A DNA stretch of 64,000 nucleotides from Armatimonadota bacterium. Its GTDB lineage: Bacteria; Armatimonadota; HRBIN16. The translations under genes were made by a program, and so were the position numbers. This document shows, piece by piece, positions 1 to 64,000 of the stretch (within the stretch, counting starts at the first letter, position 1; the number at the start of each line of letters is the position of its first letter). The notes under the pieces are model-generated. The model worked only from the letters and a program-made list of their open reading frames with translations. It ran no database searches and had not been told where the DNA came from. The stretch lies in assembly GCA_026003195.1 (NCBI GenBank), contig BPGU01000001.1:543398-607397 (forward strand). The letters are read 5' to 3'.

Positions 1-1
1 G

Positions 2-505
2 GACGCCGAAGGCAATGTGTGGCTGGGTAACAGGCTTCTCTTCTCCGGCTTGAGTGGCACCGTGCATTGTTTGCAGGTGGACGGCAGGCTATACGTTGCT
101 TCCGGCAGCACGGTGTACGTCTCCAAACCAAACTGGAAGGGCTGGGTGGAGTACACGGTATCGGGCAGTGTGCAATGGATGGACACGGACGGGAGTGTCG
201 TGTATGTAGCGACAACCAGCGGGCTGTTCGCGCTGGAGGGCAGCAGCACGCGAAAGCCCACGTGCGTCTACCGAACGGGCAGGCTGTTTGGCGACCGGAT
301 ATCTGCTGTCCGATACGTGCACCTTGCGGGCACAGCGAGCACCATGAAGTTGAAACGACCGGGTCTGCCGGATGTGGTGATAAACAACGCCACGGGCAGA
401 GTGCATGTGCCTGCGGGTGAGCAGACAGCGGAGTGGCAGCTGGAGTTCACCATAGAAGGGGAAGTCTTCCAGATTCACATCACGAGTGAAGGGGGTATTC
501 GCTGA
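2..505 (+). CDS. Phage-type beta-propeller tail protein, C-terminal part (truncated by window edge)
   Basis: The reading frame is open from the left edge, so the true start lies outside; the first possible in-window start is the GTG at 17. The residues at the edge read DAEGNVWLGN, and VYVATTSGLFALEG follows later; both resemble blades of a beta-propeller. The last 60 residues look like a separate beta-rich tail. It overlaps the next gene by one base (TGATG), so the two are translationally coupled. Propeller proteins in this position are known in short-tailed phages as tail tubular or adaptor proteins. That assignment is inferred from the neighbourhood only; no specific family is certain. Confidence 0.5.
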   Translation, partial: DAEGNVWLGNRLLFSGLSGTVHCLQVDGRLYVASGSTVYVSKPNWKGWVEYTVSGSVQWMDTDGSVVYVATTSGLFALEGSSTRKPTCVYRTGRLFGDRISAVRYVHLAGTASTMKLKRPGLPDVVINNATGRVHVPAGEQTAEWQLEFTIEGEVFQIHITSEGGIR

Positions 506-678
506 TGGCACGCAAGCCCAAACTGGGTACTGGCGAACGGTTCAGGAGGCTGGTCGGGCAGCTGAAGCGCAGGGGTGTGCGCAGCCCTGAAGCATTAGCA
601 GCCTGGATTGGGCGCAAGAAGTATGGGAAGCAGAAGTTCCAGGCACTGGCCGCAGCAGGCAGGCGAAGGAAGGGGTAG
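505..678 (+). CDS. Small basic phage-associated protein
   Basis: This is a 57-residue ORF whose ATG overlaps the stop of the upstream gene (TGATG) and whose stop lies 2 bases before the next ATG. It is very rich in Lys and Arg, with the core GVRSPEALAAWIGRKKYGKQ followed by a basic tail. Short proteins with this pattern (a 'gene-wide' helix ending in an IGRKKYGK motif) occur among phage structural genes, but their job is not established. Tight packing on both sides and even codon use support it as real. Function unknown; nucleic-acid contact is only a guess from the charge. Confidence 0.6.
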   Translation: MARKPKLGTGERFRRLVGQLKRRGVRSPEALAAWIGRKKYGKQKFQALAAAGRRRKG

Positions 679-680
679 GG

Positions 681-1319
681 ATGGAACCGCTACAATCGTT
701 TCCAGACATTAACCGTTGGCTTCAGGATCTGTATGCGAAGGAATTGATGGAGCGGTTACGTGCGCAGGACTTGCTACAGATGATGGCGCATGCATTAGCC
801 GAAGCGCAGCGTCGTCGCGCCGTGAGTCCACAGAAAGCCGTCAATCCACAGAAATCCGTCGCTTCGTCAATCGAGATAGCCTTCACCGCAGATCCTAACA
901 TGGATTTACCGATTAAGCTACCGAAGGAGCTATCTCTGGAGTTCCCCAAAGATTTCGTCAACGATGAAACTCAACGCGCCTTGCGGGGGGTAGCCGACTG
1001 GACAAGATGGAGCCCCATTTACAACATGCCGCGGGACCTGTTAGAGTACCGGCAAGCGCAGGAGCGGGCAGGGTTATACCCGACCGACGCGCAGAGGGCG
1101 TTCCTGCTGAAGCTGGCGGCGCGCATCGCTCCACGCTACGGGTTGACCCCAGAACAGTTCGTACGCAAAGAACGCGAACGCTACGCCGTCGCTATCCGCA
1201 CGGGCGTGCGCTATATCTCGAACGATGAGAGTTTCAACAAACAGGTGCAGGAGTGGACGAAGGCGATGCTTCAGTCATCCAGGCAACTGAACAAGAAGGA
1301 CGAGCAGGGCAAACGCTAA
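681..1319 (+). CDS. Prophage protein of unknown function
   Basis: The 212-residue product starts 2 bases after the small basic gene, behind an AAGGGGTAGGG purine tract. The first 45 residues are predicted helical and amphipathic. A Ser/Pro/Lys linker with a short internal repeat (SPQKAVNPQKSV) follows, then a mixed region with DWTRWSPIYN and a helical C-terminus. I see no catalytic motif, signal peptide or membrane span. Its place between propeller and ejection-like genes suggests a virion or assembly protein. Its stop overlaps the stop of the convergent lipoprotein gene by three bases. Confidence 0.55.
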   Translation: MEPLQSFPDINRWLQDLYAKELMERLRAQDLLQMMAHALAEAQRRRAVSPQKAVNPQKSVASSIEIAFTADPNMDLPIKLPKELSLEFPKDFVNDETQRALRGVADWTRWSPIYNMPRDLLEYRQAQERAGLYPTDAQRAFLLKLAARIAPRYGLTPEQFVRKERERYAVAIRTGVRYISNDESFNKQVQEWTKAMLQSSRQLNKKDEQGKR

Positions 1320-1699
1320 TGGCAGCCGTTCCACCACTCTGCGGCTTCACGAACCGCCTGCTCTGCCGAAGCATACGCCGCCGTTTCATGAAGGGTAATG
1401 CTGTGCCACTCCAACAGCCTGGAACGACTCGGAAGCACCGTGCTCAACACGGCGCGATAACATGGCTTCCCGAATGCGCGATAGCGTTCCACCGATAGCA
1501 CATACGGTGACTTGTCATCTATCGGGATGCGGTAACGCCGAATCAACTCTCTGTGTGTCTCATCTACTCTTACCGGCGAACAGTCGTCTTCCGGCAGGGC
1601 GAACGATAGACCGCGCGGCTCAGAAGAACCACACGAACAGAGACGCACACACAGCGCAACCGCAGCAACCATGATGAGTATAGCGAACACCGGCTTCAT
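1316..1699 (-). CDS. Small envelope lipoprotein, candidate prophage moron
   Basis: This is a 127-residue protein on the strand opposite to all other prophage genes. It begins MKPVFAILIMVAAVALCV, a hydrophobic signal segment, followed by RLCSCGSS, where Cys 22 or so could be a lipidation site; the lipobox is imperfect. Four or more further Cys and no catalytic motif are visible. The chosen ATG at 1699 lies 6 bases after a perfect TATAAT, so the message is predicted to be leaderless; an upstream in-frame start would lie inside the promoter. Opposite orientation plus an independent promoter is the classic layout of a moron expressed in the lysogen. Function unknown. Confidence 0.6.
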   Translation of the reverse strand: MKPVFAILIMVAAVALCVRLCSCGSSEPRGLSFALPEDDCSPVRVDETHRELIRRYRIPIDDKSPYVLSVERYRAFGKPCYRAVLSTVLPSRSRLLEWHSITLHETAAYASAEQAVREAAEWWNGCH

Positions 1700-1705
1700 G
1701 GCACC

Positions 1706-1735
1706 ATTATACACGAAGGATAGGTGAAGCGTCAA
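1706..1735 (-). promoter_or_regulatory. Consensus promoter of the lipoprotein moron
   Basis: Read on the minus strand there is TTGACG at 1735-1730, an 18-base spacer, and TATAAT at 1711-1706. The start codon A is at 1699, where transcription would be expected to begin, so no room is left for a ribosome site. The -35 hexamer overlaps the ATG of the oppositely oriented gene at 1735. Confidence 0.7.
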
Positions 1736-2307
1736 TGGTACCACTCTTCTCACTGGGGAGTTTAGTCAGCGGGCTATTCAAGGGCCCACTCCTGGGGTTA
1801 GGGCTATCGCTCTTGCCGAACGTGCTCGGTATTGGCAAGTCGGCTGGTAAGAAAGCGTCCGGCTATGAGCAGCAGATGGCGGATGCGGCGGAGGTGATGA
1901 AGCAGCAGGCGATGAACCTGCCGCGCCCGACACCACTGGCGTCGAGGACGTGGAACCAGCTGGCGGCACAGGCGATGCGGGCACAGGTGCAAGCACCACC
2001 TGGTGTGACGTTGCCGGGCGCGAACGAGTTGCTCCGCGCCGCGATGCTGGCACGTGCACAGGCGGCGACTGCACAGCAGGAACTCGCAGATCAGGCAGCA
2101 CTGCGGGACTGGTACGCTCAGCGAGCCGCATTGATGAGCGGACTGCCGAACATCTACCAGCAACTCGCCGCACAATACCGTCAACAGCAAGCCGGTCAAC
2201 TGGCGGGATGGGGACAGATGCTGAGCACTATCCTGAGCCGAATGGAACCGCCAGACCCGAGAATGCAAGCGGTTCAGGCGATAGGCAGATTCCTTCGCGG
2301 CAGGTGA
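1735..2307 (+). CDS. Prophage virion protein, possible ejection/internal protein (gp14-like position)
   Basis: The 190-residue product begins with about 35 hydrophobic, Gly/Leu-rich residues (LVSGLFKGPLLGLGLSLLP) that could insert in a membrane. It continues as an Ala/Gln-rich, predicted helical protein with few charged clusters. AGGTGA lies 8 bases before the ATG. It is followed 7 bases later by a Gln-rich gene and then a very large gene; this small-medium-large series mirrors the internal virion (ejection) proteins of short-tailed phages. Function is inferred from layout and composition; no homolog is recognised by sequence. Confidence 0.5.
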   Translation: MVPLFSLGSLVSGLFKGPLLGLGLSLLPNVLGIGKSAGKKASGYEQQMADAAEVMKQQAMNLPRPTPLASRTWNQLAAQAMRAQVQAPPGVTLPGANELLRAAMLARAQAATAQQELADQAALRDWYAQRAALMSGLPNIYQQLAAQYRQQQAGQLAGWGQMLSTILSRMEPPDPRMQAVQAIGRFLRGR

Positions 2308-2314
2308 ACGACCG

Positions 2315-3811
2315 ATGCTCACATACCACGATATACTGAAACAGATAGACCCCTTAGCGAACGACGAGGTGTCGCAGGAGTTCTTGCGGATTGCAGGCGC
2401 GGATCCGCAGCTGATGCGCGAACTGGCGATGCAGCAGATAGCGCAGCAGTTCCCCTTCGTGGCGAACGTGCCATCTGTGGCGGGCACGCCATTCACACCA
2501 CCTGCTCAGCCGAACACTGCTCCAAACCCTGCGAAGCCGACTTACATGCAGCAGTTCGAGCAGCAGATGCAGCAGATGCCTGCGTACACACCACCGCCTG
2601 CGCCACAGCCGATACCTGCACCACCGGCGTTCACTCCGCCACCACCGCCGAAGCTGTTTGGACTGCCGCCACTGCCTTCGGTGCCGGAGCCGGGCAAGCA
2701 GTGGTCGTGGTCGGACTTCATCCCTGCGCTGGTGGCGGCGGCTACCAATCAGGACGCACTGCCGGCTATCGCCTCCGGGATTGAGCAAGCGTTGCAGACG
2801 CGCGAGCAACGTGCTATGAACCGCTACGAGCGGGCGATGCAGAACGCCTTGCGCGAGTGGCAGGCGAAGGCGCAGGCGGAGCAGATGAACACGCAGCTCC
2901 AGAACGCTTACCAGCAGCAAGCCTACGAGAGCCAACTGCAACACCAGCAGAACGTGTACCAGACACAAGCAGCAAACATCCAGCAGCAGAACCAGTACGC
3001 GCAACAGCGGTGGGCTTCGGAACAGGAATACAAGCAGTGGGAGTGGGGACAGAAGCTGGGAATTCTCGGCAGACTTGCGGACAGAGAGATGCAGGCTGAG
3101 GAGCGCGAACTGCAACGGCAACTGCAGGCTGAGATGAAGAACAACCAGTTCGCGTTGAATGCATTCAACACCATCCTTGGCTATGCATCCAAACCACAAC
3201 TGACCGCAACCGAACGCCAGTCCGCCTTACAGCTAGCCGATGTGCTGGCACAGCAGTTCCCGACATGGGCGGCGCTGTTTGAAGGCATGAAGGCTTCTAT
3301 CAAGGTCAAGCCTTCTGTGCCTGAGCAGAACCTGGACATCCAGCGACAGAAGGCGCAGGCAGCCATCCTGCAGGCGAACGAGCGTATCAAGCAGGGCTGG
3401 GCGCGAGTGCGACAGGGCGAAGCCCGCTTGCGGATGGCGCAGGATAAGGCGTCTGCAGGCAACGCGAAGGAAGCACTGCAGCAGCTGAAGGCGATGAACT
3501 CAGACATCGGCAAGCTGGAAGACGACATCAAGTCGTTGCGTGGTCAACTGTACGCGAAGGACAATGTGACGCTGAACTTCGTCATCAACGACCCTGCGGA
3601 GCGTGAGAGAATTACGCGAGACATGAACCGCATGATTGCTGAACGTGATAGATTGATCACGGCGCGGGATGCGTTGAGCAGGCAGATTCTGTTCTCGCAA
3701 ACGCCTGCACAACCAAAGCCTGCACCGCAACCGAAGCAGCAGCGACCGAAGCCGCAGGCGCCGACAGTAGGCACAACCCCTTCCGGTACTCGCTGGAGAG
3801 TGGTGAAGTAA
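2315..3811 (+). CDS. Gln/Pro-rich coiled-coil prophage virion protein
   Basis: This is a 498-residue protein. The first 60 residues are globular; residues 65-125 are Pro-rich (PPAPQPIPAPPAFTPPPPP); about 150-280 form a long Gln/Ala-rich coiled coil (MNTQLQNAYQQQAYE). A second coiled coil lies at about 340-440, then a Pro/Gln/Lys tail. There is no enzyme motif. AGGTGA precedes the ATG, and only one base separates its stop from the next ATG. The composition suits an elongated virion or ejection protein, by analogy with the middle protein of podovirus ejection complexes. This is an inference from layout. Confidence 0.5.
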   Translation: MLTYHDILKQIDPLANDEVSQEFLRIAGADPQLMRELAMQQIAQQFPFVANVPSVAGTPFTPPAQPNTAPNPAKPTYMQQFEQQMQQMPAYTPPPAPQPIPAPPAFTPPPPPKLFGLPPLPSVPEPGKQWSWSDFIPALVAAATNQDALPAIASGIEQALQTREQRAMNRYERAMQNALREWQAKAQAEQMNTQLQNAYQQQAYESQLQHQQNVYQTQAANIQQQNQYAQQRWASEQEYKQWEWGQKLGILGRLADREMQAEERELQRQLQAEMKNNQFALNAFNTILGYASKPQLTATERQSALQLADVLAQQFPTWAALFEGMKASIKVKPSVPEQNLDIQRQKAQAAILQANERIKQGWARVRQGEARLRMAQDKASAGNAKEALQQLKAMNSDIGKLEDDIKSLRGQLYAKDNVTLNFVINDPAERERITRDMNRMIAERDRLITARDALSRQILFSQTPAQPKPAPQPKQQRPKPQAPTVGTTPSGTRWRVVK

Positions 3812-3812
3812 G

Positions 3813-6182
3813 ATGCCTGTCATTGAGATAACCACACCTCGTGGTCGTACGGTACGCATCGAAGTTGACCGCATCCCGAGCGCAGCAGACATAGACCATA
3901 TTGCGGCTGAAATCGACAGGCAGTATGATGCACAGCAGAAGCCTGCACCACAGCCTGCACCAGCACAACCACGCAAGCGGGGACTGCTGGAGCGGGCAGT
4001 GCACTGGTTCATGAATACACCCGTGGGGCGGTGGCTGTCAGCTTCCACTTCACCAATCGCGCCAGGTGCACCTGTTGCACGGCAGGTAACACAGCCTTCC
4101 ACTCCTTCATCCGCTAAACCAGTGACCGATCCAGTCGCCGAAGCCAATCGCCTGGTGCAGGCAGGCATGAGCAGGAAGGAAGCGGCGAAGCGTGTTGCTG
4201 AACGCCTGCAAGCACCGCCTGAGCCGCAGGCCACGCTTGGCTACTTCTGGAAGGCGTTGACCGATCCTGCAAGCCTTGCCGCACAGCCGGATGAGAAGCG
4301 AAAGGAGCCGCCACTATTCTACCGCCTGCTTCATCTGTTGAACGCGCCAATCTATGCACTATCCGCTTCATCTATTGAGAGAATCCCAGAACCACAACGC
4401 CCGCAGCGGTTCAAGGGCAGGGATTGGGCGTCCCTGTATGGTGAGCAACCAACCGCAGGCACATGGTTGGAAGCACAGTATCCTGCCCTGCCCGCCTGGC
4501 TTCGCGCACCAGCCGGGCTTACGCTGGACTATCTTGCTTCAATGCTATACACAGCTGGACTCGGCAAGACGATGAAGGCGGCAGGAGAAGCGGGCAAGGC
4601 AATCCCTGCCGTGCGTGAAGCTTCGGCAGCGGCGCAGTTCAACCTGCTGAAACTGCTGCATCCGACTGCAGCGAAGACTACCGAACGGCTGGCGCGTATA
4701 TCTGAGTCCACTACGCTTCCCATTCAGGAGAGACTACAGATACTCAGACATGGCCTACAATCTGCAGATGAACTTCTCTCCGAGTCGACGACGCTGGACA
4801 AGCTGATGAAGGCATACTGGCCGCAGGTGTCGGTCATCGATCCAGACCTGATCGATGCAGCGCAGTTGAAGCAAGCACAAACGCATTTGCTGGATTGGAT
4901 ATCACGTACGTTAGGATCGACGGCAGCGTCGAACATTGAAGAAGCGCTGCGTCAACCGAACTGGGGACAGCGAGTAGAGAGTCTGAAGCAAGCTATACAA
5001 AAGTTCCGCGAGTATGCAGAGCACGGCGCCGGTAGTCAATTAGGAGAGGATATCGATATGGCGTTCGCCGGTGAGATGGATTACCTGCTTCCGCAGTATC
5101 ATGTAGGACTCGTTGAAGCACTGCGCCGATTGAGACAGACATCCCCCAGCGTGTGGGAGAAGCTGATGTCGCACTGGAAGCGGTCAATGACCGTGCTGAA
5201 CCTGCCCGAGGGCGCCATGCGTAACTTCTGGGGCAACTTCTTAGCGCAGTTCCTGGCTGGGCAGCCCGTCTCTCTACGAAGCATCCTGTTTGGTAAGCCG
5301 ATGAAGGAGCTGATTGATGAAGCGTTCGCCGGCGGATTGACACGCAAGAAGGACATCGGGGAGTTCTCGCAATGGGCTGATAAGGCAGCGCGTATCTATA
5401 GCGGGGCGGACAAGCTTGCGGCAGCAATACTGTCGCGCATCACGGGCAAGCCTGCCGGTGAGTTCATGATCAGCGAGTCGTTCACACTGCCTGAGACGAT
5501 AGACAAGTTACAACGGTGGGGACTCATACCGTTTGCAAGCTGGCCTGCGTGGATTGTGCCCAGACTGTGGGCTGGACTGAAGTCCACGCCGTGGAGATGG
5601 GCAACGGCAGGCAGGGCAATCACAAGCAAGGACGAACAGGGCGAATACAAGGTAGAACCGTCTACGCTTACGTACAAGATAGCGCCTGGTAAAGGCATCA
5701 GCATTGAACCGCTACTGCCGTTATCACCTTACATGTTGAGCAGTGATCGTGGTGAAGCACCGGATGTGCTGGTGCAGTGGTTCTTGCCCAGCCTGTGGCG
5801 CGACGTGGTGCAGGCACTGCAGGGTGAAGGTGCGACGCCACGAGCGTTGACCTGGTCGCCGCCATTGGAAGCCATACAGGACGCTTCGCCGGATGAACTG
5901 CGTGATATAGCGCGTAAGGGCGCATACATAGACGCCGCCACAACTCTCATCAACAGGTTGACACCGCCGGCGTTGTGGAACCTGCTGCGCCTGGCGATGC
6001 CTTCCATGTTCGCAGACCATCCCACCAATAGATTGACCGCTGAAGACTACCTGCTTCGGTTACTGGGAGTGCCGGTGCGCTCGGTATCTCCAATCGGTGA
6101 AGACATCTGGGAGCAGAAGGACGTCGCAAGGCAAATCAGGATGAGAGCAACAGCGGCAGCACGCAGGAACCTGAAGCAGTAG
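3813..6182 (+). CDS. Large prophage virion protein (gp16-like position)
   Basis: This is a 789-residue protein and the last gene of the prophage operon. Residues 1-35 (VIEITTPRGRTVRIEVDRIP, then an Ala/Asp helix) resemble the short N-terminal signature seen on many phage structural proteins, 'I.I..P.G...' followed by an acidic helix. A Pro/Ala linker follows, then a long helical body with several amphipathic or hydrophobic helices (for example around YLASMLYTAGLGKTM and IPFASWPAWIVPRLWAGL). I see no lysozyme or transglycosylase catalytic signature. Size, final position and hydrophobic helices fit a DNA-ejection protein; specific function unproven. Confidence 0.5.
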   Translation: MPVIEITTPRGRTVRIEVDRIPSAADIDHIAAEIDRQYDAQQKPAPQPAPAQPRKRGLLERAVHWFMNTPVGRWLSASTSPIAPGAPVARQVTQPSTPSSAKPVTDPVAEANRLVQAGMSRKEAAKRVAERLQAPPEPQATLGYFWKALTDPASLAAQPDEKRKEPPLFYRLLHLLNAPIYALSASSIERIPEPQRPQRFKGRDWASLYGEQPTAGTWLEAQYPALPAWLRAPAGLTLDYLASMLYTAGLGKTMKAAGEAGKAIPAVREASAAAQFNLLKLLHPTAAKTTERLARISESTTLPIQERLQILRHGLQSADELLSESTTLDKLMKAYWPQVSVIDPDLIDAAQLKQAQTHLLDWISRTLGSTAASNIEEALRQPNWGQRVESLKQAIQKFREYAEHGAGSQLGEDIDMAFAGEMDYLLPQYHVGLVEALRRLRQTSPSVWEKLMSHWKRSMTVLNLPEGAMRNFWGNFLAQFLAGQPVSLRSILFGKPMKELIDEAFAGGLTRKKDIGEFSQWADKAARIYSGADKLAAAILSRITGKPAGEFMISESFTLPETIDKLQRWGLIPFASWPAWIVPRLWAGLKSTPWRWATAGRAITSKDEQGEYKVEPSTLTYKIAPGKGISIEPLLPLSPYMLSSDRGEAPDVLVQWFLPSLWRDVVQALQGEGATPRALTWSPPLEAIQDASPDELRDIARKGAYIDAATTLINRLTPPALWNLLRLAMPSMFADHPTNRLTAEDYLLRLLGVPVRSVSPIGEDIWEQKDVARQIRMRATAAARRNLKQ

Positions 6183-6206
6183 CATAATAGTATAGTACAT
6201 GTATAG

Positions 6207-6229
6207 CCGCCCGGCGTTCAACCGGGCGG
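6207..6229. terminator. GC-rich hairpin after the prophage operon
   Basis: There is an 8-bp perfect stem, CCGCCCGG paired with CCGGGCGG, around a 7-base loop, 24 bases after the stop of the last virion gene. No T-run follows (next bases TATTGC), so it may be a Rho-type or weak intrinsic terminator, or insulation for the promoter that begins 6 bases later. Confidence 0.5.
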
Positions 6230-6235
6230 TATTGC

Positions 6236-6285
6236 TTGACACAGGCTGGCGGTGTATGGTATACTGTGCATAGACCGTCAGCCTG
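6236..6285 (+). promoter_or_regulatory. Promoter embedded in an inverted repeat near the prophage end
   Basis: TTGACA at 6236-6241, an 18-base spacer and TATACT at 6260-6265 make a near-consensus sigma-70 promoter. The 12-base arms CAGGCTGGCGGT (6242-6253) and ACCGTCAGCCTG (6274-6285) pair at 11 of 12 positions and flank the -10 box, as an operator would. No convincing ORF follows before the tRNA fragment, so a short RNA or read-through into flanking DNA are the options. Confidence 0.6.
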
Positions 6286-6390
6286 ATACAGGCGACGGGG
6301 CGTAACGGACACAGGATGTGGTGTCGACAACCTGGACAGCGCAAGATGTTGTAGTACGGAAGGATTATGTGGGCTTATTGTCATTCCGTC

Positions 6391-6434
6391 CTTCCAAGCT
6401 GGCGGTGCGGGTTCGATTCCCGTCCCCCGCTCCA
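6391..6434 (+). other. Right attachment site: 3' fragment of tRNA-Gly(UCC)
   Basis: The sequence reads as the anticodon loop CTTCCAA (anticodon UCC), a 3' anticodon strand, a T-arm (GCGGG, TTCGATT, CCCGT) and the acceptor 3' strand CCCCCGC with discriminator T and encoded CCA. The matching 5' half (acceptor GCGGGGG, D-arm) is absent upstream; instead there is non-tRNA DNA. Phage integrases commonly use the tRNA 3' end, leaving the whole tRNA at the left junction and a 3' copy at the right. The plus orientation and position right after the phage genes fit exactly. The spurious peptide KLAVRVRFPSPAP is typical of such fragments. Confidence 0.75.
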
Positions 6435-6439
6435 GTGTT

Positions 6440-7126
6440 TTATACGATGCCCAATCGCCTCTTGCACTCCTCCAGTATCTCCACTGTGCGTGTCGCGCCG
6501 ACCCGGGTGACGCCTATCGCGCGTACCTCCAGCAGGGCGTCCAGCGTGCGGATGCCTCCTGCTGCCTTCACCTGTACGTGGGGTGGGGAGTACTTGCGCA
6601 TGAGCTTCAGGTCTTCTATAGTGGCACCGCCGGAGCCGAAGCCGGTGGAGGTCTTCACGAAATCCGCGCCTACCTCTGCACAGATCTCGCACAGTCGAAT
6701 CTTGTGCTCGTCCTGCAGGTAGCAGTTCTCGAAGATGACCTTCACGATGCCCCCGCGCTCGTGTGTTATCTCTACCACTGCACGGATGTCGTCCCGTACG
6801 TAAGCCCAGTCCCCACTCAGCACCTTCCCGATGTTCACTACCATGTCCAGTTCGATGCCACCATCGTCCAGCGCCTGCTTTGCCTCGGCGACTTTGATGG
6901 CGGTGGTATGCCCACCGTGTGGGAAGCCGATGGTGGTGCTGGGGCGCACCTCGCTGCCTGCCAGCAGCTCCGCACAACGCTTCAGGTAGTACGGTTTGAT
7001 ACACACGCTGGCGACATCATACTCACGGGCGATGCGGCAGCCTCTTTCCATCTCCTCATCGGTCAATATAGGGTTCAGCAGAGAGTGGTCTATCATCTTG
7101 GCGATGTCGCGATAGGTGTAGTCCAT
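6440..7126 (-). CDS. deoC: Deoxyribose-phosphate aldolase
   Basis: DeoC cleaves 2-deoxyribose-5-phosphate to glyceraldehyde-3-phosphate and acetaldehyde in deoxynucleoside salvage. The 228-residue length is normal for the class I family. The Schiff-base lysine lies in DFVKTSTGFGSGG; KMIDHSLLNP and VVNIGKVLSGDW are further family motifs. The ORF is open farther upstream, but the ATG at 7126 begins the conserved domain and the longer version would run deep into the upstream gene. Its start is 2 bases after the stop of the TIM-barrel isomerase gene, so they form an operon. It is the first host gene beyond the prophage junction. Confidence 0.92.
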   Translation of the reverse strand: MDYTYRDIAKMIDHSLLNPILTDEEMERGCRIAREYDVASVCIKPYYLKRCAELLAGSEVRPSTTIGFPHGGHTTAIKVAEAKQALDDGGIELDMVVNIGKVLSGDWAYVRDDIRAVVEITHERGGIVKVIFENCYLQDEHKIRLCEICAEVGADFVKTSTGFGSGGATIEDLKLMRKYSPPHVQVKAAGGIRTLDALLEVRAIGVTRVGATRTVEILEECKRRLGIV

Positions 7127-7128
7127 GC

Positions 7129-8052
7129 TCACTTGCCTCCTGCCATGAATTGCCGAAGGTATCGCGCTGACTGCCGAAGCGCCTGTTGGCGTGTTTCCAG
7201 CGTTTTCTCGTAAGCGCGGTCCTCCACCTCGATGCACACCGCTCCTTCGTAGCCCACGTCGCTGAGCACCGAGAAGAACTTGCCCCAGTCTACATCGCCC
7301 AGCCCCGGCAGCTTGGGCACGTGGTATTCCAGCGGAGTAGCCAGAATACCCACCTCGTCCAGCCGGTGCTTGTCTACGCGAGCGTCTTTGGCGTGGATAT
7401 GGAACAGCTTCGTGCTGAACTCGCGCAAGGGCTTCAGATAGTCCATCTGCTGCCACACGAAGTGCGAAGGGTCAAAGTTCAACCCGAAATGGTCACTGGG
7501 AATCTCAGCGAACATCCTGCGCCAGATGGCAGGGGAAGTAGCGAGGTTCTTACCGCCGGGCCACTCGTCACGGGTAAAGAGCATCGGGCAGTTCTCGATA
7601 CCGATGCGCACGCCCATCTCCTCCGCGTAGGCGATGAGCGGCTTCCATACCTGCACAAAACGCTCCCAGTTCTCTTCGACCGAGCGCGTCCAGTCACGCC
7701 CGATGAAGGTGTTCACCAGTCCTACCCCCAGCCGAGCGGATGCGGCAATCACCTTCTTCAGATGTTCCAGACAAGCGCTGGCTTCTTCGGGATGGGGGGA
7801 GAGCACGTTGGGATAGTATCCCAGACCACTGATGGAAACGCCGGTACGCTCACAGAGCGCCCGAATCTCCGCTATCTTTGCGTCGTCCAGAGTAGCCACG
7901 TCGATGTGCGTCACACCAGCGTAACGCCTTTCCGCCTTGCCGACAGGCCAGCACATCAGTTCCACACAGTCGAAACCCTCATCGGCAGCAAACTGCATTA
8001 CCTCTTGGAGCGAAAGGTCAGGTAGTATCGCGCTGACAAAGCCCAGTTTCAT
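7129..8052 (-). CDS. Sugar phosphate isomerase/epimerase family TIM-barrel protein
   Basis: The 307-residue product belongs to the AP-endonuclease-2-like / xylose-isomerase-like TIM-barrel superfamily, which contains cytosolic sugar isomerases and epimerases. Metal-ligand-type motifs are visible: [28 protein letters not shown] and a C-terminal CIEVED. Start ATG 8052 follows a GGGAGGT site at proper spacing; the 11-residue longer ORF has none. It sits directly upstream of deoC, suggesting a role in sugar-phosphate metabolism. The exact substrate cannot be told from sequence; inosose or tagatose/psicose epimerase activities are alternatives. Confidence 0.8.
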
Positions 8053-8144
8053 GGGTTGTACCTCCCTTCGTAATGTCACTTCCATTATTCTTCTTGTAGC
8101 GGGGGCTGCCCTTCACTGGCAGAAGGCAGTCACAGAGAGGTGCG

Positions 8145-9134
8145 TCATACCCTGTCGCCGTAGCCATCCGGGTGAGCAGAATGCCACCGCCACGCGGTTT
8201 CGATAATGGTACGCAGGTCGGCATACTGCGGTTGCCAGCCGAGCTCACTTCGGGCACGTTCCGCGCTTGCCACCAGTCGCGCGGGATCCCCGGTACGACG
8301 CGGAGCCTCTTCCTGGGGAATGGGGTGCCCGACGACCTCTTCTGCGGTGCGGATGACCTCGCGTACCGAATAGCCCATCCCATTGCCCAGGTTGTAGGCG
8401 GTGGTAGGCGCACCGCGCTTCAGCGCTTCGTATGCCAGGATATGCGCCTCTGCAAGGTCAGTGACATGGATGTAATCGCGGATGGCTGTACCGTCGGGGG
8501 TATCGTAATCCGTGCCGAATATTTGGATCACAGGACGCTTGCCCAGTGCGGTGAGCAGCACGAGGGGTATCAGGTGCGTTTCGGGGTGGTGGTCCTCGCC
8601 AAGCTGCCCGTCGGGGTCTGCGCCAGCGGCATTAAAGTAACGCAGGCTGATGGAGCGCAAACCAAACGCCACATCGTACCAGCGTAACATCTGCTCGAAG
8701 GCGCGTTTGGTCTCGCCATAGGCATTCGTCGGCTCTTGGGGATGGTCTTCGGGGATGGGTATCTGACGGGGTTCCCCGTAGGTGGCTGCACTGGATGAGA
8801 AGATGAGATAGGGAACACGATGGGCGCGCATTGCCTCCAGCAGCGTGTAGCCTCCGACTACGTTCAGGCGATAAAACTTCGCAGGGTCGGTCATACTCTC
8901 CGCGACGGAGGCATACGCCGCAAAGTGCATGACGCACTCTACGGGGTAGTTGCTGAACAGTGTGTCCAGAGTCTGCCGGTTAGTGTAGTCGCCCTGCACG
9001 AATTCACCGCCAACCACAGCTGCCCTGTGTCCTGCTTCCAGATTGTCCAGAGTGACTACCTCCTCACCGCGTTCGAGCAACCTTTTCACACAGTGCGAAC
9101 CGATGTAACCAGCTCCTCCGATCACGCAAATCAT
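8145..9134 (-). CDS. galE: UDP-glucose 4-epimerase
   Basis: GalE interconverts UDP-glucose and UDP-galactose using bound NAD. The 329-residue protein opens with the Rossmann motif GGAGYIGSH. It contains the catalytic Ser in SSSAATYG and Tyr/Lys in YGETK, and later LRYFNAAGADPDG and HVTDLAEAH, all typical of GalE rather than the related decarboxylases. ATG 9134 is preceded by GGGAGGAC; seven more residues are possible upstream but less likely. A 92-base gap with a weak hairpin separates it from the isomerase gene downstream. Confidence 0.92.
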   Translation of the reverse strand: MICVIGGAGYIGSHCVKRLLERGEEVVTLDNLEAGHRAAVVGGEFVQGDYTNRQTLDTLFSNYPVECVMHFAAYASVAESMTDPAKFYRLNVVGGYTLLEAMRAHRVPYLIFSSSAATYGEPRQIPIPEDHPQEPTNAYGETKRAFEQMLRWYDVAFGLRSISLRYFNAAGADPDGQLGEDHHPETHLIPLVLLTALGKRPVIQIFGTDYDTPDGTAIRDYIHVTDLAEAHILAYEALKRGAPTTAYNLGNGMGYSVREVIRTAEEVVGHPIPQEEAPRRTGDPARLVASAERARSELGWQPQYADLRTIIETAWRWHSAHPDGYGDRV

Positions 9135-9164
9135 GTACTGTCCTCCCAGGTGCATATCTGGTCT

Positions 9165-9824
9165 TCAGGATGCACTTTCGCCTGCAGACTGTTGTTTCTG
9201 GTAGTTTTCCAGCTGCTCCAGCAGCAGACGCATCTTGCGGGCGTGCGTTTCGGCGAGGAAGGGGTATCTCTCCACCAGGCGCACCGCCAGCGCATAGAAA
9301 CGCTCGCCGTTGGTTTTGAACTCCTGGGCTACTCGTTGTAACAGGGGCATGAGCTGTTCAGGGGTAATGCACGGTTTGTCTGTTTCTTCCAGCTCCTGAA
9401 ACAGCCGCAACAGGCGCAGGGTGAGCGTGTTCAAAGTGAGGTCGTTGTACACGCCGGTGACTGCCACGTACAGATCCTGTTCCTTCTCGTCACGGATGGG
9501 CAGGTGGACATACTGCTGGAGGGCGTCGCGATGGGCGCGCAGAGAGTACGGCTCCGCAATCCAGCGGTAGAGTGCCTCTTGTACCTCCTGCGGGGTGAGT
9601 ATCTTCGCCTCGTGCGCCTTGAGCCAGCCGTCAAGGATGGACTCGATGTAGGCGTTCCACGCGGCGTTGTCCAGCGCTTCTACCACGAGGCGGTGCAGAA
9701 TATCACGACGACGTGACTCCTCGCGCGTTTGCTCGCGGAACACCTCCCAGCGCTTGAACAGATAGTAAGTACCCGCTGCGCTTCCCGCGCCAATAATCGC
9801 CCCTACAATGAATGAGCTGTCCAT
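9165..9824 (-). CDS. Membrane-anchored helical protein of unknown function
   Basis: The 219-residue product starts MDSSFIVGAIIGAGSAAGTYYLF, a single N-terminal Gly-rich membrane span, followed by a basic RRRD stretch and an almost entirely helical soluble domain. No catalytic motif is seen. ATG 9824 lies 2 bases after the upstream stop; a start at 9854 would add ten residues and overlap the previous gene. It lies between galE and the nadE operon on the same strand. No family recognised; a cytoplasmic domain tethered to the membrane is the best description. Confidence 0.6.
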   Translation of the reverse strand: MDSSFIVGAIIGAGSAAGTYYLFKRWEVFREQTREESRRRDILHRLVVEALDNAAWNAYIESILDGWLKAHEAKILTPQEVQEALYRWIAEPYSLRAHRDALQQYVHLPIRDEKEQDLYVAVTGVYNDLTLNTLTLRLLRLFQELEETDKPCITPEQLMPLLQRVAQEFKTNGERFYALAVRLVERYPFLAETHARKMRLLLEQLENYQKQQSAGESAS

Positions 9825-9826
9825 CC

Positions 9827-10171
9827 CTATCGCAAGAACTCCGTTTCCACCCACTCCCGGTTTTCAGGCAGGACGCGCCCTCCTAGCTGCATATCGATAA
9901 CTACCCCTCCCAACCGTTGAGCCAGGTAGAAAGCGATGTCCAGCGCCTGCCGGATGGTCTCTACACGTCTGTCCTCTCTTGCTCGCACTGCGATCAGTAA
10001 CACGTCCGGGCTGTCCGGTGAACCGACATCCACCCACACGGTTCCCTCTGCATTCGCGGCGATACAACCTCCCTCGCTGGCACTGAGCCCGATGGCTTCC
10101 AGCGCACCCTCTACCTCTTCCCAGCACCATCCAGTATCCTCTTGTTCGGGCTCAATCATCAGGTCATACAT
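9827..10171 (-). CDS. Hypothetical acidic protein downstream of nadE
   Basis: The 114-residue product is acidic, with EPEQEDTGWCWEEVEGALEA near the start and a central beta-rich part (TVWVDVGSPDSPDVLLIAV) followed by one long helix. There is no signal peptide. The ATG at 10171 shares one base with the nadE stop (TGATG), so it is probably translated by coupling; a TTG three bases earlier is the other possibility. Alternating strands and a helix could be a small regulatory or adaptor fold, but no family is recognised. Confidence 0.6.
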   Translation of the reverse strand: MYDLMIEPEQEDTGWCWEEVEGALEAIGLSASEGGCIAANAEGTVWVDVGSPDSPDVLLIAVRAREDRRVETIRQALDIAFYLAQRLGGVVIDMQLGGRVLPENREWVETEFLR

Positions 10172-11034
10172 CAATAGTCCACCGGACGCAGGTAGTAGTC
10201 GTTGATGGAAGTGCTGGAGAGCATCGCGGTAGTGGGCAGATGCCGTTTCCAGTGTGTGCTCTCCAACCGTCCTTTTACCAGTAATATCTTCTCGGGCGGG
10301 TAACCCATCTCTTCAATCTGCTCCACGCGATACCCGCGTAACAGGAAGTACAGAATCTGGTCGGCGAGATGGTACGAGATGCCGAGGTCATCCTCGTCCG
10401 TTTGCCCCACAATCAGGTCTGCCGAGGCAGGTTTGGAGACGATGACCTCCGGCACGCCCAGATACCGCGCCAGCTGCCACACCTGCGTTTTAAACAGGTC
10501 GCCCAGCGGGTTGATGGGGGGCGAGTCGTCGGCGTGCCAGGTGAAATAGCCGAACAGCCTTTCAGTCTTGTTGCCTGTACCGACGGGCAGGGCGTTCAGT
10601 TTGGCGGAGAGGTCGAACAGCACAATCATGCGCATGCGTGCCATCACGTTGCCGCGTCGCCTGCCGTCGGCATCGGGTTCGTACTGCAGGTAGCCGTCTA
10701 CCGCCGGGGTGATGTCGATGGTGCGAGAGTGGATGCCCAGCTGGTCTATCACCAGCTGCGCGTGTTCCAGACTCTCGGGGCTACTGGTGCGGTAGGGCAT
10801 GCGGATGCCCCACACGTTCTCCGCGCCCAGCGCCCGTGCACAGAGAAATGCTGTCACCGACGAGTCTACCCCACCCGACAATCCTACCACCGCACGATGG
10901 AAGCCTCGACGGCGTATCATCTCGTCGCGCAGGAACTCCACCAGCCACTCGGCGACCAGCGGTGCGTTGATACGCAGCAATTCTTCTGCATCGTGTGTGC
11001 GCTCAGGCGCGTGGATGACTTCCAGCTTGCTCAT
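10171..11034 (-). CDS. nadE: NAD(+) synthetase, ammonia-type domain
   Basis: NadE amidates deamido-NAD to NAD with ATP. The 287-residue length is that of the ammonia-dependent form, which lacks a glutaminase domain. The ATP-pyrophosphatase P-loop is SGGVDSS at about residues 53-59; GTGNKTERLFGYFTWHAD and NPLGDLFKTQVWQLARYLGVP are further NadE signatures. Its start overlaps the stop of the nitrilase-family gene by 4 bases. In many bacteria the same two domains are fused in glutamine-dependent NadE, so the neighbour may supply ammonia. Confidence 0.92.
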   Translation of the reverse strand: MSKLEVIHAPERTHDAEELLRINAPLVAEWLVEFLRDEMIRRRGFHRAVVGLSGGVDSSVTAFLCARALGAENVWGIRMPYRTSSPESLEHAQLVIDQLGIHSRTIDITPAVDGYLQYEPDADGRRRGNVMARMRMIVLFDLSAKLNALPVGTGNKTERLFGYFTWHADDSPPINPLGDLFKTQVWQLARYLGVPEVIVSKPASADLIVGQTDEDDLGISYHLADQILYFLLRGYRVEQIEEMGYPPEKILLVKGRLESTHWKRHLPTTAMLSSTSINDYYLRPVDY

Positions 11035-11933
11035 TGCCGATCCCTCGCATGTTGTTCCGCCGCGATTTCCTGCATCTCTATCAGCAGGTCTGCCAGTCCC
11101 GATTCCAGGTCCGCCAGCAGGGGAGCGTTCGCCCTCGCGATGGCTATCTCTTCGGTATCGATAGTGGCGGTAATCATCGCCTCTTTCATCAGCGGTGCGG
11201 AAACCACAACCTGTCCGAAGGGATTCACCACCATCGACTGCCCGACGAACCCTTTACCGCCCTCAAAGCCCACCAGACTGGCGTTCACCACCCACACCCC
11301 GTGCTCTTCCGCCACGCTGCACAAAATCTGCTGCCACTTCATCACGTTGCCCACGTTCTCGCCGTGAAAACCTCTTCCGGGCGAGGCGGCGATGACGTAG
11401 AACACCTCTGCCCCCTTCAGCGCAGCGATAGTTCCCGTGATAGAGTGCCACACATCTTCACAGATCAATACGGTAGCCGGGCCGAATCGCGTGGGGAACA
11501 CCTCAATATTACGCCCCCGCGCGACAAAGCGCTTCTCCTGAAACACGCCATAGGTGGGTAGGAAAAACTTGCGGTGTGTGTGCACAATGCGGCAGGACTC
11601 GGGCTCTGCGCTCAAGGTAAGATACAGGGCGGAATTATAGTACTTGCCGTGCCAGAGCTCGTAAAAACCCAACACCACATCCAGCGGCTCCGGGCGTGCA
11701 AATGGCTGGTAACGTCGCACCAGTGCTTCCAGTATCTGCTCGCGCGTGCGTGCCGCCTCGCGCACGCCACCCTCTAAAAAATACCCCGAGGTAATGGTTT
11801 CCGGAAACACCACTACGTCGGCGGGCACGCCGTCTTCCACGACCTGGCGCAGTACCTCCGCCACGCGGTGCAGGTTATGCTCTACATCGCCTTTGCGCGG
11901 TTTGAACTGTACCGACACCACACGGATTTTCAT
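11031..11933 (-). CDS. Nitrilase/carbon-nitrogen hydrolase family amidase
   Basis: The 300-residue protein has the Glu-Lys-Cys triad of the nitrilase superfamily: Glu in VVFPETITSG, Lys in HTHRKFFLPTYG and Cys in ATVLICEDVWH. The KFFLPTYGVFQEKRF stretch resembles the glutaminase domain of NAD synthetases. It overlaps nadE by 4 bases, so the pair may act as a split glutamine-dependent NAD synthetase (inference). ATG 11933 begins the conserved domain and shares a base with the stop of a 21-codon leader ORF. Other amide substrates remain possible. Confidence 0.82.
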   Translation of the reverse strand: MKIRVVSVQFKPRKGDVEHNLHRVAEVLRQVVEDGVPADVVVFPETITSGYFLEGGVREAARTREQILEALVRRYQPFARPEPLDVVLGFYELWHGKYYNSALYLTLSAEPESCRIVHTHRKFFLPTYGVFQEKRFVARGRNIEVFPTRFGPATVLICEDVWHSITGTIAALKGAEVFYVIAASPGRGFHGENVGNVMKWQQILCSVAEEHGVWVVNASLVGFEGGKGFVGQSMVVNPFGQVVVSAPLMKEAMITATIDTEEIAIARANAPLLADLESGLADLLIEMQEIAAEQHARDRQ

Positions 11934-11998
11934 CACGTAACCCCTGTGAGCAGTAATCTGGTAGTCTCTTTGCTGACGCGAATGGTCGTGGTCGGCAT
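11933..11998 (-). CDS. 21-residue leader ORF resembling a ribbon-helix-helix N-terminus
   Basis: An ATG at 11998 preceded by AGGAGG at good spacing opens a 21-residue ORF, MPTTTIRVSKETTRLLLTGVT. The first twelve residues look like the beta-strand and first turn of ribbon-helix-helix antitoxins. The ORF ends with TGATG, where the ATG is the nitrilase start; that gene has no strong ribosome site of its own, so coupling is likely. Either a decayed antitoxin reused as leader or a genuine regulatory leader peptide. Confidence 0.5.
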   Translation of the reverse strand: MPTTTIRVSKETTRLLLTGVT

Positions 11999-12026
11999 CG
12001 CGCACCTCCTGCGCAGTCTATCAGAT

Positions 12027-12056
12027 AGTATCCCACAGAATCTCCTCTCTCGTCAA
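12027..12056 (-). promoter_or_regulatory. Promoter of the leader-nitrilase-nadE operon
   Basis: On the minus strand TTGACG (12056-12051), an 18-base spacer and GATACT (12032-12027) are followed about 20 bases later by the AGGAGG of the leader ORF. The -35 box abuts the murB stop, showing that the operon can be transcribed independently of murB. Confidence 0.6.
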
Positions 12057-12060
12057 CGCC

Positions 12061-13053
12061 TCACTCCCACTCGCCGACGGTGAGCACCTCTTCCTCCAGC
12101 CACACGCCGAACTGTTCGTACACCTTCTGCTTCACGATGTCTGCCAGCTGGCGGATATCGCTGGCAGTCGCGCCGCCTGCGTTAATTAGAAAGTTGGCGT
12201 GTTTCTGCGAGACCATCGCTCCACCCACGCGCAGCCCTTTCATTCCCGCCTGGGCAATGAGGTATCCCGCCGGCACGACACCAGCCTCCTTCAACGTCGC
12301 GGGCAGGCTGGGCAGCCTTTGCGCCAGCTCCGCATCGGTTACGTTCTTGAAGAAGCTGCCTGCCGAGGGGTTCGGCGGTTGTCGCTCGATACGCCAGCGC
12401 TGCAGCTCGCGTGCTTTGGCAAAAATCTGCCATCGGTCGCCGCGCCGCAGACGCAGGGTCACCGCCAGTATCGCCGCACGTGGAGGGTTAGGGCGACGCA
12501 GGATGCTGTCACGGTAGGAAAACTGCATCCACTCTTTGGTCACCAGTTTGCGCTCGCCCTCTACCACGATGTCGATATGCTCCACCAGTTCGCAGATGTT
12601 CTCGCGAAACGCCCCCGCGTTAGATACCAGAGCACCGCCTACCGTGCCCGGGATGCCCACCGCAAACTCCAGCCCTGACAGCCCCGCCTGCGCCGTTTTC
12701 AGGAATAGCTGCTGGAAAGACGCGCCCGATTCGGAGAAAGTGAGCTCGCCCACCTCGATGCGCCGACAGCAGTTGTACACCACCAGCCCACGGATGCCTT
12801 TATCGCTCACCAGCAAGTTGCTGCCCAGCCCCAAGATGAAAGTGGGCACGTTCAACCTGTGGGCAGTGACCACCACTTGCGCGAACTCTTGGATGTCGGT
12901 CACCTTATAGAACAGGTCGGCCGGACCGCCTACGCGCAGTGTGGTGTAGTTTTTTAGCGGTTCATGGAGCCGCAGATGAGAGGGAACGGGAACCATCTGC
13001 ACCAGACGATGCAGGGCATCGGAGAGCGGTGTGTGCTGTGATGGCGTGGTCAC
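12061..13053 (-). CDS. murB: UDP-N-acetylenolpyruvoylglucosamine reductase
   Basis: MurB is a cytoplasmic FAD enzyme that reduces UDP-GlcNAc-enolpyruvate to UDP-MurNAc in peptidoglycan synthesis. The 330-residue protein has the FAD-binding segments YTTLRVGGPADLF and ILGLGSNLLVSDKG, AVGIPGTVGGALVSNAGAF, the Tyr/Arg pair in FSYRDS and the catalytic Ser in NPSAGSFFKN. The GTG at 13053 is the longest start, without a clear ribosome site; ATG 12996 (MVPVPSHL) is an alternative that keeps the whole domain. It stands alone between tRNA-Ser and the nadE operon. Confidence 0.93.
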   Translation of the reverse strand: MTTPSQHTPLSDALHRLVQMVPVPSHLRLHEPLKNYTTLRVGGPADLFYKVTDIQEFAQVVVTAHRLNVPTFILGLGSNLLVSDKGIRGLVVYNCCRRIEVGELTFSESGASFQQLFLKTAQAGLSGLEFAVGIPGTVGGALVSNAGAFRENICELVEHIDIVVEGERKLVTKEWMQFSYRDSILRRPNPPRAAILAVTLRLRRGDRWQIFAKARELQRWRIERQPPNPSAGSFFKNVTDAELAQRLPSLPATLKEAGVVPAGYLIAQAGMKGLRVGGAMVSQKHANFLINAGGATASDIRQLADIVKQKVYEQFGVWLEEEVLTVGEWE

Positions 13054-13082
13054 CCGTTTCGCTTGCCACCGAAGGAGTAGAA

Positions 13083-13175
13083 TGGCGGAGAGGGCGGGAT
13101 TCGAACCCGCGACCCAGCTCTTCGCCGGGTACCCGCTTTCGAGGCGGGCGCACTAGGCCACTATGCGACCTCTCC
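13083..13175 (-). tRNA. tRNA-Ser(CGA)
   Basis: The acceptor GGAGAGG pairs with CCTCTCC; discriminator G and CCA are encoded. The anticodon stem CCCGC/GCGGG carries the loop with anticodon CGA (bases 13139-13141 on plus are TCG). A long variable arm (ACCCGG...) and a T-arm with GGGTTCGAATCCC complete a 93-base class II tRNA. The long variable arm and CGA anticodon identify serine. Confidence 0.95.
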
Positions 13176-13183
13176 GTCATAGT

Positions 13184-13212
13184 AATATACAGGATTTTGA
13201 GGAGGAAATCAA
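13184..13212 (-). promoter_or_regulatory. tRNA-Ser promoter
   Basis: On the minus strand TTGATT (13212-13207), a 17-base spacer and TATATT (13189-13184) end 8 bases before the first base of the tRNA, the correct distance for initiation at or just before its 5' end. Confidence 0.65.
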
Positions 13213-13283
13213 GAAGCCATACGGGTAGGGATTCGGCGTCTATGCGAGAATAGGTAGGACAATATCACAGGACGGAGGATGGT

Positions 13284-14423
13284 ATGGCACGAGTTTATCA
13301 GCATCTTGGAGTGTACAGCGACTGGGTAGAAGCAGCCCATCAGGCGCATCCGTTGTATCCGGCGGCTCCACCCGGCGAAGAGACGCGCCGGAAGCTGAGG
13401 GAGGTACTCGGCTTTCACTTTCAGCGGGAGATACCACATGAGGTCAGGTTGGAGCGTCGGTGGAAGCGCGACGGGCTGGAGGGGGAAGAGGTTTCGTGGT
13501 CGGTGGGGTATGGGCCACGTACGCATGCCTGGATATTGAAGCCGGAGGGTGTGAAGGAGCCTTTGCCGGCAGTAGTGGCTCTGCATGACCACGGAGGCTT
13601 CAAATATTTCGGTAAAGAGAAGATTGCGGACGGGCCTGAGGAGCCACATCCTGTGCTGAAGCCTTTTCGGGATGAGTGCTACGGGGGACGCGCTTTTGCC
13701 AATGCGCTGGCGAAAGAGGGGTTCGTGGTGCTGGTGCCTGACGTGTTCCTCTGGGGCAGCCGTCGCTTCCCTCTAGAGACCCTTGCTGAAGTAGACGGTG
13801 CAGCGCGCGAGTTGCTCCCCGAGTGGCAGTGTGGGGAACACACGGAGGCGATTGTTCATCGCTACAACGCCATCGCCGGTGGACACGAGCATCTTGTGGA
13901 GAAATACTGCCACTTGCTGGGGACGACGCTGGCTGGGGTGGTCAGCTATGAGGACAGGGTGGCAGTGAACTATCTTCGCTCACGGGAGGATGTGCGTGCG
14001 GACGCCATCGGCTGTATCGGCTTATCGGGGGGCGGGGCACGTTCTGCCTTGTTACAAGCTACTTGCGACCACATCCGCGCGGCGGTCATTGTGGGCATGA
14101 TGTGCACCTTCGCGGAGACACTGGATCACAACGTAGTGACCCATTCGTGGATGGTGTTGCCGTGGGGATGGGCACGCTACGGAGAGTATCCGGACATCGC
14201 CGCGTGCCGTGCACCCTCACCGCTGATGGTGCAGTACGACGAGGAGGACCCACTGTTTACCTCTCAGGGGATGCACGATTCCCATCAGCGTATTGCTGAG
14301 CATTACCGCAGTGTGGGTGCGCCCGAAAACTACGTGGGTGAATTCTATCCGGGCGGACATAAATTCGACCTGTCGATGCAAGCCGATGCGTTCGCGTGGC
14401 TCAAGAAGCAGCTGGGCAGCTGA
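13284..14423 (+). CDS. Alpha/beta hydrolase, dienelactone-hydrolase/acetyl-esterase-like
   Basis: The 379-residue cytosolic protein has the alpha/beta-hydrolase pattern: the oxyanion strand VVALHDHGGFKYFG, nucleophile elbow GLSGGGARS (Ser), acidic residue in VQYDEEDPLF and catalytic His in PGGHKFD. The long N-terminal part (residues 1-90) with a Trp- and Arg-rich segment is typical of the large acetyl-xylan-esterase-like members. Start ATG 13284 follows GGAGG. It has no operon partner. Substrate unknown; a plant-polymer or lipid ester is plausible given the carbohydrate-active genes nearby. Confidence 0.75.
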   Translation: MARVYQHLGVYSDWVEAAHQAHPLYPAAPPGEETRRKLREVLGFHFQREIPHEVRLERRWKRDGLEGEEVSWSVGYGPRTHAWILKPEGVKEPLPAVVALHDHGGFKYFGKEKIADGPEEPHPVLKPFRDECYGGRAFANALAKEGFVVLVPDVFLWGSRRFPLETLAEVDGAARELLPEWQCGEHTEAIVHRYNAIAGGHEHLVEKYCHLLGTTLAGVVSYEDRVAVNYLRSREDVRADAIGCIGLSGGGARSALLQATCDHIRAAVIVGMMCTFAETLDHNVVTHSWMVLPWGWARYGEYPDIAACRAPSPLMVQYDEEDPLFTSQGMHDSHQRIAEHYRSVGAPENYVGEFYPGGHKFDLSMQADAFAWLKKQLGS

Positions 14424-14431
14424 AAAATGGC

Positions 14432-15223
14432 TTACCTTTCGCCAGCTTCCTCCTGTTGCCAGACCTTCTGGCACAACGGCAGGAAGTCACATACCTCACA
14501 GTGGGGGATACGTTTCGGCTGCAGGTACTCGAAGTCGCGGGAGAGTATCTCCTCGCCCAGCAGGCGAATGTCCTCGCGAAACTCCGCCAGCTCGGCATCG
14601 GTGAGGCTTGCACTGGCAGATGCACCCGTCTGCAGGGCAACGATGGTGGCGATGACGCGACGGTCGGGGTACAGCTGCTTCAACAGCAGCTGGTAACAAC
14701 ACATGGCGAGGTCGTCGTGCACCTCCTCAGGGGTAACATCGGTGCGCCAGCTCTTGTAGTCGATAATTTCTAAGGTGCCGTCAGGATATTCATCCACGCG
14801 GTCCACACGCCCCACCAGCGCGAATGTGCCCATGTCCATCCGCAGCATCCGTTCCTGCATGAGGAGACGCGGGCGTTGTTCTGGAGGCATCTCTTGCAAT
14901 GCCTCTTGTGCTCGCGCATGATATTGCTCTAACAGCACCGCCGCGATTTGCTGAAAGTGCTGTTCCTCACGGGGCGATTGGTAGCCTGCTGCCACCCACT
15001 GCTGTTGCATCACCTGCTGCAGCTGCTCCACAGAGACCTCTTCCACGCCGCCAGCGGCATGCAGGTGCTGTAGCACCGCGTGCATCGTGGTGCCAAAGGA
15101 GTACTCGCGTTTGGGTCGCATGTAGAACTTGCCGCGCGGGTTGAGGTAGGTATGGTAATACTTGACCTCGCACAGCAGGTAGGTGCGGATTCGGCTGGGG
15201 CTGAGAACGGGCTTGCGTGGCAT
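14432..15223 (-). CDS. PD-(D/E)XK nuclease of the Cas4/AddB C-terminal type with Fe-S cysteines
   Basis: The 263-residue protein has a single Cys near the N-terminus (YLLCEVKYY) and three in the C-terminal HCEVCDFLPLC, the four ligands of a 4Fe-4S cluster in Cas4 and AddB nucleases. Catalytic elements are His in GTTMHAVLQHLH, Asp in LVGRVDRVD, IIDYKS, and a downstream YQ in MCCYQLLLKQ. This is a RecB-family exonuclease fold without helicase. It ends an operon with cobalamin, dehydrogenase and ACT genes, 2 bases after the ACT stop. No CRISPR genes or arrays are in the window, so a repair role is more likely. Confidence 0.82.
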   Translation of the reverse strand: MPRKPVLSPSRIRTYLLCEVKYYHTYLNPRGKFYMRPKREYSFGTTMHAVLQHLHAAGGVEEVSVEQLQQVMQQQWVAAGYQSPREEQHFQQIAAVLLEQYHARAQEALQEMPPEQRPRLLMQERMLRMDMGTFALVGRVDRVDEYPDGTLEIIDYKSWRTDVTPEEVHDDLAMCCYQLLLKQLYPDRRVIATIVALQTGASASASLTDAELAEFREDIRLLGEEILSRDFEYLQPKRIPHCEVCDFLPLCQKVWQQEEAGER

Positions 15224-15225
15224 CG

Positions 15226-15693
15226 TTACACCGCCATGATTGTTGTAACCACATCCAGCAGTGTGCCGCGTTGTTGCAGAGTTTCCACTGTTTTATCTAC
15301 TGCCTGCGTGCTGCCGGTAAGTAGCACCGTCTTACTGTCGGCACGCTCGGAGATAATCTCCATCTGGATACCCTTTGTGGCAAAATCGGCTTTTTCGTCG
15401 GGTACAACACGCGCGATGGCGATGCTGCGCAACTCGCGGGAGCTATAAGGATATGCCTGCACGTACAAAACCTGTTGAAGACGAGAGGTAGTACGCAGGA
15501 GGGTATCTTTCTTGCGTTCGGTGGCGCGAAAGCTCAGCACGATGGTGCTGGGCGCGTCCAGCGCACTCGCCGCACTGCTGCCCAGTGTGGTTTCCAGGGA
15601 TACCCCGCGACTGGAGAACGCTGCAGCAATGGCGGTCAGCGCCCCTGGTTTGTCCTGAACCTTTATCACAAACACCCAGCGATCACTCTCCAT
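15226..15693 (-). CDS. Double ACT-domain protein
   Basis: The 155-residue protein starts WVFVIKVQDKPGALTAIAAAF, a textbook ACT domain, and has a second ACT-like half (SIAIARVVPDEKADF..., TVLLTGSTQAVDKTV). The layout resembles the regulatory subunit of acetolactate synthase, but the C-terminal half is divergent and no large subunit is near. It probably binds an amino acid or other small ligand. Its start overlaps the end of the dehydrogenase gene by 11 bases. Confidence 0.75.
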   Translation of the reverse strand: MESDRWVFVIKVQDKPGALTAIAAAFSSRGVSLETTLGSSAASALDAPSTIVLSFRATERKKDTLLRTTSRLQQVLYVQAYPYSSRELRSIAIARVVPDEKADFATKGIQMEIISERADSKTVLLTGSTQAVDKTVETLQQRGTLLDVVTTIMAV

Positions 15694-16750
15694 GTTTTGT
15701 CCACTCTCGCAGTTTGCGTTGAATTCGGCTGGCGGATTGCATGAGCAACCGCGCTTCGTCTTCCCACAGTTGCAGAGGAACCACCTGTGACCAGCCGTTG
15801 TTGCCTGCCACTATCGGCGCGCCGATAGTGGTGTGGATGCCATAAAATTCGCCATCCAGCCGTACCTGCCCCGCCACCACGATCTCGCGCCCATCCATCA
15901 ACGTGCGCACCAGGTCTACTGTGACATTGGCAGTTGCGACCGCCGTTTTCGCGCCTGAGAGATGGGTCAGATAGGGCTTCAGCACCACGCGCAGGTCGGG
16001 CGGGAGGCGGTCGACGTGCTCAAACGCCTCGCGGATCAGCCCTTGTTGCAGGTACGCTACCACGCTCAGCTTCTCTCGTTGCACTTCCTGTGGGAAATCC
16101 AGCACGCTGCGGTTTCCGCGCAGTCGTCCACTAATCGCCAGCATCTCCTCCATATCCATGCCGTAGATACGTACGCTGCTCCACAGAGGGACCATCTGTT
16201 CACCATGCTCGCCGACCACGAAGGCGTGCACCATCTGGCGGCGCACTCCAACATCGGCGGCGATCTCGCGGCGGAAACGCAGCGAGTCCGAGTACGCGCC
16301 GATGCCGATAACGCGATGCCTGCCCAAATAGCGGCTGAATATCTCCACACCCAGCTCCACCGGGTTCGTGACGACGATGACCACTTCGTTGCCATGACCA
16401 TACTTCTCGAGGGCACGAGCGTAAGTGTGGAATACGGGCAGGTTTGTATGCGCCAGCGTATCCCGAGAAGGTGCGCTGGAGGCATCGATAGGTACCGCTT
16501 GCCCTGCCGCCATGACGATGATGTCACCTACCACCTCTTCAGGATGCAAAGCGACATCCAGCTCGGGGGCGATCTCAGCATAGGCATCCGCGAGGTCGCT
16601 GCGCAATCCGAACAGCACGCGCTCGCTTCTGCCGCCTCGCCTGCCCACCAGCTGCAGGCGTTCGGTGGGGGAGAGCACTCGCTCCGCCACCAGCTGGATA
16701 GCGATTTCGCGTCCGCAGTCGCCGCTTGCACCGATAATGGATACGTCCAT
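15683..16750 (-). CDS. Malate/lactate dehydrogenase family protein
   Basis: This 355-residue NAD-dependent dehydrogenase begins with the Rossmann segment VSIIGASGDCGREIA (GASGxxG rather than the usual GAGxxG). It has VVTNPVELGVEIFSRYLG and the catalytic His in VVGEHGEQMVPLWS. ATG 16750 is 2 bases after the adenosyltransferase stop. The ORF could extend upstream but would overlap that gene heavily. The C-terminal domain carries an extra 20-25 residues compared with classic malate dehydrogenases. Malate, lactate or another 2-hydroxy acid as substrate cannot be decided here. Confidence 0.78.
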   Translation of the reverse strand: MDVSIIGASGDCGREIAIQLVAERVLSPTERLQLVGRRGGRSERVLFGLRSDLADAYAEIAPELDVALHPEEVVGDIIVMAAGQAVPIDASSAPSRDTLAHTNLPVFHTYARALEKYGHGNEVVIVVTNPVELGVEIFSRYLGRHRVIGIGAYSDSLRFRREIAADVGVRRQMVHAFVVGEHGEQMVPLWSSVRIYGMDMEEMLAISGRLRGNRSVLDFPQEVQREKLSVVAYLQQGLIREAFEHVDRLPPDLRVVLKPYLTHLSGAKTAVATANVTVDLVRTLMDGREIVVAGQVRLDGEFYGIHTTIGAPIVAGNNGWSQVVPLQLWEDEARLLMQSASRIQRKLREWTKHGE

Positions 16751-16752
16751 CG

Positions 16753-17295
16753 CTACATGTCCCAGATGATGTCCTGCACGCCCTCTGCGGCATTCACTGC
16801 CCTTGCCATCACAAACAGCAGGTCGGCAAGACGGTTCAGGTAGGTGATGATGTATGGATTGCCCGGTTCGATGTGAAAGAGGGTGACGACCCGTCTTTCG
16901 GCACGCCGGCACACGGTGCGTGCTACATGCAGCGTAGCGGAAGCCACAGCGCCTCCGGGTAGAATAAAGTGACGAAGAGGCGGAAGAGTGTCTTCCAGGG
17001 CATCGATGTGCCGCTCGAGTGCCTGCACTTCCTCTTCACCAATAGGCTTGATGATAGGTTTTTTGCCCACAGGCACTGCCAGCTCTGCACCGATGACAAA
17101 CAGGTGATTCTGTACCTGTTGCAGTATCTCGCTGAAGGTAGGATACGCCTGCAGGTAGGCGATAGCCAGCCCCAGATGCGCGTTCAGCTCATCGACGGTG
17201 CCGTACGCTTCCACGCGCGGCGAGTCCTTGCTGACCCGCTGCCCACCCAACAAGCCTGTGGTTCCGTTGTCTCCCGTTCTGGTATAGATGCGCAT
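16753..17295 (-). CDS. Cob(I)alamin adenosyltransferase, PduO type
   Basis: The enzyme adenosylates cob(I)alamin to make the coenzyme form of B12. The 180-residue protein begins MRIYTRTGDNGTTGLLGG, the ATP-binding signature of PduO enzymes. It continues with VEAYGTVDELNAHLGL, ILPGGAVASATLHVARTVCRRAERR and a C-terminal YLNRLADLLFVMAR, all family hallmarks. It is the first gene of a four-gene operon and diverges from the Rieske gene across 264 bases. Its presence implies adenosylcobalamin-dependent enzymes elsewhere. Confidence 0.93.
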   Translation of the reverse strand: MRIYTRTGDNGTTGLLGGQRVSKDSPRVEAYGTVDELNAHLGLAIAYLQAYPTFSEILQQVQNHLFVIGAELAVPVGKKPIIKPIGEEEVQALERHIDALEDTLPPLRHFILPGGAVASATLHVARTVCRRAERRVVTLFHIEPGNPYIITYLNRLADLLFVMARAVNAAEGVQDIIWDM

Positions 17296-17481
17296 GACAA
17301 ACCTCGTTCGCGAAGTACGCTCTCATTTTGGCGCATTCGGCAGGTGATGTCAAGAGTTCGCCCGGCTTTTCCGCGAAGAACACCAGTAGAAGGTCACCTC
17401 GCAGGTAGCGTACAGCGGTGTGGAACCGGGCTTTCTGAGCGAGCCTTCGCCGGGGCGACATCACAAGTCGGAGCGAATAGC

Positions 17482-17495
17482 GCAGGATGTCCTGC
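17482..17495. repeat. 14-base palindrome between divergent operons
   Basis: GCAGGA-TG-TCCTGC is a near-perfect palindrome in the 264-base gap between the adenosyltransferase and Rieske genes. It is a candidate operator for either direction, but nothing else in the sequence supports a regulator. The rest of the gap (17296-17559) holds no ORF I trust. Confidence 0.35.
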
Positions 17496-17559
17496 AGCAT
17501 GTCGCACCGGATCTCGCCGGCAAATTCCGATTGCGATACTATCCGTAGGAGGCAAGCCG

Positions 17560-18066
17560 ATGAGAAGTAATGGTCTGGAATATCAGGAACAGCCACCGGA
17601 TTCCCCCATCCGGCGCAGGGTACTGAGCTGGCTGGTGGGGTTGATCCATCTAGGGGTAATAGCGGGCTTTATTGCGCCGGTGCTGGGGTTCATCAGCTCG
17701 CCTACCCGCCGACGACGAGAGCCGGGAGAGTGGGTGCCGGTACTGAACGCCCATGAACTGAAGCCCGGCGAAACCAGAGCGGTGACGTACTCGTTGATGG
17801 TGAAAGACGGCTACATGACCGCCGAGCACCGCTACAGTGTTTACCTGTACCACCGAAGCGACGGCACTATCCTGGCGTTTGACCCTTCCTGCCCGCATCT
17901 AGGTTGCCGGGTGGAGTTCAAAGAGCGCAAGCAACGCTATGTGTGTCCTTGTCACGGTGGGGTATTTGACACCGAAGGCAACCTGGTCTCCGGTCCGCCT
18001 CCAACCGGATTAACGAGGTTGCCTGCGCGTGTGGATGGAGGCAAAATCTGGATACAGAGGGTGTAG
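17560..18066 (+). CDS. Rieske iron-sulfur protein of a cytochrome bc complex
   Basis: The 168-residue protein has one N-terminal membrane anchor (SWLVGLIHLGVIAGFIAPVLGF) and the Rieske ligands CPHLGC and CPCHGG, which hold a 2Fe-2S cluster with two Cys and two His. It passes electrons from quinol to the c-type acceptor on the outer face of the membrane. The ATG at 17560 follows TAGGAGG; the open frame upstream is not coding-like. The cytochrome b gene starts 4 bases after its stop. No cytochrome c gene follows. Confidence 0.92.
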   Translation: MRSNGLEYQEQPPDSPIRRRVLSWLVGLIHLGVIAGFIAPVLGFISSPTRRRREPGEWVPVLNAHELKPGETRAVTYSLMVKDGYMTAEHRYSVYLYHRSDGTILAFDPSCPHLGCRVEFKERKQRYVCPCHGGVFDTEGNLVSGPPPTGLTRLPARVDGGKIWIQRV

Positions 18067-18070
18067 GACA

Positions 18071-19258
18071 ATGGCGCACCTGATAGAGAAAACTACCGAG
18101 AAACCGACGCCTCGCTCAGATGGCAAGCCTGAGACAGGCGTGGAACTGTCCCGCCAGACGGGGTGGGTTGGTGCAGTGCGCGACTGGATAGAAGAGCGCA
18201 CCGGATTGTTCGGCTTTATCCAACGCCATCTGGACGAGCCGATGCCTCCAGGCGTGGGGTGGTGGCAAACGCTGGGCAATCTGCTGCTCACGCTGCTCAT
18301 TTTCCAGTTCATTACCGGTTTCGCGCTGGCGATGTTCTACGCGCCCACACCCGACCACGCACACGAGAGCGTGAAGCACATCACCGAGAACGTGCCGCTG
18401 GGAGCGTTCATTCGCGGATGGCACCACTGGGGCTCTTCGTTCATTATGCTGGTAGTGGTGCTGCACATCCTGCGCGTGTTCTTCTGGGGGGCTTATAAGA
18501 AGCCGCGCGAACTCACGTGGCTGGTCGGTGTTGCCATCTTTCAGGTAATACTGGCGTTTGCCTTCGCCGGCTATCTGCTGATTTGGGACCAGAAGGCGTA
18601 CTGGGCAACAGTGGTAGGCACGCGCTTCGCCAGCACCGTGCCCATTATCGGCGAGTGGCTGATGTACTTCCTGCGGGGAGGTAAAGAGGTAGGGGCGTTG
18701 ACACTCACGCGCTTCTACGCCATCCACATCATGTTGCTGCCGGTGGTGCTGGTATTGCTGATCGCGGCGCATCTGTATCTGGTGCGGAGGCTGCATATCG
18801 CGGGCCCGGTGGTTCCGCAGAAAGGCGCGCCGCAGCCGTTCTATCCATACCAGCTGTTCCGTGACGCGGTGGTGGTGCTGGTGGGCATGGGATTGTTGAT
18901 GACCTGTGCTCTGCTGTTCAAGCCGCCGCTGTACCCTGTCGCCGACCCATCGGGCACGGCGTTCACCCCACGTCCAGAATGGTACTTCTTGGGCTTGTAT
19001 GAACTGTTGAAGCTAATGCCGCCCAAACTCGAGGTTCTTGGCACGGTGGTAATACCCGGTCTGGTGGCAATCGGCATGATACTGCTGCCGTGGCTGGACC
19101 GCTCGCCGTCGCGTCACCCTGCGTATCGTAAGTGGGTGATTGACGTAGGGCTGATTGTTATCTTCCTGATAGGCACGCTCACGTTGAAGGGCATCCTGTC
19201 CGAGCCGCCAGCGCCGCCGCCTGCGCAGGTTTCTTCCACGACATCGGGTTCGCGATAG
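18071..19258 (+). CDS. Cytochrome b of a bc-type quinol oxidoreductase
   Basis: The 395-residue integral membrane protein carries two b hemes. The heme-ligand His residues appear in RGWHHWGSS, VVVLHILRVFF, YAIHIMLLP and LIAAHLYLVRR. The quinol-site PEWY motif is present in RPEWYFLGLYELLK. Both the b6-like N-terminal part and the subunit-IV-like C-terminal part are in one chain, eight or so spans. Start ATG 18071 is chosen because it follows the Rieske stop by 4 bases. The complex needs a c-type cytochrome from elsewhere. Confidence 0.92.
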   Translation: MAHLIEKTTEKPTPRSDGKPETGVELSRQTGWVGAVRDWIEERTGLFGFIQRHLDEPMPPGVGWWQTLGNLLLTLLIFQFITGFALAMFYAPTPDHAHESVKHITENVPLGAFIRGWHHWGSSFIMLVVVLHILRVFFWGAYKKPRELTWLVGVAIFQVILAFAFAGYLLIWDQKAYWATVVGTRFASTVPIIGEWLMYFLRGGKEVGALTLTRFYAIHIMLLPVVLVLLIAAHLYLVRRLHIAGPVVPQKGAPQPFYPYQLFRDAVVVLVGMGLLMTCALLFKPPLYPVADPSGTAFTPRPEWYFLGLYELLKLMPPKLEVLGTVVIPGLVAIGMILLPWLDRSPSRHPAYRKWVIDVGLIVIFLIGTLTLKGILSEPPAPPPAQVSSTTSGSR

Positions 19259-19381
19259 TCGGTTCCTTCGTGGAGGGCACGGCTCCATTCGAGTGTGAGA
19301 AGGAAGCACGGTCACGGCGGAGTACGTCCCTCCGGTACTTGTGCAGGATACCGTTTCCCCAACCGCTAACTATCAACCACT

Positions 19382-19897
19382 ATGCGCAAAAGCCGAACAT
19401 TCCGAACAACCGTTCCCCTCGCGGCGGTGGTGCTGGTGCTCATCGCATCCGCGCTGTGGCAGCGCTGGATGCCCGCGCGTGGGGATTTCACCGGCAGGGT
19501 AGTGGGCGTCTCCGACGGCGACACGATCGAGGTGATGCGTGCGGGACGAGCGGTGCGCGTGCGCCTGCAAGGGGTGGATTGCCCCGAGAGCCATCAGGCG
19601 TATGGCACACGGGCAAAGCAGTTCACGGCGGAACTAGCGTTTGGCAAGACGGTGGCAGTGCAGGTGCATGGAACCGACCAGTACGGACGCATTCTGGGAG
19701 AGGTCATCCTGCCCGACGGGCGCAGTCTGAACCGTGAGCTGGTGCGCAACGGTTATGCATGGTGGTACCGGCGCTACTCGGATGACCCTGTGCTACAGCA
19801 GCTAGAGGAGGAGGCACGGCGCGAGCGACGCGGTTTGTGGAGCGATAGAAACCCGATACCCCCCTGGGAGTTCCGAAGGGAGCGTCGTCGGCGGTAG
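19382..19897 (+). CDS. Secreted or anchored thermonuclease (SNase family)
   Basis: The 171-residue protein has an N-terminal hydrophobic segment (VPLAAVVLVLIASALW) followed by a staphylococcal-nuclease fold: GRVVGVSDGDTIEV, VRLQGVDCPES, DQYGRILGEVIL and NRELVRNGYAWWY. Asp in DGDT, Arg in VRLQGVDCPE and the DQYGR Arg are the expected catalytic and calcium residues. It would act on DNA or RNA outside the cytoplasm. No Shine-Dalgarno is evident before ATG 19382, so the start may be leaderless or slightly misplaced. Confidence 0.88.
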   Translation: MRKSRTFRTTVPLAAVVLVLIASALWQRWMPARGDFTGRVVGVSDGDTIEVMRAGRAVRVRLQGVDCPESHQAYGTRAKQFTAELAFGKTVAVQVHGTDQYGRILGEVILPDGRSLNRELVRNGYAWWYRRYSDDPVLQQLEEEARRERRGLWSDRNPIPPWEFRRERRRR

Positions 19898-19930
19898 GAG
19901 GTGTTTGTTTCCTGTCACTCAGGGCACCAC

Positions 19931-22900
19931 TCAGCCCCCGTTGACCACCACAAATATCCACCTGCCTGACAGGTCCGGCGTGACCTCGATGACTACCTTG
20001 TCGTTCTCACGGCGGAAGGGCACCTCACGCCCTTTGCTGCCCGGCGTTGCCCCTTCGAGGAACAGGCGAAACTCTCGAGGGAACAGCTTTTCGGAGAGCA
20101 TCAACCGTGCCGCTCCGTGCACCTGTATCTCCATGACTGCTCCGTTGGGAACTCGCCGTTCGGGGGCGATGGGCGCCCACACCACCAGCGCAACAGGGTT
20201 TTCACCGATTCGCTCTGCGAAGCGGTAGAGCCGACCGTCTATCTCTATCTCCGCGCTGTCGGAACCGCAAAAGGCAACTAGTTCGCCTTGCTGGTCTACG
20301 CGGAAACTGACCGCGCCTCTTCCGTTGTAGGTCACGCGGTGCCCGTTTACGGGGAAATCCTTCACTTCCACACGCTCCGAAGGCAGCTTGAGCCTCTGCA
20401 ATACCCGCTCATCCTCCTGCCGATTTCGCGCGAAGCCGCCACTCCAGTCCTCCACAATCTCGCGAGTGTGGGGAGCAATAGAGATTGCGCCGTTCGGGAA
20501 ACGGGTGACCAGATACTGCCCTGTGCGTGAGAGGTGTTCGGTTTTGTCGTTCACATCGGCGAACCTGCCCGTCTGCGGATAAGCACCCAGCGCATGCAGC
20601 ACCTCATACCAGTTGCGGACATCGTATCCCAGGCTGCGGGACTGGTCGTCGCGAGGGCGATAGCCGAGGAAGGCGGCGATACCCCCGCTGACGCTTCGCC
20701 TGAGAGTACCTACCACCTGCTCACCAACGGAAGCCACAGTCTCAGTACCCTGTTCCGCCTGCACAGGGTAAGTGTGGTCTACCAGAAAGTCCGTCAGGAT
20801 GGTTTGCGGGGCAACTTCCTTCAGTGTTCCAGCGAAAGTCACCGTCCGTCCGGGCGCGGCGATACCCTCGTTCTGTCCGGGCGTATAGCGCACGCCGAAT
20901 ATCTGTTGCCACAGCGGAAGCGCCGGTTCGCCCTCAGCGGTGAGCACCGGCGGAGGTCCCGACCATATCACCCGACCGCCTGCTTCCACCATCTTCTGCA
21001 TCAGCTCCAGCGTCTTGCGCGAGGGGAATGGCTCAAATAGTGCCACCAGCGTGGTAAAGCGATAGTCTCCGATGCGGATAGCCCCACCCTCCAGCTTGCC
21101 CTGTTCCAGCAGCTTCCATTGCGTGATGTAGTTGGCATAGCCGTACTGCGTCATCCAGCTGCCGAACCGTTCCTCTACTGCTACCAGGTCTAGCGGATAC
21201 AGCATCAGCACCTCCACCGCCCGGTGCTGCATCCCCTGCACGCGCCCGTGATACCCGCCGGCGGTTCCGTATGCGCACTGTAGCCACCAGTGCCTCTGGC
21301 TGATTTCCTGTGGAGAACCCCAGTGTGCTGCGTAAGAGTAGGGAAGTTCATTGAGGATGCCGGTAGAACAGCCCAGTGCCAGACCGTAGTAGTTCCTGTC
21401 CAGCCAGCCGCCCTCCGAGTGGTCGTTGCCGTTGCCGGTCAAGAAATCGCCCCACCGGAAGTAGTCGTAGCATGCCGAAGCCGCCTGATGCACCGTCACC
21501 GACCACACAAAGTTGGGCGTGTACTCGTACTTATAGCGGTTCATATTCTCCTGTCCCACGTTCCAGTAGTCCACAGTGGGGCTTTCCGCCCAGGTGGCAT
21601 GGGCGCGTGCTTCGAGTTTGTATCCCATGCGTTGCTCCGCGTAGCGCTTAGCGGCAACGAACAGCTCTACTACACCATCCTGCAACAGGCGATAATAGCG
21701 GGCGCGGAGAAGGGCGGTTTCGCGAATGGCTTCGGGCGTCGCCCCAAAAACGTGCATCACCGGCTGGCGTGCGCTCAAATCACTGGCGAAATCTTCCTGC
21801 GCATACACAAAGTACACCAGGTATTTCGCGAAATCACGATACTGTTCACCATACAGCTGGGCATAGCGGCGTGCAAGGCTATCGGTGACGTAGCGCATGG
21901 CGAACTCGCCGTGCTCGTGATGATTGAAGTACGCCCAGTCCTGCTGGATGTGCATTTCGTCGGAATAGAGGGCGTTGAGCTTCACCCCCGCATCGGCGTA
22001 CTTATCCACCAGCGACTGCAGGAACGGCAAAGCCTTCTCACTGAAGTAGTCCATCTCAGGCGAGCGGTACATCTGCACTACCAGCACGCGGTTCAGCTCA
22101 CCCACATCGGTTCGTCCTTCGCCGTACACACGGATGCGTTCGGCGGTGAAGTCTCCTGCCCGTGCCTGCACGTTCGGGAAGGTTTCTACCTTTGCCACCT
22201 CGCTGATTTCCACAATATCATCCGGGGCTACCACGCGGTACGGTGTGCCGGGGATGGGACGTTCCCGAAAGGCGAACACGCGCACGCCCGCGTCCTCCAG
22301 CTCCACCACGCCCTTGTTGTTTGCCCAGCGTTTGTGTCGCCACAGCTGTACGCTGAAGGCACCTGTCTTCGGGTCGCGCAAGCCCTTGCGATACTGCATC
22401 CACACACCGCATTCGCCCGTGCGAGCACGGTAGGCGGGTCCCACCTCCAGCGGCGACAGCAGGCTGAGCTCCAGTCCCAAGCCATAATCTTGCGCAAATT
22501 TTGCAATGCCAGCGATGCGTTGCACGTAATCGTCCATGTCGGGCGTGTAGCGACGCGGTCCCGCCTGACCGGGGCGGTACTGGCTGAAGAAGTGGTCAAA
22601 AGCGATAATGAGGGTGCGGTGTCCTGCCGCCTTTGCGCGTTCACATATCTGGCGCAGGCTGGCTTCGTGTTTCTCAAAAGTGAGGCTGAGATTCAGCACT
22701 CTGTCGGGGTCGGAGAGCATCTCCAGTTCCTGGTCGCTGACCAGGATGATGGCGGATTTTCCGATTTCAAACCCGTATGCGCCCGGGTAGCTCACCAGCT
22801 CCGCTCGGTAGGTGTTCTCAGGGACTTCGGTACTCATGATGTTATCCTCCACGTTGGCGACTGCGGGTGCGATGATGCACTGAAGTGTTGCCAGTGCCAG

Positions 22901-22939
22901 TATCCAGTGCACAAGACGTTTGACAGCCCCTTTTCTCAC
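19931..22939 (-). CDS. Large secreted hydrolase-like protein (GH42-like architecture)
   Basis: This is a roughly 1002-residue exported protein. The GTG at 22939 follows AAGGAGG at 5 bases and starts a clean signal peptide (RLVHWILALATLQCIIAPAVA); the ATG at 22960 has no ribosome site. A probable (beta/alpha)8 barrel comes first (RTLIIAFDHFFSQY, LNALYSDEMHIQ), then a flavodoxin-like segment (ALFEPFPSRKTLELMQKMVE, GGRVIWSGPPP) like the trimerisation domain of GH42 enzymes, and beta domains at the end. Catalytic acids cannot be assigned. Substrate unknown; carbohydrate is the best guess. Confidence 0.6.
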   Translation of the reverse strand: MRKGAVKRLVHWILALATLQCIIAPAVANVEDNIMSTEVPENTYRAELVSYPGAYGFEIGKSAIILVSDQELEMLSDPDRVLNLSLTFEKHEASLRQICERAKAAGHRTLIIAFDHFFSQYRPGQAGPRRYTPDMDDYVQRIAGIAKFAQDYGLGLELSLLSPLEVGPAYRARTGECGVWMQYRKGLRDPKTGAFSVQLWRHKRWANNKGVVELEDAGVRVFAFRERPIPGTPYRVVAPDDIVEISEVAKVETFPNVQARAGDFTAERIRVYGEGRTDVGELNRVLVVQMYRSPEMDYFSEKALPFLQSLVDKYADAGVKLNALYSDEMHIQQDWAYFNHHEHGEFAMRYVTDSLARRYAQLYGEQYRDFAKYLVYFVYAQEDFASDLSARQPVMHVFGATPEAIRETALLRARYYRLLQDGVVELFVAAKRYAEQRMGYKLEARAHATWAESPTVDYWNVGQENMNRYKYEYTPNFVWSVTVHQAASACYDYFRWGDFLTGNGNDHSEGGWLDRNYYGLALGCSTGILNELPYSYAAHWGSPQEISQRHWWLQCAYGTAGGYHGRVQGMQHRAVEVLMLYPLDLVAVEERFGSWMTQYGYANYITQWKLLEQGKLEGGAIRIGDYRFTTLVALFEPFPSRKTLELMQKMVEAGGRVIWSGPPPVLTAEGEPALPLWQQIFGVRYTPGQNEGIAAPGRTVTFAGTLKEVAPQTILTDFLVDHTYPVQAEQGTETVASVGEQVVGTLRRSVSGGIAAFLGYRPRDDQSRSLGYDVRNWYEVLHALGAYPQTGRFADVNDKTEHLSRTGQYLVTRFPNGAISIAPHTREIVEDWSGGFARNRQEDERVLQRLKLPSERVEVKDFPVNGHRVTYNGRGAVSFRVDQQGELVAFCGSDSAEIEIDGRLYRFAERIGENPVALVVWAPIAPERRVPNGAVMEIQVHGAARLMLSEKLFPREFRLFLEGATPGSKGREVPFRRENDKVVIEVTPDLSGRWIFVVVNGG

Positions 22940-23024
22940 GGGAGCCTCCTTATCTGGCATCGTTCTGAACCTGTGATGCCTTACTGCGAACGGCGATGCA
23001 GTCTCCTGCTCTCAGAGAGGGAGC

Positions 23025-23052
23025 CGCTCCGGGATCTTTAGCCCCCGGAGCG
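23025..23052. terminator. 9-bp hairpin after the small secreted-protein gene
   Basis: CGCTCCGGG and CCCGGAGCG form a perfect stem around a 10-base loop between the minus-strand genes at 23113 and 22939. No T-run is present on either strand, so it is a terminator-like structure rather than a proven terminator. Confidence 0.5.
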
Positions 23053-23112
23053 ATGATACAGGAACAGATCAGACAGTACCTCGGCCTCCATGGAGGTGCG
23101 ATGGACAGTCTG

Positions 23113-23508
23113 TTACCGCATGGGCTTCACGTTGACCTGCGGGAGCACCTCGCGCAGGTGTTTTGCCCATATCTCGCCCAGCTTCAAAGGCGTGGTTTTG
23201 TTCAAAGCCGCATGTTTCTTATCCACCGTGACCAGCAGGTTCTCTTTCACATATATCGCCGCCTCGCCACCGGCAATCGGCTTCACCACAATGTCCGATG
23301 GCTGAATATCAGGGTCTTGCAAGATGGTTCTCAGGCGCACGGTAATCGCATCCGCGCGCTGTTGGGGGGTCATTCCGCCCGCGCTGAAGCGAATGCGCAG
23401 GATCATCTCTCCCCCCACCACAACCTCGCCGACAGGCTCCTCCTGCGCGAAGCTGAGAGAGAGCGCTGCGAGCAGCAACGCCAGTGCCACAACCAGTGTC
23501 TTCTTCAT
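23113..23508 (-). CDS. Small exported protein of unknown function
   Basis: The 131-residue protein has a clear signal peptide (MKKTLVVALALLLAALSLSFAQ). The mature part has the pattern TPQQRADAITVRLRTILQDP and EAAIYVKENLLVTVDKKHA, similar to the extracytoplasmic part found in front of some mechanosensitive channels and to standalone secreted proteins of the same fold. GGAGGT precedes ATG 23508. It lies between fabI and the large secreted hydrolase; the function is unknown. Confidence 0.65.
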   Translation of the reverse strand: MKKTLVVALALLLAALSLSFAQEEPVGEVVVGGEMILRIRFSAGGMTPQQRADAITVRLRTILQDPDIQPSDIVVKPIAGGEAAIYVKENLLVTVDKKHAALNKTTPLKLGEIWAKHLREVLPQVNVKPMR

Positions 23509-23533
23509 CGCAGTACCTCCAGGTAATATGTTT

Positions 23534-24307
23534 TTAAACCATGCCCATTACATGGTAACCGCTATCCACGTAAAGCACTTCACCCGTTACGCCACGCGCG
23601 AGGTCGCTCAGCAGGAAAAGGGCAGCATCCGCTACCTCTTCCGCTTCTGTATTGCGTCGCAGGGGAGCTACCTCGCGCACTCGCTGCAACATCGTGGTAA
23701 ATCCCGCAATCGCCCGCGCTGCCAGGGTGTTGATAGGTCCCGCCGAAATCGCGTTCACCCGAATGCCCTGTGCACCGAGGTCAGAAGCGAGATAGCGCAC
23801 ACTGGCTTCCAGCGCGGCTTTGGCAACGCCCATGACGTTGTAGTTCGGTACCACGCGCTCGCTACCAAGGTAGGTGAGCGTCACCACACTGCTGCCTTCA
23901 CCCATCAGAGGCTCCAGCGCCTTGCACAACGCAACCAGTGAGAACACGCTCACGTCCATCGCGATTCGGAATCCCTCGCGTGAGGTATCCACATACCGCC
24001 CGGACAGTTCCTCTTTCTTCGCAAACGCCACGCTGTGTACCAGGATGTCCAGTTTGCCCCAGCGCGTCTGCAGCTCCTGCGCCAGTTTTGTTACCTGCTC
24101 ATCGTCCGAGACATCGCACGGCAAGAGCAGAGTTCCCGGCACGCTTTCCGCCAGCGGGCGTACGTTCTTTTCCAGTCGCTCGTTCTGGTATGTTAACGCC
24201 AGGTTTGCCCCCTCCTGAGCCAGCCGTCGGGCAATCGCCCAGGCGATACTGCGCTCGCTGGCAACCCCCAGCACCAGAGCGTTCTTCCCTTCCACCAAAC
24301 CCGACAT
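23534..24307 (-). CDS. fabI: Enoyl-[acyl-carrier-protein] reductase (NADH)
   Basis: FabI performs the last reduction of each fatty-acid elongation cycle. The 257-residue short-chain dehydrogenase-type protein begins with NALVLGVASERSIAWAIARRLA, the FabI variant of the Rossmann loop. The catalytic Tyr and Lys lie in the YNVMGVAKAALEASVRYLA segment (Y-x6-K). The ending FLLSDLARGVTGEVLYVDSG is standard. ATG 24307 follows GGAGGT; 21 further residues are open upstream but not conserved. The expected second active-site Tyr is Leu here (TLTYLGSERV keeps Tyr). It stands behind a repeat-rich gap. Confidence 0.93.
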   Translation of the reverse strand: MSGLVEGKNALVLGVASERSIAWAIARRLAQEGANLALTYQNERLEKNVRPLAESVPGTLLLPCDVSDDEQVTKLAQELQTRWGKLDILVHSVAFAKKEELSGRYVDTSREGFRIAMDVSVFSLVALCKALEPLMGEGSSVVTLTYLGSERVVPNYNVMGVAKAALEASVRYLASDLGAQGIRVNAISAGPINTLAARAIAGFTTMLQRVREVAPLRRNTEAEEVADAALFLLSDLARGVTGEVLYVDSGYHVMGMV

Positions 24308-24391
24308 GCGATCACTGACCTCCACTTCTGAGTCACAGCATGTGTTCTTTGTTCGATGGAGGCAGAACACATCCCTGCATGAGGCATGTAG

Positions 24392-24478
24392 CCCCCTTCA
24401 GACAAAGCCAGCCTTCGCTGGTTGACTGAGCCCTGCGCAGGCAGGGCTTGGTTTGTGAGGGAACGGCTTCAGCCGTGA
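24392..24478. repeat. Hairpin-rich intergenic repeat, copy 1
   Basis: The unit reads CCTTCAGACAAAGCCAGC, then CTTCGCTGG-TTGA, an inserted hairpin (GCCCTGC-gcag-GCAGGGC at 24430-24447), GGTTTGTGAGGGAACGGC and TTCAGCCGTGAA. Two small hairpins, CCAGC-cttc-GCTGG and ACGGCT-tc-AGCCGT, frame it. A second copy without the inserted hairpin follows at 24511. Together these fill the 348-base gap between fabI and the FliT-like gene, in which I see no coding region. Confidence 0.7.
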
Positions 24479-24510
24479 AAGAAAGAGTTGGGTGTTTGCG
24501 TCTGAAGCCG

Positions 24511-24579
24511 CACCCTTTCAGGCGAAGCCAGCCTTCGCTGGCTGAATATGGTTTGCAAGGGAACGGCTTTAGCCGTGAA
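24511..24579. repeat. Hairpin-rich intergenic repeat, copy 2
   Basis: The second copy reads CACCCTTTCAGGCGAAGC, CAGCCTTCGCTGGCTGAA, TATGGTTTGCAAGGGAAC and GGCTTTAGCCGTGAA. It keeps both terminal hairpins of copy 1, with compensating or loop changes (AGCCGT loop TC becomes TT), and lacks the central hairpin. The conserved ends and variable middle are typical of small dispersed, palindromic intergenic elements. Confidence 0.7.
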
Positions 24580-24590
24580 TACCAACAACA

Positions 24591-24621
24591 ACGGCTCGGC
24601 AGGAGCCTCGCCCTCCAGAAG
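24591..24621. repeat. GGCTC/GAGCC hairpin element
   Basis: A third hairpin, GGCTC-ggcag-GAGCC, followed by CTCGCCCTCCAGAAG lies just beyond the second repeat copy and before the stop of the FliT-like gene. It could terminate the flagellar operon, but it lacks a T-run. Confidence 0.45.
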
Positions 24622-24655
24622 ATTGAGCCTTGACAGAGTACTACGAACAGGTTGG

Positions 24656-25021
24656 CTACGCCGCGCGGTCTTCCAGACTACCCGGGGAGGCACTGGTACG
24701 GTAGCGTTGCACCGTGTCGTGGATACGATGGAGGGAAGCCATGTCCGCCCGCAACGTGTTCATGTGTTCTTGTATCAACTGTTGCAGGTGCTGGTTCCTC
24801 TGCCACAGGTCGCGGGCAAACGTCAACACTTCGGGGGGGAGTTTAGAGGGAGGGGTCTGCCACAGTATCTCCAGGATGTGCTCTTGTTCCTGGCTCAGCT
24901 GCTGCAGTGCAGACCAGTCCTGACGGCGGATGGCATCCTCTTGCAGGGCGAAGAGAAGCTTCACTCGTTCGGCGTACTTCTCGAGCCATTTCTGCCAGAA
25001 CCCGTCCCCCTCAGGCAGCAT
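24656..25021 (-). CDS. FliT/FlgN-like helical flagellar protein
   Basis: The 121-residue protein is entirely helical, with heptad-like Gln/Leu stretches (WSALQQLSQEQEHILEILWQ). It lies just downstream of fliS with an 11-base overlap. Proteins of this kind in the fliD-fliS-fliT order are export chaperones for the filament cap. The sequence itself carries no decisive motif, so the assignment rests on size, helicity and position. ATG 25021 follows GGAGGTG; an ATG at 25042 would overlap fliS more. Confidence 0.55.
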   Translation of the reverse strand: MLPEGDGFWQKWLEKYAERVKLLFALQEDAIRRQDWSALQQLSQEQEHILEILWQTPPSKLPPEVLTFARDLWQRNQHLQQLIQEHMNTLRADMASLHRIHDTVQRYRTSASPGSLEDRAA

Positions 25022-25439
25022 GAGGCACCTCCGCTCTTCCATCGGCTGTTGGGGTGGGAGATTCGCGCACGGCGACCTCTACCCGCGCCCACGCTTCTCG
25101 CAGGCTTTCCAGCATTTCGCGCACCTTTTGCACGGTGTTCACATCATCCTGCAGGTTGGCAATGACTAACTGCTCGTGCATGAACTGGTAGAGTGCCATC
25201 AGGTTGGTGGCTATCTCACCCCCCGCTTCCAGGTCCAGCGAGCTTGCCAGCTCCGTGATGATGCGCTGTGCTCGGACGAGACAATGGTTCTGTTTTTCGC
25301 GGTTTCCCTGCTGCATAGCAGTTTGTCCCTGTTTGAGAAAACGGATAGCCCCATCGTACAGCATGACCACCAACTTGGCAGGCGAAGCGGTATCTACCTG
25401 CGTACGCTGATACACATCGTACGGGCTTGTCAACGCCAT
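25011..25439 (-). CDS. fliS: Flagellar export chaperone FliS
   Basis: FliS binds the C-terminus of flagellin in the cytoplasm and keeps it from polymerising before export. The 142-residue helical protein has the family start YDVYQRTQVDTASPAKLVVMLYDGAIRFL, here with its usual spacing, and the second half LMALYQFMHEQLVIANLQDD. GAGGAAG precedes ATG 25439. It sits 26 bases after fliD and overlaps the FliT-like gene, forming the filament cap/chaperone operon. Confidence 0.92.
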   Translation of the reverse strand: MALTSPYDVYQRTQVDTASPAKLVVMLYDGAIRFLKQGQTAMQQGNREKQNHCLVRAQRIITELASSLDLEAGGEIATNLMALYQFMHEQLVIANLQDDVNTVQKVREMLESLREAWARVEVAVRESPTPTADGRAEVPHAA

Positions 25440-25465
25440 TCTACACTTCCTCGCTGTTTATAGTT

Positions 25466-27745
25466 CTATCTTCCAGTCAAGTTGCTGAGTAGACTGGTTT
25501 GCCCGAACAGGGCTGTCAGGTATTGTGACTGGGTGCGCATCTTGCTGAGGGCGTTTTCCATCGCAGTAAACTGCTCACGCAGAGTCTGCGCCCTGCGTTG
25601 CATCGCTTCATCAAAAGCAGAGATGCGCTGTTTAATCTCGTCAATTTGTTGCTGTATCGTCTTGCTTTCGTCGGTCAACGTACCACTGATGGAATCGGTG
25701 AACCGTTGTATTAACTGGAACACCCGGTCAGCGATACCACGGGTGACCGTCACCGTGCCGATGATGCCGGTTGTCGTGGCGGTGACCCGTATTTGCAGTC
25801 CATCGGTGGTGGCGTTGCCAGAGTTGCCAGTCAGGAACTGCCCATCGCCGGTAGCAGGCTCGCCGTTGATGGTTCCCGCCACGTCCTGTCCCTGCACAGA
25901 GACGACTGTGGTGCCGATGCCGCTGTTGTTGCTAGCGGCTTCCTGGTCGCTGACGACGGTGAACGCCGCCTTGGAGCCATACTGTTTGGAGGTCAACACC
26001 AGTCGTCCGTTCTCGTCTTTGGAAGCCACCAGGTAGCGGGACAATGTGCCATCGGCGTTGATCTGAGCGATGGTGTCGTCAATCGTGTTGCCTGCGTTCA
26101 GGGTGATGGAGTACTCGTTGTTACCGAACAGCACGCCGTTGAAGGTCAACCGTTCGGTGGTGGTGCTCGCCTGGGTCTGCGCCACTGATGCCACCGCCTG
26201 CGACTGCGTTGCCACTTGAGTGATATGGACCGACAATGGCACACCGGTCGCTTTGGTTTTGCTGGTAGCGATCACGTATGTCAGACGTGGATCGCTAGTT
26301 TCCCCCATCACTCGGAATAGCCTCTCCACATCGCTCAGTCGTAGATTCAGCGCGTTGTCCAGCTCCGATTCCTTGAGCACCAGCTTGCCCGAGCCCCTGG
26401 GGTCTAGGCTGATGCCTACCTGAGCCAGCATACTCATTGTGGAAGGTGCACCCGCCACCGTATCGGAGATTGTCGCCATCAGATCGGATGTGAGCGCGTT
26501 GACGGTAGCGTTTCCAAACAGCGGCCCCGTCTCGTAGGTCTCGGTGTCAAAGTAGTCGTACTTCTTAATCAGGTCGAGGGTATCGTTGTATGCCTTTACG
26601 AATCCCCGGATCGCCTCCTTGATACTTCCTGTATCGCGGGTGACGGTGATGACTGTCTTCTTAGGGTTGGTCGCATCGGCGTCCAGCAACGTCACGGTCA
26701 CACCCGGGATGACATTCGTCAGCGTATTGCTACTGCTGGTCAAGCTCATGTTGTCAATCTTGAACTGGGCGTCTTTTGCTTGCACCAGCTCGTTGCCATA
26801 GCCCGCTTTCAGAATACCCAGCGTTTCCAGAATGTGTCCGTTGTCGGTAAAAGTGGGCGTGCTGGCGCCAGTAATCTGCAGGCGATAGCGCGTGGTGCCG
26901 TTGTCGTTGACCGTGACGACCGAAGCGGTTACTCCCGCACCGGCATCGTTGATCTTGCTGGCAATGGAGTTTAAGGAATCCGTACTGAGGTCAATAGCAA
27001 CGTTGACGCCGTTCACCTGTATAGTGCCTGAAGGAGCACCGTTCAGGTTCAGCAGAGTGCCGACAGCGGTGCTGGTATCGGCGAACTTGTCGGATTGCGC
27101 TCCGTTCGGGATAGCGTTTTTGATACTGGTCGTGCCGGTAATCAGCCCCAACGATTGTAGCACACTATCATTGCCCAGATCATTCAAGCTGATCGCACTA
27201 GCTGCGCCCGAGTTTTGGGCGGTGAGCACGAGATAGTGTTCATTGCTACTCACGCTGAGCACGGAAGCGGTCACGCCCGCCTTCGCGTTGTTGATGCGCG
27301 CGGCGATGTCGCGCAGATTATCGCTGGCAACCACGGTGACCTGTTTCCCATTTACCAGAAAAGAGCCACTCAGCCCCAGCGCGTTCTCGATAGAGGTTTG
27401 CGCGGTGGTGCCGATTTTATGGTTAGTAGCAAGCTGGGAGACTTCCAGCAGATAAGTGCCCGGTATCGCGTCGGTCGTTGCAGTGACCCGCGCGACGCTC
27501 TCTGCGCTGCTGGTAGCGGTAGCTGCTTTGAAAGCGGTTTGTATGGTGACCTGAGAGATAGCCGATTGAAACCCCAGCAGCTGCGCCTGGAGAGCCTGTA
27601 GACCGCTGAGCCGCTGGGTCAGCTGTGACTGCTGTGTGGACCAGATAGCCTTCCGACGACTTTCTACCTGAATAATCTGCTGGATGAGCGACTCGGTGTC
27701 CATACCCGAGATAAGACCGGAGAAATTGATTCCACTGGTGCTCAA
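25466..27745 (-). CDS. fliD: Flagellar filament cap protein FliD (hook-associated protein 2)
   Basis: The 759-residue protein begins with the FliD signature INFSGLISGMDTESLIQQII and an N-terminal coiled coil, has long beta-rich Thr/Ser/Asn-rich middle domains, and ends in a second coiled coil (IQQQIDEIKQRISAFDEAM) and a hydrophobic tail. The two coiled coils pair to form the cap leg. It is longer than the usual 450-700 residues, owing to extra Ig-like repeats in the middle. The only start compatible with the conserved end is TTG 27745, after an AGGTG. Confidence 0.93.
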   Translation of the reverse strand: MSTSGINFSGLISGMDTESLIQQIIQVESRRKAIWSTQQSQLTQRLSGLQALQAQLLGFQSAISQVTIQTAFKAATATSSAESVARVTATTDAIPGTYLLEVSQLATNHKIGTTAQTSIENALGLSGSFLVNGKQVTVVASDNLRDIAARINNAKAGVTASVLSVSSNEHYLVLTAQNSGAASAISLNDLGNDSVLQSLGLITGTTSIKNAIPNGAQSDKFADTSTAVGTLLNLNGAPSGTIQVNGVNVAIDLSTDSLNSIASKINDAGAGVTASVVTVNDNGTTRYRLQITGASTPTFTDNGHILETLGILKAGYGNELVQAKDAQFKIDNMSLTSSSNTLTNVIPGVTVTLLDADATNPKKTVITVTRDTGSIKEAIRGFVKAYNDTLDLIKKYDYFDTETYETGPLFGNATVNALTSDLMATISDTVAGAPSTMSMLAQVGISLDPRGSGKLVLKESELDNALNLRLSDVERLFRVMGETSDPRLTYVIATSKTKATGVPLSVHITQVATQSQAVASVAQTQASTTTERLTFNGVLFGNNEYSITLNAGNTIDDTIAQINADGTLSRYLVASKDENGRLVLTSKQYGSKAAFTVVSDQEAASNNSGIGTTVVSVQGQDVAGTINGEPATGDGQFLTGNSGNATTDGLQIRVTATTTGIIGTVTVTRGIADRVFQLIQRFTDSISGTLTDESKTIQQQIDEIKQRISAFDEAMQRRAQTLREQFTAMENALSKMRTQSQYLTALFGQTSLLSNLTGR

Positions 27746-27781
27746 AGCGCTAACACCTGCCTTTCCTGACGATAAGATGGG

Positions 27782-28207
27782 TTACGCAGCCGCTTTCATG
27801 CCCGTCTCCCTAGCGATAGCCTGCAGCCGGCTTTGGATCTGTGCAATACGCTCCTGCACTTCGCGCCGATATGCCTCTTCACGACGTTCGCGCTCTTCCA
27901 GCTGGGCACAGTAGTGTGGCACTCGCTGGTTGATGCGCTCCACAAACTCGTAGGCAAACTGCACCACCCGACGCAAGTCGTCCCCTTCGGAAACGATACA
28001 GCGCAGGCGGTCGCCCACTACGTCCAGCTGCAACTTGCGTGCTGCGATAATCGCTTTCCATTCCTCCGAAAACGCCAGCGTCCACGCCTCGTTCGGTGTC
28101 TCAGAGAGCTGCATGTAAAAGGCGTACGCGGTCGCAAAGGATGGGTCTTTCTCCACGCTGTTGACGTCGATACCTGTAATCTCGATGCGCTGTACAGGAT
28201 ACGGCAT
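27782..28207 (-). CDS. Hypothetical protein leading the fliD operon
   Basis: The 141-residue product starts MPYPVQRIEITGIDVNSV, has a central alpha/beta part and a charged C-terminal coiled coil (EERERREEAYRREVQERIAQ). It has no signal peptide. GGAGG lies before ATG 28207, and fliD follows after 36 bases, so a flagellar role such as a cap or export accessory is likely by context only. It is divergent from the hydrolase gene at 28300. Confidence 0.55.
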   Translation of the reverse strand: MPYPVQRIEITGIDVNSVEKDPSFATAYAFYMQLSETPNEAWTLAFSEEWKAIIAARKLQLDVVGDRLRCIVSEGDDLRRVVQFAYEFVERINQRVPHYCAQLEERERREEAYRREVQERIAQIQSRLQAIARETGMKAAA

Positions 28208-28299
28208 ACTCTACTAACCTCCTCTACCTGATATTATCGGTAGGAGTGGAACGCTTTCATATCGAATGTGCCATTACAAGTACGGGATTTCGGAGTCCG

Positions 28300-30372
28300 A
28301 TGGGTATGGGAAAACATCATTTCTACTTCGCACATCAGTTTCGCTGGGAACAAGGCAAAGGTTTCTACCTCAGCCTCGAAAACAGTACCGACGAACCTGT
28401 ATGCCGCCTGAACACTCTGCGGTTGATACTGGGAGTAGGGGACGGGCGGGACTGGCGATTTCTCTCTCCGCAAGTGATTTGGCAGACTGGAAAGCGCTAC
28501 CACTTACGCGCCGAGATTCAGCCCGATGTGGCAAGCCTGTGGCTCGATGGTCAACTGGTTGACCGCAAGGGGGGGGGCTTTGCCTCGGCAGAAGGCCAGC
28601 TGGTGGTCGGCGAAGTCCCTCACTGGGCAAGCGCAGAGACGGACTACCACCTCGCCCCCTGCGAGGTACGATGCACCATCGGAGGACGCCTCACTGTCTA
28701 TCCCGTTGGAGGTCCCCGCTTGCGTTGGAGTGAGCCTCTGCTGCACTTCAACCCCCTTCATTTCTGGGGGCTGGAGGGTAGCTGGGCTACTCACACCGTG
28801 GAGGCTTCTGTGCAGCTCCCTCTGGCTATCGAGGTCTCTTTCGAACTGCGTCTCATCCCCGACTGGCGTCCCTACGTGCCCTACATCGACCGCTACGGTC
28901 AGTGCCGATATGCCGATTTCGCCCATAAGGTACGCAGTGACGATGACCTCAGGCGTCAGTGGCAGGAGGAGCAACACCTTCTGTCACGCTGGGGCATTCC
29001 CACCGACTTAGACCAGTATGGCGGATATCGGCGGGCAGGCTGGCGTGCCGAACGCACGGGGTTCTATCGCCTGGAACAGCGCGACGGATACTGGTGGCTG
29101 GTGACGCCCGAGGGCAACCCTTGCTTCTACATGGGCGTTTGCAGTGTGCCCATGGACCTCTGGGAGTATACACCCGTGTCGGAGCGCGAAGAGGTGTTCG
29201 AGTGGCTGCCGCCGCAGGACGGCGAGTATGCAGGCGTGTGGGCGACAGACGCCTGGGGTGAAGGGCTGGGCACACGCTACGTGAGCATGCACGCCGTGAA
29301 CCTGATACGACGGTTCGGCAAGGACTGGCGACAGAGCACCCTCGATCTGGCACGAAGACGGCTACGCACGTGGGCGTTCGCGGGCGTGGGCAAATGGGGT
29401 TATGTGCCCGAAACACCATACTTTCCCGTGTTGAACCGCAACGGAGTGCCCAACCTTGCAGAGCACCCCGACATCTTTGACCCTGAAGTGGCAAGGCGTT
29501 TCGAGCAGCACCTGCGTAGCCAGATCGCTCCTCACCGCCAGAGCAGCTGGGTAGTTGGCTGGTCGGTAGGGAACGAGGAGAGCGAGCTGATCCGTCGCAA
29601 GGAGGTACGCGATATTCTTGCCACTCCCTCTGCCCCCCCTGCCAAACGGGCGATGATAGAACACCTGCTGCACAGCAAGTATAACGGTAGCGTGCAGCGA
29701 CTGGCGCAGGCATGGAACCTGTCCGCCCGTGACCTGGAAGCCATTTGCCGTGCCTCTATCACTGCTATCCCAGATGATGATGTAGAGAACATGCGCCTGT
29801 TTTACATGGACAAATATCATGAGTGGCTCTATCGGACTGTCAAACGCATCGACCCCAATCATCTCTACTTCGGTTCGTGGATCTATCCGTATGCATGGGA
29901 CAGTGAGCAGGACTGGTTCTTCATGGCGCGCCATGTTGATGTACTGGGGTACGACTACTACCATCTCTTCTTCTCGCCCGAACTGATTACACGTCTGCTG
30001 CAGCGCACGCGAAAACCTGTGCTGTGTGGCGAGTTCACCTTTGCCACCTGGGAGGATGGACGGCGCGGATACGGTGCCTTTATGGGCTGTTCCGCGAAGG
30101 ACGAGCGAGAGGCAGGAGAATGGTATACTCGCTGGGTACGTGATGCCGCCCGGCATCCCCTGTGTGTGGGCGGACTATGGTTCCAGTATCGCGACCAGCC
30201 GCTAACAGGTAGAGGACCTGGTAGAGGCAAAAAACTGTTCATCGGCGAGCATAGCCCCATCGGCATCGTGGAGTTCACCGACCGCCCCAAGTGGGAACTG
30301 GTTCGGATTATGCGTGATGCCAATCTGCAGGCGCCTCGCTGGCGACTACAGGCGATGCGAAGAGGAGGGTGA
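28300..30372 (+). CDS. GH50-like (agarase-related) glycoside hydrolase, first tandem copy
   Basis: This is a roughly 690-residue protein without a signal peptide. The N-terminal 120 residues form a beta-sandwich-like module (GFYLSLEN, LRLILGVGDG). The barrel begins at GYWWLVTPEGNPCFYMGVCS, the segment that opens GH50 catalytic domains; Glu in VGNEE (acid/base) and Glu in LCGEFTFA (nucleophile) fit clan GH-A. ATG 28300 has GGAG 5 bases upstream and aligns with the paralog; GTG 28246 would add 18 residues without a ribosome site. Substrate unknown; GH50 is named from motifs only. Confidence 0.72.
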   Translation: MGMGKHHFYFAHQFRWEQGKGFYLSLENSTDEPVCRLNTLRLILGVGDGRDWRFLSPQVIWQTGKRYHLRAEIQPDVASLWLDGQLVDRKGGGFASAEGQLVVGEVPHWASAETDYHLAPCEVRCTIGGRLTVYPVGGPRLRWSEPLLHFNPLHFWGLEGSWATHTVEASVQLPLAIEVSFELRLIPDWRPYVPYIDRYGQCRYADFAHKVRSDDDLRRQWQEEQHLLSRWGIPTDLDQYGGYRRAGWRAERTGFYRLEQRDGYWWLVTPEGNPCFYMGVCSVPMDLWEYTPVSEREEVFEWLPPQDGEYAGVWATDAWGEGLGTRYVSMHAVNLIRRFGKDWRQSTLDLARRRLRTWAFAGVGKWGYVPETPYFPVLNRNGVPNLAEHPDIFDPEVARRFEQHLRSQIAPHRQSSWVVGWSVGNEESELIRRKEVRDILATPSAPPAKRAMIEHLLHSKYNGSVQRLAQAWNLSARDLEAICRASITAIPDDDVENMRLFYMDKYHEWLYRTVKRIDPNHLYFGSWIYPYAWDSEQDWFFMARHVDVLGYDYYHLFFSPELITRLLQRTRKPVLCGEFTFATWEDGRRGYGAFMGCSAKDEREAGEWYTRWVRDAARHPLCVGGLWFQYRDQPLTGRGPGRGKKLFIGEHSPIGIVEFTDRPKWELVRIMRDANLQAPRWRLQAMRRGG

Positions 30373-32450
30373 AGAGATTGCCATCCCATCGATATCACTT
30401 TGCCGCGCAATACGACTGGCAAACACACACTGGCTTCTACCTGAGCCTGGAGAATGAAACAGAGCAGCCTGTGGCAGGTCTGGATACTCTGCGCCTTGCG
30501 CTGGGCGTTGGCGACGGTAACCAGTGGCGGTTCATCGTGGCAACGCCTCGCTGGGAGCTGGAGCGCGAGTACAGGGTGCAGGCGCGTATTACCCCCCAGG
30601 AGGCGATGCTCCATCTGGACGACCAGCTGGTCGGCAGAAGCGCAGGAGGTTTTCGGGCTCGGGCAGGCACGCTGGATGTGGGCATGGTGCCAGCATGGGC
30701 AAGCGCACCCACCTCCTACCACGCCATTTCACAGATGACCATCACCGCAGGCAGGGGCAAACCTCTGCCGTTCACCTTGCGTCCTGACCCCTCCATCCCC
30801 GAACCAGTGCGCCTGTTTAATCCCGAAACCGTGTGGGGACAAGCGGTGCAACAGGGCTTTTCCGCTGAATTACCCCTCACCATCGAGGTGCGCTTCCGCT
30901 TGAGGACAATGCCTGACTGGAAGCGCTTTCAGCCGTATATCGACCGCTACGGGCAGTGCCGCTACGTGCAAATGCCGGACAAGGTGCGTACCGATACGGA
31001 CCTGCGCCGCAGTTTGGAGGAGGAAAAACGCATCCTGGCACAATGGGGCACACCCACCGCCTATGACCGCTTCGGTGGTTACCGGAAAGCAGGCTGGAAG
31101 GAGCAGGCTACGGGCTTTTACCGTGTGGTGCGCAGGGGCGGTTACTGGTGGTTGATTACCCCCGAGGGGTATCCCTGTTTCTATCTGGGAGTATGTTCTG
31201 TGCCTGCCCTGACCTGGGAGATGACCCCGGTCTCCGAGCGCGAAGCGGTGTTTGAGTGGTTGCCACCCCGCGAGGGCAAAACCGCCGAACTGTGGCGTCG
31301 CAGTGTGTGGGGAGAGGGGGGAGACACTGAGTACGTCTGTCTGCACGCCGTGAACCTGATGCGCCGATTCGGCGACGGCTGGAAAGAGCAAAGTGTTCAA
31401 CTTGCACGACAAAGACTACTCACATGGGGGTTCTCAGGGGCGGGTAAGTGGGACCGCATAGAAAACTTCCCCTGCGCACCGGTGCTGGGGCACTGGGACG
31501 TGCCAAATCTGGTGCGTCATCCCGACATCTTTGACCCGGCGATTCAGGCACGCTTCCGCGAGAGCCTGCGCCGGCAGATAGAACCTCTACGCAATAGCCC
31601 GTGGGTGCTGGGCTGGTCGGTGGGCAATGAGTATGACGAAATTGTTACTCGGGAGGAGATAAGGCAGATTCTTCGTCTGCCCGGCGCGCCTGCTAGCAAA
31701 CGTGCGCTGGTAGATGAAGCCTTACAAAACTTATACAGAAACAATATCTCGAGGCTGGCGCAAGCGTGGGAAGTCACCGCTCGCGACCGCGCCGACCTGT
31801 ACGCTTCTCTGCCGAGCCCACCGGAACAGGACGTAGAAAACCTGCGCCGGTTTTACGCCGACCATTACTACGGCTGGATTTATCGCACGGTGAAAGAGAT
31901 AGACCCCCATCACCTCTACTTCGGTTTCTGGATTGTGCCCGGCTGGTGGGAGAACGAAGAGGATTGGTTGTTGAGCGCCAAGCACTGCGACGTTCTGGGA
32001 TACGACCGCTATGCCCGCGACTTCGTGGACGACTGGATGCAGCGACTGATTGCTCGCATCGACAAGCCCATCCTGTGCGGCGAGTTCTCTTTCCCGGCGT
32101 GGCATGACGGAGCGCGTGCCTACGGACGCTACCACGTGTGGGCAAAAGAGGAACGGGATGCTGGCGAACGGTATGCTCGCTGGGTGCGTGAGGCTGCGCA
32201 GCATCCTGCCTGCGTGGGTGTCATGTGGTTCCAGTACCGTGACCAGCCTCTGACAGGGCGAGGTCCGGGTAGAGGCAACACGCTGGTGCTCGGTGAACAC
32301 TTCGCCTTTGGACTGGTAGATTTCACCGACCGCCCCAAGTGGGAACTGGTCAAACGCATGAGGGAGGTCAACCTCAAAGCGGCACAGATGCGCCTGCAGG
32401 CACCACGCAAAGAAGGAGATAGCAACCAAGTTGAGAGTATTGTTCGGTGA
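30369..32450 (+). CDS. GH50-like glycoside hydrolase, second tandem copy
   Basis: The 693-residue paralog of the preceding gene overlaps it by 4 bases. The same modules are present: GFYLSLENETEQPV sandwich, GYWWLITPEGYPCFYLGVCS, WSVGNEYDEIV (acid/base Glu) and ILCGEFSFPAW (nucleophile Glu). The near-identical ending, DQPLTGRGPGRG, and the SD overlap show recent duplication followed by divergence across the whole length. GTG 30369 is reported, but TTG 30378 is better spaced from AGGAGG. Lack of a signal peptide suggests intracellular processing of imported oligosaccharides. Confidence 0.72.
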   Translation: MKRLPSHRYHFAAQYDWQTHTGFYLSLENETEQPVAGLDTLRLALGVGDGNQWRFIVATPRWELEREYRVQARITPQEAMLHLDDQLVGRSAGGFRARAGTLDVGMVPAWASAPTSYHAISQMTITAGRGKPLPFTLRPDPSIPEPVRLFNPETVWGQAVQQGFSAELPLTIEVRFRLRTMPDWKRFQPYIDRYGQCRYVQMPDKVRTDTDLRRSLEEEKRILAQWGTPTAYDRFGGYRKAGWKEQATGFYRVVRRGGYWWLITPEGYPCFYLGVCSVPALTWEMTPVSEREAVFEWLPPREGKTAELWRRSVWGEGGDTEYVCLHAVNLMRRFGDGWKEQSVQLARQRLLTWGFSGAGKWDRIENFPCAPVLGHWDVPNLVRHPDIFDPAIQARFRESLRRQIEPLRNSPWVLGWSVGNEYDEIVTREEIRQILRLPGAPASKRALVDEALQNLYRNNISRLAQAWEVTARDRADLYASLPSPPEQDVENLRRFYADHYYGWIYRTVKEIDPHHLYFGFWIVPGWWENEEDWLLSAKHCDVLGYDRYARDFVDDWMQRLIARIDKPILCGEFSFPAWHDGARAYGRYHVWAKEERDAGERYARWVREAAQHPACVGVMWFQYRDQPLTGRGPGRGNTLVLGEHFAFGLVDFTDRPKWELVKRMREVNLKAAQMRLQAPRKEGDSNQVESIVR

Positions 32451-32452
32451 GA

Positions 32453-33247
32453 CTAACGTCCCACCGGGTGGGTCACCGTCGCACGGAGGATGTACTGCCA
32501 CTCGCGCAGAACTTGCGAGGATGCCGCCCAGAAGCCCACGTTGTCATCATTGGGATTCGTACTGTAGGTGACCCAGCCTGTGACCTGCAACGGTTTCGGC
32601 TGCCTGAGCACTACCTCTACGGTGGGCGCGTTGGTTTTCCAGCTGGAAGTGCCACCAATCAATCCAAAACGGCTTGCGCTCCTTGCCGGATAAATCACCC
32701 AGCCGCTGGAGGGTAAGTTGTAGAGGCGTCCTTCCACGTAGGTGAGGCGCGTATCCCACTGCGTTGCCGAAATGTGCATGGAAGAGAGCATGACCGGTTT
32801 GAACGCCTCACCCGGACGGTTATCCAGCGCAACGTTACCAGTGACACTCAGAGTTCTGACCCGTGCTAACAAGCTGTTCTTAGCCGGTGGGGACAACCGC
32901 ACCTCCAGCGACACCTGCAGGCTGGCAATCTTTCCCGAAAGGGATAGGAGCAGGTCGTTGCCTTCCGTACGCCAGCTGGCGGTCACGGGTGCACCCTGAT
33001 AGTACCTGCCCCCCGACCAGAACGCGGGCATCAGTACCACCGAGGTACCCCATCCCGACTGAGGCGAATACACCATCCGAAAATAGCTGCTATCCAGATG
33101 CAGAGCGGCGTATTGGGGAAATTGAGAACCACCCCCATAAGCGATTTCCAGCACGGTACCTCGCTGACGCACCAGCCACGTCTGCGCCGAGGCGGGCGAC
33201 AGGAAAACCCAGAGCATCGCGGATAACGCAATAAGCCATCGTTTCAT
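32453..33247 (-). CDS. Secreted beta-rich protein of unknown function
   Basis: The 264-residue protein has a signal peptide (MKRWLIALSAMLWVFLSPASAQ) and an all-beta mature part of alternating short strands (LHLDSSYFRMVYSPQSGWG, VSLEVRLSPP). No enzymatic motif is visible. It begins one base after the ilvA stop, so it is probably the last gene of that operon, although a functional link to isoleucine synthesis is not apparent. Its stop is 2 bases from the convergent hydrolase stop. Confidence 0.6.
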   Translation of the reverse strand: MKRWLIALSAMLWVFLSPASAQTWLVRQRGTVLEIAYGGGSQFPQYAALHLDSSYFRMVYSPQSGWGTSVVLMPAFWSGGRYYQGAPVTASWRTEGNDLLLSLSGKIASLQVSLEVRLSPPAKNSLLARVRTLSVTGNVALDNRPGEAFKPVMLSSMHISATQWDTRLTYVEGRLYNLPSSGWVIYPARSASRFGLIGGTSSWKTNAPTVEVVLRQPKPLQVTGWVTYSTNPNDDNVGFWAASSQVLREWQYILRATVTHPVGR

Positions 33248-33248
33248 C

Positions 33249-34457
33249 CTATGCCAGCACCCTCACTGTGTAGCCGTTTTGCCGTAAAAGCCCTTCTATG
33301 TGCGCGATATGCTCGGCGTCGCGCACCTCTACCAGCAGTTCTACCCCTGTCCAGCCGTGTGGGACGGAGGGGTGGATACGGTTATGGTTGACGCTCATGA
33401 TGTTGCCCTGCGCCCGCGCAACCAGCTGCAGCAAGGCGGCGAGACCGCCCGGCCGGTCGGGTACGGCGGTGAAGAAGTGATAGTAGCGACTGGCATGAAG
33501 CATCTCGCGCTCAATCAGGTCGGAAAGCGTTTTGGCGTCGATATTCCCCCCAGAGACCACGATCACCGTCGTTCCACGCAGCCGTACCTTCCCACTCTGC
33601 ACTGCAGCGACGCCCGCCGCACCTGCCCCCTCCGCCACTATCTTCTTGCGCTCCAGTAGCCACAGCACCGCTCGGGCGATACTGCGGTCATCTACGGTCA
33701 CCATCTCGTCGGCGTAGCGTCGGATATATGCAAACGTGCGCTCGGAAGGGGACTTGACGGCGATGCCGTCCGCGAGGGTATAGCGCACCGGCGAAGGTTC
33801 TACCAGCCTGCCCTCCCGCCATGAGCGCACAGCAGTGTCCGCTCCCTCCGATTGCACGCCAATCAAGGAGACACTGGCTTTGCGCAACTTGACCGCCGCC
33901 GCAATGCCTGCAAACAGTCCACCGCCTCCGACGGGCACAACAATCTGCTCCACCTCGGGCAGGTCTTCCAGGATTTCCAGTCCGCAGGTACCCTGTCCAC
34001 AGATGATGTCATCGTGATCGTATGCGGGGACGTAAGTGGCGCCCGTCTCTTGTGCGAAACGCTGTGCCGCTTCCACCGCTTCCGCAAAACCCTCGCCCTG
34101 CAGGATAACCTTCGCGCCATACGCCTTTGCCGCCTGCATTTTGGCGATGGAACCGAACACCGGCATGAAGATGGTTGCCGGTATCCCAAAGGTCATCGCC
34201 GCCAGCGCAAGCCCCTGCGCGTGGTTGCCTGCCGAACCGGTGACTACCCCTCGCGCGCGCACTTCCGGTGGTAGGCGACGCAAGCACTCGTACGCTCCGC
34301 GAATCTTGAATGAGCCGGTGCGCTGGAAACTTTCCACTTTCAGCCACACCGGCACGCCCGTCAGCTCGCTCAACATGCGCGCAGGGATCAGAGGGGTGTG
34401 CTGGACCAGCCCCTTTGCTGCCTGCTGTGCTTCCTCGATACGCTCTAAAGTGACCAT
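33249..34457 (-). CDS. ilvA: Threonine ammonia-lyase with C-terminal ACT domain
   Basis: This PLP enzyme deaminates threonine to 2-oxobutanoate, the first step of isoleucine synthesis or of threonine breakdown. The 402-residue protein has the PLP lysine in RTGSFKIRGA, the phosphate loop VPVGGGGLFAGI and the substrate loop SAGNHAQGLA. A C-terminal ACT-like domain starts at HFFTAVPDRPGGLAAL, as in the short ilvA/tdcB-like enzymes. ATG 34457 overlaps the upstream gene by 13 bases; extension of the frame upstream is not conserved. Confidence 0.9.
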   Translation of the reverse strand: MVTLERIEEAQQAAKGLVQHTPLIPARMLSELTGVPVWLKVESFQRTGSFKIRGAYECLRRLPPEVRARGVVTGSAGNHAQGLALAAMTFGIPATIFMPVFGSIAKMQAAKAYGAKVILQGEGFAEAVEAAQRFAQETGATYVPAYDHDDIICGQGTCGLEILEDLPEVEQIVVPVGGGGLFAGIAAAVKLRKASVSLIGVQSEGADTAVRSWREGRLVEPSPVRYTLADGIAVKSPSERTFAYIRRYADEMVTVDDRSIARAVLWLLERKKIVAEGAGAAGVAAVQSGKVRLRGTTVIVVSGGNIDAKTLSDLIEREMLHASRYYHFFTAVPDRPGGLAALLQLVARAQGNIMSVNHNRIHPSVPHGWTGVELLVEVRDAEHIAHIEGLLRQNGYTVRVLA

Positions 34458-35911
34458 TTGTGGCGAATATCCCACCAGAGAGAAAGAATTGCCAGTAAAG
34501 CTATCCCGGCTAGCAGCAGGGCAGAGTGGTCGACCACCAGAAAAGCCAGCGGTGACACAGCCGAGAGCACGACGAGAGGAACATGACGCCCCTGCAGCGA
34601 CCACATGCCCAGAACGGAGGCCACCGCGCTACCCAACAGCGCCGCCCACTCCACTGCCGTATAGCTGAGCAGCATCGGCACCACCAGGAAGCCCAGCCCC
34701 ATGCCCAGCACGGCGAACAACCATCGAATCGGGGCAACGCGCAAAGCACCCAGCAGAGCCAGCAAAACACTCCAGATTCCAAACGCTATCAGCGCTACCG
34801 GCAAGAAGTTCAGGACCTTCAGCATCGTCTCCTGCGCAGTGGCGTCAGCAGGAAACGCCAGCGCCACTCTCTGTGAGGTAATCACGTTGTGCAGCTCCCA
34901 GATTGCCTGATTACCCCGACGCTCGGTCGGCGCGAGAGAGCGGCGCAGCAGGCGTGGCGGGCTATCAGACTCCACCACCAGTCGGAAGTCTCCGGTGCGC
35001 CGCCTGCCCGACCCGATGTCGTAGTGCCATCCTTCGCCCAGAGTTGCTTGAAACTGCGTCACCGCTGTAACCAGTGTACCTGGTGGCAGTTTGCCCTCCC
35101 AGGTGTACTGGCCGTACTGGTTGGGTTCCGTGACTACACGGTCCCCCACTTTCAGTTCGAAACCCTCAATGGTGCCGGGAGGCTCTGGCAGCGGGAACAC
35201 GAACCGCGCCTGTACTTCGGAGTCCAGCGGGTTGCGGAAGGTATAGCGACCAGCAAAAGTAAGCCGGTAGAAAAACCGCCCACGAGCACCCCGGCGGGTC
35301 TGGAAGCGGGCGTTCACATCCGCGCGCTCGATGGTTATGGGCACCTCCTCCAGCATGGTTATCTTGCGCGTAATCACCCACTCCTCACCGACTCGGCGCA
35401 CGGCAACCTCTACCTCCGGGGTTTTGGCGGCATAAGGCACCTGCTCCCGCAAATACGGCAGAAGACTTTGCAGCTGTGGAACACCGCCCTTCATCGGAAC
35501 CTGCGCCACCTGCGCAGGAAACACATAGTCGCGGGTGTAGGTTCGCTCGTGCAGATATGCGGCAACGGGTCCATACTGATACAGTATCCCGACCGGCGCC
35601 TCTTCTCCGGGCGTGTACGGCGAATCCGCCTCTACCTTCCGACGCTCCACCATTGCGTCGACGCTGAAGTTCAACAGAAGCACCTCCAGCACCAGCAACA
35701 AGAGGGCAATAACGCCTATTCCCAGCGCAGCTAGCCGAGCTGAGACTGCTTTCCAGAAGCGGTCGAAGCTATCCCTGTCACGTAGATAAAATACCAGAGC
35801 GAGAACCGCCGCGAGCGCTGCCAGCAGCACCACCCACGGTGCGACAGACCGCAAGAAATCAGCGAAACGGCTCAGCGCAGCGTAGAACCATACCGCAAAC
35901 TGCTGCACCAT
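34445..35911 (-). CDS. Multi-span inner-membrane protein with a large extracytoplasmic beta domain
   Basis: The 488-residue protein has two N-terminal spans (VVLLAALAAVLALVFYL and GIGVIALLLLVLEVLLLNF), a beta-rich central domain of about 270 residues, and five or so C-terminal spans. The layout, with paired N-terminal and clustered C-terminal helices around a large soluble domain and LPPGTLVTAV, resembles CreD-like inner-membrane proteins. The likeness is architectural only. It overlaps ilvA by 13 bases; a shared role is not evident. Confidence 0.6.
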   Translation of the reverse strand: MVQQFAVWFYAALSRFADFLRSVAPWVVLLAALAAVLALVFYLRDRDSFDRFWKAVSARLAALGIGVIALLLLVLEVLLLNFSVDAMVERRKVEADSPYTPGEEAPVGILYQYGPVAAYLHERTYTRDYVFPAQVAQVPMKGGVPQLQSLLPYLREQVPYAAKTPEVEVAVRRVGEEWVITRKITMLEEVPITIERADVNARFQTRRGARGRFFYRLTFAGRYTFRNPLDSEVQARFVFPLPEPPGTIEGFELKVGDRVVTEPNQYGQYTWEGKLPPGTLVTAVTQFQATLGEGWHYDIGSGRRRTGDFRLVVESDSPPRLLRRSLAPTERRGNQAIWELHNVITSQRVALAFPADATAQETMLKVLNFLPVALIAFGIWSVLLALLGALRVAPIRWLFAVLGMGLGFLVVPMLLSYTAVEWAALLGSAVASVLGMWSLQGRHVPLVVLSAVSPLAFLVVDHSALLLAGIALLAILSLWWDIRHKWSL

Positions 35912-35996
35912 ACCCCTCGCCCCCTATGTGGAGTTAGAGCGTACGCTTCCCAACGGGTTAACTATATAAGGCATCTCTCCACGATTGCGCTCAGAT

Positions 35997-36980
35997 CTAT
36001 CTCTCCTTCAGCAGCTCCTGTACCTCGGGGCTGTCCAGGTTCTCCTTCGTGACGACGGTGACGCCCGTGTCCACCCGCTTGGGGATGCTGGCGCGGTCGC
36101 CCTTGATGGCTTTCACTGCCAGCTTCACGCCCTCGTAACCCATTTTGAATGGGTTCTGCACAATCAACGCCTGAATCGTTCCGCGCTTCAGGGCGTCAAT
36201 CTCCGGCTGGGCGGCATCGAAAGCCACCAGTTTCACCTTGCCTGCCAGACCGCGCTGTTCCAGCACCGTTGCCGCGCCTACTGCACCCGGCTCGTTCGCT
36301 GCGAAGATACCCACCAGGTCCGGGTTGGCGGTAAGCATATCCTCCGTGACCTGCATGGCGCGTTCCACCTGGCTCTGCGAATACAACACCGGTCCCAGCG
36401 TGACGCCGGGGCACTTCCGAATGCCTTCACGGAAGCCCTGCTCGCGCTGTTCGGAAGAGGCTGCGCCTTTGATGAAGGGTATCATTCCTACCTTGCCCTT
36501 GCCGCCCACCAGCTGGCACAGCACCTCCGCCGCTTTCGCCGCCGCAGCGACGTTGTCCGTCGCCACGAAGCTCAGCGGGTCGTCGGAGTTCACTCCGGAA
36601 TCGATGGTGATAACGGGAATACCCGCCTCCATCGCCTGCTTCACGATGGGTACCATACCATCCGCATCACACGCCGCCATCACGATAGCATCCACTTTCT
36701 GGTTGATGAAATCTTCGAGGATGCGCTGTTGTCCCTCCACATCGGTCTCCTCGGCGGGACCTTTCCACAGAATCTGCACGCCCTCTTCCTGTCCTGCCTG
36801 TTCCGCACCCGCCTTCACCGTCAGCCAGAACGAATGTGCCGTGCCCTTGGGAACGACCGCGATGCGCCATTGCGCTGACGGCGCAGTGGCTGTGTCCGAT
36901 GTTGTCTGGCGCTTCCCACAGGCAGTGAACAACAGGGCAAGTGCTGCCAGCATGCCGAGCATGTACACGAAACGACGCAT
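35997..36980 (-). CDS. Orphan sugar-binding lipoprotein of ABC transport (RbsB-like)
   Basis: The 327-residue protein has a lipoprotein signal (ALALLFTACGK, Cys at +1) and a type I periplasmic-binding fold: IAVVPKGTAHSFWLTVKAGAE, VDAIVMAACDADGMVPIVKQAMEAG, VITIDSGVNSDDPLS, and hinge strands later. GGAGGA precedes ATG 36980. No permease or ATPase gene is adjacent, so it either serves a transporter encoded elsewhere or acts as a sensor. The ligand is probably a monosaccharide; it cannot be specified. Its 5' flank of 201 bases holds no other gene. Confidence 0.85.
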   Translation of the reverse strand: MRRFVYMLGMLAALALLFTACGKRQTTSDTATAPSAQWRIAVVPKGTAHSFWLTVKAGAEQAGQEEGVQILWKGPAEETDVEGQQRILEDFINQKVDAIVMAACDADGMVPIVKQAMEAGIPVITIDSGVNSDDPLSFVATDNVAAAAKAAEVLCQLVGGKGKVGMIPFIKGAASSEQREQGFREGIRKCPGVTLGPVLYSQSQVERAMQVTEDMLTANPDLVGIFAANEPGAVGAATVLEQRGLAGKVKLVAFDAAQPEIDALKRGTIQALIVQNPFKMGYEGVKLAVKAIKGDRASIPKRVDTGVTVVTKENLDSPEVQELLKER

Positions 36981-37181
36981 GGTGTTCCTCCGATACAACC
37001 TGTGATATGCACTGTTCCCTTTTCGCGGAGGAAATGAAGGTTCCTGCTCCACTTGCAACAGGACGATGTTGAGGGTAGCGGTATGAGGTGGCGTTCGTGG
37101 CGACAGATGGGCACACGGTGGCGGTGATGACGCTGGGCAGAGGTGCCTCATTGCCATACCCAGAGGAGCAGGGCTCCCATC

Positions 37182-38027
37182 CTACCCTAAATGCAACACT
37201 CTCTGCAGGCGCGGGGGTGGGGTGCTCTCACGCCGCAATACCCGTATCGTATCGCCGCGCCGGAGCAACATCGCCTGTGCTGCGTTGCCGCTGTGCACTG
37301 CCACCTCTAGCCGCTCACTGCTGCCAAACAGCGCTAGCGGTTGCCCGCGCGGCACGTCGGCGTAGGTACGACATATCGGTAGCAACGCCTTAGCCGAAAC
37401 CACCTCCACCACCGGCTCCTTCACGTCCCAGCGAGCACACCACGCCTCGTAGTCGGCGCGGGTGAGGTTGGTGATGGCGTTGCCGAAGCGGTCGATGTGC
37501 ACCACCGTCGCGCGGATGCCCAGCCAGTCTACCCGAATACGCGGCAGGGGCAACCTCTGCAAACGGGTGAGCGGTGTGCCCAGTTCCTCCAGCAGCACGC
37601 CCTGAGCGAGATGCGCCGCAGTCGGTGCGAAGATGTCTCGCCCGTGAAAGGTGGCGCTGACGCTGGACAGGTGGTAACGTGGGTTATCCAGACAGACCGC
37701 TTGTAGCAACTTCTGCCTCTGCAATACCAGCGTGAAGATGCCGTTATCGGGACCCACGAAGAATGCCTTCGCGGTGCGCAGGGCGATGGGCTTTCGCGCC
37801 GTGCCCACGCCGGGGTCCACCACCGCCACATGGATAGTGCCTTCAGGGAAGTAATCCACCGACACGTCCAGCAAGAACGCACCGGTCGCGATGTCCTGCG
37901 GCGGCACCTCGTGCGTGAGGTCTATCACCGTCGCACCGGGGCAGAGGGAGGCGATGACCCCTTTCATCACGCCCACGTAGGTGTCTTCCGTACCGAAATC
38001 GGTGAGCAGGGTGATGATGGCGTTCAT
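37182..38027 (-). CDS. SAM hydroxide adenosyltransferase (S-adenosylmethionine hydrolase, DUF62)
   Basis: The 281-residue protein belongs to the family that splits SAM into adenosine and methionine (related to fluorinase/chlorinase). It contains ITLLTDFGTEDTYVGVMKG, IDLTHEVPPQD, VVDPGVGT, GPDNGIF, HGRDIFAPTAAHLA and DRFGNAITNL, all in the expected order. The two Asp of the N-terminal domain and the C-terminal Asn/Arg bind SAM. ATG 38027 has AGGAG very close. It diverges from the ECF sigma gene. Confidence 0.92.
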   Translation of the reverse strand: MNAIITLLTDFGTEDTYVGVMKGVIASLCPGATVIDLTHEVPPQDIATGAFLLDVSVDYFPEGTIHVAVVDPGVGTARKPIALRTAKAFFVGPDNGIFTLVLQRQKLLQAVCLDNPRYHLSSVSATFHGRDIFAPTAAHLAQGVLLEELGTPLTRLQRLPLPRIRVDWLGIRATVVHIDRFGNAITNLTRADYEAWCARWDVKEPVVEVVSAKALLPICRTYADVPRGQPLALFGSSERLEVAVHSGNAAQAMLLRRGDTIRVLRRESTPPPRLQRVLHLG

Positions 38028-38222
38028 GCTCCTATGATAACAAAAAGGCGTGAGCCTCGTCTATCTAGATGGATAGTGGGAGGATGTGCGAGCGAAGAGT
38101 GGCGTGCGTCACGCCGGGGTAGTAGCCCCATCGCCGCCTGGCGGAGCCCGCTCACCTGTGCAGACAACGGTGCGGGCACCCGCTGTCTCTCCGCAGTGTG
38201 GGTTGGCGCGAGGGGGAGCCTA

Positions 38223-38236
38223 CGGTGCTCGCACCG
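38223..38236. repeat. Short palindrome upstream of the ECF sigma gene
   Basis: CGGTGC-TC-GCACCG is a perfect 6-bp inverted repeat 21 bases before the sigma gene's ATG, between the start and the AAGGAG ribosome site. It may form a hairpin in the leader or be a binding site; nothing decides. The remainder of the 230-base gap (38028-38257) contains no gene I can support. Confidence 0.35.
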
Positions 38237-38257
38237 AAATAGAGAAGGAGCGACGCA

Positions 38258-38860
38258 ATGGACGCGCGAGTGTGGGAGTGGCGAGTGGCAACCGGAGAAC
38301 ATCCCCGGCAAGAGGGCGAACAACAGCTGATCGAACGCTGTCGCGCAGGCGACATGGAGGCATTCGGCACGCTGTGGCAGCAACACCGCACAGCGGTCTT
38401 TCGCAGTATTCTGGGCATCGTGGGCAATCCGCAGGACGCCGAAGACCTCACGCAAGACGCCTTCTTGCGTGCCTATCGAGCTCTGGACAGCTTTCGCGGC
38501 GAAGCACAACTGCGCACATGGCTCATCCGTATCGGCGTGCATCTGGCGATAGACCACGTGAAGCGTAAAAAGGCGCATCCTGAAGTATCACTGGATTGGG
38601 ACGTGGGCGGTGGGTATGCAGATATCGACCCGCACGCCGCAGCAGAACGCAACGAACTGCGCGAAACGGTGCGCAAGGCGATAGATGCCCTGCCTCCCCA
38701 CCATCGCGCGGTCATTGTGTTGCGAGATATGGAAGGAATGGACTATTCAGAGATGGCGCAGGCGTTAGGGTGCAGTGTGGGTAGCGTGAAACTGCGCCTG
38801 TTCCGTGCCCGACGACTGCTCAAGCAACGACTGGAAGTGCTTCTGGGGGGATCACGATGA
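38258..38860 (+). CDS. ECF RNA polymerase sigma factor
   Basis: The 200-residue protein has region 2 (LWQQHRTAVFRSILGI, DAEDLTQDAFLRAYRALDSF, LRTWLIRIGVHLAIDHVKR) and region 4 (LPPHHRAVIVLRDMEGMDYSEMAQALG, then SVGSVKLRLFRARRLLKQRL). It would direct polymerase to stress promoters with -35 and -10 elements read by these regions. AAGGAG precedes ATG 38258. It overlaps the anti-sigma gene by 4 bases (ATGA), the usual coupling for stoichiometric production. Confidence 0.95.
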   Translation: MDARVWEWRVATGEHPRQEGEQQLIERCRAGDMEAFGTLWQQHRTAVFRSILGIVGNPQDAEDLTQDAFLRAYRALDSFRGEAQLRTWLIRIGVHLAIDHVKRKKAHPEVSLDWDVGGGYADIDPHAAAERNELRETVRKAIDALPPHHRAVIVLRDMEGMDYSEMAQALGCSVGSVKLRLFRARRLLKQRLEVLLGGSR

Positions 38861-39606
38861 GACGGCTCCTGTGCCGATGGGTAGAATACTACCTCGCTCT
38901 GAGCGAGGACGACATAGAACGTGGTTTGCCCGGCTGGGTGCGTCGACACCTGCAGGTGTGTGCGCACTGTCAGGCGGAGGCGCGCGTTTACCGCCGTACG
39001 CGCGAGGTGGTGCGCCAGTATGCCAGCCTGCTACCCGATGCGCCTGCCGGTGGTTGGCAGCCGTTGCAGGTGCGCGGAGAAGCGAAGCAGCGCGGTTTTC
39101 CGTTGCAGATAGCGCTGGTTCCTGTGGCGGTGGCGGTAGTCGCGTGGATTGGCTTGGCGATGTGGCAGAGGGTTTCGCCGCCCACCGATGACGGGCAAAC
39201 CGCTCCTGCGGTCGTGCAGAACGTCATCCCGCCGCATCTGGACGCAGCCATGCCGGAGAAGAATCCTGCTGCTCCAACGACTATTCCTTCCCAGAAAGGC
39301 GGTAAGCCCAAGCAGGAACCGTCCAGGCAGCCCGCTGCACCGGAACAAGCCAAACCTGCTCCTGCGCCGCGTCAAACGCCTTCGACACCGGTGCATCGCC
39401 CGCCGAAGCGCATCCTGATTGCGGCTCAGCCCGTGGCGCAGAACGTGCAGGAAACGCTAGCTCCACCCGTTGCGGAGTCGTTGCCCGAACCGGAAGTGCC
39501 TGTACAGCCGGTGCTGGCGGAAGCGTCTCCTCCTTCGACACACCATATACCGGAAGCTTTTGTGGTGCAACCAGCCTATGCCGCTGCGGCAGGTGGAGTG
39601 GAGTAA
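38857..39606 (+). CDS. Zinc-binding anti-sigma factor with long Pro-rich tail
   Basis: The 249-residue protein has the zf-HC2 motif HLQVCAHC near residue 30, then one membrane span (LVPVAVAVVAWIGLAMWQ, residues about 88-105) and an extracytoplasmic Pro/Ala/Gln-rich tail of 140 residues with low complexity. It would hold the upstream sigma factor in the cytoplasm until an envelope signal acts on the tail. Its ATG overlaps the sigma stop. The next gene, an HtrA-like protein, is 13 bases downstream. Confidence 0.85.
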   Translation: MRRLLCRWVEYYLALSEDDIERGLPGWVRRHLQVCAHCQAEARVYRRTREVVRQYASLLPDAPAGGWQPLQVRGEAKQRGFPLQIALVPVAVAVVAWIGLAMWQRVSPPTDDGQTAPAVVQNVIPPHLDAAMPEKNPAAPTTIPSQKGGKPKQEPSRQPAAPEQAKPAPAPRQTPSTPVHRPPKRILIAAQPVAQNVQETLAPPVAESLPEPEVPVQPVLAEASPPSTHHIPEAFVVQPAYAAAAGGVE

Positions 39607-39619
39607 AGGGGGACGTGCC

Positions 39620-40759
39620 ATGCGGTTGCTGTTATCCTTTCTGTGGCTGCTTCTCATGACCAGTACCGTCTGGGCACAAGGTGTGCTGGACTCTTTGGAG
39701 CGCGAGATGACCACGCTGGCGCGTAAAGTGCAGAACGCGGTGGTCGCCGTGGAAGGAGGCGCACTGGCACCTCCGGGCTCCTCTCCCTCCGCTTTCTGGA
39801 CAAGACCCGAGAACGAACCGACACGCCGGATGCTGGAAACGTTTCGGTTGTTTAACCTGCCCAATCCCATCACCCGCAAGGGCAGTGGTTTTATCGTGGA
39901 CAGGGAGTGGGTACTGACCAGCGCGGATGTGGTACGGGGAGCGGAGCAGTGCGTGGTGCGCCTTGCAGACGGGAGCAAGCTGATGGGCAGGGTGGTGAGT
40001 ATCGATGATGTGACCAATCTGGCAATGGTGAAAGTACCTGCCTTGTCTCTGCCCCCTTTGCCGCTGGGCGACTCGGACAGGATAGAGCAGGGTAACCTGG
40101 TGCTTTGTATGGGCACGCTGGGTGGTTACGAACGGTCACTTGCGTTGTGTGTGGTCGCAGGGAAGGAGCGCACGGGAGTCATCGGTCAACAGCAGTTCCT
40201 CTCGAACCTGATACAGATTTCTGGCGCGATTGGGGCAGGAAGCAGTGGGGCGCCGGTCGTGAATTCGCGAGGAGAAGTTGTTGGGGTCATCGTCGCGAGT
40301 ATTGCGCCAGGCATGCTTTTTCGCCCGCCCGATACAGCGGATAGCAGGCGAGCCGGCACCACCGCGCCCTCTCTGGGCACTGCAGTAGACATGTCGTTGC
40401 TGGGAACAACAGGCGGCGCACTGGCGGTGCCGATTAACGATGTCAAAGCAGTGCTGGACGATATGCGGGCGGGCAGATTGCGCCGTCCCTTCCTGGGCAT
40501 CATGCCTGCGGACCGCGATGGTGCGGAGGGTGCGGAAGTGGTGCGCGTAGTGCCTAATAGTCCCGCAGCCCGGGCAGGCATCCGTCTGGGAGATGTGATC
40601 CTGTCCCTGAACAATGTGCCTGTGCGGCGCGCTGCCGATGTCACCAGCATCTTGCGGCGGATGAAACCCGGCGATAAGATACAGATAGATATCCAGCGTG
40701 GCTCACAACGGCTGCGGATCACCGTCCCACTCGGTGAGAGGGCAAATACACCGCCATGA
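39620..40759 (+). CDS. HtrA/DegP-like PDZ protein with degenerate protease site
   Basis: The 379-residue protein has a signal peptide (MRLLLSFLWLLLMTSTVWAQ), a trypsin-like domain and one PDZ domain (RPFLGIMPADRDGAEG..., VPNSPAARAGIRLGDVIL). Residues equivalent to the HtrA triad are changed: the His of 'NAHVV' is Asp 103 in TSADVVRG, the Asp of 'DLAVLK' is Asn 133 in TNLAMVKV; only Ser 209 in GSSGAPV is kept. It is therefore probably not a serine protease. ATG 39620 gives the signal peptide. It sits between the anti-sigma and thioredoxin-fold genes and overlaps the latter by 4 bases. Confidence 0.85.
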   Translation: MRLLLSFLWLLLMTSTVWAQGVLDSLEREMTTLARKVQNAVVAVEGGALAPPGSSPSAFWTRPENEPTRRMLETFRLFNLPNPITRKGSGFIVDREWVLTSADVVRGAEQCVVRLADGSKLMGRVVSIDDVTNLAMVKVPALSLPPLPLGDSDRIEQGNLVLCMGTLGGYERSLALCVVAGKERTGVIGQQQFLSNLIQISGAIGAGSSGAPVVNSRGEVVGVIVASIAPGMLFRPPDTADSRRAGTTAPSLGTAVDMSLLGTTGGALAVPINDVKAVLDDMRAGRLRRPFLGIMPADRDGAEGAEVVRVVPNSPAARAGIRLGDVILSLNNVPVRRAADVTSILRRMKPGDKIQIDIQRGSQRLRITVPLGERANTPP

Positions 40760-41211
40760 TGTACCGAATACACACTATTGGCACCATTGAAGAGACCATT
40801 GCGCCCTCCTTTACCCTGCCTTCGGCGCACGACGGAAAATCGGTCTCCTTATGGTCATTCCGACAGAGGCAGCCGGTCGGCATCGTGTTCGTTCCTCAAC
40901 CAGGGGACGTATCCGCTGTACTGGAAGCCATCAGCACGTTACTGCGCGACTTCCGCAACACGGGCGCCGCCCCGCTGGTGATAGTGCGCGAACCGCTTTC
41001 TAAGGCACCACACGCACCGATTGTACTCGTAGATCGCGAGGGCGATGCCTTCCGTCGATACGAGTGCGCAGAAGAAGCACTCTGCCTGTTCGGTCTAGAC
41101 CGCTACGGAGCGGTGGTGCATCGTTCTACTTGTGAGGTAGCGCAACTGGAATCCGCACTGCGTCAACTGTTAGACGCCATCGAGTTCTCCGAAATGAAGT
41201 GCCCCGAATGA
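40756..41211 (+). CDS. Peroxiredoxin-fold protein lacking the peroxidatic cysteine
   Basis: The 151-residue protein resembles AhpC/TSA proteins at the start (APSFTLPSAHDGKSVSLWSF, then a hydrophobic strand VGIVFVPQPGD). Where peroxiredoxins have T-x-x-C, this protein reads PGDVSA, without Cys. Later, APIVLVDREGDAFRRYEC and GAVVHRSTCEVAQLESAL fit the remaining fold. Four Cys are present but none at the known catalytic position. It overlaps the HtrA-like gene by 4 bases, so the two are co-translated. Confidence 0.65.
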   Translation: MMYRIHTIGTIEETIAPSFTLPSAHDGKSVSLWSFRQRQPVGIVFVPQPGDVSAVLEAISTLLRDFRNTGAAPLVIVREPLSKAPHAPIVLVDREGDAFRRYECAEEALCLFGLDRYGAVVHRSTCEVAQLESALRQLLDAIEFSEMKCPE

Positions 41212-41224
41212 GGAGTATGATGTA

Positions 41225-41242
41225 CTGCGCCGGTTGGCGCAG
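41225..41242. terminator. Hairpin after the sigma-anti-sigma-HtrA operon
   Basis: CTGCGCC and GGCGCAG form a perfect 7-bp stem around a GGTT loop, 14 bases after the stop of the peroxiredoxin-fold gene. No T-run follows, so it may be a Rho-dependent or weak terminator. Confidence 0.5.
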
Positions 41243-41335
41243 CCACATGACCCACAGGCACGACAGGAATCCTGAACTCCTATGCGGAATCTCATCCACG
41301 CGCTCACGCTTGTTGACAGGAGGATACACCCAACG

Positions 41336-42292
41336 ATGCAGCGCGTCTGGATCCCTGATACCTCCCTGAACGTCTCCAGACTCTGCCTGGGCACGGGCGT
41401 CTTTGGTGCGCGAATCAAGGGCGATAACGCTACCCAGGTGGTGGAAGAGTACCTGCGCCTCGGCGGGAACTTTCTGGATACCGCCCACTGTTATGCCTTC
41501 TGGGAACCAGAAGGCGAGGCGGGTTGTAGTGAGCGTGAATTGGGCAGGATCCTGCGCGATCTGGGCGTGCGTGAGCAGGTAGTGCTGGCAACCAAAGGGG
41601 CACACCCCGATGGAGGACCCAAATACCCACGTCCCGCTCGCTACCTGTCTCCAGAAGTAATGACGCAGGACATCGCCGAGAGCCTGCAACGCCTGCAGGT
41701 GGATACCATAGACCTCTACTACCTGCATCGTGACGACTCGCGCGTGCCTGTAGATGAAATCGTCGACGCCCTGAATGAGCACATCCGGGCGGGGCACATT
41801 CGCTACCTCGGTGCGAGTAACTGGCGCACCGAACGCATCGAACAGGCGAACCGCTATGCTGCCCAGCGCGGCTTGCAGGGGTTCGTCATTTCGCAGGTGC
41901 AGTGGAGTCTGGCAGCCCCCAACTGGCAGATGGGCGAAGACCCCACAGTGCGCTACGTCACCCCCGAAGATGCGGAATGGTACGCGCAGGCAGGTATTCC
42001 TATCGCCGCCTACACCAGCACCGCGCAGGGCTACTTCGCGGGCACGTCAAAAGGCGAAGAGCAATTCGGGCACAACCCTGTGAACGCCGCCCGACGCGAA
42101 CGTGCCCTTCAGCTGGCGCAACAGCTGGGTGTCACGCCGACGCAGGTGGCACTGGCATGGCTGCTGCACCAGAAACCGCTGACCATCCCCATCTTCATGA
42201 CGGGTAATCTGCAACACCTGCGCGAGTGTATGTCAGCCGCAGAGGTGCGGCTGACACCCGAACAGGTACGGTGGCTCGTAGAGGGAGATTGA
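41336..42292 (+). CDS. Aldo/keto reductase
   Basis: The 318-residue cytosolic NADPH-dependent (probably) oxidoreductase has LCLGTGVFGARI, the catalytic Tyr/Asp segment FLDTAHCYAFWEPEGE, TIDLYYLHRDDSRVP (His), and VDEIVDALNEHIRAGHIRYLGASNW. The C-terminus has TPTQVALAWLLHQ and TPEQVRWL, typical of AKR. Start ATG 41336 follows GGAGG at 11 bases; the longer frame begins at 41282 without a site. Substrate unknown. A second, different AKR lies at 44252. Confidence 0.88.
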   Translation: MQRVWIPDTSLNVSRLCLGTGVFGARIKGDNATQVVEEYLRLGGNFLDTAHCYAFWEPEGEAGCSERELGRILRDLGVREQVVLATKGAHPDGGPKYPRPARYLSPEVMTQDIAESLQRLQVDTIDLYYLHRDDSRVPVDEIVDALNEHIRAGHIRYLGASNWRTERIEQANRYAAQRGLQGFVISQVQWSLAAPNWQMGEDPTVRYVTPEDAEWYAQAGIPIAAYTSTAQGYFAGTSKGEEQFGHNPVNAARRERALQLAQQLGVTPTQVALAWLLHQKPLTIPIFMTGNLQHLRECMSAAEVRLTPEQVRWLVEGD

Positions 42293-42455
42293 AGCTCTCG
42301 CAAAGATACGATCACAGAAAGCAGAGGGTGAACTTCCACCCTGAGGTTTCAAACTGCATCAGCAGGAAAAAGCGAAAAGATATCGAAGATGCTCTGTAAG
42401 TAAGTATAACGACATTGTTACTCTTTGTCAGTGTCCAGGAAGGAGGCGGAACAGG

Positions 42456-42929
42456 ATGCGCACAGCAGAGAGGCTGTGGCGCCAACGGGTTTGCGCAGTC
42501 TTCCGCAGGAGCGGGGTCAGTTGCAACGATATCGAAGACCTCTGTCAAGAGGTTGCCATATCCTATTTCCGAATTAGGGGAGTAGCACCATGGGACGACA
42601 TCCCCGCTCAACCCTATCTGGTAGCACACCTTCCGACTGGTGTTATCGTGACATGTCCACTACAAGGCAGCGACTTCACGACACCGGACCAGTGGTGCCA
42701 ACGTGTGGTGAATAGCGACTGCGATGGATGGCTGGGCTGCCGTGCTGATTACCTGCGCCAGCGCAACAAGTGCTGGTGGGATATGGAGACGGGGTACTAT
42801 TTGGTCACCTGTGGACAGTGGCGACCTTGGGATTGCTGTTACGAGCAAGAGGCGACTCCTGAACCTCCTTGCCCACGCAACCGATACCAGATATACTGCG
42901 TACCGAACACACCGCAGCAGTGCCCGTAG
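42456..42929 (+). CDS. Cysteine-rich protein with ECF sigma region 2-like N-terminus
   Basis: This 157-residue protein contains 14 Cys. Its first 42 residues read LWRQRVCAVFRRSGVSCN and DIEDLCQEVAISYFRI, matching region 2.1-2.2 of this window's own sigma factor (LWQQHRTAVFR, DAEDLTQDAF). Regions 2.4 and 4 are absent. The rest is Cys/Trp/Pro-rich (CDGWLGCRADYLRQRNKCWW, GYYLVTCGQWRPWDCCYEQ). Its C-terminal 50 residues resemble the tail of the prepilin two genes on. There is no signal peptide. AAGGAGG precedes ATG 42456. Not a recognised family; a fusion or decayed sigma is suggested. Confidence 0.6.
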   Translation: MRTAERLWRQRVCAVFRRSGVSCNDIEDLCQEVAISYFRIRGVAPWDDIPAQPYLVAHLPTGVIVTCPLQGSDFTTPDQWCQRVVNSDCDGWLGCRADYLRQRNKCWWDMETGYYLVTCGQWRPWDCCYEQEATPEPPCPRNRYQIYCVPNTPQQCP

Positions 42930-42949
42930 TTTAGGAGAGGAAAGGGTAT

Positions 42950-43429
42950 ATGAAAGGTATCACGAACTCGCGCAGTATAGAGGGAGGATTATGGGCGCTG
43001 CTTGCGGGCATGGTCGGGCAGTACGGGGGTTACATTGCCTTGCGATTGTCCCAGATCCTCAAGGATTGGCTGATTGCGGTGGTCTCTCATCAGCCACGTG
43101 CCTTTGCCGAAGTGCCGGTAGGCTTCGTTCTGGTGCCCCCTCCTCATATCTGGAATGTCGCAGCCGTTGTAGGAGTAGTCATCGGCTTGGTAGCCTACTG
43201 GATACATACCTCACCTTTAGACTCCTCGGCTCGAAAGCGAAGAAAGCGGTGGTTCAATGTCGCCGTCGTTGCTGCAGGAATACTTTTGGGGCGTGGATTG
43301 AATTTCATCTCTGACTGGCACATTCTGCTGATGGCTTTGGATGACCTCGTCTCGCTGGTCGTTGCTTTATGGCTTACGTGGACGCTCATCGGTTTCACTG
43401 ATATGTTGACTCGGAGGCTGGATAGATGA
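42950..43429 (+). CDS. Four-span membrane protein between a Cys-rich protein and a prepilin
   Basis: The 159-residue protein has about four hydrophobic spans (LWALLAGMVGQYGGYIALRL, WNVAAVVGVVIGLVAYWI, WFNVAVVAAGILLGRGLNF, LVSLVVALWLTWTLIGF) and a basic linker SSARKRRKR. AGGAGAGGAAAGGG is upstream of ATG 42950, and it overlaps the prepilin gene by 4 bases. No family is recognised. Operon position suggests a role in export, processing or anchoring of its neighbours. Confidence 0.6.
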   Translation: MKGITNSRSIEGGLWALLAGMVGQYGGYIALRLSQILKDWLIAVVSHQPRAFAEVPVGFVLVPPPHIWNVAAVVGVVIGLVAYWIHTSPLDSSARKRRKRWFNVAVVAAGILLGRGLNFISDWHILLMALDDLVSLVVALWLTWTLIGFTDMLTRRLDR

Positions 43430-44103
43430 ATCGCGCAGCATTTACTCTTCTGGAACTGCTCATAGTGATAGCCATCATCGCTGGTCTCGCGGCTCTCCTG
43501 CTGTCAGTACTGGCAAGGACGAGACAGCATTCGCTTTCCGTCCCATGCACAAGTAACCTGCGTCAGCTTCAGCTCGCATGGAAGATATACGTTGAAGACT
43601 ACGAGGGCGAGTACCCGTCGATGATCGGTCAGATATTCCCTTACGTACGCAATAAGCAAGTTTTTGTGTGTCCTCTTGATCATTTCGGGGGAGCTTCCCC
43701 GCACGCTACCCGCCGCCTGTCCAGTCCTGTGAGCTACTTCTATCTGCTGAGCGATGACGTCAACTCCCCAAGGCACATTGAGATATTGCGTCGGTACGAC
43801 GCCAACCATACAGTGTTTTACTGCGTTCTGCACGGCACGCCATGCGGAGCATCGGGACTGGGTTTTGCCAAGAACTCCTATGAAGGCAAGGTTCTTGGCG
43901 TGAAAGTGGATGGCAGTGTGCGTACCAAACAGGTAGGGTTTCGTTGCTTCCGACTGCCAGATGGCACTTACCTAGTGAACCGCCCCCCTTGGGATTACGC
44001 AAGCGACGTGCCTTGTCCCCAAGAGCAGCTACGCATGTTCTGCGGAGTGCCAGACGAGTATACACAGGAGATAGAGTGTCCTTGTGGGCAAGTACGTCGG
44101 TAA
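43426..44103 (+). CDS. DUF1559-type prepilin-like protein with Cys/Pro tail
   Basis: The 225-residue protein begins MNRAAFTLLELLIVIAIIAGL, a type IV pilin-like leader with the F-T-L-L-E site cleaved and N-methylated by prepilin peptidase. It continues like DUF1559 proteins (TSNLRQLQLAWKIYVEDYEG, GVKVDGSVRTKQ as the late H...DG region). After residue 170 it has a tail, GTYLVNRPPWDY, VPCPQEQLRMFCGVP, shared with the Cys-rich protein at 42456. That tail is absent from the other DUF1559 protein at 58233. Surface or secretion-linked fibre; exact role unknown. Confidence 0.75.
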   Translation: MNRAAFTLLELLIVIAIIAGLAALLLSVLARTRQHSLSVPCTSNLRQLQLAWKIYVEDYEGEYPSMIGQIFPYVRNKQVFVCPLDHFGGASPHATRRLSSPVSYFYLLSDDVNSPRHIEILRRYDANHTVFYCVLHGTPCGASGLGFAKNSYEGKVLGVKVDGSVRTKQVGFRCFRLPDGTYLVNRPPWDYASDVPCPQEQLRMFCGVPDEYTQEIECPCGQVRR

Positions 44104-44191
44104 TTCCACATCCAGAGCGGATGTGTGCAGGCAAAGCCTAAAGCATCCTTCGCACCTCTGTGTCTTCGTATGAGAGAAGAAAGCATCGCGA

Positions 44192-44221
44192 TTGACTCCC
44201 GTCTTGTTTATCCAGTACAAT
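44192..44221 (+). promoter_or_regulatory. Promoter of the second aldo/keto reductase
   Basis: TTGACT (44192-44197), an 18-base spacer and TACAAT (44216-44221) precede the AAGGAGG ribosome site and ATG at 44252, leaving a leader of about 25 bases. Confidence 0.6.
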
Positions 44222-44251
44222 CTGCGCGGGGGAAAAGAAGGAGGCTTCCCA

Positions 44252-45202
44252 ATGAACTATAAACGTCTGGGCAAAACGGGGCTGTGGGTTTCGGAACTGT
44301 GCATGGGCTGTATGACCTTTGGCGGGGAGGCGGACGAGCAGACCTCCATCGCCATGGTAGAGCGGTGTCTGGACGCAGGCATCAACTTCTTCGACACCGC
44401 CAACGTGTACACAGGCGGACGCTCGGAACAGATTCTGGGCAAAGCGTTGCGCCCGCACCGCGAGAAGGTGGTCATCGCTACCAAAGTGCGCGCCCGTGTC
44501 GCGGAGGGTCCCAACGGCGAGGGGCTGTCGCGTTATCATATCCTGCAGCAGGTGGAAGCCAGCCTGCGCCGCCTGCAAACCGACGTGATTGACCTCTATC
44601 AGGTGCATTCGTGGGATGAGAACACGCCCTTAGAGGAGACGCTGAGCACACTCAACGACCTGGTGCGGCAAGGCAAGGTGCGCTATATCGGTTGCTCTAA
44701 CTTCGCTGCATGGCAGCTGTGCAAAGCGCTGTGGCTCAGCGATAAGCACGACTGGGCGCGGTTTGACAGCATCCAGCCGCGTTACAACCTGATTGACCGC
44801 GTGATAGAGATGGAGCTGTTGCCTCTGTGCCAGACGGAGGGCGTGGGCGTGATGGTTTATAGTCCACTGGCGGGCGGCATTCTGACGGGCAAGTATCGTC
44901 CAGGCGAGCCACCGCCTCCCGGCACCCGCGCCGCTGAGAATAAGTGGTTTCTGGAACGCAGGGCGCAGCCGCATAACATTGAACGGGCACAACGTATTGT
45001 GGAGGTGCTGAAGAGGTTTGACCGCCCGCTGGTGCAGACCGCCATCGCGTGGACGGTCAGCAACCCGGCGGTGACCTGCGCCATTATCGGCGCGCGCCAC
45101 ATGGAGCAGCTGAACCTGATTTTGGACGGTTGGAGCGGACCACTACCGCCGGAGGAGAAAGCGATCCTGGACGAGGCGAGTGCGCTACCGCCTTTGAACT
45201 AG
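44252..45202 (+). CDS. Aldo/keto reductase, YhdN/PLP-associated type
   Basis: The 316-residue AKR reads NYKRLGKTGLWVSELCMGCMTFGG, INFFDTANVYTGGRSEQILG (catalytic Asp/Tyr), VIDLYQVHSWDENTP (His) and GKVRYIGCSNFAAWQL. It has the C-terminal NADPH-site segment AIIGARHMEQLN. Length and motifs fit the class that reduces small aldehydes and ketones. GGAGG precedes ATG 44252. Its stop overlaps the proC stop (convergent). Only moderate similarity to the AKR at 41336 is visible, so it is not a recent duplicate. Confidence 0.9.
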   Translation: MNYKRLGKTGLWVSELCMGCMTFGGEADEQTSIAMVERCLDAGINFFDTANVYTGGRSEQILGKALRPHREKVVIATKVRARVAEGPNGEGLSRYHILQQVEASLRRLQTDVIDLYQVHSWDENTPLEETLSTLNDLVRQGKVRYIGCSNFAAWQLCKALWLSDKHDWARFDSIQPRYNLIDRVIEMELLPLCQTEGVGVMVYSPLAGGILTGKYRPGEPPPPGTRAAENKWFLERRAQPHNIERAQRIVEVLKRFDRPLVQTAIAWTVSNPAVTCAIIGARHMEQLNLILDGWSGPLPPEEKAILDEASALPPLN

Positions 45203-46011
45203 GACAGCTCGTTTGCCCTTTCAATCGCAGCGGCGACTGCTTCAATCAGTGCAGAGCGCACGCCTGCCCGCTCCATGACGACCAGCGCGGCGATGGTGGT
45301 TCCCGCTGGAGTGGTGACCATATCCTTCAGCTGGGCGGGATGCATTCCCGTCTCCAGCACCATCTTCGCCGCGCCCAGCAGGGTTTGCGCTGCGAGAAAC
45401 GTGGCGATGTCACGCGGTAGCCCTGCGCGTACGCCCCCGTCCGACAGCGCCTCAATCATCAGGTAGGCGTAGGCAGGACCGCTTCCGCTGATAGCGGTGA
45501 CCGCGTTCAGCAGGTGTTCCTCCACCTCCACCGCCTCGCCGAAAGAGGTGAAAATCTCATGTGCAGCAGTGGCATGCTCTTCGGTGGCATAGCGACCGCG
45601 TGAGTACGCAGCTGCTCCCGCTCCCACGATGGCACAGGTGTTGGGCATCGCGCGGATAACGGGCGTACCGGAAGGTAGCAAGTCCTCGATACGGGAGATA
45701 GGCACGCCCGCTGCGATGGAGAGGACCAGCTTGTCCGGCGTAATCACCCCCGAAATCTCTTCTACTACATCGTGGATCAGGTACGGCTTCACACACAGCA
45801 TCACGATGTCCGCCTGCCTCGCTGCTTCCACGTTAGATGGCGCGGAGCGGATGCCCAGCTCCCGAACCAGCGCTTCCACCTTCTCGCGATGCACATCGGT
45901 GGCAATAATCTGCTCCGGCTGCACCGCTTTTGCCTTCAGCAGCCCGCGACAGGTGGCGGAACCCATTGCTCCCGTGCCGATCACTGCTATGGTTTTACCC
46001 TTCAGACTCAC
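45199..46011 (-). CDS. proC: Pyrroline-5-carboxylate reductase
   Basis: ProC reduces 1-pyrroline-5-carboxylate to proline. The 270-residue protein has the Rossmann start TIAVIGTGAMGSATCRGLL and the C-terminal signature GSGPAYAYLMIEALSDGGVRAGLPRD ending TPAGTTIAALVVME. The GTG start 46011 overlaps the sepF stop by 4 bases. The yggS-sepF-proC order is known from several phyla. Here it is downstream of phoU, apparently in one transcription unit. Confidence 0.93.
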   Translation of the reverse strand: MSLKGKTIAVIGTGAMGSATCRGLLKAKAVQPEQIIATDVHREKVEALVRELGIRSAPSNVEAARQADIVMLCVKPYLIHDVVEEISGVITPDKLVLSIAAGVPISRIEDLLPSGTPVIRAMPNTCAIVGAGAAAYSRGRYATEEHATAAHEIFTSFGEAVEVEEHLLNAVTAISGSGPAYAYLMIEALSDGGVRAGLPRDIATFLAAQTLLGAAKMVLETGMHPAQLKDMVTTPAGTTIAALVVMERAGVRSALIEAVAAAIERANELS

Positions 46012-46415
46012 CGCTCGCGTTCACTCCATGCCCCGTTATGGAAATCGTCCACGCTGCTCATCTCCACCTGCACATTGGCAGGGGCGAACAGGAACACCTG
46101 CTCATGCACACGCTCCACCGTGCCCTCCAGCGCGTACACCACACCCATCAGGAAGTCTACCACCCGCTCGCGTACGCGGGCGTCCGCATACTGGAAGTTC
46201 ACCAGTTGCTGGTGTCCCGCTTTCAATCCGTCAGCGGCACGGCGAGCGTCCTCCATCGTACGGGCATGCAGCACGTTCACCCGCTGGGCGGGGCGAGTGT
46301 GCAGGCGAATGACCGTGCCGCCGTCCTCCTCTTCTTCCTCAGCTGTGCCAAACAGACGTCCCTTGAGCCGTAACCACCAGGAACGGCTTTCCTCTTCCTC
46401 AAATGGTTCCTGCAC
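46008..46415 (-). CDS. sepF: Cell division protein SepF
   Basis: SepF anchors and bundles FtsZ at the division site. The 135-residue protein has an acidic N-terminal part with an amphipathic helix (WWLRLKGRLFG) and the C-terminal SepF fold (GTVIRLHTRPAQRVNVLHARTMEDARRAADGL, RRVVDFLMGVVYALEGTVERVHEQVFLFAP). GTG 46415 follows GGAGGTGA. It lies 14 bases after yggS and overlaps proC. Confidence 0.92.
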   Translation of the reverse strand: MQEPFEEEESRSWWLRLKGRLFGTAEEEEEDGGTVIRLHTRPAQRVNVLHARTMEDARRAADGLKAGHQQLVNFQYADARVRERVVDFLMGVVYALEGTVERVHEQVFLFAPANVQVEMSSVDDFHNGAWSERER

Positions 46416-46429
46416 CGGTTCACCTCCTC

Positions 46430-47107
46430 TTACACGCGCGGACCGAAAATCGCCGTGCCGATACGCACCATGGTCGCCCCCTCTTCAATGGCGACCTCAT
46501 AATCCTGTGTCATTCCCATAGACAGGTGCACACGACAAGCTTCAGGTAGATTCTCAAACAGGCGACGCAGTTCGGCGAAATAGGGACGTGCCTGCTCCGC
46601 CTCTTGCACGAGAGGAGCCATGCCCATCAACCCCTCCAGCTGCACGTAGGGCAGCTGGGCGATGCACTCTGCCAGCAGGAGTACTTCTTCGGGCGGCACT
46701 CCGTACTTTTGAGGCTCACGCGAGATGTTCACCTCAATCAACACACGCTGACGCTTTCCCGCCACCTGTGCACGCCGGTCTATCTCCTGTGCCAGCTCCT
46801 CGTCGTCTACGGTGTGTATCCACTCAAAAAGGGGCACTACCCCCCGCGCCTTGTTTTTCTGCAGATGCCCGATGAAATGCCAGTGCACTGGAGCCTGTAT
46901 ACACGGGATTTTCTCACGCGCTTCTTGATAATAATTCTCTCCAAAGTGATCGATTCCTGCAGCGATAGCCTGCTCGATACGGGCGACGTCTACCGTTTTG
47001 GATACAGCGATCAGAGTCACCTCTTCCGGTTTGCGTCCCGCACGTTCACACGCCCGGGCAATGCGTTCGCGCACGGTAGCCACATTGTGCGCGATATCGG
47101 TGTTCAT
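46430..47107 (-). CDS. PLP homeostasis protein YggS
   Basis: YggS-family proteins bind PLP and keep its free level in balance; in some Gram-positive and cyanobacterial genomes the gene lies next to sepF. The 225-residue protein has the PLP lysine in TLIAVSKTVDV, HFGENYYQEAREKI, HFIGHLQKNKA and LSMGMTQDYEVAIEEGATMVRIG. ATG 47107 overlaps the phoU stop by 4 bases; upstream residues of the open frame are not conserved. Confidence 0.92.
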   Translation of the reverse strand: MNTDIAHNVATVRERIARACERAGRKPEEVTLIAVSKTVDVARIEQAIAAGIDHFGENYYQEAREKIPCIQAPVHWHFIGHLQKNKARGVVPLFEWIHTVDDEELAQEIDRRAQVAGKRQRVLIEVNISREPQKYGVPPEEVLLLAECIAQLPYVQLEGLMGMAPLVQEAEQARPYFAELRRLFENLPEACRVHLSMGMTQDYEVAIEEGATMVRIGTAIFGPRV

Positions 47108-47826
47108 GGTGCAGTCGTCTCGTCTCCGTTGTTGTTTTCTTCGGGGACGTATTCGCCCCGGTGGCTCACCGCGAGCTGCCGCAACACGCCGGTTTCCACG
47201 AACACCACGCGCTCCGCGACGTTCACGGCGTGGTCCGCGCACCGCTCCAGATAGTAGATAACGAGCAACATGGTGGTCGCTGCTTCGAGATTTTCGGGGT
47301 TCATCTGCGTCGCCGCGATAATGGCACGGCGCATTCGACGGTAGAGTTTGTCTACCTCGTTATCCATTTCGCACACGTCGTACGCCCGCTCGATGTCATG
47401 CTGTGTAAACGACTCCAGCCCACCTCGAATCATTTCGCAGACCTTCCGTTTCATCAGGGGAACGTCCACCAGAGAGATAACATGCGGATAGTCTTTCAGA
47501 CTAATTGTCGCCTTAGCGATGTCCACCGAGTGGTCGCCAATGCGTTCGAGGTCGGTGATGGTCTTGAGCACCGTGCCGATGAGGCGCAGGTCACGTGCCA
47601 TCGGTTGTTGCAGAGCCAGCAAGCGCAGGCAGTGCATCTCGATGCTCACGTCCATCTCATCCACTTCATCATCACGGCGGACAATCTGCTTGGCGAGTTC
47701 CTCATCGCGATGGCACAGGGACTGTACCGCCTGGTCGAGCATCTGCTCGACGAAGCTGCCCATTTCGAGCAGCTCGTTTTGAAGCAGCTGCAATTCCTCG
47801 TCGAAGGCATGGCGTACGACGGTCAT
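47104..47826 (-). CDS. phoU: Phosphate signalling protein PhoU
   Basis: PhoU links the Pst transporter to the histidine kinase of the phosphate response and prevents excess uptake. The 240-residue two-bundle helical protein has repeated metal-binding patterns: DLERIGDHSVDIAK and YLERCADHAVNVAE, each an E/D-x-x-D pair. GAAGGAG precedes ATG 47826. A possible extra promoter with TATAAT at 47885-47880 lies 54 bases upstream. It overlaps yggS by 4 bases. Confidence 0.95.
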   Translation of the reverse strand: MTVVRHAFDEELQLLQNELLEMGSFVEQMLDQAVQSLCHRDEELAKQIVRRDDEVDEMDVSIEMHCLRLLALQQPMARDLRLIGTVLKTITDLERIGDHSVDIAKATISLKDYPHVISLVDVPLMKRKVCEMIRGGLESFTQHDIERAYDVCEMDNEVDKLYRRMRRAIIAATQMNPENLEAATTMLLVIYYLERCADHAVNVAERVVFVETGVLRQLAVSHRGEYVPEENNNGDETTAP

Positions 47827-47879
47827 GGTTCCAATCTTCTCCTTCCTTTTCCGCGCCGGTGATCGGACTGGTAAACTAC

Positions 47880-47885
47880 ATTATA
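47880..47885 (-). promoter_or_regulatory. Possible internal -10 before phoU
   Basis: A perfect TATAAT on the minus strand occurs in the 98-base gap between the phosphoesterase and phoU. No good -35 lies 16-18 bases upstream (best is TTTTCT-like), so it is a weak candidate for separate expression of phoU-yggS-sepF-proC. Confidence 0.35.
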
Positions 47886-47924
47886 TATTATTCCACGCAG
47901 AAAACGGTAGAGAAGCACTTTCCC

Positions 47925-49469
47925 TCAGCGCACGGAGAGGATTCGGCAATCGCTCCACGTTCGCCCAAACATGTCGGTTGTTCTCACCTGCAAAACGTGG
48001 GTTCCACGGGGCAGACTCGGGGGAAGGTTTGCTGCCCACAAGTGAGGGGAGTTCATCAGACCCGGCAGCTTTCGCCCCGGCAGGGTATACTGCTCTTCCA
48101 TCTTCTTCATCTGAGCATAGGCGGGGTCGGCTTCCTGCACACGAGTCATCGGTATCCACTCGCCCTCTTCTCCCACACGCATCTCCACGCGCGACTTTTC
48201 CGAACCGAAGAAAACGTTTACCAGCACTCGGGTGTTGCCTGTCTCACTGGCAGGGACGGTGTCCGGGGCATAGATGTTCATCTGGTAACCGTCTGGGCGG
48301 CGGGCGGCTTTATAGCGAATGGTGTAGCGATTACCATGGAACTCTGCTATCAGATAGCCGTTGGGTGCGCCGTCGCGCATGGTGGTGTGCGGAATGCCCT
48401 CCGGATCGGGAACGCCAGTCCACCAGCTGCCACACGTAGTGACCGCGTTCACATGGTGGTGTGGGCGCGAACCCTTCCAGCCCTGTTCGCGGGTGAGGAA
48501 CAAGTGGGTCTGGATATGCGTATGTGCCGAGAAAGAGAGCGTATGCGGGAAAGGTGCGAGCATATCAAACAGCTCCTTGCGCTCCGTCTCGGGCAGTTCG
48601 ACAAGGGGGATGTGCATGAGCAACACCACCAGGCGGGTGCGGGGTATATGACGCAGGTAGTTGCGAACAAATGCCAGCTGCTTCTCGCCTAAGCCGGCTT
48701 TGTACCTCCCGTTTTGCATGTCCACGTTATCCAGCACGATAAAACAGACTTGCCCGTACTCGAAAGCATAGTAAGGCGTTCCGTAGGCGCGCTCAAAGGT
48801 CTCATCGGAAAGCCTATCCTCGGCGCTATCAAAGTTCATGTCGTGGTTGCCCATCACAGGATACCAGGGAATACCTATCTGAGCCATCACCTGGTTCAAA
48901 GGCTCAAACATCTGCAGTCCATCAAAGACGATATCGCCCAGTATCGTGGCGAACGCCGCTTGTCGGAAGCCTACCAGCTCCCGAACGATGTCGTAAGCGA
49001 AGTAGCCCAGGTCTTGCATATCACGAACCTGGCTATCTCCCATGAGGATGGCGGTGAAGCGGTCGGACTCGCGGTGGGGAACCAGCGCGAAATCCACAGA
49101 CTCGGGGAGGTCTCCGGTCGGTGGGACACCCGCATAGCGGAGCTTTGGGGAGCCGTTCGGCTTGTGAATATAGTAGTGCTGGGGCAGGTTATCCTCGTTC
49201 AGGGGCACCTGCCAACCGCGCGGTTTGATGACGAAGAGGATGGTGTCGTCGTCTACAGGCAGCCGATATCTTCCTTGCCTGTCGGTGCGAACGACCTCGC
49301 GCTGGTTAGACACCAGCACATTGGCAATGCCCGGCTCTCCTACGTCGCGGATACCGTTGCGGTTCATATCATGGAACACAACCCCTGTTGCCAGCCTCTG
49401 CGCCTGCGCCGACAACGCCAGCAAGAGCCACAGTACCGCTATCGTATAGCCAACAACACGTCTGTACAT
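47925..49469 (-). CDS. Secreted calcineurin-like phosphoesterase inside the pst operon
   Basis: The 514-residue protein has a signal peptide, an N-terminal SdrD-B-like calcium-binding domain (FHDMNRNGIRDVGEPGI), and a metallophosphoesterase core: AILMGDSQVRD, TILGDIVFDG, PVMGNHDMN, LLMHIPL and FSAHTHIQTH, which supply the two-metal ligands. A beta-rich C-terminal domain follows. GGAGGAG precedes ATG 49469. It is placed between pstB and phoU, so it probably releases phosphate from organic esters under starvation (inference). Confidence 0.85.
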   Translation of the reverse strand: MYRRVVGYTIAVLWLLLALSAQAQRLATGVVFHDMNRNGIRDVGEPGIANVLVSNQREVVRTDRQGRYRLPVDDDTILFVIKPRGWQVPLNEDNLPQHYYIHKPNGSPKLRYAGVPPTGDLPESVDFALVPHRESDRFTAILMGDSQVRDMQDLGYFAYDIVRELVGFRQAAFATILGDIVFDGLQMFEPLNQVMAQIGIPWYPVMGNHDMNFDSAEDRLSDETFERAYGTPYYAFEYGQVCFIVLDNVDMQNGRYKAGLGEKQLAFVRNYLRHIPRTRLVVLLMHIPLVELPETERKELFDMLAPFPHTLSFSAHTHIQTHLFLTREQGWKGSRPHHHVNAVTTCGSWWTGVPDPEGIPHTTMRDGAPNGYLIAEFHGNRYTIRYKAARRPDGYQMNIYAPDTVPASETGNTRVLVNVFFGSEKSRVEMRVGEEGEWIPMTRVQEADPAYAQMKKMEEQYTLPGRKLPGLMNSPHLWAANLPPSLPRGTHVLQVRTTDMFGRTWSDCRILSVR

Positions 49470-49486
49470 CGTGTGTTCTCCTCCGT

Positions 49487-50287
49487 TTATCCGAACCGTC
49501 CACGAATGTAGTCTTCGGTCTCGCGCCGCTCCGGGTTGGTAAATATCTTAGCGGTTTCGCCGAACTCGTATAGCTCTCCTTTGTAGAAAAAGCCTGTGTA
49601 CTGGCTGACACGCGCCGCCTGTTGCATGTTATGCGTGACGATGACAATGGTATACCGGCTTTTCAGTTCCTGCATCAGCTCCTCGATGCGGAAGGTTGCA
49701 GTGGGGTCCAGTGCAGAAGCAGGTTCATCCATGAGCAGCACTTCCGGCTCCACTGCCAGCACTCGCGCGATGCACAACCTCTGTTGTTGCCCACCCGACA
49801 AAGCCAGCGCGGACTGTCGGAGTTTGTCCTTTACCTCATCCCACAGTGCCGCCTGTCGAAGGCTTCGCTCGACGATCTCATTCAGGACGCTACGCCGACG
49901 GATGCCGTGTATGCGAGGTCCGTAAGCCACGTTATCGTAAATAGACATGGGGAAGGGGTTAGGACGCTGAAACACCATGCCCACGCGCCGCCGTAAAGCC
50001 ACCACATCCGTGCGCGGGTCGTTCACGTCCTTTCCGTCCAGCAGTACCGAGCCTTCCACCCGCGCGCCTTCGATCAGGTCGTTCATCCGGTTGAGGCAAC
50101 GTAAAAAGGTGGACTTCCCGCAGCCCGAAGGACCGATCAGTGCCGTGATATGATTGGGTAGGATGTCCAGGTTCACATCCTTGATGGCGTGAAAGCTGTC
50201 GTAGTAGACATTGAGTTGACGCGTACTGATTTTGGGTTGAGGCGGCGCACTCACTTCCTCGCGCCGCGGGAACACCACGGTTGCCAT
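49487..50287 (-). CDS. pstB: Phosphate ABC transporter ATP-binding protein
   Basis: PstB powers high-affinity phosphate uptake. The 266-residue ATPase has Walker [10 protein letters not shown], signature LSGGQQQRL, Walker [13 protein letters not shown] and the switch His in [15 protein letters not shown] 50287 follows GGAGG at 8 bases. A second candidate is ATG 50350 (GAGGTG upstream, adding 21 residues), which starts 5 bases after the pstA stop. Neither can be excluded; the shorter begins nearer the usual N-terminus. Confidence 0.95.
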
Positions 50288-50355
50288 GGATACATCCTCC
50301 CGCATCAACAGCTCAGGTTGGACATTCAGGGGAGAAACACCTTCTTTCATCCCTG

Positions 50356-51213
50356 TCACCTCAACGCATGGTAGCGTTCGCGAGTGGAGACTCGCGCGAT
50401 GACGTTCAGCACCAGCACCACCAAAATCAGTATCAGTGCCGCTGCCCATGCCTGACGGTGCCAGTTGGTATAAGGCGACTTGGCGTACTCGTAAATCTGA
50501 GTGGGCAAGTTCGCCATGGGACGATCCAGGTAGAAGTTCCAGAAACGGTTGCCCAGTGCCGTGAAGAGCAGGGGCGCAGCTTCCCCAAAGGCACGCGCCA
50601 GAGCCAGCATCACACCGGTAACAATTCCCCCCCGTGCCGCCAGCAAGACCACACTCCACATCGTGCGAGCGTAGGTGGCGCCTAGTCCCAGCGACGCTTC
50701 CCGCATCGCATGGGGCACGGCGCGGACCATCTCCTCCGTAGTGCGAGCAATCATCGGAATCATGATGAACGACAGCGCCACGCCTCCCGCCAGCGCAGAA
50801 AACGAACGCATGGGTACTACCAGCAGAGCCCACACCGAGACGCCAATAACGATGCTGGGCACTCCGTTGAGCACGTCCGCCATGAACCGCACCAGCTGCG
50901 CATAGCGCGTCCGTCCAAACTCTGCCAGGTACACCCCTGCGCCCACTCCGACCGGCAGCGAAAGGAGAAGAGCAAGCCCTACCATGTAGAAGCTGCCCAC
51001 AATAGCGTTTGCCATGCCACCTCCCGCCTCACCCGGCGCTTTGGGCAGGCTGGTCAGGAACTCGAGATTCAGCGAGCGGATACCGTTCACCAGCAGGTAT
51101 GCGAGAATGATGAACACCGGTGCCATCACAATGACCGCGCACACACCGGTGAGGGCGAGCGAAATCGCATTGATCCACCTGCGCCACAGCTCGTGAATGG
51201 CTGAGACACGCAT
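50356..51213 (-). CDS. pstA: Phosphate ABC transporter permease PstA
   Basis: The 285-residue membrane permease has six spans. It has the family EAA-like loop [20 protein letters not shown] and the second conserved segment [20 protein letters not shown] 51213 overlaps the pstC stop by one base. Partners PstC, PstB and PstS are adjacent. Confidence 0.93.
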
Positions 51214-52187
51214 CAGTAATGCACCTCCCCTCTAGACACGCGCCATACCAGCAGGCGAGCCAGCGCGTTAACCAGCAGGGTGATAACAAACAGCAGTAAG
51301 CCGATCTCCGTAAGCGAGGAGAGGTACAGGGGCGAGGTGGCTTCGGTGAACTCATTGGCAATCACGCTTGCCATCGTGTAGCCCGGTTGGAGCAGGGACA
51401 GCGAGATGTCGGGACGGTTGCCAATCACCATAGTTACCGCCATCGTCTCTCCCACAGCACGCCCATAACCGAGGATAATCGCTCCCAGAATCCCCACCCG
51501 CGCATAGCGCAGTACCACTCGCCGGATGGTCTCCCATTGGGTGGCGCCCAGCCCGTAGGATGCTTCGCGCTGCTCCTGCGGCACCGCCAGTATCACTTCA
51601 CGCGATACAGCGGTGATATAGGGGATAATCATGACCGCGAGCACCAGAATCGCCGCCATCATGCTGACGCCTACTGCCGGACCTTCAAACAGCGGGATGT
51701 GCCCCCATCGCTGCACCAGGGGAACCTGCACATGCTCGCGTAACAAGGGCACCAGCACGAACACTCCCCACAAGCCGTACACCACCGAAGGAATGGCTGC
51801 CAGCAGCTCCACCACAAACGAGACGGGCTGCCGCAGCCAGCGAGGAGCCACTTCAGCGATAAAGATGGCGGTGCCCAGGCTGAGCGGTACAGCGATCACC
51901 AGCGCGGCGATGGAAGTCACCAGTGTGCCCCAGATGAAGGGTAGCGCTCCAAACCGTTCGCGCACAGGGTCCCACTCCCGCGACACCCAGAACCGCCATC
52001 CAAAGGTGCGGATACTCAACGTCGAGGACTGCCACAGTTCATACGCGAAAAACAACAGGAGCAGTACCAGCACCGATGCGCATGCCAGCACAGCCACCCT
52101 GAAGAGGCGATCGGACCAGAACGTCGCACCCCCGCTGCGCCGGCGTACTATGGCGTTTGCAGCGGCTTCCGTTTCCGGTTGACTCAT
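51213..52187 (-). CDS. pstC: Phosphate ABC transporter permease PstC
   Basis: The 324-residue permease has about six spans and the loop REASYGLGATQWETIRRVVL, the counterpart of the PstA loop. A long N-terminal stretch of about 60 residues (SRDRLFRVAVLACASVLVLL) is typical of PstC. Start ATG 52187 is 5 bases after the pstS stop; the longer frame would overlap pstS. Confidence 0.93.
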   Translation of the reverse strand: MSQPETEAAANAIVRRRSGGATFWSDRLFRVAVLACASVLVLLLLFFAYELWQSSTLSIRTFGWRFWVSREWDPVRERFGALPFIWGTLVTSIAALVIAVPLSLGTAIFIAEVAPRWLRQPVSFVVELLAAIPSVVYGLWGVFVLVPLLREHVQVPLVQRWGHIPLFEGPAVGVSMMAAILVLAVMIIPYITAVSREVILAVPQEQREASYGLGATQWETIRRVVLRYARVGILGAIILGYGRAVGETMAVTMVIGNRPDISLSLLQPGYTMASVIANEFTEATSPLYLSSLTEIGLLLFVITLLVNALARLLVWRVSRGEVHY

Positions 52188-52191
52188 TCGG

Positions 52192-53247
52192 CTATGGCAC
52201 CTCGGAGAGTTTCTGGAGGGACATTTGAACCACTTCCTCGGCAAGTGGCACGTAATCCAGCTCCGCCGCGATCTTCTGTCCGTCCTTCAGCACCCACTCG
52301 AAGAACTTTTTGATCTCCCCCGCTTTGGCAGGGTCTTTCGGCTGCTTATCCATCAGTACGTACACAAAGCCGGTAATCGGGTAGCTGTTCTCCCCGGGCA
52401 TGTTCACCGCGCTACTGCGAATGTCCTGCTTCAATCTTTCCAGTGCTGCCCGTGTGGCCTCTTCACCGGTGCTCTTGTCTGGTAAAACGAACTTTCCTGC
52501 AGCGTTTTGAATGGCAGCAATGGTCAGGTCGTTCTGTTTCGCATAGTTGAGCTCCACATAACCGATGGAGCCAGGCAACTGCTTGACCTGTCCGGTGACG
52601 CCCTCATTACCTTTACCGCCAACCCCAACGGGCCAGCTCACCGACTTGCCGCGTCCTACTTTTTGCTCCCACTCCGAGCTGACGGTGCTGAGGTAGTCGG
52701 TAAAGATGTACGTTGTGCCGCTGCCGTCCGAGCGATGAACCACCACGATGTCCATATCCGGCAGCTGGATGTCGGGATTCAGCTGAGCAATCCGGGCATC
52801 GTTCCATCTTTTGATCTTACCCAGAAAGATGTCCACCAACACAGCAGGGGTGAGCTTCAGGTTCTGGGTGATGCCAGGCAGGTTATACACCACAGCTTCG
52901 GTGCCGGCAACCACCGGAAACTGCACAAACGGACGGGTGAACTCCTTTTCTTCTTTCTCCGAAACCGCCACATCGGTCGCGCCAAAGTCAATAGTACCCT
53001 CCTTAAACTGCTGGATGCCCCCGCCGCTACCGATGCTCTGATAGTTCACCTGTACCCCCGTCAGCTTTTCGTACTCCGACGACCAGCGCGACATCAAGGG
53101 GTATACAAAGGTGGAACCGGCTCCCGTAATCTGAACCCTGGCAGCGGTGCCCGTCGTAGTCGCCTTCTTAGGAGCACACCCCGTCACTGTCAGCACTGCT
53201 GCTGTCAACAAAACCCATGCCATTGTTGCAAAGCCCTTTGGACGCAC
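52192..53247 (-). CDS. pstS: Phosphate-binding lipoprotein PstS
   Basis: PstS captures phosphate outside the membrane. The 351-residue protein has a lipoprotein signal with lipobox VTGCAPK and the substrate segments GAGSTFVYPLMSRW, SIGSGGGIQQF, GATDVAVS and VVHRSDGSGTTY, whose Ser, Thr and Arg bind phosphate. The start is GTG 53247 behind GGAGGTAGGAG. It is the first gene of the long operon and lies behind the Pho box. Confidence 0.95.
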   Translation of the reverse strand: MRPKGFATMAWVLLTAAVLTVTGCAPKKATTTGTAARVQITGAGSTFVYPLMSRWSSEYEKLTGVQVNYQSIGSGGGIQQFKEGTIDFGATDVAVSEKEEKEFTRPFVQFPVVAGTEAVVYNLPGITQNLKLTPAVLVDIFLGKIKRWNDARIAQLNPDIQLPDMDIVVVHRSDGSGTTYIFTDYLSTVSSEWEQKVGRGKSVSWPVGVGGKGNEGVTGQVKQLPGSIGYVELNYAKQNDLTIAAIQNAAGKFVLPDKSTGEEATRAALERLKQDIRSSAVNMPGENSYPITGFVYVLMDKQPKDPAKAGEIKKFFEWVLKDGQKIAAELDYVPLAEEVVQMSLQKLSEVP

Positions 53248-53281
53248 GTTCTCCTACCTCCACTCTGGGTTTACCATCAGT

Positions 53282-53314
53282 ATCGTAACGCACAATTGTT
53301 AAGGCGATTTTAAG
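53282..53314 (-). promoter_or_regulatory. Pho box and promoter of the pst operon
   Basis: On the minus strand CTTAAAAT (53314-53307) and CTTAACAA (53303-53296) form a direct repeat with an 11-base period, like the CTTAACCT-type Pho boxes of cyanobacteria and Bacillus read by PhoB/PhoP-class regulators. A candidate -10, TACGAT (53287-53282), follows after 8 bases. The pstS start is 35 bases farther. No other such repeat was seen in the window. Confidence 0.65.
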
Positions 53315-53316
53315 GG

Positions 53317-54318
53317 TTACCTGTCCCACCACCGCACGCCGAGATGCAGATGAAAATCCGGAGCGATACGCGCCAGCCAGCCGAACTGATTTTCAGTAAA
53401 CGAGAGTTCAACCAACACACCGGGATGTATCTCTCTCGCGACGCCGATTGTCAGTGAACGGCGTGTTCCATCGGCATACGGAACCCCCACCAACACCGGG
53501 GCGCGATTATCGTCGATTTGCATCACCAATGAGGTGTGTGTATCGGGCAGGTACTCTAAGGCGACCATCCACTGCACCATGCGACGCGCAGGAACAGCAA
53601 GGTGCGTGGGGTTTCCCACCCACACCACACTCCAGTTCCCGTGCCACGCCAACCGGCTACTGCTCTGCCAGGTGCAGATGATCCCCAGTCCTGCGTCTAT
53701 CGCGCCGCTGCCAAATAGCTGGGCGGCGTTGCCGGTGGGTAGCTTCAGCATCGCACGCGCCACCCAGCGGCTGCGCCCAACCAGCTTCAACAACTTGCGC
53801 CCCTCTACAACGACATCGCCTATGCCAGCGGCAGGTGTGTCCAGCAGGACAAGAGTGTTTCCATCACGCACCAGCCTCTCGTGTACCTGGTAGTTGCGAT
53901 GACTTGCCCGTCCACCCCCTTTGAATCCAAACCAGCGATGCCAGACGTTGATGATTTCATCCATCAAACCGCCATTGCGTGCGAGCAGAGGGATGTGAAC
54001 CCCTATCTGCGTTTCATGTCCGATGCCCCGAGCGTACACAAGGGTGAGACGTTGTACCTCGAGGTCCTGCTCGAAGCGGCTATCACCCGCCCTGTCAAAC
54101 AGCAAGTGGTTCACCACGTCCAGGCTCAGCTGGAACCGTGCCCTATTTTCCGGTAGAATAGACGCGGAAGCGGGAGGAGCCTGCAGAAAGAGGGCGTTCA
54201 AAGGCTCGGCATTGCGCACCAACAAAGGCGCACGCCAACCATCCGGCAGGCGTTCTTCTGCCTGCGTTGCCCCCGATAAGAAAACCACTCCCACCCATAC
54301 CAGCAGCCAGTTTTTCAT
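53317..54318 (-). CDS. DUF3187 family outer-membrane-like protein
   Basis: The 333-residue protein has a signal peptide (LLVWVGVVFLSGATQA) and a beta-rich body with FLQAPPASASILPENRARFQLSLDVVNH near the N-terminus, the pattern of DUF3187 proteins, which are probable outer-membrane barrels or secreted proteins. It ends in an aromatic stretch (FHLHLGVRWWDR), as for barrel strands. Its stop abuts the Pho-box region of pstS; it is not clearly part of that operon. Confidence 0.75.
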   Translation of the reverse strand: MKNWLLVWVGVVFLSGATQAEERLPDGWRAPLLVRNAEPLNALFLQAPPASASILPENRARFQLSLDVVNHLLFDRAGDSRFEQDLEVQRLTLVYARGIGHETQIGVHIPLLARNGGLMDEIINVWHRWFGFKGGGRASHRNYQVHERLVRDGNTLVLLDTPAAGIGDVVVEGRKLLKLVGRSRWVARAMLKLPTGNAAQLFGSGAIDAGLGIICTWQSSSRLAWHGNWSVVWVGNPTHLAVPARRMVQWMVALEYLPDTHTSLVMQIDDNRAPVLVGVPYADGTRRSLTIGVAREIHPGVLVELSFTENQFGWLARIAPDFHLHLGVRWWDR

Positions 54319-54369
54319 ACACTATCTGGATTCGGCGTGGAGGAACGACCTCCTGCCTTCTTTGTCCGG

Positions 54370-54398
54370 TTGCCCATTGCCGCACAAGATGGTATACT
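54370..54398 (+). promoter_or_regulatory. Promoter of the GlcG/HbpS-like gene
   Basis: TTGCCC (54370-54375), a 17-base spacer and TATACT (54393-54398) precede AAGGAGG and the ATG at 54450. Confidence 0.6.
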
Positions 54399-54449
54399 GA
54401 GAACACCGATTGTACACGGAGCGATTTTGAACGAAGGAGGTATGCACGC

Positions 54450-54911
54450 ATGGCGCTGGTACAGCGAAACCGTATCAAGCTGACCCTGGAGGGGGCAAAG
54501 TTAATCCTTCAGGCATGTGAAGCCAAGTCACGTGAGTTGGGACAGGATATGGATATCGCAGTAGTAGACGAGGGGGGTCATCTCATCGCTTTCTGCCGTA
54601 TGGACAATGCTCGCATCACCAGCATCGATATCGCTATTAATAAGGCGTTTACTGCAGCGGGGACGCGGCGTGGCACGCATGAATACGCTACCATCGCTTC
54701 CCCACAAGGTGGCGCAGCGTTCGGTATCCACGTGAGCAATCAGGGGCGCTTCATGATTTTCGGAGGTGGCTTGCCGATTGTCGTCGATGGACAGGTTATC
54801 GGCGCGGTAGGTGTCAGCTCGGGCACGATCGAGCAGGACCGCATTGTCGCCCAAGCAGGAGTGGATGCCTTTCTGGAAGCTCTGGAGGAAGAAGAGGCGT
54901 CTCAGAGCTAA
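54450..54911 (+). CDS. GlcG/HbpS family (DUF336) protein
   Basis: The 153-residue protein has the fold marks of the family: [50 protein letters not shown] and [20 protein letters not shown]. Members bind heme or corrinoids or act in small-molecule (glycolate, propanediol) metabolism, but the ligand cannot be predicted. GGAGG precedes ATG 54450. It is convergent with the epimerase gene (stops overlap by 4 bases) and stands alone on plus. Confidence 0.85.
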
Positions 54912-55855
54912 CAGGCGATGAGGCGCGCCCGAAAATACTCGATGGTGCGCCTCAATCCCTCCTCTACGCTGACCTGTGGCTCCCAACCCAGTATCTGGCG
55001 TGCACGGGTGATGTCTGGCTTGCGTCGACGCGGCTCATCCGGCGAGAAGAGGGGGCGAAAAACGATCTCGCTGCCGCTGTGCGCCAGTTCCTTGATCAAC
55101 CGGGCGACCTCTAATACCGTGCGCTCATCGGGGTTACCGATATTGACCGGTTCGTGATAGTCAGGCAGCTGCGAAAGCCTCCAGATCCCCTCAATCAGGT
55201 CCGAAACGTAACAGAAGCTGCGGGTCTGCTGCCCGTCGCCGTATACGGTGATAGGCTCCCCTCGCAGTGCCTGTCCGATGAAATTGGGGATCATCCTGCC
55301 GTCATCCAGACGCATGCGCTCGCCGAAGGTGTTGAAAATGCGCACGATGCGGGTGTCCAGCCCGTGATGGCGGTAATATGCCATGGTCATTGCCTCGGCG
55401 AAGCGTTTGCCTTCGTCGTATGCCCCGCGAACACCTACAGGGTTGACGTTGCCCGTATAGTCTTCCGTTTGCGGGTGCACCAGCGGGTCGCCGTACACCT
55501 CCGAGGTGGAAGCCAGCACATATCGCGCCCCTTTCGCCTTCGCCAAGCCCAGTGTCTTATGCGTGCCCAGCGCGTTCACTTTCAGTATCTGGATGGGCTT
55601 GGTAGCGAAATCCACCGGGCTGGCTGGTGAGGCGAAATGAAACACGATGTCCACCGGACCGTCGATGTACAGGTATTCGGTCACATCCTGTTTGATGAAG
55701 CGGAACCTTTCATTGCCCGCCAGGTGCGCGATGTTTTCCACCCTGCCGGTGATGAGGTTATCCAGCACGATCACCTCGTAGCCTTCCGCCAGCAGCCTGT
55801 CTACCAGATGCGAGCCCAGAAAGCCCGCCCCTCCTGTGACCACCGCACGCGGCAT
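54908..55855 (-). CDS. UDP-glucuronate decarboxylase-like NAD-dependent epimerase
   Basis: The 315-residue protein is an extended short-chain dehydrogenase with [14 protein letters not shown], the catalytic Ser/Thr region [15 protein letters not shown] and YDEGKRFAE (Tyr/Lys). [18 protein letters not shown] and [24 protein letters not shown] are typical of UDP-xylose synthases, which turn UDP-glucuronate to UDP-xylose. GAGGAAAGGAC precedes ATG 55855. A dTDP-glucose dehydratase is the alternative. Confidence 0.85.
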
Positions 55856-55870
55856 AGTCCTTTCCTCATT

Positions 55871-58144
55871 CTACTGGGGATCCCTGACAATCACATCCTT
55901 CTCCCTGTGAGCCGGGGTTACCTTCAAAGATTGTAACTTGCCTTCACGCCACACGCCCTCCACCACCGTCTTGCCGGGAGCGTGCAGGCGGAAAGAGACA
56001 TCCCACCGCTTGGACCATGCGGGAAACAGCAGGATCCGCTCACCGTCGGTTTGCAGGAGCATCGCCTGCAGCGCGATCATGCCTACCCCACCGTGGTCCT
56101 GGTCGGGTATCCAATCGTAGTTGGGTCCCCAGAAGGCGGGGAAGCGACTACCCGGGTGCCTGGTGGCGAATCGCTGCGCTACCATTTGCTTTGCTTCCTC
56201 CGCCAGCCCCAGCATCGCTGCCCAGATGGGGTCCTGTCGCCAGCCTTCATTGCCCTTGTAAGGGCGTCGCGCATAGGTGTTGCGAGCCACTTCGATATCG
56301 GGTTTGCCCACGCCGTACAAACGGTAAGGGAACACCGCGTACAGTTCGGGGTCTTCGGAGTTGATGGGCTGTGCCAGAATCTGCCGCGCAGGCAGCAGGA
56401 ATGTCTCCCCGCCTTCTGTTCCCACTGGCAAGGAGGGCAACTGTCCTAGCAGCCTTTGCCACCGGTTACGTTGGTCTGTCTTCTCTCTCCCCAGAGGTAG
56501 CCTCAGCAGTCCCTCCAGCGTCCACCGCAATCCCGCGATGTCCGGCAGGGGATCCACCACGTCGGGGTAGGTTTCCAGCGATTGAGCAGGCTTGAGTAGC
56601 AATTTGCCCGTCTCGTCGCGAGGGAAATGACGGTCATAGAAGCCAATCACCGCGTCCGCCAGCGGAAGCAGGGTTTCGTTCAGGAACCGCTTGTCGCCCG
56701 TGTGGAAGAAATATTCCAGCGCGAGGGTGAGCAGCTCCAGATTGCAGGAGTAGTAGTAACGGATATAGGGGTTGTCGATGTGGGAAACGGGCTTCCCTTC
56801 GCGGTTCCACCCGTAGTTGCAGTTGGCGTAGGTACCCCAGAAGGTCATCGTTTCGGGGAAATAGGCTCCCTCATGTCTGAAGTACAGGCGGGTTCGTTCT
56901 TTTGCCAGTGGCAGGGCATCCAGATACATCCTGAAAAGCGGCAGCATCATCTCCCAATCGCCGGCGGGTATCATGCTCCAGTAGGGCAAACGTGTGTTCT
57001 GGAACCAGTACTCTCCGCCCCAGCGTCGGTAGTCGGCATCGAAATGCTCATCGGGTTCGCGCGAGTCCACCGTGAAGATGGAGCCGTTGAACTTGATGGG
57101 ATACCTCCCACGTCCTGCGCAGGCGTTGATAAACCTCTGGAGCGCGTAGCCTTGCGTTACCTTCTCCGCCTCCGGGCTTCCGCTGACCACAATCCAGCTG
57201 CGTCTCCAGAAGTTCTGCCACCAGCGCTGGTGTGCCGCGCGTGCCTGCGTGCGGGAAACCGCTTCTGCTTTCGCCGCCTGTGCCTCCAGCCGTTCGAGCC
57301 ATTCCTCGACGGTATCGGTCTGCGCAGTGAGCACATGTATCGCGATAGAAAATCGCCTGGCGGGTTGGGCACTGCGCAGGCTGTACGCACCCTCCTGTAT
57401 CATCCCCCTGGCGCGTATCATCCCGCCGAAAGTGCGATGGAGCAAGGGGTCTGGCTGTTTGCCTATCCAGCTCTGCAGTTCCTGGTGGCGCAGGGTTTGT
57501 TCGAAAATAGAAGTGGGATTGCGGTGAAACCAGACAATGCGGTCTTGCTGGTCTTCCAGCACAGTGTCGGCATGTTCCACGACGGGGAAGGGGGCATCCA
57601 TCAATCCGTATGCGCTGAACAGTTCGCGTCCTTCCAGCCTGCGGCTGGATGTACGCCAGATTTCCAGCTGCGCGCGAACATGCACAGGCTCCGGGCTGTC
57701 GATGTCTACCCATACAACGGGGCGATAGGCGTCTACCCAGACGCGCAGAGTGGTCGGCTTGTCCGGGTTGCCTGCCTGTATCATCACCTCGCCCTGCAGG
57801 AGCCGAAGTTCCTGGCGGAAGAATCCGCCATCGCGCAGCAGGGAAGGGGAGAGGGTCACACGTACTCTGCCCAGCTTGAGCAGGCGGTTGATTTCGCTCC
57901 ACGCATCGGTTTTGCTGAGGTAAAACACCAGGTCGCCATTGGGTTCCACCCACACGTTGATACCAGTGTCGCCGTTGCCCAGAGGCATGGAGCCAGAGCT
58001 GTCTGCAGACGGCGTGTCCCACACGACGTTGCACCGTTGCAAATAAGATAGCGGGTCATCCGATACAGTGGGCATGTTGCCTCCCTGAGTGTTCGTGATA
58101 AGTAGCAGTACTAACAACGTGGGAATCAGTATACCAGATTTCAT
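55871..58144 (-). CDS. DUF5703 glycoside-hydrolase-like protein (GH95-like)
   Basis: The 757-residue secreted protein has a signal peptide (ILIPTLLVLLLITNTQG). It starts with the DUF5703 pattern VVWDTPSADSSGSMPLGNGDTGINVWV, common to fucosidase-like (alpha/alpha)6-barrel enzymes. The barrel follows (GGEYWFQNTRLPYWSMIPAG, DGFYDRHFPRDETGK). Catalytic Asp/Glu cannot be assigned with confidence. It is separated from the DUF1559 gene by a strong hairpin. Confidence 0.75.
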   Translation of the reverse strand: MKSGILIPTLLVLLLITNTQGGNMPTVSDDPLSYLQRCNVVWDTPSADSSGSMPLGNGDTGINVWVEPNGDLVFYLSKTDAWSEINRLLKLGRVRVTLSPSLLRDGGFFRQELRLLQGEVMIQAGNPDKPTTLRVWVDAYRPVVWVDIDSPEPVHVRAQLEIWRTSSRRLEGRELFSAYGLMDAPFPVVEHADTVLEDQQDRIVWFHRNPTSIFEQTLRHQELQSWIGKQPDPLLHRTFGGMIRARGMIQEGAYSLRSAQPARRFSIAIHVLTAQTDTVEEWLERLEAQAAKAEAVSRTQARAAHQRWWQNFWRRSWIVVSGSPEAEKVTQGYALQRFINACAGRGRYPIKFNGSIFTVDSREPDEHFDADYRRWGGEYWFQNTRLPYWSMIPAGDWEMMLPLFRMYLDALPLAKERTRLYFRHEGAYFPETMTFWGTYANCNYGWNREGKPVSHIDNPYIRYYYSCNLELLTLALEYFFHTGDKRFLNETLLPLADAVIGFYDRHFPRDETGKLLLKPAQSLETYPDVVDPLPDIAGLRWTLEGLLRLPLGREKTDQRNRWQRLLGQLPSLPVGTEGGETFLLPARQILAQPINSEDPELYAVFPYRLYGVGKPDIEVARNTYARRPYKGNEGWRQDPIWAAMLGLAEEAKQMVAQRFATRHPGSRFPAFWGPNYDWIPDQDHGGVGMIALQAMLLQTDGERILLFPAWSKRWDVSFRLHAPGKTVVEGVWREGKLQSLKVTPAHREKDVIVRDPQ

Positions 58145-58181
58145 CTGGCGTCAGCCTCCTGTAAAGAAGCTGGCTGTACAA

Positions 58182-58212
58182 TCAAAGGGCGAGCGAGCCG
58201 CTCGCCCTTTGA
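58182..58212 (-). terminator. Perfect 14-bp hairpin terminator
   Basis: TCAAAGGGCGAGCG and CGCTCGCCCTTTGA form a 14-bp perfect stem around AGC. On the minus strand it follows the DUF1559 prepilin gene by 20 bases and is followed by TTTGATTGT, with only a weak T-run. It would separate the prepilin from the DUF5703 gene. Confidence 0.75.
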
Positions 58213-58232
58213 CCGGGGTTGCAGACTACGAA

Positions 58233-59042
58233 TTACAAGCCACCCGTGGTCATATTGCCCCAGGTGAGCTGCGTCCAGCGGAAGAACTTGGCGTGACCGT
58301 CCACAAAGGTGACGTTCTCTCCGCCAGCATGGCGCGCTAGCTTGTCCAGCGTGCCCTGGCCGAACTCCTGGATCCACGAATCTGCTGTGCGGCAGCAGGT
58401 CCATATCTTGCAGCAGCCCTCGGTGCTGAACGCTGCACGAGCAGGTATCCAGTTGTAGTTGCTGCTATCCGGTCCCTGCCCAACCCAGATGTCTACCAGC
58501 TGGCTGGCGCTGTCAAAGAACATGGACCAGTTTGCTGGAGTAGGTATGCTACCCAGCTTGCGTGCGTTAGCCAACGACTCGTTCATGCCGTAGGAGACGT
58601 AACGCGGGTTGCAGCCATCCCAGAAGTTGCAGGGCTGCCCGGTAGTAGGATTGATGGGAGCGAAGCGGTCGTTGCGCCCACCGTCATCGCTGCAGCTTGC
58701 CCACGCATCGTTCCACTGCAGCGGGTCATCCTGGCACTGGTACACGCCGTCGTTCTTCACATACGGGTAAATCGCCATCGTCCAGAAAGCAGCGGAATCA
58801 CGGGGCAGACCGTTGTTGCCGCCGTTGCAGAAGAACCCCCAATCCCATGCAGGGAATCTTTCATCGTAGTCCTGGAGGTATTGCAGCATGCCCAGAGTCA
58901 GCTGCTTCATGTTGGACAGACACGCAGTCTTGCGAGCGGTGGCTCTCGCCTGTGCAAACACAGGGAACAGAATGGCTGCCAGTATCGCGATAATCGCGAT
59001 CACTACGAGCAGCTCGATGAGCGTAAAAGCGTTGCGTTTCAT
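58233..59042 (-). CDS. DUF1559 prepilin-like protein
   Basis: The 269-residue protein has the pilin-type leader [20 protein letters not shown], the [20 protein letters not shown] segment and the C-terminal [18 protein letters not shown] (H-x-...-DG). It is the hallmark family of Planctomycetes-Armatimonadota, usually present in many copies. GGAGGG precedes ATG 59042. A small membrane protein gene lies just upstream. Confidence 0.93.
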
Positions 59043-59099
59043 AGAAAGTCCCTCCTTTGAGGTTTAAAGTTTTTAGTTTGATTCAAGGGACGCGCCTCG

Positions 59100-59336
59100 T
59101 CATCGTGGAGCAGGCGCGGTGGGCGCAGGAGCGCCCGGTGACGGAGCTCTACTACCAGGACCAGGCGGCTGGTTGCCGAACATCTGCTCGAGCTGCCTGC
59201 GTTGCTCTTCGGTCATGCCTTTTCGTCCTGGGCTGCCGGTGTATCGCCAGATGACCGCAACCGCAATGACTACCACCACAATGATAATCACCCACGCAAC
59301 CACTGGCGACACCTGTTGCTGTTTCCAACTGGACAC
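59100..59336 (-). CDS. Small single-span membrane protein paired with the prepilin
   Basis: The 78-residue protein has one membrane span (VVAWVIIIVVVVIAVAVIW) and a cytoplasmic or periplasmic Gln/Arg-rich helix (TEEQRRQLEQMFG), then a Pro/Ala-rich tail. The GTG start 59336 follows AAAGGGGGT. It is 57 bases upstream of the DUF1559 gene, and such short proteins often sit beside DUF1559 genes. Function unknown. Confidence 0.6.
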   Translation of the reverse strand: MSSWKQQQVSPVVAWVIIIVVVVIAVAVIWRYTGSPGRKGMTEEQRRQLEQMFGNQPPGPGSRAPSPGAPAPTAPAPR

Positions 59337-59387
59337 TGAAAGTGTTACCCCCTTTCCGTCCTTTTCGGGTAGTGCTACCCTGCTTCT

Positions 59388-59417
59388 ACATTAGCACATC
59401 CTCTGCAAATCTGTCAA
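59388..59417 (-). promoter_or_regulatory. Promoter of the small-protein/prepilin operon
   Basis: On the minus strand a perfect TTGACA (59417-59412), an 18-base spacer and TAATGT (59393-59388) are present. The -35 box overlaps the malQ stop codon, so the prepilin operon has its own promoter embedded in the end of malQ. Confidence 0.6.
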
Positions 59418-60913
59418 CACCTTTTCCGACCATAAACCCTGCACATTTTGGCGATCGCCTCTGCCAATCCCTCGCTGAGGTACTCCTTCTGGCATCGCCA
59501 CTGCCAGTTGCCCTCTTCGCGTCCCGGCAGATTCATCCGCGCCTCACTTCCCAACCCCAGCCAGTCCTGTAAAGGGATAATCGCTATCCGTGCCACCGAC
59601 GCATAAGCGAGCCGAATCATCTCCCAGTGGATACTGATGTCCTCGCGTCCGATGTAGTCGATGATGCGCCGTTTCTCCTGCTCGCTTAAACCTGCGAACC
59701 AGCCCACCAGAGTGTCGTTGTCATGCGTGCCGGTATACACCACCGTGTCCGGCTCGTAGTTATACGGTAGATAGAGGTTATCGGGGTTGCCGTCGAAAGC
59801 GAACTGCAGCACGCGCATCCCCGGCAAATCGAGCGACCGGCGAAGCCTGACCACATCGGGAGTGATAGTGCCCAAATCCTCCGCGACAACAGGCAGCTTG
59901 CCCAGTTCGCGTTTCAAGGTCCGAAATAGCTCTTTGCCCGGCACTTTCACCCACTCGCCCCGAACCGCCGTTGGCTCCGAAGCGGGTACGCGCCAGTATG
60001 CTGCAAAACCGCGAAAGTGGTCTACCCGGACTATATCCACCAGATGCAACGTCCAGCGAAACCGCTCTACCCACCAGCGATAGCCGTTGCGCTTCAGCAC
60101 ATCCCAGCGATACACCGGGTTGCCCCACCGCTGCCCCGTCGGGCTGAAGTAGTCAGGCGGTACACCAGCAACCAAAGTGGGGTTGCCTCGCTTGTCCAGA
60201 TAAAACATCTCGGGGTGCGCCCACACGTCGGCGCTGTCATGCGCCACGAAGATGGGCATATCACCCAGGATATGGATGCCCCGCTCGTTGGCATACCGCT
60301 TGAGGTCTACCCACTGCGTCACAAAACGGTGTTGCAGGAAGATGTGGAACTGCACCTCGTCTGCCAGTTGCTGACGGGCATACTGCAAAGCGTCCGGCTT
60401 GCGTGCCGCGATATCTTGATCCCATTCCGTCCACGCTCTGCCCCCGTATGCCTGCTTCAAAGCCATAAACAGGGCAAAATCCTCCAGCCACCATCCTTGC
60501 TCGGCACGGAAGGCGTCTAACCGATGACGCTCTGCCTCGTCGGTTTGTGCCTTCCACCGCTCGTAGGCGCGGCGCAGTGCTGCCATCTTCGCAGGGATAA
60601 TCGCTCCGTAATCTACACGGTCCGACGGGAGGAACGGATAGTCGGCAAAATCGTCTCCCGTCAGCAAGCCTTCGTCAAACAGCCGTTGCAGGCTGATTAG
60701 CAGGGGGTTGCCCGCGAAGGCAGAAAAGGCAGCGTACGGTGAGTCGGCGAAGCCTGTTGGACCGAGAGGGAGTACTTGCCAGATACCCTGACACGCTCGT
60801 ACTAGCCAGTCCACAAAGCGGTACGCTTCGTCCCCCAGTTCGCCGATGCCATAAGCACCGGGCAGGGAGGTGGGATGTAACAGGATGCCTGCACACCGTT
60901 TCATGAAGTTCAT
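59414..60913 (-). CDS. malQ: 4-alpha-glucanotransferase (amylomaltase)
   Basis: MalQ transfers alpha-1,4-glucan chains in the cytoplasm. The 499-residue GH77 protein starts RCAGILLHPTSLPGAYGIGELG. Catalytic elements are the nucleophile Asp in IVRVDHFRGF, the acid/base Glu in VVAEDLG and the third Asp in THDNDTLVGW. Starts ATG 60913 and ATG 60904 are three codons apart; the ribosome site (AGGA) favours either. It lies divergent to the MNT gene. Confidence 0.95.
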   Translation of the reverse strand: MNFMKRCAGILLHPTSLPGAYGIGELGDEAYRFVDWLVRACQGIWQVLPLGPTGFADSPYAAFSAFAGNPLLISLQRLFDEGLLTGDDFADYPFLPSDRVDYGAIIPAKMAALRRAYERWKAQTDEAERHRLDAFRAEQGWWLEDFALFMALKQAYGGRAWTEWDQDIAARKPDALQYARQQLADEVQFHIFLQHRFVTQWVDLKRYANERGIHILGDMPIFVAHDSADVWAHPEMFYLDKRGNPTLVAGVPPDYFSPTGQRWGNPVYRWDVLKRNGYRWWVERFRWTLHLVDIVRVDHFRGFAAYWRVPASEPTAVRGEWVKVPGKELFRTLKRELGKLPVVAEDLGTITPDVVRLRRSLDLPGMRVLQFAFDGNPDNLYLPYNYEPDTVVYTGTHDNDTLVGWFAGLSEQEKRRIIDYIGREDISIHWEMIRLAYASVARIAIIPLQDWLGLGSEARMNLPGREEGNWQWRCQKEYLSEGLAEAIAKMCRVYGRKRC

Positions 60914-60934
60914 ATCCTGCAAATTCGCCAGGTA

Positions 60935-60964
60935 TTGCCCCTTTCCTGCCCACTGTGCTATAAT
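60935..60964 (+). promoter_or_regulatory. Promoter of the interrupted MNT gene
   Basis: TTGCCC (60935-60940), an 18-base spacer and a perfect TATAAT (60959-60964) are followed by GGGGAGG and GTG 60993. A 12-base gap from -10 to the ribosome site is normal. Confidence 0.65.
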
Positions 60965-60992
60965 ACGGAGAAAGCAGGGGAGGCAGCTGGCC

Positions 60993-61367
60993 GTGAAGCA
61001 CCTCACCGAGCAAGAACAGTGGCAAGCGTATGTCGAAACCCTGAGCCAGCGCGACCGTGCCGACAGGGAACGCCTCCAGTAGCGCTACGAACGCGCGTGG
61101 CAATTAGCACGACAGGCGGCGGAGGTGCTCCGACGTGATTTCGGTGCCACGCGCGTGGTGGTGTTTGGCTCGTTGTGGCGTCCCAGTATGTTTGGCGAAC
61201 GATCGGACGTGGATATTGCTGCATGGGGCATCCAGCCGCAGGATACTCTGCGTGCCATGAGCGCGGTGGCTTATCTGGACGAGCAGATCGAGGTGAGCCT
61301 GGTGGACGTGAGTACCTGCAAACCGGGCATTCTGCGTGTCATTGAGAGTGAAGGGGTAGATATATGA
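60993..61367 (+). pseudogene. MNT-type nucleotidyltransferase interrupted by an in-frame amber codon
   Basis: A frame starting at GTG 60993 (GGGGAGG upstream) encodes 29 residues, meets TAG at 61080-61082 and then stays open to 61367. The second part holds VVVFGSLWRPSMFGERSDVDIAAWG, the GS...D-x-D nucleotidyltransferase signature of MNT antitoxins. The residues around the TAG are consistent with a single Gln/CAG-to-TAG change (ERLQ then RYERAW). GTG 61125, behind GGAGG, could restart an 80-residue MNT fragment. It is adjacent to a short ORF that could be the start of a HEPN partner. Confidence 0.7.
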
Positions 61368-61429
61368 GCCACGTGGAACAGTTCGCACAGATGCTGGAGC
61401 AGTGGAGCATTGAGGCAGCAGGTGACTGA
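61364..61429 (+). CDS. 21-residue ORF overlapping the MNT and amylase genes
   Basis: ATG 61364 overlaps the MNT stop (ATGA). It reads SHVEQFAQMLEQWSIEAAGD and ends at 61429 inside the amylase start region. Full HEPN partners have 110 or more residues; this may be a truncated remnant or a coupling peptide. Low confidence as a protein. Confidence 0.3.
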   Translation: MSHVEQFAQMLEQWSIEAAGD

Positions 61430-62831
61430 TTTCCATACTCCTGACTGGGTGAAACATGCGGTCTTCTATCAGATTTTTCCTGACCGCTTCGCCAACGGCG
61501 ACCCGTCCAACGACCCTGCCAACGTACAGCCCTGGGGTACTCCTCCTACTCCCTACAACTTTATGGGCGGTGACCTGCGAGGTATCCAGCAAAAGGTGGA
61601 CTACCTGCAGGAGCTGGGGGTGACCGCGCTCTATCTGAACCCCATCTTCCAGTCCACCTCCAACCACCGCTACAATACCTACGACTATTTCCGCATTGAC
61701 CCCAAGCTGGGCACGATGGAGGACTTTCGCAATCTGGTGGAGGAGTTGCATCGACGGGGGATGCGTCTGATACTGGATGGGGTATTCAACCACTGCGGGC
61801 GTGGTTTTTATCCCTTCCACGACGTGGTCGAGAACGGCGAACACTCGCCTTACGTGGGGTGGTTCCACATTAAGAAATTCCCTATCTACCCCTACGACGG
61901 GCGCAGGAAGGCGAACTACCAAAGCTGGTGGGGCATCCGCTCCTTGCCCAAGTTCAACACCGACAACCCGCAGGTGCGCCAGTTCCTGCTGAGTGTAGCG
62001 CGATACTGGGTAGAGCAGGGCGCGGACGGCTGGCGGCTGGACGTGCCGAACGAGATCGACGATGATACCTTCTGGCGCGAGTTCCGGCAGGTGGTCAAAT
62101 CCGCCAATCCCGACGCCTACATTGTGGGTGAAATCTGGAAAGACGCCAGGCGGTGGCTGCGGGGCGACCAGTTCGACGCGGTGATGAACTATCCCCTGCG
62201 TGACCTGTGCGTGCAGTTCATTGCGGACAGGTCGATACAGGCTCCACAGTTTGCGCTCCGGTTACTTCGCCTCTTTCGGCGTTACCCCGCCGAAGCCACT
62301 TACACCCTGCTCAACCTGCTGGGGAGCCACGACACCGCTCGCTGGCTGACGGTGTGCCGGGGCAACGTGCGCCGTGCGATGCTGGGCTACACGCTGCTGT
62401 TCACCTTACCCGGAGCACCCTGTATCTACTATGGCGATGAGATCGGCATGGAGGGCGAAGCCGACCCGCACTGTCGCGCCTGCTTCCTGTGGGACCGGCG
62501 CCGGTGGAACCGTCGCCTGCTGAAGCATATCCGTCAGATGGTCTCTCTACGCCAGAGTAGCACCGCCTGGCGCACGGGCAAGTTCGACATACTCTTCGCA
62601 CAGGGAGATACGCTTGCCTACGCCCGCTGGGATGACGACGCCACGTTCCTCGTGTTGTTGAATAACGCCAGCCAGCCCTGGCAGCAACCTTTCTCTCAAC
62701 ACAAACGGAAGTGGCCAGATGCCGTGCTGCAGGATGTGCAGGACGGAGCGGAGTATCCGGTGAAAAACGGCTGGGTGCAGGTTACTGTACCAGCTGATTC
62801 GTATGCCATCTTCAGAGTGGCTCGAGGGTAG
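61422..62831 (+). CDS. Alpha-amylase family GH13 protein (neopullulanase/maltogenic amylase-like)
   Basis: The 469-residue cytoplasmic enzyme of clan GH-H reads VFYQIFPDRFANGDPSNDP, DYFRIDPKLGTMEDF. It has the nucleophile Asp in GWRLDVPNE, acid/base Glu in IVGEIW and transition-state Asp in LGSHDTAR. Pattern and size match cyclomaltodextrinase-like enzymes; no N-terminal domain. Start is GTG 61422 after GAGG; TTG 61410 would add 4 residues. It probably cooperates with malQ in maltodextrin use. Confidence 0.9.
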   Translation: MTDFHTPDWVKHAVFYQIFPDRFANGDPSNDPANVQPWGTPPTPYNFMGGDLRGIQQKVDYLQELGVTALYLNPIFQSTSNHRYNTYDYFRIDPKLGTMEDFRNLVEELHRRGMRLILDGVFNHCGRGFYPFHDVVENGEHSPYVGWFHIKKFPIYPYDGRRKANYQSWWGIRSLPKFNTDNPQVRQFLLSVARYWVEQGADGWRLDVPNEIDDDTFWREFRQVVKSANPDAYIVGEIWKDARRWLRGDQFDAVMNYPLRDLCVQFIADRSIQAPQFALRLLRLFRRYPAEATYTLLNLLGSHDTARWLTVCRGNVRRAMLGYTLLFTLPGAPCIYYGDEIGMEGEADPHCRACFLWDRRRWNRRLLKHIRQMVSLRQSSTAWRTGKFDILFAQGDTLAYARWDDDATFLVLLNNASQPWQQPFSQHKRKWPDAVLQDVQDGAEYPVKNGWVQVTVPADSYAIFRVARG

Positions 62832-62951
62832 GACGCTCTACCCTGTTTGGGTACACTGAGGTGCGCACTACGGCTCTGTTGTGATACGATTTGAGAATGA
62901 CGCGAGGCTGTCTCGCCTCACCGTTATCAATTTGCAGGAGAAGAGCGAAAG

Positions 62952-64000
62952 ATGAAAGGTGTCCAGGCGATAATTGCACTAGGTGCTATAGCGGTAACGT
63001 CCGCACAAGCTCAGTCTTTCACTATCGCCGTGCAAGGCAAGCCGCGTTGCGTGATTGCCGTTTCCCAGAACGCGCCAGAAGAGGTCAAAACCTCCATCGC
63101 TACCGATCTGGCGCAGACTCTGCAAAAGGTGTATCGCGGAGACAGCATTCCCATCCAGAACCTGCCCGTGCAGCAACCTGCTATCATACTGGCTACCGCT
63201 CAAGACTTCCCCGAACTTGCTCAAAAACACAAACTGGCGGAACTCGGGCCGGAAGGCTACATCATCCGCACCGAGCCGAGACGACTGTGGCTGCTGGCGA
63301 ACACGGTGCAGGGGCTGCAGCACGCCGTGCAGGGGCTGTTGTACGAGATAGGCTGTCGCTGGTACTTCGCCGACCCGGTGTGGACGGTCATCCCGCATCA
63401 GCCTACCTTGCGCGTGCGGCTCAATCAGCGCGAACAACCTGCCCTCAATGACCGCGTCATCTGGTATACGTGGGGTGCGCCCACACCCACCCTCCGCCAA
63501 AACTATGAGGAGTGGTTCAAACGCAATCGTCAGGGCGGGCATTTTAAGGTGCGCGCAGGGCACGCTTACGACAATTACGTCCCCTACAAGGAGTTTGAGC
63601 AACACCCCGAATGGTTCGGGCTGGTGGATGGCAAGCGGCAGCCTCTGCAACTGTGCGTCAGCAACCCCGAAGTGCAGCAGCGCGTGATCGAGGGGGTACT
63701 GCGGTACTTCGAGAGCAACCCGAAGGAGCAGATGGTCTCGGTAGAACCCAACGACGGAGGTGGTCATTGCGAGTGCGAGAAATGCGCAGCCATCGGCAAC
63801 CCCAGTGACCAGGCGTTCTACCTTGCCAACCTGGCAGCGAAGGCGGTACGCGCCCGCTATCCCGATAAGTGGGTGGGGATACTCTCTTACGCCTTCCACA
63901 GCGAGCCTCCACGCTTCCCCATAGAGAAGGGCGTGTATGTGCAGGTGACCACCGGCTTTCGGTATACAAAGCTGAGTTTCGAGGAGCAGGTGAACCGCAT
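62952..64000 (+). CDS. Secreted DUF4838 protein, N-terminal part (runs off window)
   Basis: ATG 62952 opens a frame that is still open at the right edge (at least 349 residues). There is a signal peptide (VQAIIALGAIAVTSAQAQ), then an alpha/beta N-terminal part and the DUF4838 segment MVSVEPNDGGGHCECEKCAAIG, with its conserved Cys cluster. Members are linked to glycoside hydrolases of the GH20/GH67-like fold; activity is unproven. AGGAG is 10 bases upstream. The rest of the gene lies outside. Confidence 0.8.
   Translation, partial: MKGVQAIIALGAIAVTSAQAQSFTIAVQGKPRCVIAVSQNAPEEVKTSIATDLAQTLQKVYRGDSIPIQNLPVQQPAIILATAQDFPELAQKHKLAELGPEGYIIRTEPRRLWLLANTVQGLQHAVQGLLYEIGCRWYFADPVWTVIPHQPTLRVRLNQREQPALNDRVIWYTWGAPTPTLRQNYEEWFKRNRQGGHFKVRAGHAYDNYVPYKEFEQHPEWFGLVDGKRQPLQLCVSNPEVQQRVIEGVLRYFESNPKEQMVSVEPNDGGGHCECEKCAAIGNPSDQAFYLANLAAKAVRARYPDKWVGILSYAFHSEPPRFPIEKGVYVQVTTGFRYTKLSFEEQVNR

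Follow-up and report, generated by a model that had tools for sequence, protein, structure and literature searches.

A decayed four-gene cassette in an Armatimonadota genome and a probable poly-G switch before the Cys-rich protein of related copies

Three open reading frames lie in tandem on the forward strand of the window, the 64,000-nucleotide stretch of Armatimonadota DNA that was analyzed. Gene 1 (42456-42929) encodes 157 amino acids including 14 Cys residues, as the first-pass annotation had stated, gene 2 (42950-43429) encodes a hydrophobic, multi-span membrane protein of 159 amino acids, and gene 3 (43426-44103) encodes a type IV prepilin-like protein of 225 amino acids; the four-base overlap that had been noticed between genes 2 and 3 was confirmed as ATGA. 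A genome search recovered gene 1 as a single copy in its own genome, and it matched no Pfam family. Gene 2 had been described as a four-span protein, and hydropathy analysis gave three clear spans in addition to a weaker first one. Homology searches found gene 2 in genome G003 (60% identity over residues 7-157) and in G006 (89% identity), where the copy carries one TGA.

In two sister species of the same genus (G003 and G004), the two parts of gene 1, residues 1-60 and residues 58-157, matched separate places 0.5-0.8 kb apart. The first part is an ECF-like sigma remnant (42456..42632, forward strand, the first ∼59 codons) that matched the start of true sigma ORFs in both species with E ∼1e-22, tblastn giving 67% identity to G003:C9:60898-61077 and 59% to G004:C422:12683-12874, and this homology upholds the earlier description of the N-terminus as sigma-like. 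The second part, the Cys-rich body (42633..42929, forward strand), holds 11 of the 14 Cys residues, has neither a signal peptide nor a poly-G tract, and showed 75-77% identity to stand-alone Cys-rich genes of G003 and G004 and could be placed in the alignment of its family (A1). The G004 counterpart consists of a full sigma gene of 190 amino acids followed by a separate Cys-rich coding region downstream, and relative to it the window copy has lost ∼540 bp, corresponding to sigma regions 2.3-4 and the signal peptide of the Cys-rich protein, with an in-frame fusion of what remains. The junction (42622..42640, no strand) falls between ...YLVAHL and PTGVIVTC... of the protein, with an approximate breakpoint, and was located by protein and DNA comparison of the window with L003/L044 (G004) and L002/L043 (G003); it was read from the translated comparisons, and a global DNA alignment misplaces the sigma part. 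With a threshold of E 1, gene 1 matched none of the sigma families, and regions 2 and 4 were not both present. Judged from these alignments, a deletion has fused two neighboring genes that are separate in relatives, and gene 1 is the scar it left. Because pN was 0.116 and pS was 0.712 between the window body and that of G004, the body has evolved mostly as a protein; the deletion in the window copy could be recent.

The first-pass annotation had read gene 1 as a genuine sigma-like/Cys-rich hybrid whose C-terminal Cys/Pro tail is common to the prepilin, with a single partner or cross-linking through the shared tails. No break interrupts the fused ORF, the body is conserved, and in the window cassette alone the best pairwise alignment of the two tails, scoring 49, was equaled by only 13 of 2000 shuffles. 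The sigma and Cys-rich genes are nevertheless separate in relatives, a profile comparison of the Cys-rich and prepilin families detected no similarity (probability 0.2%), and orthologous and paralogous tail pairs in five other cassettes scored at chance. Moreover, the prepilin's "WD...PCP" is the C-terminal W-x-x-x-[TS]-D motif of its own family (alignment A2). The tails thus did not hold up as homologous, a common partner or cross-linking is left unsupported by the profiles and the other cassettes, and we regard the hybrid reading as very improbable. The deletion accounts for the odd gene of the window, and annotators should not take fused ORFs of this kind for new domain architectures.

Gene 3 had been called a DUF1559 prepilin. 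Its prepilin N-terminus was substantiated by a TIGR02532 score of 22.1 bits (cutoff 16.3), which indicates a class III signal with the N-terminal methylation motif, and the score to PF07963 was 21.0 bits (cutoff 21.2); the DUF1559 assignment itself was not, as gene 3 gave no match to PF07596, a model matched by 2 of 9 members of this prepilin family. In the family searches, gene 3 was matched at its prepilin N-terminus only. The protein is 70% identical to its counterpart in G003 (family alignment A2). An AlphaFold model of gene 3 (mean pLDDT 68) shows a long N-terminal helix followed by strands, and a fold search with the prepilin model returned nothing below E 0.2, with the pilin 3sok at rank 22 (E 1.6).

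The candidate cassette and its co-occurrence in relatives were borne out and extended to four genes. By comparison across genomes, the intact cassette consists of a sigma factor, a Cys-rich protein, a membrane protein, and a prepilin, of which the window appears to hold a degraded copy. This four-gene unit is repeated within the genus, in several copies and two gene orders, many of them broken. A phylum-wide profile search found the Cys-rich family both in the genus of the window and in another family, in its genera g86 and g89, for which the named records are Fimbriimonadales/Armatimonadetes metagenome genomes; the cassette recurs in these two genera as well. Locus L130 comprises two tandem cassettes and L165 one, all in the order sigma, Cys-rich, membrane, prepilin, and a membrane protein occupies the place of gene 2 in these and other loci. 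Weak matches occurred in other families (G082 and G086), where a Cys-rich ORF lies near a prepilin and no sigma match was found at these loci. The Cys-rich family matched nothing above cutoff in Pfam and NCBIfam, and a structure model of the Cys-rich protein was uninformative (pLDDT 40). At the syntenic locus of G006, flanked by the same two aldo/keto reductases, the cassette has decayed further than in the window: the membrane gene carries the TGA, and little of the prepilin is left. The Cys-rich gene of G003 (L043) carries an in-frame TGA exactly at a conserved Cys codon; selenocysteine was considered at this position and set aside, a single change in a decaying copy being the simpler reading.

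At the junction of signal peptide and Cys-rich body, a poly-G tract of 6-15 residues was present in 19 of 21 readable copies (it was missing from L054 and L124), and 13 of the 21 carried G9 or longer. The tract lengths were 6, 9, 6, 7, 10, 10, 9, 7, 10, and 7 in the window's own genus and 15, 10, 12, 11, 11, 9, 9, 8, and 10 elsewhere. The tract begins 90-105 nt past the start of the signal in all copies except L043 and L044, for which the start is uncertain. Such runs are rare in the 4.58-Mb genome that contains the window (about 24 of G9 or longer), and at this rate the chance of at least 12 of 19 sites carrying G9+ is near 1e-50, a value that is only indicative because the copies are related. 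In the AT-rich locus L165, the G10 tract stands alone.

Intact copies have a signal ORF that overlaps the sigma ORF at the latter's 3' end; it lies in the +1 frame relative to the sigma ORF in all but one of the copies showing both, and the sigma ORF remains open up to the tract in nearly all copies. The body is in the frame of the signal (ON) in L045, L046, L058, L059, L122a, L123, and L129, in the frame of the sigma ORF in L043, L044, L050, L056, L125, and L165, and in neither frame in L051, L122b, and L169; the out-of-frame bodies are mostly still long and Cys-rich. Closely related copies differ in this respect. L056, L058, and L059 are 93-96% identical over the 300 nt upstream of the tract, with G7 (ON) in L058, G10 (ON) in L059, and G9 (sigma frame) in L056. 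In L122, the 100 nt upstream of the tract are identical between the two tandem copies, which carry G15 (ON) and G10 (OFF), and L123 (G12, ON) compares with L125 (G11, sigma frame). Tract lengths were compared between copies, with one assembly per species, and some of the one-base differences could be assembly errors. On this sequence evidence, tract length decides whether the body is read with the signal, with the sigma ORF, or with neither.

The same comparisons (L056/L058/L059, L122, and L123/L125) gave 90-100% identity in the signal region and mostly 58-67% in the bodies, with body identity falling to about 58-67% only beyond the first ∼60 nt. Prepilins of the L056/L058/L059 cassettes are 81-83% identical as proteins. 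Synonymous sites were saturated or nearly so in most pairs of tandem or paralogous bodies examined by dN/dS. A constant export signal and putative switch thus precede diversified bodies. Since the bodies diverge while the signal and tract stay constant, switchable surface presentation is probable. A surface or filament-associated role for the Cys-rich protein is suggested by its signal peptide and many Cys residues together with its diversification and its pairing with a prepilin.

The reading we consider probable is slipped-strand poly-G phase variation of an exported Cys-rich protein, the window holding a degraded, switchless copy of the four-gene cassette. Slipped-strand mispairing at the tract would alter the number of G residues and hence the reading frame; with the body in the signal frame, the Cys-rich protein would be exported (ON), whereas in the other two frames the sigma ORF would be translated into a sigma-Cys fusion, or there would be no product (OFF). 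The cassette would probably serve to display, at the cell surface and perhaps on a filament built from the prepilin, Cys-rich proteins that diversify and can be switched, and its own sigma factor probably controls it. Slipped-strand mispairing is proposed by analogy with the gonococcal pilC tract discussed below, and we infer the reversibility of switching in living cells, the surface location, and the roles of prepilin and sigma factor. In the window copy, the ∼540-bp deletion removed signal and tract along with the larger part of the sigma gene, locking the fusion. This copy can no longer switch, and its fused product is probably inert.

A variant in which the switch has three states, with the body either exported, attached as a C-terminal domain that alters the activity of the sigma factor, or read in neither frame, seems unlikely; were it true, one G run would toggle both a surface protein and a regulator of its own operon. 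We also considered selection acting on the frame of the sigma-Cys fusion and rejected it; synonymous recoding gave a weak signal. The main rival to phase variation is programmed slippage, in which RNA polymerase or the ribosome slips at the tract, so that a single DNA sequence yields exported protein and sigma-Cys fusion alike in every cell. Poly-G is a plausible slip site, and the +1 position of the signal ORF in all copies but one and the sigma frame that is open to the tract in nearly all would suit such a mechanism. We disfavor it, and hold it to be improbable, because tract lengths fall into different classes modulo 3, and do so even where cassettes are nearly identical; in addition, the open sigma frame over the signal exceeded the synonymous-recoding expectation weakly (P product ∼0.012, from copies that are not independent). 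Plain decay would instead make the out-of-frame copies frameshifted pseudogenes of unstable cassettes, with the G run as a mutation-prone spot. The window deletion, the TGA in G003, and the stops and deletions in G006, L050, L053, L055, and L057 fit this picture, and as several cassettes are decaying through deletions and in-frame stops, some out-of-frame copies may indeed be pseudogenes. Decay accounts for some copies but not for the tract, up to 15 G, being retained at one place across genera with widely diverged bodies; several out-of-frame bodies are also uninterrupted, and body pN/pS is low between the window, G003, and G004, so that decay is doubtful as the general explanation.

Other homopolymeric tracts were observed. 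A conserved element of ∼85 bp, ...TTGACAC-Gn-ACAGAGTAGAAT... with n=7-11, lies upstream of secreted proteins at G000:C1:920376, C4:252657, C4:297892, and C4:508581, at three sites in G006:C2, and in G009:C23 (L191-L198); its poly-G is the spacer of sigma-70-like -35/-10 boxes and a likely switch of promoter strength. In the window's own genome, G9-G13 tracts occur at or near the signal/body junction of other secreted proteins (L171, L182, L185, L184, and L190), the body of L184 (G13) being out of frame, and a paralogous set of secreted proteins that have NGDxDGD dockerin-like repeats (L172, L173, L177, and L180) bears C10-C11 tracts at the N-terminus. The longest run seen in the genome is one of 18 G (L186, G000:C3:903867-903884), where no clear ORF was identified, and within the window a G9 run (28569-28577) lies inside a 673-aa open frame. 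In L166 (G086), a distant Cys-rich gene close to a prepilin is preceded, ∼22 bp before its start, by a G10 at position 5809, possibly a transcription or translation-start switch. The poly-G tracts of the window's own genome that lie at the starts of secreted proteins or form promoter-like spacers suggest that the lineage uses poly-G switches broadly.

Several known systems resemble parts of the cassette. The parent sigma proteins share with ECF sigma factors a match to Sigma70 region 4 (Sigma70_r4_2, PF08281, in 8 of 8 cassettes tested), but their region 2 has diverged beyond what Pfam recognizes, most are extended at the C-terminus by a long stretch that overlaps the next gene, and the window remnant matches no sigma model. 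Elsewhere in the window (38258-40759), three genes in a row resemble an RpoE/anti-sigma/HtrA stress module: one for an ECF sigma, one for a 249-aa protein whose N-terminus contains Cys, and one for a trypsin/PDZ (DegP-like) protease. Like DUF1559 / H-X9-DG prepilins, the cassette prepilins have a class III N-terminus and an LHG...DG[ST] motif toward the C-terminus, whereas the window prepilin matched neither PF07596 nor any H-X9-DG model at E below 1. The Verru_Chthon cassette (TIGR02596 and others) is likewise a gene cassette with a prepilin, and its protein D model weakly matches the N-terminus, but the window protein scored 16.2 bits against a curated cutoff of 70 for TIGR02596, which places it outside that family.

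Documentation of poly-G phase variation is strongest for host-associated pathogens, and our search of a literature library found no paper joining phase variation with Armatimonadota or Armatimonadetes with a homopolymeric tract. Two marks of contingency genes, a 5' homopolymer tract within the coding region and frame-setting length differences between close copies, were both found here. If the proposed phase variation is true, a conserved multi-copy switch, with its constant export signal ahead of diversified Cys-rich bodies, would indicate that phages or predators exert pressure on the surface structures of environmental bacteria. The closest parallel is pilC of Neisseria gonorrhoeae, which, in the account given by PMC5354566 where it cites Jonsson et al. 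1991, is turned on and off by frameshift at a homo-guanine tract in the signal-peptide region. Both systems have a G tract at the signal peptide of a pilus-associated protein, the pilus link of the cassette being presumptive. They differ in that PilC is unrelated to the small Cys-rich family, in that the signal ORF of the cassette overlaps an upstream sigma gene so that one frame would give a sigma fusion, in the divergence of the cassette bodies behind a constant signal, and in the hosts, which for the cassette are Armatimonadota of the hot-spring type.
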